A stretch of 34,908 nucleotides of DNA, taken from IMG/VR virus record IMGVR_UViG_3300028298_000213, positions 1-34,908 of that record; one strand, 5' to 3'. Positions 1-34,908 of this stretch are shown piece after piece (the first letter of the stretch is position 1; each line of letters starts with the position of its first letter). The notes below the pieces were generated by a model, which saw only the letters and a program-made list of their open reading frames with translations, was not told where the DNA came from and did not search any database. Position numbers and translations under genes: made by a program. This DNA comes from a virus.

Positions 1-416
1 GTACTACATATTTCTACTAGTTCAGATGGTGGAATAGTATTATCTACTTTTCTTATTAGTGTTATTTGAGATGGTTTCAGTGTTTGAGCAGTTAAAGAAT
101 TGATGGTGTTTTTAAGATTTTCAATATCATTATCTAATATTACTATGGCGTGAAAATGCAGGTTGGTTTCTTTAGTTACCTGGGTAATTTGTTCTTCTAA
201 CGGAAGTGTAGAACCGGTCCAATCTGACGCGCGCATATGTATACATTTGGTGCCATTTATAATATAGAATTCCTTTTCTTCATCAAACGCTTCTATTACC
301 TCTGTGTCGTACTGTTTAAATTTTTCTATTAAATTTAATTTACAACCAGTTTGAGTAATGTCCTCATAGGTGGCAAATATACATTTTTTACACGGAGTAT
401 GTAATTTTTTAATCAT
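1..416 (-). CDS. Glycosyltransferase family 2-like protein with Cys-rich N-terminus (3' end outside window)
   Basis: An open frame runs from the ATG at 416 to the window edge without a stop (138 codons seen). The first 60 residues hold Cys-x2-Cys, a later Gly-Cys and one more Cys, which could be a small metal-binding module. From about residue 90 the sequence HAIVILDNDIENLKNTINSL followed by QTLKP looks like the first beta-strand and helix of a GT-A fold family 2 glycosyltransferase. The catalytic part lies outside the window, so the sugar donor and activity cannot be judged. Its ATG overlaps the stop of the gene upstream as ATGA, so it is probably translationally coupled and belongs to the glycosyltransferase cluster that follows to 4.8 kb. 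The GT2 call is by pattern only. Confidence 0.6.
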   Translation of the reverse strand, partial: MIKKLHTPCKKCIFATYEDITQTGCKLNLIEKFKQYDTEVIEAFDEEKEFYIINGTKCIHMRASDWTGSTLPLEEQITQVTKETNLHFHAIVILDNDIENLKNTINSLTAQTLKPSQITLIRKVDNTIPPSELVEICS

Positions 417-823
417 TCTTTTGACGCCTTTAAATAGTATGTGGTTTCCACCAGTCTTTTTTCCAATATCTTCATATCCATATTGTGCATCCACACCAAT
501 AGTCTTTGTAGACAGTCTAGTGATTGTTTACCTTGATAAATCATATGATTAATTTCATCGGCGGTATATTTACCTATTATAATAGATTTACTTATTTCTA
601 ATATGTCAAGACCGCACATTGATATGGTGCCGTGATCCCTTAATTTTCTTACACACAACTCTAAATAGTCCAATCTTTGTGGGATAAAGTCTAATACGTT
701 TGACAATTCTATATTTGTAAATGAACCATCTTCTACCTGCATAATTTCATCTGGTAATATATATGTGTATTCAGATGATTTATCTTCATTTTTGGGCATT
801 TGTAATACAATTTGTAACTTCAT
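413..823 (-). CDS. Hypothetical protein, possibly methyltransferase-related
   Basis: This 136-residue protein begins at ATG 823 after an AGGA Shine-Dalgarno. Residues 40-75 (LDFIPQRLDYLE, then RKLRDHGTISMCGLDILE) resemble the late part of a class I SAM-dependent methyltransferase, where a helix is followed by a glycine turn and a beta-strand. The SAM-binding glycine loop is not visible and the protein is about half the usual length, so this would be a truncated or degenerate member. It lies between glycosyltransferase-like genes, ends in an ATGA overlap with the next one and starts 3 nt after the previous stop. A role in glycan or sugar modification is only inferred from that context. Confidence 0.55.
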   Translation of the reverse strand: MKLQIVLQMPKNEDKSSEYTYILPDEIMQVEDGSFTNIELSNVLDFIPQRLDYLELCVRKLRDHGTISMCGLDILEISKSIIIGKYTADEINHMIYQGKQSLDCLQRLLVWMHNMDMKILEKRLVETTYYLKASKE

Positions 824-826
824 AAT

Positions 827-1360
827 TTATCCTATAAATGGTTTTTGGCTTATATCATTAAATAGATTATTCCACTTATCTGTAAATGCTGGTGCATTAT
901 CAGGATGTGGCATCACAGGAAAGTTAGCATACCAACTATCATTAATTTCCTCACTCATAGAGACAATAGTATCATTTGCGCTATTATCTTTTAATATCTG
1001 TATATCTTCATTCTTAACAAAATCAGGTTTAACAAAGTGGTGAATGATTAATAAGGGTATATGTAGTATTTTTGATATTTGAGAACATGATGAAATTTGC
1101 GTTGTAATATCATTACATATGATTAAATCAAGGTCTAATGATATGGACCAATTTTTAATGTCGGTACTTAAATAGTGTAGTTTTTTGTCTAATACTTTTT
1201 CACCAGGAGCAATTTGCATTTCATACAATAGATAAAAATGGTGCGGCGTACCTTGGCTAAGAGATAGTTCAAAAGTGTTATTATATGGGGCCACAAGAAT
1301 ATTTAATGGTTGATATGGGGTTCTAGTAGCATTTCTTATAATATTAGCTATTACACTCAT
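827..1360 (-). CDS. Glycosyltransferase-like protein (GT-B N-terminal-half-like)
   Basis: The protein has 177 residues. Residues 18-30 (QPLNILVAPYNNT) and 75-115 (LDLDLIICNDIT, then SKILHIPLLIIHHF) show alternating hydrophobic strands and short loops, as in the N-terminal Rossmann domain of GT-B glycosyltransferases. A TIVSMSEEINDSW segment follows, at the place where such enzymes begin to cross over. The C-terminal nucleotide-sugar-binding domain is missing, so it is half the length of a full enzyme. It could be a shortened glycosyltransferase or a partner of the complete enzyme just upstream, whose TGA stop overlaps this ATG by one base. The fold is inferred from the pattern, not from a recognised motif. 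Confidence 0.5.
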   Translation of the reverse strand: MSVIANIIRNATRTPYQPLNILVAPYNNTFELSLSQGTPHHFYLLYEMQIAPGEKVLDKKLHYLSTDIKNWSISLDLDLIICNDITTQISSCSQISKILHIPLLIIHHFVKPDFVKNEDIQILKDNSANDTIVSMSEEINDSWYANFPVMPHPDNAPAFTDKWNNLFNDISQKPFIG

Positions 1361-2436
1361 TATTGATCCCCCAATAATCTTTGTCTAATTATCTTACCCC
1401 TGTTTTGATAAGAGTATTTATTTATATCTTTAATACCTTGGGCAGCCTTTTTATTTTTCAACTGTCTATTTGTATATGCTTCTCTCATTGCTTTTTGTAG
1501 TTCTAATATATCTATACTAAACCATGTTTCCCGACTGGTATATAAGTATTCTAATGGCTTATTTTGTACTAAACACGGCGTTTCATAACTTTTAACTACC
1601 CATCCGTTATTATTATCAATGAAATCGGTTGTACCAGTATTATCTGTTACTATTGGGGTTTTACCAAATCCAAGAGCGTCCAATGCTGGTCTACACCATG
1701 CCTCACCGTAGGAGGTCATTACAAAACAGTTACAGTCCATGTGCATTTGGTTTAAATCATGTTCTGATAGTCTATTTAGCACCAGCTTTTCTTGCTTATA
1801 TTGCTCTAAGTTCTTATATATGCCAAATTGTGCCTTTAATTGATTAAGAGCATCAACAGATAGATTAGATGATTTAATGAGTAAATCCACTGGTTCGTTT
1901 CTATCAAACTCTCTATGAAATGCCATTAATAGAGCATTAAAATTCTTTCTTTCGCCCTCACCAATAGTATAAAATGTAAAGTTATCAACATTATGAACAT
2001 ATGACTTTAAAAACTTATTAGTATCTGTAGCTTCACCCATAATAATAATGGGGGTTGTACACAATGAGTTCTTTAATGATTTTAATTCTACAGTACTAGA
2101 TACCCAAATTTCATCCATTAAATTCATCGCACTAATCCAAGGCGTAAATTCTAAATGATTGGTTTCACTTAGACAAAATCCTATATTCTTACTACCTTCG
2201 TGCCAATGAAAAAATTCTGGTAATGAGTGTTGTATAATAACATCATAATGTTCATTTATTTTATTTTCTAATGGGGTAAAATGATCTTCTAGCGTTATTT
2301 CTCTATTACCGGCTAAAAATATTGGTCTTAGTGTAAGATCAATTTCTTTAATGGTTAATATAGAATTAATTAAAGCCCTTGACGCTTCGGACCAACCATC
2401 ATTTTGTCTATATGGACCAATGAATAAAACCTTCAT
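1360..2436 (-). CDS. Glycosyltransferase family 4 (GT-B fold)
   Basis: This is a full-length (358 aa) GT-B enzyme that would transfer a sugar from an activated nucleotide sugar to an unknown acceptor, presumably in the host cytoplasm. Residues 1-19 (MKVLFIGPYRQNDGWSEAS) form the first beta-strand and glycine-rich turn. Residues 240-270 hold the donor-site signature SYGEAWCRPALDALGFG, followed by PIVTDNTGTTDFI. The usual E-x7-E pair reads E245-x7-D253 here, a conservative change at the second acidic position. It overlaps the upstream HNH gene by ATGA and the downstream gene by one base. The acceptor (virion protein, host envelope glycan or DNA) cannot be told from sequence. Confidence 0.85.
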   Translation of the reverse strand: MKVLFIGPYRQNDGWSEASRALINSILTIKEIDLTLRPIFLAGNREITLEDHFTPLENKINEHYDVIIQHSLPEFFHWHEGSKNIGFCLSETNHLEFTPWISAMNLMDEIWVSSTVELKSLKNSLCTTPIIIMGEATDTNKFLKSYVHNVDNFTFYTIGEGERKNFNALLMAFHREFDRNEPVDLLIKSSNLSVDALNQLKAQFGIYKNLEQYKQEKLVLNRLSEHDLNQMHMDCNCFVMTSYGEAWCRPALDALGFGKTPIVTDNTGTTDFIDNNNGWVVKSYETPCLVQNKPLEYLYTSRETWFSIDILELQKAMREAYTNRQLKNKKAAQGIKDINKYSYQNRGKIIRQRLLGDQ

Positions 2437-3077
2437 ATTGATTTACCTTTTGCCATATTACAATTTATACATAAAACCTGTAATGGTGGATTATTAGGAT
2501 AATTATTTTTAACTATCCATTCGTACATAGAATTACCGCTGCCGCCAGTTATTTTTCTATGTTCAGCACCATCGTTATTAATATGATCTATAGTTAATTG
2601 TCGTATATCCGTTTCTCCACAGATATTACATTTACATGTTTTATTTGAGTAATGTGTTATAATATTTAATTTTATTTTTGCTTTATACTTATGTGTTGAC
2701 GATCTTTTACCACACTCATTTTCTTCATATCTTTTAATAAATTGACACCCCATACATAATACTTGATAACCATTTGGATAATTATTCTTTTTTAACCATC
2801 TATAGAATGATATTCCACCTTTCATATTTATACCGATTGTTTTATATTGTTTTCGACCACCACCATTAATATGGTCTATAGATAATATATTAATATCTGT
2901 TTTACCACATTTATTACAACATACTTTATTATTGCTATAATAAGATAAAATATCGTTTTTTAATTTTAAATATGTTTTTTTATATTCATTTTGATAACAA
3001 TCTAAACATATGCGACTATGTTTTCTTTTTAATTTTATATCAAAAGCTTTATTACATTTACTACACATTATTTTCAT
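2433..3077 (-). CDS. Double-HNH homing-type endonuclease
   Basis: This 214-residue protein opens with a CxxC pair (CSKCNKAF) and carries two copies of one module. Each copy has a CxxC knuckle, a DHINGGG or DHINNDG histidine-glycine core, a K-N-N-Y-P-N turn and a closing CMGC or CINC pair. The first spans about residues 50-115 and the second about 145-212. This arrangement is typical of phage-encoded HNH nucleases that nick DNA and spread as free-standing mobile genes. It sits between two glycosyltransferase genes with ATGA overlaps on both sides, so its insertion leaves translational coupling intact. A paralogue of the same design lies at 23596-24435. Unlike that one, it has no GGTGTATAAT promoter of its own. 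Confidence 0.85.
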   Translation of the reverse strand: MKIMCSKCNKAFDIKLKRKHSRICLDCYQNEYKKTYLKLKNDILSYYSNNKVCCNKCGKTDINILSIDHINGGGRKQYKTIGINMKGGISFYRWLKKNNYPNGYQVLCMGCQFIKRYEENECGKRSSTHKYKAKIKLNIITHYSNKTCKCNICGETDIRQLTIDHINNDGAEHRKITGGSGNSMYEWIVKNNYPNNPPLQVLCINCNMAKGKSI

Positions 3078-4771
3078 ATAATATCTCCCTTCTTCGTACC
3101 TATAGCTTTAGATTTCATATCAGCATAATTAACATAATCTTCTGGTGGTAATTCTACCAATCCACATCTTGCCTTTTCACATATATTACTATTATTTAGC
3201 CTATGTTTAAATATTTCAAATATCTGTTCTCTAGTAATAGGTGTAATTGTACTACCATCTATCATTGCACCTAAATTGAGTTCACTAATAATTTTAAGTG
3301 CTGAATATGAATATTTTAACTCTGGTTTGTGCAGTACATCGTCATATAGAAAAGCGACGAATTGTTTATTATCTAAATTTGCCGGTATATTTTTTGGAAT
3401 ATCATATATTTCTGGTAGAGCATCCCATTGACCTTGTGTGCCAGTAAGTTCTACAGAATCAAGGTAGGTTTCCCATATTTTAGCACTATTATCATAATTA
3501 TAGAAGCTCTCACATGCTTCTCTAGCTTTCTTTTCTAGTTTTATACGTTGTTTTGTAGGTAGATTTAAGAATTTTAATAGTTCTTGTGCTAGACTATCAC
3601 TGTCTACCATCATTCTATATGCCTGAGTTTCTATTTCTAAATAGCTCTTAGCAATCTTAATTGGAATACTATCGGTTTTATCAAGTATGTCCTTAGTAGC
3701 ACTATATGGCATACCCATACTAGGGACACCACATGAAGCAGCCTCCATTTGTGGCATACCAGCACCTTCACATATACTTATTTGCAAATATACATCAAAA
3801 CACTTCATAATGTCTGCTAATACCTCTGTGCTGACACCATTAGCAACATTAGGTAATACTGCTGATCCAACACTACTACAATGTACACAGGTTGTAGTGG
3901 CATCTTGAAACGGCCCAGCGAACCATTTATTACACGCCCTACATAAATAACTGAATATAACCTTATGAGAAATACCAGATTCTTTTAATAATTTTGGAAA
4001 ATTCCAACCGGCATCTGGGTAACTAGTATGAATATATAAAAAGGTTTTTTGTGCTAAATCATGTAAACCAAGAGTGTTACAATTTTCTATAAATTTCCTA
4101 AAACCATCTAATATGTCTGGATACAATTTACGTCTTTGATTGCGCATCACCGTACCAATGATATTCATTTCTGGGTGAAAACCCATACTCTCTTTATGTT
4201 TACCCTTATTTGGTGCAGGATTAAATATATCTAGGTTGGTGCCAGGAGGGGCGGAACACTGTAGTTTAATTTTGCCGTTGCCCTCTTTTTTAAGAACATC
4301 TAAATTCCAATCTGTATAAGTAAATATACCATCGGCCTCTTTATAACTATCTAACCATTGTTCTTGACTAGGGGCGGAATCACAGGTAGGCATCCAAACC
4401 AAGTGGAAAAATCTGCGGAAGGGCGAGTCTTTTTCCCATTCTAACATCCAGGGGTCACGAATATCTATCACAATATCCGGTTTAAAATCCAAACATACCC
4501 TATCAAATCGCCATTCACCCCATTGATTAGTGGTTCTACTACGATATAGGTCTATACGCGGATCATTATCTCTTACAGCATTAGCATAAATACGCCAGTT
4601 TACATTAGTATCTCTTGGGTCATTTACAAGCCCATAACTAGCTAATTCTGCAAGTTCATATTTACCTGTGGCGGCTAGTCTTTTCATTACCTCATTGGTA
4701 TACACACCAAATCCAGAGCATGTATAACTGGCTTCCCCGCACATTAATATTCTTTTCTTTCTATTGCTCAT
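3074..4771 (-). CDS. Large GT4-type glycosyltransferase with inserted zinc ribbon
   Basis: This 565-residue GT-B glycosyltransferase starts with KRILMCGEASYTCSGFGVYT (residues 6-25), the N-terminal strand and donor loop. The second domain contains CEGAGMPQMEAASCG, giving the E335-x7-E343 signature of family 4 enzymes, followed by VPSMGMPYSATKDI. Between the domains, at residues 277-298, are two CxxC pairs (CRAC and CVHC) 15 residues apart, a zinc-ribbon knuckle that is not part of the ordinary fold. A long C-terminal extension of about 170 residues follows. Its start lies 11 nt inside the sigma factor gene and its stop overlaps the HNH gene by ATGA. The activity class is clear; donor and acceptor are unknown. 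Confidence 0.85.
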   Translation of the reverse strand: MSNRKKRILMCGEASYTCSGFGVYTNEVMKRLAATGKYELAELASYGLVNDPRDTNVNWRIYANAVRDNDPRIDLYRSRTTNQWGEWRFDRVCLDFKPDIVIDIRDPWMLEWEKDSPFRRFFHLVWMPTCDSAPSQEQWLDSYKEADGIFTYTDWNLDVLKKEGNGKIKLQCSAPPGTNLDIFNPAPNKGKHKESMGFHPEMNIIGTVMRNQRRKLYPDILDGFRKFIENCNTLGLHDLAQKTFLYIHTSYPDAGWNFPKLLKESGISHKVIFSYLCRACNKWFAGPFQDATTTCVHCSSVGSAVLPNVANGVSTEVLADIMKCFDVYLQISICEGAGMPQMEAASCGVPSMGMPYSATKDILDKTDSIPIKIAKSYLEIETQAYRMMVDSDSLAQELLKFLNLPTKQRIKLEKKAREACESFYNYDNSAKIWETYLDSVELTGTQGQWDALPEIYDIPKNIPANLDNKQFVAFLYDDVLHKPELKYSYSALKIISELNLGAMIDGSTITPITREQIFEIFKHRLNNSNICEKARCGLVELPPEDYVNYADMKSKAIGTKKGDII

Positions 4772-5216
4772 TAGCCTGCCTTATCTTATCAATTGCATTT
4801 TTAAATATGTGGCTCGCCCATGCTTTGGTATGATTAATCTTTTTACCGATCTCGGCAAATGTATATCCTTCATATCTCATATTTACTACAGTTAATTCTG
4901 TTTCTGATAGGGTGTCTGGTATACTTTCCCAGAGTTTTTCTCCACTATCTTTGGCGGGCATATTTTCAAGATTGCCCTGTTTATCTTTATTCTCCCTAGT
5001 CTTTTTCCTATAACCGATTAATGCCTTGGTTATATATTTCCACGCTAGGGTAGAAATTTTGCCCTGTTTAATATCATGTTTTCTTAGGGCTTTTAATAAT
5101 GCTATACTTCCTTCCTGTATAAAATCATCCATTTCTGTTTGATCTTTAGGAGAGAAGCTTTTTGCTATTTTAATTACAAGTCCCAGATGTTCTTCAATAA
5201 GTTCATTTTCATTCAT
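4761..5216 (-). CDS. Phage RNA polymerase sigma-70-family factor
   Basis: This short (151 aa) sigma factor would bind host core RNA polymerase and redirect it to phage promoters. Residues 8-65 match sigma region 2: LGLVIKIAKSF, DFIQEGSIALLKALRKHD, then STLAWKYI, the part that melts the -10 element. After a Lys/Asn-rich linker, residues 102-147 match region 4 (LSETELTVVNMRYEGYTFAE, then a helix-turn-helix ending KAWASHIFKNAIDKIRQ). Regions 1 and 3 are absent, as in other short phage sigma factors. The gene lies just behind the ssb terminator, so its expression may depend on readthrough from the ssb promoter. It is the best candidate to read the GGTGTATAAT motifs found in the window. Confidence 0.88.
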   Translation of the reverse strand: MNENELIEEHLGLVIKIAKSFSPKDQTEMDDFIQEGSIALLKALRKHDIKQGKISTLAWKYITKALIGYRKKTRENKDKQGNLENMPAKDSGEKLWESIPDTLSETELTVVNMRYEGYTFAEIGKKINHTKAWASHIFKNAIDKIRQANEQ

Positions 5217-5222
5217 AATAAT

Positions 5223-5264
5223 AAAAAAGGGGAGAACTAACCTTGTTATAGGTTAGCCCTCCCC
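5223..5264 (-). terminator. Rho-independent terminator after ssb
   Basis: Read on the minus strand, GGGGAG and GGCTAACC are followed by an 8-nt loop and GGTTAG and CTCCCC. This gives two 6-bp stem segments separated by a 2-nt mismatch (5229-5264). A run of six T follows at 5228-5223. It lies between the ssb stop and the sigma factor ATG only 7 nt further on, so it should reduce but perhaps not abolish sigma expression from the ssb promoter. Confidence 0.85.
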
Positions 5265-5271
5265 ATTATGG

Positions 5272-5673
5272 TTAGAACTGTTCGTCTTTATCGACATGGG
5301 ATATTTCTGGTTCATCTACTACAGTACCACTATCTTCCCTAGCTGGGGCACGATATAGTCTGTCAAAATTACTAACACGAACCTTGGTACGGGACATCTT
5401 TTGTCCGTCCTTTTCCCAATTTTCGGTCTTAATAGACCCTTCGATAAGCAAGGGATCACCCTTTACACAATACTTACCCAAAGTTTCCGCACCGGTATCC
5501 CAGCTTTCACATGCAATAAATGTAGTATCCTTATCACGTTCGCCATTAGCCTTCTTAAAAAACCTACTTACGGCAATGGTGAAGTTAGCCACTGTAACCT
5601 TTTTACCATTAAGGTCTAAAATCTTAATTTCCGGGTCACGAGTTAAATTTCCACGAAGAATTACCTTGTTCAT
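5272..5673 (-). CDS. ssb: Single-stranded DNA-binding protein
   Basis: This is a bacterial-type SSB with one OB fold that coats single-stranded DNA at the phage replication fork. MNKVILRGNLTRDPEI is the standard N-terminal strand; VANFTIAVSR, the DTTFIACESWDTGAE region and GDPLLIEGSIKTENWE are conserved SSB segments. I place the start at ATG 5673, 8 nt after a GGAGG Shine-Dalgarno. A TTG at 5688 in the same frame would place the Shine-Dalgarno inside the gene. The tail is short and acidic and ends DKDEQF rather than the usual DDDIPF, so partner binding may differ. It has its own host-type promoter (5721-5749) and terminator, consistent with strong expression. Confidence 0.95.
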   Translation of the reverse strand: MNKVILRGNLTRDPEIKILDLNGKKVTVANFTIAVSRFFKKANGERDKDTTFIACESWDTGAETLGKYCVKGDPLLIEGSIKTENWEKDGQKMSRTKVRVSNFDRLYRAPAREDSGTVVDEPEISHVDKDEQF

Positions 5674-5720
5674 CTTATATTCCTCCAAATTGTTATAGAA
5701 AACACAAAACTTTATATCTT

Positions 5721-5749
5721 ATGATAGCTCGGTTAGGGGGTTCTGTCAA
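5721..5749 (-). promoter_or_regulatory. Host sigma-70-type promoter for ssb
   Basis: On the minus strand, TTGACA at 5749-5744 is followed by 17 nt and TATCAT at 5726-5721. The -35 hexamer is consensus and the -10 has one change. The sequence after the -35 (GAACCC) resembles that of the promoters at 26233 and 19656. Transcription would start about 40 nt before the ssb ATG. Confidence 0.8.
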
Positions 5750-5768
5750 GTTTTATAGCGAAAAAACT

Positions 5769-8243
5769 TTAAATTTGCCACATTTGTTTGCAAATAAACG
5801 ATCCGCCATCCTTACTACGTTCCCCATGAATAAGAACATTATTTTCAACAAAGGATATTTTCTTAGCTTCGTCCCATACCTCTGAAAACACCACGGCATC
5901 AATACTACCAGTTAAGTCGCTGATTTTAAGAAATGCCATCTTCCTACCTTTATTTTTACCATTTTTAACCTTAATTTCACTCATAGCATCAATCTTAGCG
6001 GCTATAATAGTAGTTTTAGGATTAGCACCTTGTATATATTGTTGACATGTACAATTAGCAGCAGAGGTATCACACGCATCAAGACTGGTGCAGGTCAAAG
6101 GTATACCTAAAAGTGATTCCTCTACAGATGCCATCCACTCTGGGGCATCTTCTAAATTATATGAGGGGTTTTTAAGGGTTTTTAATAAGCTGGTAATCAT
6201 ATCTTTGCGCTTTTCACTAGCACATGCACCAGTTTTTCCCGTACCCGAAACTGTCATAATCATTAATAAGTCTTCTAATTTAAGTATGTCATTCTTATGA
6301 ATGGTCATATAGTTAAGTATCCAATTTCTTTCTCTATCGGTCAACTTATCATATAGTTTATATTCATACATCATACGAGTACGGCTAAGTCCCATATATG
6401 ATATTGCCCCACTATTAATAAAAGCGGCTATGGCGGTAGCATTAACGTGTTGAGCAAAGTGTATTAAAAAGTCCAACCATGACCACTGTTCTGCTTTTTT
6501 ACCAAGTAATTTTTCAACCCTTGCTATTTGGGCTATAATCTTTTTCCACGCGGCATCCCCAATACCCTTCATATCAAAAAAGCCAAAGCGTATTACCTTG
6601 TCCCATAATTTAAAATGTTTCAATAGGTGGCGTAAATCCGGCCCCTCAACGCCAATACCCATTAATCGTGCATTTTGTACTAATTCGTGAATTTCCATAT
6701 AGGGCTTAGTTTTTTCTCCTGCGTAACGTAGGTATGATGTAAAAAAACCTCTGCTAAAATGAGCTTTAGCAAACGCGGATAAATACGCATTATAAGCATA
6801 ACTAACAGCGTGGGAATTAGATGTAACTATACCAGTGGAAGTCACAAACGTATGGTTAGGATCGTCCATTGTAACATCGTATACATCTTGTAATCCAACA
6901 TATTCTATACTGTTTATAGAACACTCTAACGACGGATAACCTTTTTGACCTTTATGTATACGACCAAGACAATAATGCGCCTTTTTGTGACATGATACAC
7001 AAAGGTATTCTAAATTATTAGAGCTACTATTAGTACGATTGCCATCTTTATGATGTAGCTCCATTCTACATTCCGTAGCTGGGCATCGGTTGCATACTAG
7101 TGGTAAAGTAGCTCTGATCTTCTCATACTGAGTGTACGCACCATTTGTATATCCAGGGTTATTTTGTCCAGAGGGAAACCCACAACCACTATAAGATTTT
7201 TCTCCAGAGTGTAATTCTTTTAATGTAATAGGGCTATAACCGTATTTTGTGTTATTATGTTCATATTCCCCCTTAATATAAAGAATATCACCAACCTTTA
7301 ATTTTGATAATGGTTGTTCACCATATTTACTGGGGAATTTATGGGTCATAGTAGTTTCTATAGCGGCACCATTACTTAGTGTTACTTTAAAAATAGGTTG
7401 ATTACCTGAATATTTTATATCAACAATAATATTTGGTCTTAATCTACCGTCCTCACATAATGATAGGCATTTACCATAATTACCATAAAGTTTCCATTTT
7501 TTATATAGGCTAAGATGTCCTGTTTTTTTAGCATACTCTATATTATTTCTAATATTGAACATTTCAGATATGGTAGGCTTAAATGTAAACTTACTATTAT
7601 CTCTCCAAAACTTTGTATTTCCTGAGACACACTTATTAAAACTATAGCGTTGTGACTTTTCAATCCACTCAAAGATTTGTTCGGCTTCCTCTTTAGTTAC
7701 GGTTCCCTGTTTTTCTGCGCCCTCAAGAAATGACAACTTAATCTTAGCCATTAATTCTGGCTTTTTCTTACCAATAGCCTTTCTTAATTCGTCAGCTTGT
7801 TGTAGGTTAAAACCAGCAATATCTCTTGATATTTGCATAGCCTGTTCTTGATAGATCATTTCACCATAAGTCTTTTCAAGTGCGGGTTTTAATGCAGGAT
7901 GAAAATATGTAACTTCTTCAAGTCCATTTTTTCTATCAATATAGTGCATTGTCACCGATTTCTTATCGCGGATACTTTCTAATACCCCAGGTCTGATAAT
8001 ACTGATAAGGGCGGCTAAGTGTTCTATATTTCGCGGTTTTAATTTACGCGCAAAGTTTGATTGATTTTCAAGTTGGAATATGCCTTTGGTGTTACCAGAA
8101 CCGATTAAGTCCCAGGTACGGGGACAATCCATACTTATTTCATCCATATTTGGTACGAAGATAATAGATGGTCTATCATCTTCTAATTTACCAATAACGT
8201 CAAACTCACAACCACATTGGGCAAACTTATACTTTTCAGTCAT
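5769..8243 (-). CDS. dnaE: DNA polymerase III alpha subunit, C-terminal part (fingers to OB), with HNH intein
   Basis: This is the second half of a split DnaE-type replicative polymerase. Residues 41-204 match the fingers region of DnaE: TKGIFQLEN, a RPGVLES loop, HPALKPALEKTYGEMIYQEQ and ADELRKAIGKKKPE. An intein occupies residues 205-476. The extein resumes at SHAVSYAYNAYLSAFAKAHF and continues through a helix-hairpin-helix (FDMKGIGDAAWKKI) to an OB fold near the C-terminus (KMAFLKISDLTGSIDAVVF). The palm aspartates are not here but in the gene at 9717-11588. Without the intein this half is 552 aa; the two halves total 1175 aa, about the size of a normal DnaE. It overlaps the exonuclease gene by 8 nt. 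The tau-binding tail of cellular DnaE is not evident. Confidence 0.92.
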   Translation of the reverse strand: MTEKYKFAQCGCEFDVIGKLEDDRPSIIFVPNMDEISMDCPRTWDLIGSGNTKGIFQLENQSNFARKLKPRNIEHLAALISIIRPGVLESIRDKKSVTMHYIDRKNGLEEVTYFHPALKPALEKTYGEMIYQEQAMQISRDIAGFNLQQADELRKAIGKKKPELMAKIKLSFLEGAEKQGTVTKEEAEQIFEWIEKSQRYSFNKCVSGNTKFWRDNSKFTFKPTISEMFNIRNNIEYAKKTGHLSLYKKWKLYGNYGKCLSLCEDGRLRPNIIVDIKYSGNQPIFKVTLSNGAAIETTMTHKFPSKYGEQPLSKLKVGDILYIKGEYEHNNTKYGYSPITLKELHSGEKSYSGCGFPSGQNNPGYTNGAYTQYEKIRATLPLVCNRCPATECRMELHHKDGNRTNSSSNNLEYLCVSCHKKAHYCLGRIHKGQKGYPSLECSINSIEYVGLQDVYDVTMDDPNHTFVTSTGIVTSNSHAVSYAYNAYLSAFAKAHFSRGFFTSYLRYAGEKTKPYMEIHELVQNARLMGIGVEGPDLRHLLKHFKLWDKVIRFGFFDMKGIGDAAWKKIIAQIARVEKLLGKKAEQWSWLDFLIHFAQHVNATAIAAFINSGAISYMGLSRTRMMYEYKLYDKLTDRERNWILNYMTIHKNDILKLEDLLMIMTVSGTGKTGACASEKRKDMITSLLKTLKNPSYNLEDAPEWMASVEESLLGIPLTCTSLDACDTSAANCTCQQYIQGANPKTTIIAAKIDAMSEIKVKNGKNKGRKMAFLKISDLTGSIDAVVFSEVWDEAKKISFVENNVLIHGERSKDGGSFICKQMWQI
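6816..7631 (-). other. Intein with HNH endonuclease domain in DnaE-C
   Basis: This 272-residue in-frame intein lies between RYSFNK and SHAVSYAY of the polymerase. It starts with Cys (CVSGNTKFW), has a block-B-like TMTHKF histidine motif about 95 residues in, and ends YDVTMDDPNHTFVTSTGIVT followed by Ser-Asn. The first downstream residue is Ser. The central insertion carries an HNH domain: CNRCPATECRMELHHKDGN, then NLEYLCVSCHKKAH. The penultimate residue is Ser, not the usual His. The junction lies four residues after the site of the cyanobacterial split DnaE intein, in one of the most conserved stretches of the protein. Confidence 0.92.
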
Positions 8244-8958
8244 TAGATTCCTCTGGGATTCCCACTGGTTCCGGCTTAAATGAATCTTTAAATCTTACCT
8301 TTTCGGCAGTTCTTCTAATAAGACGTTGCCACCTTATGAATATTTCGGCGCAGTTCTTAACATCATATAGCGCGTCATGCCCGCCCTCTAATGATATACC
8401 AAAAAACTCTCTTAGAACATCTAATGAATATGATGCTGGTTCCTCTAAGTTTTCAAACCATTGGAAGCAATAAAGCATTAAGTCTATTTTATCTCTGCCA
8501 AAAAATAGGTTAGTTCTTCCATCTTTGCCTATATTATCATATTGCTTACTAAGTCTATCAATAATATGACAGTCAAACCCAAGAATATTATATCCACAAA
8601 TAAGTGGTGCAGTATAAATACCTCTCTTAGTTTGGGTTGTGTGATAACGCCCAAGATATTCCACAAAATTTTGCCACACCTGTTTTTGGTTTGGGGCATT
8701 TTTCCACGACGCGACCACTAATTCGGCGGTTGAGTGTTGATTTTTGGCGTGAAAATCTATGGTGGACTTGTGATCTACAGTATAGGTTTCCCCATCTATA
8801 TCAGCGGGGCGCATCATACTATTAAACTCACTACCTGGAATTATTTTTAAAGTACGCGGATGTATCATTAATGCTGCTAATTGAGTAGGTTCCGCAACAT
8901 AAGGATTCACACCATCTGTTTCAAAATCTAAGCAACATATATAGTGAGTATTTATCAT
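8236..8958 (-). CDS. DEDDh 3'-5' exonuclease (DnaQ/epsilon-like proofreader)
   Basis: This 240-residue exonuclease of the DnaQ family would remove mismatched 3' ends. All three Exo motifs are present: LDFETDG (Asp11, Glu13), CGYNILGFDCHII (Asp129) and GGHDALYDVKNCAEI (His194, Asp199), giving a complete DEDDh active site. It sits between the two halves of the polymerase gene and overlaps the C-terminal half by 8 nt, which strongly suggests it works as the proofreading subunit of that enzyme. No clamp-binding motif was recognised. The HNH gene upstream separates it from the N-terminal half. Confidence 0.92.
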   Translation of the reverse strand: MINTHYICCLDFETDGVNPYVAEPTQLAALMIHPRTLKIIPGSEFNSMMRPADIDGETYTVDHKSTIDFHAKNQHSTAELVVASWKNAPNQKQVWQNFVEYLGRYHTTQTKRGIYTAPLICGYNILGFDCHIIDRLSKQYDNIGKDGRTNLFFGRDKIDLMLYCFQWFENLEEPASYSLDVLREFFGISLEGGHDALYDVKNCAEIFIRWQRLIRRTAEKVRFKDSFKPEPVGIPEESND

Positions 8959-8971
8959 TTAAAATTATTCC

Positions 8972-9664
8972 TTAATTATATTTAGCAACTAATTTACAAA
9001 AGTATATAAAGTCTTTTTCATCTAAGTGTTGTTTCATTATATTAATTTTTTTATGTACCCATTGTATGTTATTAATTATATATCCCTTTTTACTATCAAT
9101 ACGATCTAATGAGGCTGTTTGTAAAGTATACTTTTTACGGGTTGGGGCGAAATGAATAGGAATACCTGTTAAAGCACACCTTCTATTTTGTTTAAGATAT
9201 AGACACCACATTTGTTTTGGTGTAATAGACCATTCTAAATCTCTCTCTTTTGCCCCATATTTTAAACTAGATATAGTGGTAGATGTTATTTCTTCATATC
9301 CGGCCCATAAGCCGTGTTCTTTACCCCTTTTTCTACTTTGACACCCACATGTGGTAGTATTACCAGAAATTAAAGAATTACTAAGAACCTTTATCTCTTT
9401 ACCACATTGACATCTACATAGAAACATAGCATGTTTATTCTTATCGTTTCCTATGTATTTATATGGTGTCAACATTCCAAATGTACGATTTAGATACTTT
9501 GTTTGGGTATTATGTCGTAAACCAAATTTTTCTAATCTTTTACTAATAGCCGCTTCTGAACAGTTATTGTCTTTAGCTATATCTTTCAAATATCTACTTT
9601 TAACAACATATTCTTCCACTAAATATTCTTTTGTTACACTGTGTAATCTTTGACCTCTTGGCAT
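8972..9664 (-). CDS. HNH homing-type endonuclease with HTH and zinc-finger modules
   Basis: The protein has three modules in 230 residues. Residues 12-55 (EYLVEEYVV, then LKDIAKDNNCSEAAISKRLE) form a helix-turn-helix. Residues 60-113 (FGMLTPYKY, CRCQCGKEI, LISGNTTTCGC) form a Cys-rich DNA-binding module also found in two other endonucleases of the window. Residues 165-215 hold the HNH core: CALTGIPI, then QTASLDRIDSKKGYIINNIQ. It is a close relative of the protein at 14628-15413, but there the first two modules are in the opposite order. It begins after an AGGAGG Shine-Dalgarno, has the GGTGTATAAT promoter and splits the polymerase locus. Free-standing homing activity is inferred from the family. 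Confidence 0.88.
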   Translation of the reverse strand: MPRGQRLHSVTKEYLVEEYVVKSRYLKDIAKDNNCSEAAISKRLEKFGLRHNTQTKYLNRTFGMLTPYKYIGNDKNKHAMFLCRCQCGKEIKVLSNSLISGNTTTCGCQSRKRGKEHGLWAGYEEITSTTISSLKYGAKERDLEWSITPKQMWCLYLKQNRRCALTGIPIHFAPTRKKYTLQTASLDRIDSKKGYIINNIQWVHKKINIMKQHLDEKDFIYFCKLVAKYN

Positions 9665-9700
9665 GATAACCTCCTATAAATGATGAAATCTGATATATAG

Positions 9701-9715
9701 ATTATACACCAAAAG
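9701..9715 (-). promoter_or_regulatory. Phage-type promoter motif before HNH gene
   Basis: The minus strand reads CTTTTGGTGTATAAT, with TATAAT at 9706-9701. The same 15 bases occur at 24475-24489 and, with one change, at 15455-15469, each time before an HNH endonuclease gene. The stop codon of the upstream polymerase half lies 1 nt before the motif. No -35 hexamer is recognisable. Confidence 0.65.
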
Positions 9716-9716
9716 A

Positions 9717-11588
9717 CTACTCAGAAATGTCTCCATTTCGTAAAATATCTGCAATTCCGGCAATTTTATCTAAAAGAGAAAGTCCTAAAATATCATATTT
9801 AATCATACCAATTTCTTCAACGTCGTTCATCTCTAATCCAGCAACCATACTCTTTGTTTTACTATCATAGACCATAGGACAAGAATCACTCAATGGTTCA
9901 CTAGATATAAGTATGCCAGAAGCGTGTTTAGATTGGTGCGCCTTTGTCCCCTCTAACCTTATAGCCTGTTCAAAATATTTGGCAAGGGGACCGACCAAGT
10001 TTCCATCTTCATCCAGGGAACACCACTCTTTTAATAACCCTTTATCATCATTCTCAAGTGTCCAACGTATAATCGAAGATTCACCTTCTTCTTCCTTCAT
10101 TATTTGAAGTTCATCAGCAATCTTAGCTTCTTCTGGAAAGTGCTTAGTGATTAGGTTCATTTCAGTTGGTGATACAACACTATGGGCACGCAGAACATCT
10201 TTTAATGCCCCACGACCTTTCATAGTCTGTATGGTTATCATTTGGGCTACTTTATCTTCCCCATATTTATTCTTAATATACTGAATAACTTTATCTCTTT
10301 TGCTCGCCGGTACATCAACGTCAATATCTGGCATAGATACACGTTCAGTGGTGTTACGCCCAGCGTTGTAGAAGCGCGAAAACAATAAATCATATTTAAG
10401 AGGGTCAATAGATGTAATCCCAATTAAATAACTCACCAAACAGCCCGCAGCACTTCCACGACCAGGACCGGGAAGCCACCCTTGACTGTTGACGAAGTTT
10501 AAAATGTCTTGGACGATCAAAAAGTAGCTTGATAATCCGGCACCTTGTAATACTCCTAATTCTTCATGTAGTCTTTTACTATATTCAGTTAGTTTATCAC
10601 CAGTGATCTTATTTAGGATTTTCTTATCCCAACCTTGTTTACACAGGGCGAGCAAATAATCCTCTGCACTTTCACCATTGGGAGTTTCAAATGGGGGTAG
10701 TTTAGGTGGTCCAAGTATGTTTTTATATTCAGAACATTTACCAGCGACCTCAAGAGTGTTTTCAAGTTCTTCCTCAGTGTTACCAAACGCAATCATCTGA
10801 TCGTAAGAATGTATATAATATTCTTTACATAAGAAGAAACCACTTAGTCCAAATGATGGGTCTGTACATTGGTAGATACTTTTATTTAAATTCGTAGCAA
10901 GAGCAACCTGATGATCTAGGTGTTGGTCTGGATATGCGTAGTGACTATCCCCAACCCCTATTATTTTTGTATTAGTATCTTTAGCTATTTTTCTAATAAT
11001 ATCCACCAATGGTTTAGACTTATAATCAATTAATTGAGCCTCAAGATAAAAGTCATCTTTAAGAATTTCTTTTAGTTCGCCCACCAATTTTGTTGCTAAT
11101 GGTATACCACTTTCATCAATATTGCCGTCTTTATCTAAGATATAGTTGGCGATGGTAGAACCCCAATGTCCCCCAAAACATATTAAATTTCCTCTGCTCA
11201 AATATGGCTTTAATTGTTCTATAGATAGACGGGGCTTATAATAAAAGTGTTTAGGCTCATTACTTTCTGATGTTAATTGAACTAAATCTTTCCACCCGGC
11301 ATCTCCCTTAGAAAGTACCAATATATGTGTTAGTTTTCTATTATTGTCGTTTTGTACACTAGCATCAAACTCACTAATATATAGCTCACAACCTATGATT
11401 AATTTATGCTCAGTCTTCTTACATTGTTTAAGCATTTGAATACTAGATGATAAATTACCATGTTCGGTAATGCCAATTCCTGGTAATCCTAAATCAGTAA
11501 GACGATTAGTTATCTGCTCAGGTTTTGAGATTCCATCGAGCATACTATACATAGTATGGTTATGAAGAGGATAGTATATTTTATTCAT
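9717..11588 (-). CDS. dnaE: DNA polymerase III alpha subunit, N-terminal part (PHP and palm)
   Basis: This is the first half of the split DnaE-type polymerase (623 aa). Residues 1-265 form the PHP domain, with metal-ligand motifs LHNHTMYSMLDG (His9, His11), TEHG (residues 41-44), CELY and GDSHYAYPDQHLDH. The polymerase palm follows: GPGRGSAAGCLVSYLIGIT (374-392), the catalytic PDIDVD (Asp421, Asp423) and the third aspartate in IKYDILGL (Asp599). The protein stops 24 residues after that, where a normal DnaE enters the fingers. The fingers and the rest are in the gene at 5769-8243. No split-intein half is visible at this end, so the two chains probably assemble non-covalently. It starts 2 nt after the upstream endonuclease stop. 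Confidence 0.92.
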   Translation of the reverse strand: MNKIYYPLHNHTMYSMLDGISKPEQITNRLTDLGLPGIGITEHGNLSSSIQMLKQCKKTEHKLIIGCELYISEFDASVQNDNNRKLTHILVLSKGDAGWKDLVQLTSESNEPKHFYYKPRLSIEQLKPYLSRGNLICFGGHWGSTIANYILDKDGNIDESGIPLATKLVGELKEILKDDFYLEAQLIDYKSKPLVDIIRKIAKDTNTKIIGVGDSHYAYPDQHLDHQVALATNLNKSIYQCTDPSFGLSGFFLCKEYYIHSYDQMIAFGNTEEELENTLEVAGKCSEYKNILGPPKLPPFETPNGESAEDYLLALCKQGWDKKILNKITGDKLTEYSKRLHEELGVLQGAGLSSYFLIVQDILNFVNSQGWLPGPGRGSAAGCLVSYLIGITSIDPLKYDLLFSRFYNAGRNTTERVSMPDIDVDVPASKRDKVIQYIKNKYGEDKVAQMITIQTMKGRGALKDVLRAHSVVSPTEMNLITKHFPEEAKIADELQIMKEEEGESSIIRWTLENDDKGLLKEWCSLDEDGNLVGPLAKYFEQAIRLEGTKAHQSKHASGILISSEPLSDSCPMVYDSKTKSMVAGLEMNDVEEIGMIKYDILGLSLLDKIAGIADILRNGDISE

Positions 11589-11590
11589 AT

Positions 11591-12766
11591 TTATGCCACA
11601 TTTTGTTGTTTACGATCAGCAAAAGTCTTTCCCTTGCCCCATCCTTTAAGTGTAATAGATACTTTTTTATGTCCCTGTTCGACCAGTTGTAAAGCTTTGT
11701 CTATTTGAGATTGTGAGGGAATATTATTATGGGCACGAACTCGTATGACGTACCACCCTAATTTAGCTAATTCACTATATCTCTTTTCATCTTGTTTTAT
11801 TTTATAACCATGCCAATACCACTCATCATATTCAAGGGCTACTTTTTCACCTTTATAGACAAAAGCCCAATCAACCGTTTTATATGTATTTTTACAACTG
11901 GGTGTTCCCCATTTATAATTATGTTGTGCAGATATAGGTAAAAATTGTGATAAGGATAATGACTTATAAGAGGTTTTTACCCCATTTTTTATATTGTTAC
12001 AATTACCACAAGACTTCGTGTTCATAGAACATAGTTCATGTACGCCTTTTGTTGATACTCTACCACAATCACATTTACATTCCCAAATCCAACCTTTGTG
12101 TCCATGACTATTTTTACTATATAATGGTTTAATAGCTACTAATTGTCCAAATCTTTTTCCACTAATATCTTTTCTACATCTTGTGGATGTTATGTTTTCC
12201 TTATACCCACATTTTACACAAGATTTTGTATGACCAGAAGTTAAACTACTCAAAGCCACATTACAATATTTACCACAATCACATTTACATTCCCAAATCC
12301 AACCTTTGTGTCCATGACTATTTTTACTATATAATGGTTTAATAGCTACTAATTGTCCAAATCTTTTTCCAGTAATATTCTTTCTGGATAACATAGAGGT
12401 AATACCACCACCATATCCACATTTACCACAACTTTTTGTATTACCACTTTTAAGAATCCGTGCCTTATAACAACATATGTTACCACATTTACATTTAACC
12501 TCCACTTTACAACCATGACTTTTACTGGGAAATATTTTTATAACTGTTAATTGACCGTATATTTCTCTAATTTTTGGATCATAACAATGCCCACAAGACT
12601 TAAAACTACTACTCCAGACCCATTCTGGTTTCACTCTAAATATTTTATAACAAAATGGACACTCAAAATCTATTTTAGTTCTATTATTTACATACTTTCC
12701 AATCATCCTCACCCCAACCGCTAAACTCCTTTGTTCAGCTTCTTCTTGTGTTAATTTTTTAGACAT
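11591..12766 (-). CDS. Vsr-like/PD-(D/E)XK endonuclease with tandem zinc-finger repeats
   Basis: This 391-residue protein has an N-terminal Cys-rich segment (CPFCYKIF, CGHC). Three repeats of about 70 residues follow, each with a GQLxxIK start, a Cys-x-Cys-Gly knuckle and a TKSCGxC-type end. The C-terminal 110 residues contain VDWAFVYKGEKVALEYDEWY and RYSELAKLGWYVIRVRAHN. This is the acidic strand, His-Gly and Arg pattern of Vsr/DUF559-type nucleases, related to the EDxHD homing endonucleases (I-Bth0305I family). Repeats two and three share a 100-bp identical DNA segment, a sign of recent duplication. It stands immediately before the polymerase N-half and overlaps the previous stop by one base. 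Homing function is inferred. Confidence 0.8.
   Translation of the reverse strand: MSKKLTQEEAEQRSLAVGVRMIGKYVNNRTKIDFECPFCYKIFRVKPEWVWSSSFKSCGHCYDPKIREIYGQLTVIKIFPSKSHGCKVEVKCKCGNICCYKARILKSGNTKSCGKCGYGGGITSMLSRKNITGKRFGQLVAIKPLYSKNSHGHKGWIWECKCDCGKYCNVALSSLTSGHTKSCVKCGYKENITSTRCRKDISGKRFGQLVAIKPLYSKNSHGHKGWIWECKCDCGRVSTKGVHELCSMNTKSCGNCNNIKNGVKTSYKSLSLSQFLPISAQHNYKWGTPSCKNTYKTVDWAFVYKGEKVALEYDEWYWHGYKIKQDEKRYSELAKLGWYVIRVRAHNNIPSQSQIDKALQLVEQGHKKVSITLKGWGKGKTFADRKQQNVA
12061..12370. repeat. 100-bp perfect direct repeat, two copies 210 bp apart
   Basis: Bases 12061-12160 and 12271-12370 are identical. The offset of 210 bp is exactly 70 codons, so both copies encode the same 33 residues in frame (GKRFGQLVAIKPLYSK through ECKCDCG) of the endonuclease zinc-finger repeats. 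The 110 bp between them has diverged, as has the first, older repeat of the protein. Confidence 0.95.
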
Positions 12767-13164
12767 TATTTTATTTTTACAATATATTTCTTATCTGGTT
12801 CTATAACACATATTTCTAAAAAGGTTTCTTCATTATCTATAACCTTCTCAAGATTACATATTTGATTAAAAGCCTTGTTCTTACTAAGCTTTCTATATAG
12901 TTTATCCAACATTGAAAACGATTCAACAAATAAAACATCGGGTAGAGGTACATACCACTGAGACATTTCTACTAAATCATCATAAATATTTAATACATTA
13001 CTATAAATAGGTTTTATCATTTTGTTCTTCCTCACCACAAATTCCCCAGGTTTTAACAGTGGTAAACACTGTTTATCAGTAGGCATCGCTATAATCTTTT
13101 TATTCTTAGCACCGATTTTAGCAACTTCTTTTTCTATTTCTTTTTTCTTATCTTCTTTAGACAT
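12766..13164 (-). CDS. Hypothetical protein
   Basis: No family is recognised. The 132-residue product has a Lys/Glu-rich N-terminus (residues 1-25) and then a mixed, probably globular region with VVRKNKMIKPIY, YVPLPDVLFVESFSMLDKLY and a C-terminal strand IEPDKKYIVKIK. I chose the ATG at 13164, which follows GAGGAAG at good spacing, over an in-frame GTG at 13188. The gene overlaps its upstream neighbour by 8 nt and the downstream endonuclease by 1 nt, so it belongs to the same polycistronic unit between the RecB-like nuclease and the polymerase. Confidence 0.7.
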   Translation of the reverse strand: MSKEDKKKEIEKEVAKIGAKNKKIIAMPTDKQCLPLLKPGEFVVRKNKMIKPIYSNVLNIYDDLVEMSQWYVPLPDVLFVESFSMLDKLYRKLSKNKAFNQICNLEKVIDNEETFLEICVIEPDKKYIVKIK

Positions 13165-13564
13165 TATCTTCCTCACAAATCTCCACACTGAATATTAATT
13201 GATCTCTATCTCCCATATCTATAGCTTGATACTTACAGATGAATGAATCATATAGTACAATTACATTATCTTGATTGGGATATGACTCTTTTATTTTTTT
13301 AGCAAGGTTTGATATTCCTATTTCTAAAGCCCTTCTAGCTATATCCAACCTATTATCTTGTGTATATTTCCTCAACCAGTCTATACTAGATGTAAATGTT
13401 TTAGATGTTGATGTTTCACCCTCTGCATCCACTCTATAGAAAACAAATAACCCGTTTTCATCTAAGTTTTTTACTAAAGAGTGTTTATAAGCATCTTTAA
13501 ATTCTACTGGGTTGTCTAATATGTCTTGTACACATATGGGTTTAGTAATTGTTAATTGTTCCAT
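13157..13564 (-). CDS. Hypothetical protein
   Basis: A 135-residue protein of unknown function. It appears compact and soluble, with the strand-like segment NGLFVFYRVDAEGETS, a helix DIARRALEIGISNLAKKIKE and a second strand NVIVLYDSFICKYQAIDM. No metal-binding or catalytic motif was seen. It overlaps the RecB-like nuclease stop by one base and the next gene by 8 nt. Its place between a nuclease and the polymerase suggests a replication or recombination accessory role, which is context only. Confidence 0.7.
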   Translation of the reverse strand: MEQLTITKPICVQDILDNPVEFKDAYKHSLVKNLDENGLFVFYRVDAEGETSTSKTFTSSIDWLRKYTQDNRLDIARRALEIGISNLAKKIKESYPNQDNVIVLYDSFICKYQAIDMGDRDQLIFSVEICEEDNV

Positions 13565-14589
13565 TATATTTCTCCCGGATTCTGATAAAAATCAATCTTA
13601 TGGTCAGGCGCACAATAATCCTTAGTTACTTTATCTATACCCCTCTTCCCACACTCGAATAGAACTTGCTCACATTTTGTCATTATATTACCTTTAGAAC
13701 ATCTTTGACCACTTCTAAATTCTACCATTGGTTTTATATTGGTTCCTTCAAATGTAGTTTTTCCACTATTACATAATTTAGAACATTTCCATGTCTTATT
13801 TAGTTGTGGTGATTTTACCTCTTTAATTTCTTCAAATCTTTCTTTAAGCATATTTTTAGCTAGTTGTATATCATCTTTAGTAAAACACATAGTTATTGGC
13901 CCTACATTATTAATATAATAAATTGTAACTATAACCTGTTCAGCTTCAGGATATAGATATGATATAGCTAAATGATACATTAATAATTGAGGATCGGTTC
14001 TAAGAGATGCTTCGGTTTTTTCTTCGTCTTTAATCCAATTATAAAATTTACCAGTTTTATAATCAATTAGCTCTAATATTTTTGGATTATTTTGATCTGG
14101 TTGTACTATTAAATCAATTGTACCTTTTAAAGATAAGAACCCAGACACTTTTTCCCCATTAATATTATAATCATACATAGCCCAGGGTTCTTTAAATTCA
14201 ATATCAAATTGTTGCTCAGGAGAAACTATATAGGACTTTAATGGATTAAATGCTCCATCATTAAAATTTAGCACTTTAAGTACACTATTTTTACATTCGG
14301 TAAAATCTGTAGATGACCATATAAAATCATTATGAGATATATAGTATTGATATACCTGTTCAGTAATAGTGTGTATATCAAACTTATGAATATCTATATC
14401 ACCACATATTTCATCCTTAATTATTATATTATCAATAACTAATGGATCATTTTCCATACCTTGTTGGGCTAATTTAATTCTTGCTAATATTTCCAATACT
14501 TTATGCGCTATTGTGCCCATTAATGCTTTTTTATTACCTGGGCCTCTCCACCCAAGCACATATTCAATAAAATATTGTTGGGGACACAT
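13564..14589 (-). CDS. RecB/Cas4-like PD-(D/E)XK exonuclease
   Basis: The family signatures are all present: GTIAHKVLE (motif I histidine), GTIDLIVQ, LIDYKTGK (the D-x-K strand of the PD-(D/E)XK core) and QLLMYHLA (QxxxY motif). An early Cys (MCPQQYF) and a late CSKLC pair suggest the Fe-S cluster of Cas4/AddB-type nucleases. Such enzymes resect DNA ends for recombination. At 341 aa from ATG 14589 it seems to lack its first residues: the same frame is open upstream and reads ISYFRSSSYSCYS just before MCPQQYF, like the N-terminus of relatives. A start at ATT 14634, 7 nt after AAAGGAG, would restore it. Confidence 0.85.
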   Translation of the reverse strand: MCPQQYFIEYVLGWRGPGNKKALMGTIAHKVLEILARIKLAQQGMENDPLVIDNIIIKDEICGDIDIHKFDIHTITEQVYQYYISHNDFIWSSTDFTECKNSVLKVLNFNDGAFNPLKSYIVSPEQQFDIEFKEPWAMYDYNINGEKVSGFLSLKGTIDLIVQPDQNNPKILELIDYKTGKFYNWIKDEEKTEASLRTDPQLLMYHLAISYLYPEAEQVIVTIYYINNVGPITMCFTKDDIQLAKNMLKERFEEIKEVKSPQLNKTWKCSKLCNSGKTTFEGTNIKPMVEFRSGQRCSKGNIMTKCEQVLFECGKRGIDKVTKDYCAPDHKIDFYQNPGEI

Positions 14590-14627
14590 GGAATAGCACG
14601 AATATGAACTGGATCGAAAGTACGATA

Positions 14628-15413
14628 TTAAAATTTTATTTCTCCTTTATTATCTTTATTTACTATCATATGACAATAATTTACAAATTCTTTTTGAGTC
14701 TTTTCCCACTTCATTTTATTTATATCTTTATGTAACCATTGTATATTCCCTATAATATAACCCTGTTTACTATCTATTCTATCTAATGAAGCAGTTTGTA
14801 ATAATTTTGTATTTCTTGGTCCTCCCCTTGGGTAAAAACCTATATCTAAATCGGTAAGGGCACATTTTCTATTTTGTTTAATATATTGGTCCCACATATC
14901 TTTAAGAGTAATATTAAATGATAAGCCCCTATCTTGAGCGCTTTTCTGGATACTACAAAAATAAGCACCAGATATATCTTCATATCCTTTCCATAGGGCT
15001 TTAATACTCGCTTCTTTAGCTCTGTTTGGAAATCCATTATCTTTATTTGTTCTTTTTTTAATATTATATTCTTTAATTTTAATCTCTATCCAACTTCGAG
15101 AAACATTAATTTCTTTAGATATTGTTGGAACAGACTTTTTATTAATAATATATTCATTATATAAGAAATCTTTAGTTAAAATAATAGCATTTGGATTGAT
15201 ATGACCTCTTTTAACTTTCTTATTACATCCACAAGATTTAGACCTGCCAGATATAATATGCCCCTCTCTAATATCTTTTATTATTCCGCAGTCACAAGAA
15301 CATATCCAAAATTTCGTAGGTACTGGATTTCTATTTTTACGAGGTTCCATTTTAATAATCTGTTGAATTAATGTTAGTTTACCATATGTTTCACCCGTTT
15401 TTAAGATTTTCAT
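14628..15413 (-). CDS. HNH homing-type endonuclease with zinc-finger and HTH modules
   Basis: This 261-residue protein contains, in order, a Cys-rich module (YGKLTLIQ, then CSCDCGI, SGRSKSCGC; about residues 9-70), a helix-turn-helix (FLYNEYII, then VPTISKEINVSRSWIEI; about 85-125) and an HNH domain (CALTDLDI, then QTASLDRIDSKQGYIIGNIQ). It is paralogous to the product of 8972-9664 but with the two N-terminal modules swapped. The ATG at 15413 follows an AGGAG Shine-Dalgarno; the in-frame TTG at 15440 does not. It has its own GGTGTATATT promoter and lies between the dNMP kinase and the RecB-like nuclease, whose apparent 5' end it may have disturbed. Confidence 0.88.
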   Translation of the reverse strand: MKILKTGETYGKLTLIQQIIKMEPRKNRNPVPTKFWICSCDCGIIKDIREGHIISGRSKSCGCNKKVKRGHINPNAIILTKDFLYNEYIINKKSVPTISKEINVSRSWIEIKIKEYNIKKRTNKDNGFPNRAKEASIKALWKGYEDISGAYFCSIQKSAQDRGLSFNITLKDMWDQYIKQNRKCALTDLDIGFYPRGGPRNTKLLQTASLDRIDSKQGYIIGNIQWLHKDINKMKWEKTQKEFVNYCHMIVNKDNKGEIKF

Positions 15414-15454
15414 AATAAAACTCCTGGTTTGTTTATACAATTAGTACCTATTAT

Positions 15455-15469
15455 AATATACACCAAAAG
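15455..15469 (-). promoter_or_regulatory. Phage-type promoter motif before HNH gene
   Basis: The minus strand reads CTTTTGGTGTATATT, one base different from the motifs at 9701 and 24475. A second TATAAT overlaps just downstream (15455-15450). It lies 14 nt after the dNMP kinase stop and 41 nt before the HNH start codon. Confidence 0.6.
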
Positions 15470-15483
15470 TCTTATAAAACACA

Positions 15484-16320
15484 TTAAACATGATTTAATT
15501 CGATCTCTAGTTCTATAGGTGACATTTTCCATTCTATTAGCTTATGATATACGGCATCATTTTGCTCTGGTATACTCATATCTTTATTATCTATAATTGC
15601 ATCAAACCCAATATAGTTATCTAATGCTGTTTCACTAATATGGTCATCTTCTGGATTAGGATTTCTAGTTAATCTAATTACTTTTCCACCAGCTTCTTGA
15701 GTTCCAACAACCTCGTTTGGAAAACGACAATCACAAATTAATGCAGTAGAGGAACCTTCATCCTTAATGCGGCGAATAGTGCCGTCAACCCAAACATTTT
15801 TATACATCTTACGAAAGATATTTGAGCCAACATATTGAAGGATTTCACGGGCTGTCATAGGTCCAGGTTCGTGATATACCATCGTATCTATTAAACTAGT
15901 ATGTCCTATATCATCCCATAAATGTTTATTAGAAATAACCCCAGGCATATTCTCCCACTTTAAATTGGTTAAACTATTCTTTTGCTCATTGGTGCCATAG
16001 CATTGCTCATAGCTTAATCCCAAAACCTTCATACATACCTCTGTTTTAAGAAGGTCGGCAAAACTATAGACCTTAATATATTGATCGAGATTATCGGCTA
16101 AGAATATCTCCATAGCTGGTGTACCACGAAATACATCAAAGATACCCTCAAATTCCTTATCCCCATTAATATCAGAAATCCATAGCTCACCCTTTGGGGT
16201 AATACTAAAGTTATCCTTAATTAATCCTATAGCGGTCATATGAAGACCAATTATAAAATTAATAGCCGTATTTTTTCCAGACTGTTTTTTACCACTCAGA
16301 CAAATAATTTGTTGTGACAT
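15484..16320 (-). CDS. Deoxynucleoside monophosphate kinase
   Basis: This 278-residue P-loop kinase of the phage dNMP kinase family (T4 gp1 type) would phosphorylate dNMPs to dNDPs for phage DNA synthesis. The P-loop is SGKKQSGKNT at residues 9-18. The family segments VYSFADLLKTEV, TAREILQYVGSNIFRKM (near residue 160), STALICDCRFPNEV and KVIRLTRNP follow in the right order; the CDCRFPNE stretch is characteristic. It lies 8 nt after the small unknown gene that follows primase, so replication and precursor supply are transcribed together. Confidence 0.88.
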   Translation of the reverse strand: MSQQIICLSGKKQSGKNTAINFIIGLHMTAIGLIKDNFSITPKGELWISDINGDKEFEGIFDVFRGTPAMEIFLADNLDQYIKVYSFADLLKTEVCMKVLGLSYEQCYGTNEQKNSLTNLKWENMPGVISNKHLWDDIGHTSLIDTMVYHEPGPMTAREILQYVGSNIFRKMYKNVWVDGTIRRIKDEGSSTALICDCRFPNEVVGTQEAGGKVIRLTRNPNPEDDHISETALDNYIGFDAIIDNKDMSIPEQNDAVYHKLIEWKMSPIELEIELNHV

Positions 16321-16328
16321 ATATGCTC

Positions 16329-16679
16329 CTATAATAGTTTGATTGCTTCGACTAGTTTATCAATGTGAATAATATGAGTTGGATACTTTTCCTCTTTAAG
16401 TTTATCTATAGCCTGATGAAATTCTTCTGTAAAATTATTGCTTTCTTCATAATAAATAAGTATATTACGAATAAATAAGTTCTTCTCTATAATCCATTCA
16501 AAAAATGCTGTATAATTACAACCACTAATAAGCTTATAATCTAAAACCAGTAGATCACATTCTATATCGGGGATTTCTAAAAATACCCCGCACTCATATA
16601 TATTATCAACTAATTTAACATTATCTACCTTTTTAGTCTGCTTAACTAATTTCTTATTTTTACTCAATAGAACAATCAT
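16329..16679 (-). CDS. Hypothetical protein, receiver-like fold possible
   Basis: The 116-residue product shows the alternating beta-alpha pattern of a small Rossmann-like domain: MIVLLSKNKKLV, then CDLLVLDYKLISG, then RNILIYYEESN and HIIHIDKLVEAI. An aspartate at the end of the third strand (LVLDYKL) is placed like the phosphoacceptor of response-regulator receivers. The acidic pair after strand one and the later Lys-Pro are not seen, so phosphorylation is doubtful. The ATG at 16679 follows GGAG and stands 2 nt after the primase stop; the GTG at 16691 would overlap primase. Function unknown. Confidence 0.6.
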   Translation of the reverse strand: MIVLLSKNKKLVKQTKKVDNVKLVDNIYECGVFLEIPDIECDLLVLDYKLISGCNYTAFFEWIIEKNLFIRNILIYYEESNNFTEEFHQAIDKLKEEKYPTHIIHIDKLVEAIKLL

Positions 16680-16681
16680 GT

Positions 16682-17845
16682 TTACTCCCACTTTTTTACG
16701 CAGGACAAATATAATAATGAAATAGTATCCCTAATCTCTTGAATGGTCATATCACCCAGATCATTTTTGGTGGGCACGAAGTTGTATATATTATAGGTGT
16801 TTGAACAGATTTTGTCAACCTCGGCAGCACAATTTTGACCGGCGGCGTCATTATCCATAGCAATAATTATTGTCATAGCACCTGTATGATCTAATAGGTA
16901 TTTCTGTCCCTCACTAAATCCGGCCCCTAATGTTGCCAAGCCACACTGTAAACCAGCTTCTTCTAGCCTCCAAATATTACCAGGGGATTCTGTTAATATT
17001 GCTACCTTATGCTCTTTAATATGATCTTTGGCCGACCAGTAATTATATAAATATTCTTCTTTTTTAAATCCATAACTATGTTTCCACTTAGCAAACTTAT
17101 AGGCATCTTCCTCTCTCGGACAACTTGCCTTTGGATTATGCCATGTACTACATCTTTCACATTTTTCAAAGATACTACGACTAGTATGTGCTACTACTAT
17201 TTTATGTCTTTCATCATATAGTGGAACCACCGCCCTGTTAAAATGGTTAATATCTCTAGGGTCTGCACATAGTCCAACATCATATTTATCTAATATAGTA
17301 GGATGGAAACCACGATCAAGAAAATATGGAGCTGGAATAGTAAGATTTGCCCTAGCTTCTGTGCGAGATAATCCGGTGGTTGTTTTATTACCTCTATTAT
17401 ACATCGCCACCTGTTTAACAAACTGACTTTTCTCCAGGGCGGCGAAATCTATATCTATATCTTGATAGTTCTCATTTAAGCAGTTAGAAATAAAATCTAG
17501 TGTTTCACCAAAAGTAGCGGTTTTATCTCCCGGTCCTGTCCACTCATATTTAATATGAGATAATACTCCCCTAATAAATCCTATAGGGGAACCAACAAAG
17601 TGCTTCTCACACTGATTAGTTCTACATTTCCAATTACCTATATATGTTTCACCAGTATGGTATATATTTAAAGCATTACTTTTATCGCCCCCGTGTATGG
17701 GGCATTTACCAACCCACATTCTATTTGTGCGTTGTAGATCAATATGGAGACACTCTTGAACTTCTTCAAAACGCTCCATTATACGACTACATAAAGCACT
17801 TAATTGCTGTTGGTTAATCTGCGTCGAACGGGATGTCGTTTTCAT
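16682..17845 (-). CDS. DnaG-type DNA primase
   Basis: This primase would lay down RNA primers on the template exposed by the helicase encoded next to it. The N-terminal zinc-binding domain shows GKCPIHGGDKS, then WKCRTNQCEKHF (CHC2-type). The TOPRIM fold follows in the second half with ILTESPGNIW (the catalytic Glu) and IAMDNDAAGQ (D-x-D-x-x-G). The total of 387 aa is shorter than cellular DnaG because the helicase-interacting C-terminal domain is missing. I chose the ATG at 17845, which follows GAAGG; a GTG six nt earlier is also possible. The 5' end overlaps the helicase gene by 32 nt. A host-type promoter lies inside the 3' end. Confidence 0.92.
   Translation of the reverse strand: MKTTSRSTQINQQQLSALCSRIMERFEEVQECLHIDLQRTNRMWVGKCPIHGGDKSNALNIYHTGETYIGNWKCRTNQCEKHFVGSPIGFIRGVLSHIKYEWTGPGDKTATFGETLDFISNCLNENYQDIDIDFAALEKSQFVKQVAMYNRGNKTTTGLSRTEARANLTIPAPYFLDRGFHPTILDKYDVGLCADPRDINHFNRAVVPLYDERHKIVVAHTSRSIFEKCERCSTWHNPKASCPREEDAYKFAKWKHSYGFKKEEYLYNYWSAKDHIKEHKVAILTESPGNIWRLEEAGLQCGLATLGAGFSEGQKYLLDHTGAMTIIIAMDNDAAGQNCAAEVDKICSNTYNIYNFVPTKNDLGDMTIQEIRDTISLLYLSCVKKWE
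16790..16818 (-). promoter_or_regulatory. Consensus host-type promoter inside primase gene
   Basis: On the minus strand TTGACA (16818-16813) and TATAAT (16795-16790) are separated by 17 nt, a perfect sigma-70 match. It lies about 110 nt before the end of primase and would drive the receiver-like gene, dNMP kinase and genes beyond. The bases also encode the primase, so chance is possible. Confidence 0.5.
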
Positions 17846-19280
17846 CTTCACCTTCTGTTACAAAACCTTCATCATCAGCATTTTTATGGGCTGAAATCTC
17901 AAGTTTGGTTTTACCCTCTTTAATTCTACCAAATTTGCCAAACATATGACAGTTAATATAGTCTCCGTCATCTAATCCACAACCATGACGGGCTACCACT
18001 GGGACCAATTTACGGTTTCCACTTTTAACTCCATCTTCTGCAATTTCTTCATCAGACTTCTTCTTATATATGGTAAAATTACTACATAACCACACTATTC
18101 TATCACTACCGGATGCCGTATCGGTCCCTTCTTTAGTAATACCATCTCTATTTAACTGCATAAATGCAAGACATGGTATTTTATAACGGACCATGAAGTT
18201 ATGTAGACTACTCATCATAAAACCTAATAATTGAAATTCTGCTAAATCATCTAATCCAGCAGTATCCATTAGTTTAAGATAATCATATATAATAACACAC
18301 TTTTTTGCAGTCCCATCTGGATTTAAACCAACCTCTTTAGCAATCCAGCGGCGCATTAATGCTAACTGTTCTTCAAATGGTTTACCAGCTATACTCTTAT
18401 GATAATACGGTAAAGATTTAAGTTTTTTGGCATTTTCCAATACTTTATTTTTAATATTAGGATATTTACCAAATTGTCCGGTTTCTATATCTTCAATAGG
18501 TACATCTGACATATTAGCCAGAATACGGTTTTGATGATCTTCTTTAATCATTTCCGTATCCATATTTAATACAGGAATTTTTATATTTTCGGCAATATAA
18601 AGACCTATATTATCTGATAATAATGTTTTTCCAATTTTTGGTCTAGCACCTATTACATTAATAGTGGCCTCTCTTAACCCACCGCCTATACTTGCATCAT
18701 ATATTGGAAATCCTGTAGGTACACCCATTTGAGTTACTGGGTTTTCCGCTAATATCCTTAATCTTTCCTCTGCATCATTACCCATACTATCTGGGGCTTC
18801 TGATTGATCGTTAAGTAGGGAGGTAAAATTAAATATGGTATCTTCGGCAATACCCAAAATTTGGGCAATTCTTTCATCGCCCTTAATTTCCAATAGTTTT
18901 TGTTGGACACCCTCAAGCTGACTATGTAATAATTTGCCGATTTCCAACTTTCTAATTTTAGCGGCAAATTTTCTGACATTAGATAGTTCAATCGGAAAGT
19001 TCATTATGGCTTGAAGATGTAATAATTCTTCTTTTTTAGCCAGAATATAACTTGCGCCCAACTCATGTGCTGCTGCCTGAATAAGAGCAACGTCAATTTT
19101 AGCATTATCATCTGCCTTCATTATATGGGTGAGGCAGCGATAAATTAAACCATTAGGTTCAGTATTAAAAGTGGCCTCACTAAGCATATCGGCCACATCA
19201 TAATATGCGTCTGCGCCATATCTACAAATTCCAGCTAATACAGCGCGTTCTGATGGTGGATCACTAAAAACTATTGACAT
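17814..19280 (-). CDS. DnaB-type replicative DNA helicase
   Basis: This 488-residue hexameric helicase of the DnaB family unwinds the fork. The N-terminal part begins PPSERAVLAGICRYG and contains the helical domain typical of DnaB. The RecA-like domain carries Walker A GARPKIGKT (about residues 211-219), NMDTEM just after it, a Walker B-like strand CVIIYDYLKLMD, and AFMQLNRDGI. The ATG at 19280 is preferred over a TTG at 19304, because AGGAAGAAG lies between them. The protein ends EGEDENDIPFDAD, unexpectedly like the acidic tail of an SSB. It overlaps the primase gene, matching the usual helicase-primase pairing. Confidence 0.93.
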   Translation of the reverse strand: MSIVFSDPPSERAVLAGICRYGADAYYDVADMLSEATFNTEPNGLIYRCLTHIMKADDNAKIDVALIQAAAHELGASYILAKKEELLHLQAIMNFPIELSNVRKFAAKIRKLEIGKLLHSQLEGVQQKLLEIKGDERIAQILGIAEDTIFNFTSLLNDQSEAPDSMGNDAEERLRILAENPVTQMGVPTGFPIYDASIGGGLREATINVIGARPKIGKTLLSDNIGLYIAENIKIPVLNMDTEMIKEDHQNRILANMSDVPIEDIETGQFGKYPNIKNKVLENAKKLKSLPYYHKSIAGKPFEEQLALMRRWIAKEVGLNPDGTAKKCVIIYDYLKLMDTAGLDDLAEFQLLGFMMSSLHNFMVRYKIPCLAFMQLNRDGITKEGTDTASGSDRIVWLCSNFTIYKKKSDEEIAEDGVKSGNRKLVPVVARHGCGLDDGDYINCHMFGKFGRIKEGKTKLEISAHKNADDEGFVTEGEDENDIPFDAD

Positions 19281-19282
19281 AT

Positions 19283-19822
19283 TTATCTTCTTCCTATAAT
19301 ACAACTATCACACGTAAATAATACGGAACCATCATCTGGATCAATCATTACTGTACTTGGTGACACAATATGAGCGCGTCCACATTTTTGACAACACACC
19401 TCCCATAGTTCTGCATCTGTACGTCTAGGTGTTATTTGATTATTACCTGATAGTTTTTTATCAATAACTGTATCATTTTTGAACATTTTAGCTTCCGCCA
19501 TTTTGAGAAAGTTATTACTACGTTTAGCGGAAGTGTCAAAAGATTCGGTACGACACTGTTTGCCGTGTTTTCCATGAACCTCACCAGTCTGGTTCATTAC
19601 TCTACCAACCTTGCGGATTCTGGGTTGCCCCTTGACCGGTTCTGGGGTTTCTTCTATTATAGGTTTTTTTCGGGTTTTGTCAACCTTTAGGGTCTTTTTG
19701 ACACGCTTTTTATAGGGTTTTCGTGCCTTTTTAGGTTTTTCAGATGGACACGGTTGAGAAACGGCAGACAGTGTTGAAACTATCATTTGTTTAATCATTT
19801 CTAAATCTTTTTCGTCTAACAT
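19283..19822 (-). CDS. Basic protein with C-terminal zinc ribbon
   Basis: Not recognised as a named family. Residues 25-75 are very rich in Lys and Arg (KPKKARKPYKKRVKKTLK), which suggests nucleic-acid binding. The C-terminal 45 residues carry CCQKCGRAH and CDSCIIG, two Cys pairs of a zinc ribbon. It lies 2 nt upstream of the helicase start, a place where helicase loaders are often encoded, but no loader motif is visible. A host-type promoter sequence is embedded in the basic region. Confidence 0.65.
   Translation of the reverse strand: MLDEKDLEMIKQMIVSTLSAVSQPCPSEKPKKARKPYKKRVKKTLKVDKTRKKPIIEETPEPVKGQPRIRKVGRVMNQTGEVHGKHGKQCRTESFDTSAKRSNNFLKMAEAKMFKNDTVIDKKLSGNNQITPRRTDAELWEVCCQKCGRAHIVSPSTVMIDPDDGSVLFTCDSCIIGRR
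19656..19683 (-). promoter_or_regulatory. Consensus host-type promoter inside the gene before dnaB
   Basis: On the minus strand TTGACA (19683-19678) is followed by 16 nt and TATAAT (19661-19656). It begins TTGACAAAACCC, the same 12 bases as the promoter at 26261. It would drive helicase and primase, and also the C-terminal zinc-ribbon part of its host gene. It lies in coding sequence for the Lys-rich region. Confidence 0.5.
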
Positions 19823-19824
19823 AA

Positions 19825-20328
19825 TTATCCTCTCGCCATTTGTGATTTAGCCATTTGCATATTCTTCATAGCGTCGGCTATATGTTTAATTGATGTGGCT
19901 AGAAATTCCAGCCTTTGAGTGCGTTGTTCCGCATAGGTAACAATTTTTTGTAAAGAGTCGGCATAGGCGTTTTCTTTAATAATTAGGGCTACTTTAACAT
20001 CAAATTTGGTAAATTTATCATAGTCGCCCAATGATTTAGCTATGGTGTCGGTCAACTGTTGTTTTGCCCATATAACCCTGGCTTTTTCGCGGTTATACAA
20101 ACGCTGTAAATAAAATGAATATTGCGCTAATCGAGTTCCAATTTCAGCACAGTTCTCAGCCTGTAACGCTTCCATACCTTTTCGGTCAAGATTTAGATAA
20201 GATTCTAATTCTTCCTCTGTACCAGGAGATTTACAGGTCGGAAGCCCACTTTTCTTTTCGTAATCATCTAATATGGAATCTATTTTAACGAGTTTGTCTT
20301 TGGCAGTTATATGAGTTTGTTCTTCCAT
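19825..20328 (-). CDS. UvsY-like recombination mediator (candidate)
   Basis: The 167-residue, mostly helical protein has the layout of T4 UvsY, which loads UvsX recombinase onto SSB-coated DNA. A helix RLAQYSFYLQRLYNREKARV is followed by AKQQLTDTIAK, then DVKVALIIKENAYADSLQKI, and a final helix with LATSIKHIADAMKNMQMA. The last resembles the UvsY C-terminal stretch around AIKHIQDMR. It is slightly longer than the T4 protein (137 aa), with an extra acidic N-terminal segment. Two genes upstream is the UvsX/RecA-like recombinase. The start lies inside the previous gene (22-nt overlap). The assignment is by pattern and context, not a strong motif. Confidence 0.55.
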   Translation of the reverse strand: MEEQTHITAKDKLVKIDSILDDYEKKSGLPTCKSPGTEEELESYLNLDRKGMEALQAENCAEIGTRLAQYSFYLQRLYNREKARVIWAKQQLTDTIAKSLGDYDKFTKFDVKVALIIKENAYADSLQKIVTYAEQRTQRLEFLATSIKHIADAMKNMQMAKSQMARG

Positions 20329-20720
20329 TCTTCTATACTTTCGTTATGAAGGAATTTTATCAGAGAAATATTATTTAAATTACACCATGTTTCCTTATCT
20401 TCATCTCGTTGTTTAGAATTAATAAATCCTCTTAACGTCTTATGAAAGTGAGGAATATATGTGTCATGTTGTTGCCCTTGTATCTCCACCGCCATTCTTC
20501 TTAAAGGTAAATAGAAATCAAGGAATAATTGCTGTGTTCGACTAATTGGTATGGGCACTTCTTCTAATATTGTCATTGTGGGGTATAGGTCTTGTAATAG
20601 TTTGCGCGCATCCAGGTGTAATGACGACCTATTTTCTATACCAAAAGCTATACCGGCACCTATACCATATCCTTGTAAACTCCAAATATGTTGACCACCA
20701 TCTAAGTCACGAACCTTCAT
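20307..20720 (-). CDS. Vsr/DUF559-like PD-(D/E)XK nuclease
   Basis: The 137-residue protein ends in a compact nuclease-like core: LFLDFYLPLRRMAVEIQGQQ gives the acidic strand and the E-x-Q catalytic strand, followed by H-D. A helix with KQRDEDKETWCNLNNISLIK then matches the R-D-x-x-K and final strand of Vsr-like enzymes. The N-terminal 60 residues (MKVRDLDGGQHIW, then YGIGAGIAFGIENRSSLH) may recognise DNA. Phages use such nucleases for repair, processing or homing; the sequence does not decide. It is joined to its neighbours by ATGA and by a 22-nt overlap in the recombination cluster. Confidence 0.65.
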   Translation of the reverse strand: MKVRDLDGGQHIWSLQGYGIGAGIAFGIENRSSLHLDARKLLQDLYPTMTILEEVPIPISRTQQLFLDFYLPLRRMAVEIQGQQHDTYIPHFHKTLRGFINSKQRDEDKETWCNLNNISLIKFLHNESIEEWKNKLI

Positions 20721-20944
20721 TTTGCTATCTCCTGTCTTGCTTGATGAATGGTTTTTCCTATAAAAATTAATTCATCAGTACTAAACCAACCATCAACAAT
20801 AAATTTATCTCCTTGTATAGCATCAGCAATACATAAATATCCTGGTATTTCATCTCTAATAATTGATAGATTTATCTTTGTTTGATTAGAAATCTTTGGA
20901 TCACTAGCCCAATTTTTACATTTATCATAATTATAATTATTCAT
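20717..20944 (-). CDS. Small hypothetical protein
   Basis: A 75-residue protein without recognised domain. It contains LSIIRDEIPGYLCIADAI and a C-terminal helix TIHQARQEIAK. It has ATGA overlaps with the recombinase gene upstream and the nuclease gene downstream, so it is clearly translated as part of that set. Function unknown. Confidence 0.65.
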   Translation of the reverse strand: MNNYNYDKCKNWASDPKISNQTKINLSIIRDEIPGYLCIADAIQGDKFIVDGWFSTDELIFIGKTIHQARQEIAK

Positions 20945-22053
20945 ACCATTCCTAACATTTCTCTTATTTTAGAATAAATAGCCTCAACACCATTTGGTAT
21001 ATTTCTAATTAATTCACAGGCTTTTTCTGCCCCTTGTGCTTTTTGACCATCAAACATTGGAAATGTATACCATGCACCACCTTGTTCAATTATTCCAAGA
21101 TCAACACCCATAGTAAATACTTCTTTAGCCACATCAATACCAATACCATAGCGAACAAAACTTGTAGTCTGCTGTCCTGGTGGAATATACGTTGCGGTAT
21201 TAAGACATTGCCACACACCTTCTTGACCTATTTGTGGACCTTCTGTATATGCTAACCACGGTTTATGATATAAGCATTTTAGCTTTACATCTACTTGATA
21301 GGCTATCGCCTGACCTGATTTCTCCTTCCATAATGAATTGCCCATACCTGGATTACCCATAATATGAGTTATACCAACTACTATACAATTATTCACTGGT
21401 ACTACATTACACACTTTACGACAGAACTTAGCAAGTGCTTTAGCTCCATCAGCGCGTTGCATATCAGCCATAGTGCCGGTTTTTTCAGCTTCGGTACATA
21501 ATGCAGAGTAAGAGTCTATAATATGAATAGAACCGGGTTTTTCATTAATAAATTGGTCTGCTATTTCAAGATAGTCGGCGGCACTAAGAATATGTCCAGG
21601 GGTTGATTGAACAATATGAAAACGATCACGGTTTAAATGGGGTATTCCCGCAAGATCACGTTCTTTTAATCTACCTTCGATAGCATAGAAATATACCTCT
21701 CGGCCTTTTGGACAACATTCGCCGCCATATTTGGGGTCTTGTGCTGTCGCCGCGAAATATAAAGCCGTTGTTGTTTTTGCGCACTTAGGTTGACCAGTTA
21801 ATGTAAGCCACCCACCTTCTACCATACCACCAGTGATACTATCAAGTGCTGGACTAATTGGTATGACTACTGACTTTTTATCAAATATATATTGGGCATT
21901 TACTAATACATTATCACCAAACTGTTTTTTAACATTAGCCTCAACTGATAGTTTCTTTTCTTTCTTTTCTTTTACTACCTCTCCCTCTTTTTGTTCTGCG
22001 CCTTCTACTACTTCCACAACTTCTTCATTTGTATTCTTTTTTGGTCTACCCAT
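20941..22053 (-). CDS. UvsX/RecA-like recombinase
   Basis: This 370-residue ATP-dependent strand-exchange protein would drive phage recombination and repair. After an acidic and basic N-terminal tail (residues 1-40), the ATPase core starts near residue 60. Walker A is GQPKCAKT (87-94), where the usual second Gly is Ala; T4 UvsX also deviates here. YAIEG (123-127) supplies the likely catalytic Glu, and SIHIIDSYSAL holds the Walker B Asp180. GITHIMGN resembles the L1-proximal strand. The gene overlaps genes on both sides, and its neighbours include a UvsY-like candidate and a nuclease, forming a recombination module just upstream of helicase and primase. Confidence 0.88.
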   Translation of the reverse strand: MGRPKKNTNEEVVEVVEGAEQKEGEVVKEKKEKKLSVEANVKKQFGDNVLVNAQYIFDKKSVVIPISPALDSITGGMVEGGWLTLTGQPKCAKTTTALYFAATAQDPKYGGECCPKGREVYFYAIEGRLKERDLAGIPHLNRDRFHIVQSTPGHILSAADYLEIADQFINEKPGSIHIIDSYSALCTEAEKTGTMADMQRADGAKALAKFCRKVCNVVPVNNCIVVGITHIMGNPGMGNSLWKEKSGQAIAYQVDVKLKCLYHKPWLAYTEGPQIGQEGVWQCLNTATYIPPGQQTTSFVRYGIGIDVAKEVFTMGVDLGIIEQGGAWYTFPMFDGQKAQGAEKACELIRNIPNGVEAIYSKIREMLGMV

Positions 22054-22489
22054 CGTCTAACTCCATTAATTTGCTCAATTTAGTTTGTTTAACTCTTTGT
22101 TCTGGTATTTTCACCGTTTGAGATCGCAATTCGGCTATATTAGCAGAAACACCCTCTTTAGTTTTAACCGTATCTAATAAGACCTGCGCCTGTTTTATTT
22201 GAGGTTCCACCCAGTTAGGTCGAAGATTATCTATCTTTTTCTCCTGCACAACCTGTAAAATAGCCTTAGCTGAATATTTTTTAAGAAGGGCATAGGTTAT
22301 TCTTAGTTGGCCCTTATATAGGGCTTCCCATTCTGGAAGATTCCAAAAATTAACAGGCAAATCTTTCTTTTGTTTTCGCGCAGATTGCTCTAGTACAGTT
22401 TCTATTATATACTGCGCTGCCGTCACCCATCCACCAGGAGAATATCGAGATGGATAACGAGATTTTTCAGTCTGTGTTTTAGCGGCCAT
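22046..22489 (-). CDS. Hypothetical protein upstream of recombinase
   Basis: A 147-residue basic protein, not recognised. It has an aromatic N-terminus (RYPSRYSPGGWVTAAQYIIE), a middle part with NFWNLPEWEALYKGQLRITY and a predicted helical remainder ending TKLSKLMELDDG. It overlaps the recombinase start by 8 nt and is separated from the upstream HTH gene by one base. A role as a recombination or replication accessory is suggested only by position. Confidence 0.65.
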   Translation of the reverse strand: MAAKTQTEKSRYPSRYSPGGWVTAAQYIIETVLEQSARKQKKDLPVNFWNLPEWEALYKGQLRITYALLKKYSAKAILQVVQEKKIDNLRPNWVEPQIKQAQVLLDTVKTKEGVSANIAELRSQTVKIPEQRVKQTKLSKLMELDDG

Positions 22490-22490
22490 A

Positions 22491-22925
22491 TTACTCTACT
22501 AATTCTCCATCGGCATTATAAATATGGCCCCTAGCAGTCCTTGATCTATTTGGACCCATTTCTTTTAAGAACTCATCACCAACTTGGGATGCTGCTGATG
22601 TCATTACAGCTACACCGGGTTTACCACCAGCAGTTGTGCGGGCCATTGTCAACTTAGCCTGTCCTTTTGGTAGTTTTCTAACTTTTGTCAGGTCTGGCTT
22701 AATCATTTTGGGCGTTTCCTCAACGATTTCGTCTGGTTTTACGATTTCTATTTGTGAGGTTTGTACTTTTGCTATTGTGGTATGAATTTTATCTAATTCA
22801 CCATCTACATAGTTTTGTACACACTTCTCAGTTCTATTTAAAAGTTTAGCTATTTCATTTGGTGTTTTACCTGAGTGTAAGGCACCTTGAATAGTATATT
22901 TTTCTGTTTGTGATAATTTAGCCAT
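22491..22925 (-). CDS. HTH-containing hypothetical protein
   Basis: Residues 1-45 (LSQTEKYTIQGALHSGKTPN, then IAKLLNRTEKCVQNYV) form a clear helix-turn-helix of the resolvase or sigma region 4 type. The remaining 100 residues are low in hydrophobics and probably flexible, with a conserved-looking end SRTARGHIYNADGELVE. It could be a small phage DNA-binding regulator. It overlaps the upstream gene by 8 nt. There is no further evidence of function. Confidence 0.65.
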   Translation of the reverse strand: MAKLSQTEKYTIQGALHSGKTPNEIAKLLNRTEKCVQNYVDGELDKIHTTIAKVQTSQIEIVKPDEIVEETPKMIKPDLTKVRKLPKGQAKLTMARTTAGGKPGVAVMTSAASQVGDEFLKEMGPNRSRTARGHIYNADGELVE

Positions 22926-23298
22926 TTATTTTCTCCGATTCTATGTTTTGATTTATTATTACTTCTTTAAGCAATATACCACTTTTCGATCTTAATTGTT
23001 TTATAATTTTATCACCGGTATTTATTTTAGTATTCAATTTTATAATATCACCATCTTTTATAGCGGTATTTATATCTGCTTCATCAAATGGTAAATCTTT
23101 ATAGATAACTGGTTTCTTAGTAGGTATATTTAAGCCAAGTTTATCACCTAGGGCTTCTCTATAAGCAATTTTACCAATAATTTTAGTATATATTGGTCCA
23201 TAACCAAAGATAAACCATCCACCCTTTTGTACGATTGACAATACAGATGGTTTTGTGGTCTGTTCATCTTCATACCATTCTTTATATTTAATTATCAC
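22918..23298 (-). CDS. Hypothetical protein
   Basis: A 126-residue protein of unknown function. It has a beta-rich start (KGGWFIFGYGPIYTKIIGK) and a later strand pair around GDIIKLNTKINTGDKIIKQL. The 8-nt and 11-nt overlaps with neighbours show it belongs to the same translated series. No catalytic, metal-binding or membrane segment was found. Confidence 0.6.
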   Translation of the reverse strand: MIIKYKEWYEDEQTTKPSVLSIVQKGGWFIFGYGPIYTKIIGKIAYREALGDKLGLNIPTKKPVIYKDLPFDEADINTAIKDGDIIKLNTKINTGDKIIKQLRSKSGILLKEVIINQNIESEKING

Positions 23299-23599
23299 TT
23301 GTCTTCTCCGATTCTGTTTTAAAATTTAACCAAAGTGTCTCTGGTAATTTAGCATTAAGAATATCATGCCATATATTTCGCCACTCGTTTGCGGCATTTG
23401 TCCATTCTTCACTTTCATTATTCCAGTCTCCACCACCTGCATTGACAATAATACCCCATGCTGATTGTAGATGATCTAATAACGGATCAATGACCTGTGC
23501 TATTCCTATTGCCATATCTGCATCCATCTCTTTATTAGATGTGGTTGGTTGACACCATGATTGAGCCGCAATTTGTAATGCTATTTGATTATTTTTCAT
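23288..23599 (-). CDS. Small hypothetical protein
   Basis: A 103-residue acidic, Trp-rich protein (segments SAWGIIVNAGGGDWNN and EEWTNAANEWRNIWHDIL) without recognised family. I take the ATG at 23599, which forms an ATGA overlap with the HNH gene stop and follows GGGGAGG; earlier in-frame starts would place this Shine-Dalgarno inside the gene. Since the HNH gene upstream is a mobile unit, this gene was probably next to the gene at 24490 before that insertion. Confidence 0.6.
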   Translation of the reverse strand: MKNNQIALQIAAQSWCQPTTSNKEMDADMAIGIAQVIDPLLDHLQSAWGIIVNAGGGDWNNESEEWTNAANEWRNIWHDILNAKLPETLWLNFKTESEKTSDN

Positions 23600-24435
23600 T
23601 GTTTTCCTCCCCATTCGTGATTTTCTTTTCTTTTTATGAATTGACAATTCATACATAATACCTGAAATTCTTTTGGATAATTATTTTTCTTTAACCAGCT
23701 ATAAGAATAGTTTTTATTTTCTTTTCTATGTTTTGCACCATTCCCGTTTATATGGTCGATACTTAAACATCTTAAATCTGTTTCTTTACATATATTACAT
23801 TTTGGTATACCATTAGCATAATGAGATAAAATTTCTATTTTTAATTTTTTATCCCATGCTGTTTTATTTAATGATTTTTTATTATCTATCTTATTTATTT
23901 TACATTCTTTATTTTCTATTTTTTTAACCCATTGACAATTCATACACAATACTTGAAATCCATTAGGATAATTATTTCTTTTTAACCACAAATAAAAATT
24001 TTTACCATAACCAACGGTTTTACAGTGCTGTTTACCACCGCCTTTTATATGGTCAATAGTTAAATATGTGATATTTGTTTTATTGCATTTACTACATTTT
24101 ATTTCTTTTTTACAGTAATTAGATAAAACATCTTTTTTAAGTTGTTCTGATCTTAATTTATCGTATTGTTGTAGGTGAGATTTATTTATTTTACGATAAT
24201 CTCTATTTTGTTCTAGTCTTTTCTTTTTGTGTTTGTAATAATCATCTACATGTTGCTGACGAATATTTTCTATATTAAATGCCCTTCTTTCTATAAATCT
24301 ATCTTTTATTTTTTTAATATTAGTTTTGTAATATTTTTTATGATATATCTTTATACATAATGGACATTGATTCCCAATAGAACCTCTACAACCTTTTTCA
24401 AATTTTGTTTTACATTTACTGCATTGTATAATCAT
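23596..24435 (-). CDS. Double-HNH homing-type endonuclease
   Basis: A 279-residue paralogue of the protein at 2433-3077. It has an N-terminal CSKCKTKF and CPLC zinc knuckle, then a Lys-rich helical linker (residues 40-115). Two HNH modules follow: CSKCNKTNI with TIDHIKGGGKQH and VLCMNCQW (about 125-185), and CNICKETDL with SIDHINGNGAKHR and VLCMNCQF (about 212-270). Each has the KNNYP or RNNYP turn of the family. It is preceded by the GGTGTATAAT promoter at 24475 and its stop overlaps the next ATG, so it forms a promoter-plus-gene cassette in the middle of a gene series. Confidence 0.85.
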   Translation of the reverse strand: MIIQCSKCKTKFEKGCRGSIGNQCPLCIKIYHKKYYKTNIKKIKDRFIERRAFNIENIRQQHVDDYYKHKKKRLEQNRDYRKINKSHLQQYDKLRSEQLKKDVLSNYCKKEIKCSKCNKTNITYLTIDHIKGGGKQHCKTVGYGKNFYLWLKRNNYPNGFQVLCMNCQWVKKIENKECKINKIDNKKSLNKTAWDKKLKIEILSHYANGIPKCNICKETDLRCLSIDHINGNGAKHRKENKNYSYSWLKKNNYPKEFQVLCMNCQFIKRKENHEWGGKQ

Positions 24436-24474
24436 TTTAAGTATCCTTATTAATTACAACATTATACCCATTGG

Positions 24475-24489
24475 ATTATACACCAAAAG
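24475..24489 (-). promoter_or_regulatory. Phage-type promoter motif before HNH gene
   Basis: The minus strand reads CTTTTGGTGTATAAT, identical over 15 bases to 9701-9715. The TAG stop of the gene upstream directly abuts the motif, and the HNH ATG is 39 nt downstream. A second TATAAT (24466-24461) lies in the short leader. Confidence 0.65.
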
Positions 24490-24978
24490 CTAAAAATTTT
24501 CTCTTTCGCTATTAATTAACCATGCCTTATTGCGAGATTTTAGGTATTTTAAATAAAAAATAAAAACAGTATGAGGCACTTCTTTCCATTCCCATTCTTT
24601 TTTTCCAGCGTGTTTTAATACTTTATTATGTCTATTTTCACTAAACATACCTATAGGGTCATAATGTTTACCTAATGAATTAGTTTTGATGAAATATCTA
24701 ACCTTCTTACCCATAGCCACTCTAGCAAAAGCATTAGGTAATAGATATGATGGTGTAATTTTACCAGAATCATCTTGGGTGTCATATAACAGTGGAAAAC
24801 CATCTGTATTTGTATTACCATATTCATCTGTTAATTCATCATGTTGACCAAAAATAGTAAAAGCAATATTATTTACTACCTCACTCTTAGGTACAACGTC
24901 TGTCTTTTTAAGGGGTAGCATCGCAGCTTCCATCTCAGCTTGGCGAATACCATGTCTGATTGTTTTTATCGGACTCAT
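24490..24978 (-). CDS. Hypothetical protein
   Basis: A 162-residue protein, not recognised. The middle and end look conserved and globular (DGFPLLYDTQDD, SYLLPNAFARVAMGKKVRYF, WEWKEVPHTVFIFYLKYL), with a high share of aromatics. Its start overlaps the upstream small gene by ATGA and its TAG stop touches the promoter of the HNH cassette. No function can be proposed. Confidence 0.65.
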   Translation of the reverse strand: MSPIKTIRHGIRQAEMEAAMLPLKKTDVVPKSEVVNNIAFTIFGQHDELTDEYGNTNTDGFPLLYDTQDDSGKITPSYLLPNAFARVAMGKKVRYFIKTNSLGKHYDPIGMFSENRHNKVLKHAGKKEWEWKEVPHTVFIFYLKYLKSRNKAWLINSERENF

Positions 24979-25196
24979 TTTAATTTCTCCATGAAACGAT
25001 TAAGTTCTTGTTTACATTCCTCTAAGTTTTTTCCCACTACGGTATATACCTTGCCAAAACGCTCAGTTGGTGGGCCTATAACCGACCCATCTTCCATTCT
25101 TTCTAATACCTCTACTACTAATGAGATAATAGCTTGATGTGGAGCATTAGGATTAACCTTTTTATTTCTATCAAATACATATTTTTCTTCATTCAT
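24975..25196 (-). CDS. Small hypothetical protein
   Basis: This 73-residue product contains a helix HQAIISLVVEVLERM, a glycine turn and a C-terminal amphipathic helix NLEECKQELNRFMEKLK. ATGA overlaps on both sides support translation. No family was recognised. Confidence 0.6.
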   Translation of the reverse strand: MNEEKYVFDRNKKVNPNAPHQAIISLVVEVLERMEDGSVIGPPTERFGKVYTVVGKNLEECKQELNRFMEKLK

Positions 25197-25582
25197 TTAT
25201 TAAGCTTCCTTTTCTTACGACTAGTTGGCTTTAAATCATCCGGTTTACGCAAATGTTTAGCACCCTTCGGTAACTTCATTTCTGGTTCACCAGGGGGATT
25301 TTCAAACTTATATGCGTTATCCTTCCTCCATTGGGCTAAACGAGCTTCCTCGCTCATGGAGTTAGTGTTTTTTTCGGCTAAAGAGCCAAGGGTTTGTGTT
25401 TTTATGTGGGAACTGGTAGTTGAAATATCTTTTTGGAAATTTCTTTTAACAGCATTTTTTTTATTACAATTTGGACATTCGGGAAAAACATTGGGGTCGT
25501 ATTTAGCTATGGGAATATAGATTTCAAACGTATATCCACAGCCCTTTTGACCTTCTAGGCAAGTATATGTATATGTGGGCAC
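25193..25582 (-). CDS. FmdB-type zinc-ribbon protein
   Basis: The N-terminal 55 residues (MPTYTYTCLEGQKGCGYTFE, then CPNCNKKNAVKRNF) match the FmdB/CxxC zinc-ribbon family, which usually has MPxYxYxC, a second Cys and a CPxC pair. The rest is a Lys- and Pro-rich tail (PKGAKHLRKPDDLKPTSRKK) likely to bind nucleic acid or protein. The start codon is GTG at 25582, after an AAGGAG Shine-Dalgarno. The GGTGTATAAT motif ends only one base before that Shine-Dalgarno. In phages such proteins are common but of unknown role. Confidence 0.7.
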   Translation of the reverse strand: MPTYTYTCLEGQKGCGYTFEIYIPIAKYDPNVFPECPNCNKKNAVKRNFQKDISTTSSHIKTQTLGSLAEKNTNSMSEEARLAQWRKDNAYKFENPPGEPEMKLPKGAKHLRKPDDLKPTSRKKRKLNK

Positions 25583-25595
25583 CTTCTTCTCCTTA

Positions 25596-25610
25596 ATTAT
25601 ACACCGTTTT
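25596..25610 (-). promoter_or_regulatory. Phage-type promoter motif before zinc-ribbon gene
   Basis: The minus strand reads AAAACGGTGTATAAT, identical to the motif at 34001-34015. It starts 2 nt after the HNH stop. TATAAT (25601-25596) is separated by one base from the AAGGAG Shine-Dalgarno, so a start about 7 nt downstream would give an almost leaderless mRNA. Confidence 0.6.
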
Positions 25611-25612
25611 TA

Positions 25613-26188
25613 TTATTTTCTACATTTATTGTATAAATCTACATAGATTTGTGGTAGATATGGAATCCACTTTGGGTGAATTTTTGACCAGGGAGACAAA
25701 CCTAAAACATACCCAGACGAATTGGGTACTTTTGGTTCGCGTAATAGTGTCATTTTAGCCTGTTTAGGCGTTTTATCTGCCTTTTTTCTATTACAGGCTA
25801 TACATGCGGTAACTATATTTAAAAAGTTAGTAGGTGTTCCTGGTCCCTTCCATAGTTTTCTAGGTATAACGTGGTCAAAACTTAAAAGTTCTATAGGAAA
25901 CTGCTTTCCACAGTACATGCACGTTAAACCATCTCTCATAAAAACATTCTTTTTTGAGAATGGTAGGTTATCCTTCTTTCTAATATATGTTATTGATCTC
26001 ATTACGGCGGGAATAAGATGTTGTCCATGAGCAGATTTTATGTGTTCGTCATTGTAGTATTCAATAACTTCTGCCCCAGCATTAACATCTTCTTGATGAA
26101 GATATGCTAAAACCATAGCGCGCTGCCATGTAATCATCCCAAGTGGACGAAAATCGGCATTAAGCATTAAAACCCTAGTGTTCCTCAT
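25613..26188 (-). CDS. HNH endonuclease (single domain)
   Basis: A 191-residue HNH nuclease of a widespread phage and bacterial type. Residues 1-30 (RVLMLNADFRPLGMITWQRA) form the typical N-terminal segment. The zinc-bound HNH core is CMYCGKQFPIELLSFDHVIP with CIACNRKKADKTP (residues 90-145). Members of this family act in DNA nicking and, in some phages, in packaging; free-standing homing is less clear here than for the other HNH genes. It is the first gene after the consensus host-type promoter at 26233, so it may be expressed early. Confidence 0.85.
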   Translation of the reverse strand: MRNTRVLMLNADFRPLGMITWQRAMVLAYLHQEDVNAGAEVIEYYNDEHIKSAHGQHLIPAVMRSITYIRKKDNLPFSKKNVFMRDGLTCMYCGKQFPIELLSFDHVIPRKLWKGPGTPTNFLNIVTACIACNRKKADKTPKQAKMTLLREPKVPNSSGYVLGLSPWSKIHPKWIPYLPQIYVDLYNKCRK

Positions 26189-26232
26189 AAATCTTCCTTA
26201 AAAAATTACAAAAATAGACCAATTGCTTCTTT

Positions 26233-26261
26233 ATTATAGCACGAAAAGTGGGTTTTGTCAA
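26233..26261 (-). promoter_or_regulatory. Consensus host sigma-70 promoter
   Basis: TTGACA (26261-26256), 17 nt and TATAAT (26238-26233) on the minus strand form a perfect sigma-70 promoter in the gap between the ribonucleotide reductase stop and the HNH start codon (45 nt downstream). It begins TTGACAAAACCC, shared with the promoter at 19656. It probably opens the long replication unit. Confidence 0.88.
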
Positions 26262-26267
26262 GCCAAA

Positions 26268-29200
26268 TTATGAACATTTAGAATAAGAGCATTTTGAACA
26301 ACTCCAACACCCCTCTTTACGAATTAATTGAGCCTGACATTCTGGACAAAATTCACCATCTATAATAGCACCATCCTTAATGTATTTTTTGAGTATGCGA
26401 GCAATAGCCTTAGCAAAACTGTGTGTTGCGGCACAATTACCACCTACCCGTTCTAACTGTGTAACTATTAAATTAATATCTGTCTTTGCTCTTAGCAATG
26501 TTGAAACTAATCTAGTAATAGCTTCCTCTGTATCTGTAGAAAAACTAGTAATTGGGCTTAGTTCGGTATCATCTTCTTCAAATATGGCCTTATAAAATCC
26601 TTTTTTCTTTCTTACAATAATACCACGTTTGACATTATTACCAATATTTCCATTTTTACCAGCAAATACCTCATATGGACCGTCTAATATGCCAATACAT
26701 ACAAAATAACCTGTGCCTCCAACAGAAGTATGATAAACATCACAGGGTAACTCTTTTGGTCTTTTGGGGATAGAATTATCTAAAATAACCCCAGAACGAC
26801 AACCTTTTCTATATATGGTAACGCCCTTACAACCATGTTTCCATGCTTCTTCATATATATTAGCAACTGTTTCAACCTTAGTATTTTCCGGTAGATTTAT
26901 TGTGCTAGAAATAGAATGGTCTATATGTTTTTGAATAGTCCCTTGTAGTTCAATACGCGACAAATAGTTTAAATCTTCGGCACAACAACCATACCAAGGA
27001 CTTTCTTCTATATCTGTTTTCTTAGTAATCTCTTTCCATAACGTAAATTTTGGATGGTCGAACTCAAATTCCATCCAATTATCCCCATTTGCATCGGTAA
27101 AGTCACACCTAAAATTTTCATCTGTTAAATTACCCTTTTTACGTCTTTTCATACTTAGATATAGTAAGGGTTCTCCACCAGAGGTAGTTTGTGTTTCTAC
27201 ACTAATTGTACCCGCTGGGGATAGTGTCATACAAGCTATATTGCGGCGACCATATTGTTTAATATTATTATATAGGTCGGCACCACTTATTTCTTTACCG
27301 TCTATCTCAATTGTTTCGTCTTTAATTCTATTTAAAAATGGATTATCTTTTTCTAATTCGTATGACCATATTGGGAAAGTACCAATTTCTTTAGCCATAT
27401 TCATAGATGACTCATAACAACCAAATTTAAGCGTTTTAAATATACGATCTGTTATGCCCAGAGATTTTTTACTACCATATTTAATATTTAAAGCAGCAAA
27501 TGTATCAGCTAATGCTGTTGTTCCGGTTCCAGTTCTTCTTCCATTAGCACACATTGAACGAATACGTTCCCACATATTTAATTCTCGTTCTTTATATGTT
27601 AATGGTTCAGGGTCATCTTTAATTTTTGTAATAATCCTGTCTATACATTCTAATTCTAAATCAATAATATCATCCATTAATCTTTGAGCTATTTGAGCAG
27701 TAGAATAAAATAGATCATAGTCAAAATATGCCTTGGATGTAAATGGATTAACCACAAATGAGAAAAGGTTTAACAACAATAGGCGACAACTATCTAAAGC
27801 TGGTAGGGGTAACTCTCCACAGTTTGATACATTACAACCTTCTGTCCAATAAGTATGGGATAAGTTATCTACTGTAATATCAAATGTTTCTTCAGTACTT
27901 ATTTTTGTTATTTCTATTATATTGTGGGTAAGTTTCTTATCTTTTCTTTTTTTATTATTATATGACTCTATTATTTTTTGTAATTTTTTATTTTTATATT
28001 GCTGTATAAAACCAATATTATTAGCAAAAATATCTATATCTATTGATATATTAAGATCATAACTTTGTTTACATGTATATATTCCATTTATAAATTCCAC
28101 ATCTTTTTCTAGGTTTGTTGTATAATATGATTTAATACCAATACTAGACAACATAAGCTGAATATCTTCAATAATTTGTTTTGACGCACTTTTTAATGTT
28201 ACTCTTTTATCACAGATTGAACCATTGGCACTATACAACCCTCTTAAAAAACTACATTTAGTATTATAATCAGACTCAATATATCTTTGTGGTATTTTTC
28301 TTAAATATGTATATGGAATTTCCTTATATGAAATAGTGGTATTAATTTCATAACTTATACCATTGGAACATAAACTTGGTCGATGTTTAGTTATTAGATG
28401 TTTAATCTCGCTAGAAAAATAGTCTTGATCGTTTTCACCAATTATCAAGTAAACAAGATTATTAGATGCTTTATGATACGAACCATCACCAAGTACTAAC
28501 CCGTCCATAATAGCTTGACAGTCAAAAACAATATTTGTTTGTCTATTACCTCTTATAATATCTATTCCAGTAGCATCTTTTACAAATATTTTTTTATTAT
28601 TACATAAAACCTGATGTTCTTGTGTACCAAAAAATCTACCTGCTGTGGTTTCATACTTATATACATCTTTTATACCGCTAGAATACTTATTTATAATGTT
28701 TGTCCAGCCATCTTTACTCCAAATATTATCTCCAATTTTAATATCATTAATGGTTCTTATACCATTAGGGGTTAATACTTTACCCCAGCCAGGTTGACAA
28801 GGATTAACACACACTGTATTAAAACCAAGTTTAGCATAACAGTCTGAGATACTTTCACGAATAATAGTGTCCCAAAATAAAACTCCGGGTTCGGCTGATT
28901 CCCACGCTGTTTTTACAATGGTGTCCCATAGTTTTTTAGCCTTAATGGTTTGTTTTATAGTTGGATTTAAACTATCTATAGGCCACTGTTGTTCATATTC
29001 ACCATCTTTTAGGGCACTTACTATAAACTTATCATATATAGCTAGAGATATATTTGCCCCGGTAATTTCTTCTATATTTCTTTTAGACTGCACAAATTCT
29101 GATGCGTTTGGGTGCTTATCGTGCATCATAAGCATTAAAGCACCGCGCCTACCGTCTTGACCAACCTCTCTAATAGAATGAGAAAATCTCTTAGCAAAAG

Positions 29201-29681
29201 AGATGGGGCCGGTACTAGTTCTGGATGAATTTTTAGTTGGGGTTTTATTTGGTCTTAGAAAGGATAAATGAGTGCCACATCCACCTCTGCGCTTACTAAT
29301 TTGAACTAATTGTTCATCTGACCAACATATACCACCATAACTATCAGCAGGTGGGTCTATAACATAACAGTTTGATAAGGTTACATATTGTTTATTATTG
29401 CCTAGTCCATATAGTATTCCACCTTGGGGAACAATATATTTGAAGCGATCTAAGTAACTAAAAATTTCTTCTTTAGATAGAGGCTTTTTAAACTTTTTAC
29501 TTTCTATTCTAGCAAATTCTCCAGCTAGTCTCCAGTGCATTTCTTCTGGTGTTTTTTCAAGTAGGTTTCCATCATTATCTCTTAACGCGTATTTGTCCAC
29601 AAATACTTTTGCCGCTAAATTATCATTATTAAAATATTCTAATGATGCTTTATAGGCTTCATCATATGGTACAATATTCAT
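26268..29681 (-). CDS. nrdJ: Class II (B12-dependent) ribonucleotide reductase NrdJ with intein
   Basis: This enzyme reduces ribonucleotides to deoxyribonucleotides using adenosylcobalamin, so it needs no oxygen and no second subunit. Signatures are LSNCYVIDPP (first redox Cys, residue 105), RRGGCGTHLS, GRRGALMLMM and, after the intein, CGELPLPALDSCRL. There Cys621 is the thiyl-radical position and Cys632 the second redox partner. The C-terminus ends with CPECQAQL and CWSCSKCSYSKC, the zinc-ribbon tail of class II enzymes. An intein at residues 295-620 interrupts Asn-Pro/Cys-Gly-Glu; without it the protein is 811 aa, a normal NrdJ length. The gene lies downstream of a small ORF and a leader RNA with a terminator. 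Confidence 0.93.
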   Translation of the reverse strand: MNIVPYDEAYKASLEYFNNDNLAAKVFVDKYALRDNDGNLLEKTPEEMHWRLAGEFARIESKKFKKPLSKEEIFSYLDRFKYIVPQGGILYGLGNNKQYVTLSNCYVIDPPADSYGGICWSDEQLVQISKRRGGCGTHLSFLRPNKTPTKNSSRTSTGPISFAKRFSHSIREVGQDGRRGALMLMMHDKHPNASEFVQSKRNIEEITGANISLAIYDKFIVSALKDGEYEQQWPIDSLNPTIKQTIKAKKLWDTIVKTAWESAEPGVLFWDTIIRESISDCYAKLGFNTVCVNPCQPGWGKVLTPNGIRTINDIKIGDNIWSKDGWTNIINKYSSGIKDVYKYETTAGRFFGTQEHQVLCNNKKIFVKDATGIDIIRGNRQTNIVFDCQAIMDGLVLGDGSYHKASNNLVYLIIGENDQDYFSSEIKHLITKHRPSLCSNGISYEINTTISYKEIPYTYLRKIPQRYIESDYNTKCSFLRGLYSANGSICDKRVTLKSASKQIIEDIQLMLSSIGIKSYYTTNLEKDVEFINGIYTCKQSYDLNISIDIDIFANNIGFIQQYKNKKLQKIIESYNNKKRKDKKLTHNIIEITKISTEETFDITVDNLSHTYWTEGCNVSNCGELPLPALDSCRLLLLNLFSFVVNPFTSKAYFDYDLFYSTAQIAQRLMDDIIDLELECIDRIITKIKDDPEPLTYKERELNMWERIRSMCANGRRTGTGTTALADTFAALNIKYGSKKSLGITDRIFKTLKFGCYESSMNMAKEIGTFPIWSYELEKDNPFLNRIKDETIEIDGKEISGADLYNNIKQYGRRNIACMTLSPAGTISVETQTTSGGEPLLYLSMKRRKKGNLTDENFRCDFTDANGDNWMEFEFDHPKFTLWKEITKKTDIEESPWYGCCAEDLNYLSRIELQGTIQKHIDHSISSTINLPENTKVETVANIYEEAWKHGCKGVTIYRKGCRSGVILDNSIPKRPKELPCDVYHTSVGGTGYFVCIGILDGPYEVFAGKNGNIGNNVKRGIIVRKKKGFYKAIFEEDDTELSPITSFSTDTEEAITRLVSTLLRAKTDINLIVTQLERVGGNCAATHSFAKAIARILKKYIKDGAIIDGEFCPECQAQLIRKEGCWSCSKCSYSKCS
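27822..28799 (-). other. LAGLIDADG intein in NrdJ
   Basis: This 326-residue intein begins CQPGWGKVLTPNGIRTI (Cys1) and has a block-B motif GTQEHQVL about 57 residues in. A homing domain has two LAGLIDADG-like helices, IMDGLVLGDGSYH (391-403 of the gene product) and FLRGLYSANGSI (478-489). It ends FDITVDNLSHTYWTEGCNV followed by Ser-Asn and the extein Cys621. As in the DnaE intein, the penultimate residue is Ser instead of His. The insertion lies directly before the catalytic radical cysteine, so the enzyme is inactive until splicing occurs. Confidence 0.93.
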
Positions 29682-29733
29682 TGGTTATATATTATCTCCG
29701 TTCTTTCTATTCAAAATGTGTATATAACCCGCA

Positions 29734-29973
29734 CTAGACTTTTACAGGCTCATCTTTATATATTGATTTTAAGATAGACTGAGCTTCGTCTGCGTCTGGT
29801 AGGTTGGAAATCTTTTTCTTCTTTTTGCTGTTTGTATTGCCAACAGTCTTAGCATAAAACTCCCAAATTTTGTATGCTGAATCACTAGCATAGCTCTTGC
29901 GCTTACCAGTGTCTTGTCCTAAAGAGTCTCTTACAGCCACAACAATCTCAAATGTGAATTTTTCTTCGTCCAT
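29734..29973 (-). CDS. Small hypothetical protein upstream of nrdJ
   Basis: A 79-residue product with start MDEEKFTFEIVVAVRDSLGQ, a middle region KSYASDSAYKIWEFYAKTVG and a Lys cluster near residue 53. It is the first ORF after the leader-RNA terminator, 38 nt from its hairpin, with an AAGGA Shine-Dalgarno. Transcription of this gene and nrdJ would depend on passing the terminator. No family was recognised; a role linked to nucleotide supply is possible from position only. Confidence 0.6.
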   Translation of the reverse strand: MDEEKFTFEIVVAVRDSLGQDTGKRKSYASDSAYKIWEFYAKTVGNTNSKKKKKISNLPDADEAQSILKSIYKDEPVKV

Positions 29974-30010
29974 TACTAATTTTCCTTAGTTAGTTTAAAA
30001 TGATGAGAAA

Positions 30011-30040
30011 ACCCGCCCATAAGACCTCTTATAGACGGGT
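30011..30040 (-). terminator. Terminator hairpin (possible attenuator) upstream of nrdJ operon
   Basis: The RNA on the minus strand forms ACCCGUCUAUAAGA paired with UCUUAUGGGCGGGU (13-14 pairs including G-U pairs, tight GG loop), followed by UUUUCUC. The loop-proximal AAGAGGUC is complementary over 8 nt to GACCUCUU further upstream, which could open it. Confidence 0.75.
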
Positions 30041-30158
30041 TGTAGTTTTTAAAGGTGACACGTTGATTTTTGTTTTAGGGAATCAATTATATGAGTAATG
30101 TGTCACCTTAACAATGGACCTAAAGAGGTCACAGTTCTTTATGTTTTACTCGTTCCCT
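30011..30158 (-). ncRNA. Structured leader RNA of the nrdJ operon (or small RNA)
   Basis: The 245-bp gap between 29974 and 30218 has no ORF but contains a promoter and three hairpins on the minus strand. Hairpin 1 (30130-30117) pairs GACCU with AGGUC. Hairpin 2 pairs AAGGTGACAC with GTGTCACCTT (10 bp; 30109-30100 with 30061-30052) and holds an inner 6-bp stem TTGATT/AATCAA with a 13-nt one-sided internal loop. Hairpin 3 is the terminator. The left arm of hairpin 1 plus three loop bases, GACCUCUU, is complementary to the terminator AAGAGGUC. This layout suits an attenuation-type regulator of nrdJ, or a discrete RNA of about 145 nt. No B12-box was seen. Confidence 0.6.
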
Positions 30159-30178
30159 ATTATATTAATACACCGTTT
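30159..30178 (-). promoter_or_regulatory. Promoter for the leader RNA and nrdJ operon
   Basis: The minus strand reads AAACGGTGTATTAATATAAT. It combines the phage-type element AAACGGTGTAT with a TATAAT (30164-30159). No TTGACA is present at -35. It lies just downstream of the end of the secreted-peptide gene and upstream of all three hairpins. Confidence 0.6.
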
Positions 30179-30218
30179 GGTAGTATAATAAAAATGCCCA
30201 TATGAAAAATTTTCAAAA

Positions 30219-30485
30219 TTATTGGGGCAACTTTATCTCTAAATAATACTCTTTTTTCTTAGTTTTAAGACCGGGAAATGGTACATTTGGAGGATATTCT
30301 GGAACATAATCCCCACGCATCCACGGCATATGATCGGGCATTAAAATTATAGGGGTGGATGTTGCAGACTCAATTACATTATAAAATTTCATCTCTGATT
30401 TGGGCTTTTCCACCTTTGGTTTTTCAACATGAAGTGGACGATCATAACTAATACTACATAATAATAGTAATGCTATAAGTTTCAT
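30219..30485 (-). CDS. Small protein with N-terminal signal/anchor segment
   Basis: The 88-residue product starts MKLIALLLLCSISYDRP, a short hydrophobic signal or anchor. The residue before Cys is Leu, so a lipoprotein lipobox is not convincing. The mature part is Pro-rich (KPKVEKPKSEMKFY, MPWMRGDYVPEYPPNVPFPG). It overlaps the dCMP deaminase gene by ATGA and is the last gene of that unit. It might be exported or attach to the inner membrane, but no function can be assigned. Confidence 0.6.
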   Translation of the reverse strand: MKLIALLLLCSISYDRPLHVEKPKVEKPKSEMKFYNVIESATSTPIILMPDHMPWMRGDYVPEYPPNVPFPGLKTKKKEYYLEIKLPQ

Positions 30486-31024
30486 AGTTTAGGGTAGTCC
30501 ACATAGCGTACTTTTAACTTATTACGGGTAAGCCATAAAAATATTTCAAGATTAGTCTCATATTCTTCATCATTATTTATCATTTTAATATCATTATTAC
30601 CATAAACTATTTCAGATACACCAGCCTGATACATAAACTGATAACAATTAAGACATGGTTGCCCAGTTACATACATAGTACAACCATTAGAAGATTTACC
30701 TTGGCGCGCGCAATCTAATATAGCATTATGCTCGCTGTGGATCATAAATCCATATTTTTCTGGCCTTAAATTAGGGAGTACATCATCTCTTATCCCCTGT
30801 ATAAAACCATTATATCCACTAGATATAATTCGTTTATCACGAACTAATACGGCACCACATCCTGTTTGAGCGTCGTGAGACTTTTCTCGCCATTCAAATG
30901 CTTGACGAAGAAATATTATGTCCCAATCTGGGGTAGTTTTATCCTGTCTACAATGGTCGTGCCAGTGATTTATTTTTTCGGCGGCTTTTTTAGATAATCC
31001 GTCAAACAGACTAATTATTTTCAT
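30482..31024 (-). CDS. dCMP deaminase
   Basis: This zinc-dependent deaminase of the dCMP/ComE family (180 aa) converts dCMP to dUMP, feeding thymidylate synthesis. The metal site is HSEHNAIL (zinc His and catalytic Glu) with GQPCLNCYQFM (PCxxC). The segment DAQTGCGAVLVRDKRIISSG supplies the substrate-binding strand of the fold. Together with NrdJ and dNMP kinase it shows the phage adjusts the dNTP pool; no thymidylate synthase is in this window. It overlaps the membrane-protein gene upstream by 14 nt and the secreted peptide by ATGA. Confidence 0.92.
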   Translation of the reverse strand: MKIISLFDGLSKKAAEKINHWHDHCRQDKTTPDWDIIFLRQAFEWREKSHDAQTGCGAVLVRDKRIISSGYNGFIQGIRDDVLPNLRPEKYGFMIHSEHNAILDCARQGKSSNGCTMYVTGQPCLNCYQFMYQAGVSEIVYGNNDIKMINNDEEYETNLEIFLWLTRNKLKVRYVDYPKL

Positions 31025-31349
31025 TTATTCCTTCTTCATATGCTTTTTGAATGTCCTCTGGGCTGGTGTCCTCTCCAACCTTTAATAATCCAGTTAATAT
31101 CTTACCGCTTTCTGATTTAAATTGTTCTCTAGTAAGATGTTTTCTCATAATTCTTCTAATAGCTATTCTATCAGATGGTTTATGATTTTTAACTCTATCA
31201 GCTACATTGGCGGCTTTACAACGCTGAATAATACCAATAATACCTACTATAATTGAGATAATGGTGAGAATCTCAATAACTATTTGTGGTGGCTCGTCTT
31301 TATAGGCGACCTTTAATGTGTCATACGCTAGATTTTCAACAGCTTTCAT
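31011..31349 (-). CDS. Small single-pass membrane protein
   Basis: The 112-residue product has one transmembrane segment at about residues 23-42 (IVIEILTIISIIVGIIGIIQ), followed by a basic region (RCKAANVADRVKNHK) and a soluble tail. The positive-inside rule puts the C-terminal part in the cytoplasm. It stands next to a papain-like protein and another membrane protein, so a lysis or envelope role is possible. No holin signature was recognised. Confidence 0.65.
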   Translation of the reverse strand: MKAVENLAYDTLKVAYKDEPPQIVIEILTIISIIVGIIGIIQRCKAANVADRVKNHKPSDRIAIRRIMRKHLTREQFKSESGKILTGLLKVGEDTSPEDIQKAYEEGINENN

Positions 31350-31374
31350 AATATTTCCTAATTTTATACCTGTC

Positions 31375-32025
31375 TTATGCTATTGTAAATAGATAATTAA
31401 GCATTGATGAGCGAGCTAAGTCTGATGGTTCTGTCCATTCGTCTGCTTTTTCGTGAATTAAATCAAATTTAGCAGTAGAAAAACAATAGGCAACAGAAGT
31501 GCTGCACACTGGATATATTATATCCTTTATCTCGTCAGAAGTCAAGTTTTCGATATTATAAAAAAACCTAAAAAGGAAAAGATTTCTCTTGATAAACCAC
31601 CAAATCCGTCGCCAGCCATAGGGTAGACCGGTTAAATTACGCATGGTGTTAGTTACAAATTTAGGATCAAACTTAACAAAGCGGCTTTTAATATCTTTCG
31701 TTTCTTTATCATAATACATTTGTTCATTTTCTGTATTAGCACGATAAATATCTATATGTTCAGAGTATTTTGGAAATAGATGACTCATCTGAGTGGTTGC
31801 CCCACCTCCACGCCATCCATTAAACTCTATAGTCTCTAATATTTTTTCTACACCTGGGGTTCCATTATGCCAAGATGCCATGCCAACATGACTATACTCG
31901 CCCTTACCAATTTTCTTAATAAAATCTGAATACCAACACTGACTACGATATAGAAGAAGATCAGCCTCTTTTATAAGGTTGCGCGCCTCTACATATGGAA
32001 TATATATCCTATCATGTTCGTGCAT
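31375..32025 (-). CDS. Permuted papain-like (YiiX/NlpC-type) cysteine hydrolase
   Basis: The 216-residue protein shows the circularly permuted NlpC/P60 pattern. LLLYRSQCWYSDFIKKIG leads to GEYSHVGMASW with the catalytic His near residue 46. KILETIEFNGWRGGG follows, and late in the chain comes PVCSTSVAYCFS with the candidate catalytic Cys. Enzymes of this group cut amide bonds in peptidoglycan peptides or lipid substrates. No signal peptide is present. It could be the phage endolysin, or an intracellular hydrolase. It overlaps the upstream coiled-coil gene by one base. Confidence 0.7.
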   Translation of the reverse strand: MHEHDRIYIPYVEARNLIKEADLLLYRSQCWYSDFIKKIGKGEYSHVGMASWHNGTPGVEKILETIEFNGWRGGGATTQMSHLFPKYSEHIDIYRANTENEQMYYDKETKDIKSRFVKFDPKFVTNTMRNLTGLPYGWRRIWWFIKRNLFLFRFFYNIENLTSDEIKDIIYPVCSTSVAYCFSTAKFDLIHEKADEWTEPSDLARSSMLNYLFTIA

Positions 32026-32861
32026 TATTCTTTTTTCTTTGTTATATCTAATGTTTCATAAGCCTGTAATTTATCCGTCCTATAATCCCACTGTCTTTTA
32101 TCCATTTCGTCTAGTCTTTTTTCAATCATTTCTTGTTTAGCAGCAACTTTTGCACCCGCCGCCGAATCTTCCTCTGCGTGTTTTAATCTCCATGTTCGCA
32201 TATTTATTACATCTTCTTTATTTACACTTACATCTGCATCAATTTTTTGACGAACTAAATTAAGTTCTAATTGAAGTTTTTCATCTAACCCTTTAATTTC
32301 TGCTTTAGTTGTTTCATTAATTAATGTCATTTCTCTTTGTAGAGTAATATCTAAAGACTTGAGATGATCTGATGTCATTCCATTAATAGCATCAGCCTTG
32401 CCCTTTTCATACTGAGCATTAAATAGTCTTTCCGATATTAACTCTGTATTAGCTTTAACATTTCTAATATTATCTGCCTGTCCAGACATTATTAATCCAA
32501 CAACTGCACCCGCCATACCTAACATAACCACCACTATAGATACAAAAGCTGTAATGGTTTGCCATTGTGGTTTGGTGGATTGGGAAAGTCTACTAGTAGC
32601 AGTATCTAATTGTGTACTAAAAGTATCTCTTAATTTTGTTATAGTATCACTGAACATATCTTTTAATTCAGTTACTTGTTTTCCTACTACATTTACATTA
32701 TTAGATACCTCATGTATATCATGGGTAAGGGTTTCAACAACACCTTCTAATCGACCTACCCTAGTATCCATTTGATGAGATACCTCTATATCTTGAGAGG
32801 TTGGTGGAATAACAAAGTCCTTCAGTGGACAATCGTGCGGAGTCGCTTTAGTAGTAGCCAT
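32025..32861 (-). CDS. Coiled-coil membrane protein
   Basis: The 278-residue product has a coiled-coil N-terminal part (about residues 30-95, rich in VETLTHDIHEV-type heptads), one transmembrane segment near residues 103-128 (TITAFVSIVVVMLGMAGAVV) and a long second helical, charged region to the end (KGLDEKLQLELNLVRQK and RQWDYRTDKLQAYE). No enzyme motif was found. It could be a structural or lysis-associated protein. The gene is separated from the upstream virion-like gene by a strong terminator, so its mRNA probably comes from readthrough or an unrecognised promoter. Confidence 0.65.
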   Translation of the reverse strand: MATTKATPHDCPLKDFVIPPTSQDIEVSHQMDTRVGRLEGVVETLTHDIHEVSNNVNVVGKQVTELKDMFSDTITKLRDTFSTQLDTATSRLSQSTKPQWQTITAFVSIVVVMLGMAGAVVGLIMSGQADNIRNVKANTELISERLFNAQYEKGKADAINGMTSDHLKSLDITLQREMTLINETTKAEIKGLDEKLQLELNLVRQKIDADVSVNKEDVINMRTWRLKHAEEDSAAGAKVAAKQEMIEKRLDEMDKRQWDYRTDKLQAYETLDITKKKE

Positions 32862-32887
32862 ATTATATCCTATATATTAAAAGAAAA

Positions 32888-32927
32888 GGGAGCTATAAAC
32901 TAAGTTATAGCCTAGCCTATAGCTCCC
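32888..32927 (-). terminator. Strong terminator after the putative virion protein gene
   Basis: A perfect 10-bp stem, GGGAGCTATA with TATAGCTCCC, flanks a 20-nt loop that can itself pair partly (GGCTATAAC-type repeats). TTTTCTTTT follows on the minus strand. It lies 22 nt after the stop of the 326-residue protein and isolates that gene. Confidence 0.85.
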
Positions 32928-32948
32928 AGTGGTTGTTAAATAAAATTG

Positions 32949-33929
32949 TTAGTCAGTCTTTTTGCTATAGGTTGGAACTCCATCCCAATCCGGTGCCCAA
33001 GGTTTTGGTCTACCAGTTTTAATAATAATATCACCAGCAACACCAGTTCTTGGGTTAATAGTTGCCGCATCATCATTAGTTAAGTTACCACCAGCAGCAG
33101 TAGCCGAAGTATCATTAGATACTGTAGGAGCAGTTATCCACTTACCGGTAAATCTGTTGTAAGAACCAGCGCGAAGTGCGGTCAAAAACTTGGTTGTTCT
33201 AACAGCTTCTAACTTATTGATAGAGCGATGAATGTTTACACCATTCTTTGAAGGATCATTAGCCGGAGCGCGCAATACTGTACTGTAAACACCAGCAAGT
33301 TTGTTGGTTAAATTATAGCCAACATATGCACCCTTAGTAAGAGTAGCAAAACTATATGATGTATTAATAGCCTGCATTGTTACCTTGGTTGTGTTAGCAG
33401 CAGCGTCAGGTATATCTTTTCTATCTGTAACAATATCTAAAGCATTAGCCGCTGTTACGGTATGTATACCATATACTGCATTAGCGGGCATGTTATTACC
33501 AATAGCTACTTGACCAGTGCCACTTGGACCAACATAAAGTTTGGTTCCAACAATCACGGCAGGACCAGTAACACCGGTAAACGCACAATATCCACCACTA
33601 GCAGCAGCCTTAAAGCCGTGTAATGCACCAGAAATAAAAGCACAAGAAATGCCATTATTAGCACCACGGTAAGAAACTGGACCTGTTGGGGTCACACCAG
33701 CAGCATATCCAAGACTAAGTGAATTAAGCGCACCTAAACCTGCCGAAGCGGCAAATTTTGTAAGCGCAGTTCCACCAACCACCTTGGGTTGTGAGGATAT
33801 ATAGGTAGAACCACTGGAATAAGGAACGCCAGCAGCGGTGAAGAACGTATTGGTATTAGTACCATTTGATGCAGTACCAGCTAAATTAGTACCACTTGTA
33901 TTTACTACAACATTTTTTGAAATAGCCAT
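32949..33929 (-). CDS. Gly/Ala/Ser/Thr-rich probable virion protein
   Basis: The 326-residue protein is unlike its neighbours. It is rich in Gly, Ala, Ser, Thr and Asn, poor in charged residues and appears GC-richer (runs such as SGTNLAGTASNGTNTNTFF and AAGVTPTGPVSYRGANNGIS). Such composition is typical of abundant phage virion proteins with beta-structure. The gene has its own phage-type promoter, a leader hairpin over the Shine-Dalgarno and a strong terminator, all in line with heavy late expression. It stands after a ClpP-like protease gene, as in head-morphogenesis clusters. The exact role (capsid, decoration, tail) cannot be told. Confidence 0.65.
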   Translation of the reverse strand: MAISKNVVVNTSGTNLAGTASNGTNTNTFFTAAGVPYSSGSTYISSQPKVVGGTALTKFAASAGLGALNSLSLGYAAGVTPTGPVSYRGANNGISCAFISGALHGFKAAASGGYCAFTGVTGPAVIVGTKLYVGPSGTGQVAIGNNMPANAVYGIHTVTAANALDIVTDRKDIPDAAANTTKVTMQAINTSYSFATLTKGAYVGYNLTNKLAGVYSTVLRAPANDPSKNGVNIHRSINKLEAVRTTKFLTALRAGSYNRFTGKWITAPTVSNDTSATAAGGNLTNDDAATINPRTGVAGDIIIKTGRPKPWAPDWDGVPTYSKKTD

Positions 33930-33960
33930 CTTTTTACTCCCTATTGTGGGTGAGTAAAAG
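33930..33960 (-). promoter_or_regulatory. Leader hairpin over the ribosome-binding site
   Basis: Just before the start codon, CTTTTACTC (33960-33952) pairs with GAGTAAAA (from 33939), with a 12-nt loop. The Shine-Dalgarno GGGAG (33941-33937) lies at the loop edge and partly in the stem. Folding would partly hide the ribosome-binding site. Confidence 0.6.
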
Positions 33961-34000
33961 TGTCCATTTATCCAACAAATCTAAGTCCTGTTCCTACACT

Positions 34001-34015
34001 ATTATACACCGTTTT
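34001..34015 (-). promoter_or_regulatory. Phage-type promoter motif before the virion protein gene
   Basis: The minus strand reads AAAACGGTGTATAAT, identical to 25596-25610. The motif contains the end of the ClpP-like gene: its last codons and TAA stop are part of GGTGTATAAT. It would give a leader of about 65 nt for the 326-residue protein. Confidence 0.65.
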
Positions 34016-34685
34016 TATTCAAAATCGTATATATATCTTTATATTCTGGTTTAGCTCCTAAAACACCATCGGCAAAACCATATTTAACACTGTCTTCAGC
34101 GTTTAGATACCAGTCTTGTTTTCTATCCATCTTTCCCTTAATATACTTTTTAACTGCGGGCACTTTATAGTCCTTAAAAAATTCTCCATCTTTACAACGA
34201 TTAACATAGATATTTATCATTGTTTCACCCACTTCTTTTTCATACTCCATTGTGGATACCGCACCCTTAGAAGTGTTACAGATGGTAGTCCACCCTTCGT
34301 GAACCATAAAGTGGGCATTTGGCATAAGAATTCTGGTATCTGCCGCTTGAAGAATAATACTGCCCATTGAGTATGCCTGACCATGTACAATTGTTGTTAC
34401 ATGGACTGGACAGGTAGCTATAGCATCATATATAACCATTCCAGCATCCCATTCACCACCCACTGTAAATAAGTGTACAACAATAGGCTTGGTTGAATCT
34501 AATGCTATTAGGTATTGTATATTTTTAAGAAAGATAGCCGCATTTTTATAATCTATTTCAGAACTTTCCGTTTCATTATCGAAAAATCCTTGTATAAAAA
34601 TTTCCCTAGTATCCTGATTTAATGAAAAATGGTGAATCGCGTAAATTAACTCATTTTTTTGCGAAAAATTGCGTTTGATTGCCAT
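34002..34685 (-). CDS. ClpP-like serine protease
   Basis: The ClpP/crotonase-fold protease has the nucleophile serine in GQAYSMGSIILQAAD and the catalytic His in FMVHEGW about 25 residues later, the normal ClpP spacing. The strand KPIVVHLFTVGGEWDAGMVIYD matches the ClpP SPGG region. In phages such proteins often act as the prohead maturation protease. The length (227 aa from ATG 34685) is close to ClpP. I preferred this ATG to the GTG 12 nt earlier. Its start lies inside the HTH gene by 35 nt and its stop overlaps the next promoter. Confidence 0.85.
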   Translation of the reverse strand: MAIKRNFSQKNELIYAIHHFSLNQDTREIFIQGFFDNETESSEIDYKNAAIFLKNIQYLIALDSTKPIVVHLFTVGGEWDAGMVIYDAIATCPVHVTTIVHGQAYSMGSIILQAADTRILMPNAHFMVHEGWTTICNTSKGAVSTMEYEKEVGETMINIYVNRCKDGEFFKDYKVPAVKKYIKGKMDRKQDWYLNAEDSVKYGFADGVLGAKPEYKDIYTILNKNGV

Positions 34686-34887
34686 TATTTGTCCCACTTT
34701 CCGGTGATAATTTACTATTTCTTATACGCCTAGACCAGTTGGATGGTGTTCTATTAGATAAACATTTTAATTTACTACGTTTATGATGTATTGAAGATTC
34801 AGAATATCCTAAACTTTTAGATAGTTCTTTAGCAGATAAATTATTGTTTTTTATTAAAAACTGCACATCCTGATTGGACCACACCAT
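34651..34887 (-). CDS. Small helix-turn-helix protein
   Basis: The 78-residue product begins MVWSNQDVQFLIKNNNLSAK, followed by ELSKSLGYSESSIHHKRSKL, a clear helix-turn-helix with a W-start like the N-terminal DNA-binding module of some phage HNH endonucleases. The rest (residues 42-78) is polar and probably disordered. It may be a small regulator or the remnant of a truncated homing endonuclease. The ATG at 34887 follows AAGGTGAT. The window ends 21 nt upstream, so its promoter is not visible. Confidence 0.6.
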   Translation of the reverse strand: MVWSNQDVQFLIKNNNLSAKELSKSLGYSESSIHHKRSKLKCLSNRTPSNWSRRIRNSKLSPESGTNNGNQTQFFAKK

Positions 34888-34908
34888 CTTGGTTTATCAC
34901 CTTATATA

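Follow-up and report, generated by a model that had tools for sequence, protein, structure and literature searches.

What does a phage keep in the 245 nucleotides that separate its dCMP-deaminase operon from the gene of a B12-dependent ribonucleotide reductase? We analyzed this gap in an IMG/VR virus record that covers 34.9 kb of an uncultured phage and in its full length is called the window here. As far as can be told, the genes of the window lie on the minus strand. Their order, read downstream, is ClpP-like head protease, p326, p278, p216, p112, dCMP deaminase, p88, the gap, p79 and NrdJ. Farther downstream of NrdJ the window encodes HNH endonucleases, a DnaB-like helicase, a DnaE that is split and carries an intein, SSB and a small sigma factor. 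As had been described, the gap spans exactly 30218-29974, with p88 ending at 30219, p79 starting at 29973 and nrdJ following. No tRNA or tmRNA was detected in the window. In Bacteroides phage DAC23 a large insert occupies about the same place of NrdJ as the LAGLIDADG intein of the window. DnaE (5769-11588) is divided into two ORFs, separated by an HNH-like ORF and one more ORF, and its C-terminal part bears an intein-like insert.

The reading that we prefer, to which we assign a probability of about 40%, is that the gap is a discrete noncoding RNA unit, composed of a promoter, a pseudoknotted RNA and a leaky terminator with read-through to p79-nrdJ.

We folded the gap and compared it with shuffled sequences. 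Both hairpins and the terminator listed in the original prediction are present, and so is the central stem AAGGUGACAC/GUGUCACCUU with its inner stem UUGAUU/AAUCAA and a 13-nt one-sided loop. The suggested pairing of CCCUA with UAGGG grows to 7 bp (UAGGGAA/UUCCCUA). The folding energy of the entire gap was low (z = -3.1), and the terminator accounts for most of this value. When the terminator was removed, the nested fold was not significant (z = -1.45; 15 of 200 shuffles folded as well). Two helices of at least 8 bp were observed, compared with 1.0 expected, and 27% of shuffles equalled this count.

By our estimate, the nested fold is not the best arrangement of these strands. We observed that GAGUAA/UUACUC, a pairing that the original prediction had missed, and UAGGGAA/UUCCCUA interlock with the central stem. 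Two interlocked helices with a short loop 2 correspond to an H-type pseudoknot (30159-30052), as judged from sequence and an energy estimate. The interrupted stem 1 has 13 bp and stem 2 has 10 bp, which gives 23 bp in the predicted pseudoknot stems. The 13-nt loop had been proposed as a ligand pocket; its UUACUC pairs upstream with GAGUAA (30151-30146) instead. The stacking score of the pseudoknot, -39.2, was reached by none of 1000 shuffles and, under relaxed rules, by none of 5000, and it was the top score of 2780 window tiles from both strands. It was not reached by any of 3608 composition-matched tiles of related loci, the best of which came close (-38.96). For the segment 30165-30043 we estimated -26.3 kcal/mol with the pseudoknot and -20.5 kcal/mol when only nested pairs were allowed. 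With a standard pseudoknot penalty included, the estimated advantage of the pseudoknot over the nested stem proposed before is 4-6 kcal/mol. The test was designed only once the helices had been seen. Because of this post hoc framing, and because a natural control came so close, we regard the evidence for the predicted pseudoknot as good but not conclusive. An HDV-like ribozyme, considered with its generally known fold, was rejected, as on reading the sequence no hairpin fits between the 5' strand of stem 2 and the 3' strand of stem 1.

Table 1. Positions of the gap features, related promoter motifs and neighboring genes in the window.
Feature	Position	Strand	Remarks
Promoter motif AACGGTGTATTAAT	30164..30177	(-)	GGTGTATAAT extended -10 class, one T inserted
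GGTGTATAAT copies	34010-34001, 25605-25596, 24484-24475, 9710-9701; 15464-15455	(-)	15464-15455 with one mismatch
Stem 1 outer 5' strand UAGGGAA	30153..30159	(-)	7 bp with 30082-30076
Stem 1 inner 5' strand GAGUAA	30146..30151	(-)	6 bp with 30098-30093
Hairpin H1, GACCU-CUUU-AGGUC	30117..30130	(-)	In pseudoknot loop 1; -4.4 kcal/mol alone
Stem 2 5' strand AAGGUGACAC	30100..30109	(-)	10 bp with 30061-30052
Stem 1 inner 3' strand UUACUC	30093..30098	(-)	1 nt past stem 2 5' strand
Stem 1 outer 3' strand UUCCCUA	30076..30082	(-)	Pairs with 30159-30153
A-rich loop 3 AAACAAAAAUCAAC	30062..30075	(-)	14 nt; putative role from H-type geometry
Stem 2 3' strand GUGUCACCUU	30052..30061	(-)	Pairs with 30109-30100
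Intrinsic terminator	30010..30041	(-)	14-bp stem, AGGU loop, -20.6 kcal/mol
p79	29734..29973	(-)	79-aa orphan ORF; Shine-Dalgarno AAGGA
NrdJ	26268..29681	(-)	Class II ribonucleotide reductase with LAGLIDADG intein; TIGR02504 and Pfam matches

A promoter had also been proposed in the gap. In a generic sigma-70 scan the gap stayed at chance level (7 sites vs 6.3 expected; its best site ranked 59 in the window), but a phage-specific motif, AACGGTGTATTAAT, is present. Three exact copies of AACGGTGTAT were found in the window (25608, 30177 and 34013), while 0.07 were expected. They lie on the gene-sense strand only, at or after the end of a gene and just ahead of the next one. Similarly, GGTGTATAAT has four exact copies in the window (0.18 expected), all in the sense orientation and just ahead of genes. 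In related phages this class of motif is found ahead of tRNA genes or at short distances before ORFs, a placement which points to a promoter; TTGACA sometimes lies 16 nt upstream of it. The copy in the gap reads GGTGTATTAAT, which is one base longer, with an extra T in the -10 element (TATTAAT). We infer a transcription start near 30158, where the first bases of stem 1 lie. A second TATAAT (30164-30159) would put the start within stem 1. Promoter motif, pseudoknot and terminator abut, with 4 nt from the end of the motif to stem 1 and 10 nt from stem 2 to the start of the terminator. Ahead of p129 the motif lies just 13 nt before the start codon; therefore the following gene need not be served by every copy.

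Between the terminator and p79 our computation revealed no good promoter, in agreement with the original prediction. A second class of promoters, strong sigma-70 candidates on the minus strand at 26261, 19683, 16818 and 5749, has TTGACARAAYCY in common from -35 on, and the gap contains nothing comparable. Three of the GGTGTATAAT copies, led by CTTTTGG or TCTTTTGG, precede HNH endonuclease-like ORFs.

The terminator combines a hairpin with a U-tract, as an attenuator does, and this U-tract is short and imperfect (UUUUCU). Its U-G wobbles pair on the gene-sense strand only. In the reading of the gap as an RNA unit, an RNA started by the phage promoter at 30177-30164 would fold into the pseudoknot, and most transcripts would end at the terminator, which would yield a noncoding RNA that is stable and about 149 nt long. 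A minority of polymerases would pass the terminator, whose leakiness is suggested by the short U-tract, and would supply p79-nrdJ. Terminators were found directly before genes elsewhere in this phage, in SSB|sigma (5264-5229) and p326|p278. Those after SSB and p326 may create a gradient, with an abundant upstream and a scarcer downstream product; in the gap, it would be the RNA itself that is abundant. The gap appears to work like a terminator-limited RNA unit. The earlier proposal was supported in so far as a structured RNA, equipped with a promoter motif, precedes a terminator and p79-nrdJ. Several observations count against the RNA unit. No homologue was found that would show covariation, the -10 element carries an insertion, the second TATAAT would move the start into stem 1, the pairs of the pseudoknot are all Watson-Crick, and the loci L013 and L018, closest by helicase, have no such RNA before nrdJ.

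A somewhat doubtful alternative is that the gap is a cis-acting leader of p79-nrdJ, in which the pseudoknot or H1 would sense a ligand or protein and alter read-through of the terminator, as the original prediction had outlined. It differs from the RNA unit mainly in function, and both could hold. The position directly upstream of p79-nrdJ, with no good promoter past the terminator, suits such a leader. In the switch of the original prediction, part of the leader would pair with the terminator. In favor of a leader, the 8-nt complement GACCUCUU/AAGAGGUC (30130-30123/30030-30023) does exist, and its upstream segment lies within the 5' arm and loop of H1, in loop 1 of the pseudoknot. Such an 8-mer between leader and terminator was found in 37 of 2000 shuffles (1.9%) and 24 of 586 window tiles (4.1%). 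It is therefore mildly unusual, and weakly significant; with its position left free, an 8-base complement would be expected by chance in this gap. The switch mechanism itself was not supported, as it loses energetically. The antiterminator fold (-43.3 kcal/mol) was 10.5 kcal/mol less stable than the terminator fold (-53.8 kcal/mol), and the duplex contributes -10.8 kcal/mol, whereas the terminator (-20.6) and H1 (-4.4) would both be given up for it. A further point against a leader is that none of the strands of the pseudoknot overlaps the terminator. The recurrence of terminators before genes looks like a habit of this phage, and no nrdJ-specific sensor is needed to explain it.

We looked for known RNA families by cmscan of all 4227 Rfam families at loose thresholds (E up to 10), and this gave chance hits only. 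Among the riboswitch models, cobalamin included, the one hit was to PreQ1, at chance level (12.5 bits) and outside the gap, which counts against a leader. A relationship to the nrdJ motif or to a B12 riboswitch, raised in the original prediction, found no meaningful match. We assumed that the library holds the nrdJ motif model, as an Rfam search was reported to find this motif in Streptomyces (PMC8388888). Like the nrdJ motif, a cis-acting element, the gap RNA precedes the gene of a class II ribonucleotide reductase, but it lacks a covariance-model match at E up to 10. It resembles terminating riboswitches, such as cobalamin, in that a structured RNA is followed by a terminator; it differs from them in having no family match and no energetically competitive antiterminator.

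Other phage RNAs offer partial parallels to the gap RNA. In favor of a cis-acting leader, the leader of gene 32 in T4-type phages has a pseudoknot that serves autoregulation and precedes the start codon by about 67 nt (PMC3014915). Both are H-type pseudoknots in phage mRNA, tens of nucleotides upstream of a gene of DNA metabolism. In the gap, in contrast, the start codon is separated from the pseudoknot by a terminator, the gene that follows does not encode SSB, and the stems comprise 23 bp. The put RNA of HK022, which suppresses termination by direct action on RNA polymerase (PMC9378689), is by its description likewise a nascent structured phage RNA near terminators.

Homologues of the gap and of p79 were sought with blastn and tblastn, and with patterns at the peptide and DNA level. 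No homologue of the gap RNA was found in phages, IMG/VR or loci of GTDB genomes, collections which may omit near relatives. Three contigs bearing the same 10-bp stem proved to be unrelated. Among about 80 IMG/VR relatives of NrdJ, a terminator lies directly before nrdJ in L043/L047, L020 and L030, and L068 has a weaker candidate. The majority have none, which argues against a cis-acting leader. L013 and L018, the closest loci by helicase, have almost no gap before nrdJ. In the fetched loci we did not observe any look-alike of the pseudoknot and terminator composite, by a search that is a weak test, as its strict U-tract rule also missed the terminator of the window. The gap between deaminase and nrdJ in L043 (4712-4991) encodes a different, strongly structured RNA of 280 nt (z = -4.3). 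It was rejected as a relative, having neither pseudoknot nor sequence in common with the gap of the window. It contains a terminator and a GGGTTCGACTCCC that resembles a tRNA T-arm, and neither ARAGORN nor Rfam identified a tRNA or tmRNA there.

It is unlikely that the gap is an ordinary operon boundary, consisting of the terminator of the deaminase operon, a decayed promoter copy, and pairing that is coincidental or a functionless relic. The non-significant nested fold of the gap without its terminator speaks for such a boundary, as do the insertion in the promoter copy, the failure to find conservation and the recurrence of terminators before genes in this phage. On the other hand, the pseudoknot outscored every shuffle and natural tile tested, and a non-coding stretch of 170 nt ahead of the terminator stands out in a window otherwise so tightly packed with genes.

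We consider it very unlikely that the repeats of the gap are a DNA-level element, as operators or within a replication origin, and not an RNA structure. Since the pseudoknot contains Watson-Crick pairs only, functions of its repeats at the DNA level would fit equally well. An extended inverted repeat is present (18 nt, 83%), as is an imperfect direct repeat (28 nt, two copies, 71%; 24 of 300 shuffles were as good), and TTGTTA-17-TATAAT overlaps one repeat arm. Against this, copies of GGTGACAC are absent from other promoters, the skew is unchanged at the gap, and the bipartite stem 1 with its 1-nt junction suits a pseudoknot better than spaced operators.

A type III toxin-antitoxin-like unit, in which the pseudoknot RNA and terminator would be followed by a p79 bound by the RNA, is extremely improbable: the gap matches ToxIN in gene order and terminator (PMC5772629), that is, promoter, pseudoknot RNA, leaky terminator and small ORF, but it holds a single pseudoknot and no 36-nt repeat array, tandem antitoxin repeats are not significant, and p79 precedes nrdJ within a single run of genes. 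The 79-aa p79 showed no match to a toxin family of the ToxN/CptN/TenpN type in Pfam or NCBIfam and only weak ones to PADLOC models. More generally, no family or relative of p79 was found in Pfam or NCBIfam or with the search methods given above; the matches in PADLOC (E about 0.01) and PDB (E 0.022) were regarded as chance, and the predicted structure (pLDDT 49) was too poor for use. By the tests run, the gap RNA falls outside the nrdJ motif, the Rfam riboswitches and the type III toxin-antitoxin families.

Returning to the RNA unit, it is doubtful that the gap represents a new class of pseudoknotted phage small RNA, with a phage-specific promoter and a terminator through which the RNA and a B12-dependent ribonucleotide reductase would be coupled in their synthesis. 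If so, the RNA could act in trans on RNAs or proteins of the host or phage, or alternatively it could represent a new fold that serves as a domain for sensing a ligand. To our knowledge, few pseudoknotted noncoding RNAs of phages have been described. Phages commit to replication at their genes of nucleotide metabolism, and a compact RNA gene, if real, would be positioned here to set the amount of class II ribonucleotide reductase. The GGTGTATAAT motif, which occurs across several uncultured phages carrying nrdJ, may be useful for finding their transcription units.

We made one further observation upstream of p326 (33960-33930), where TTTTACTC...GAGTAAAA could form a hairpin across the ribosome-binding site. 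In the pseudoknot region, GAGTAAAA and AATAGGGA are likewise found around stem 1.
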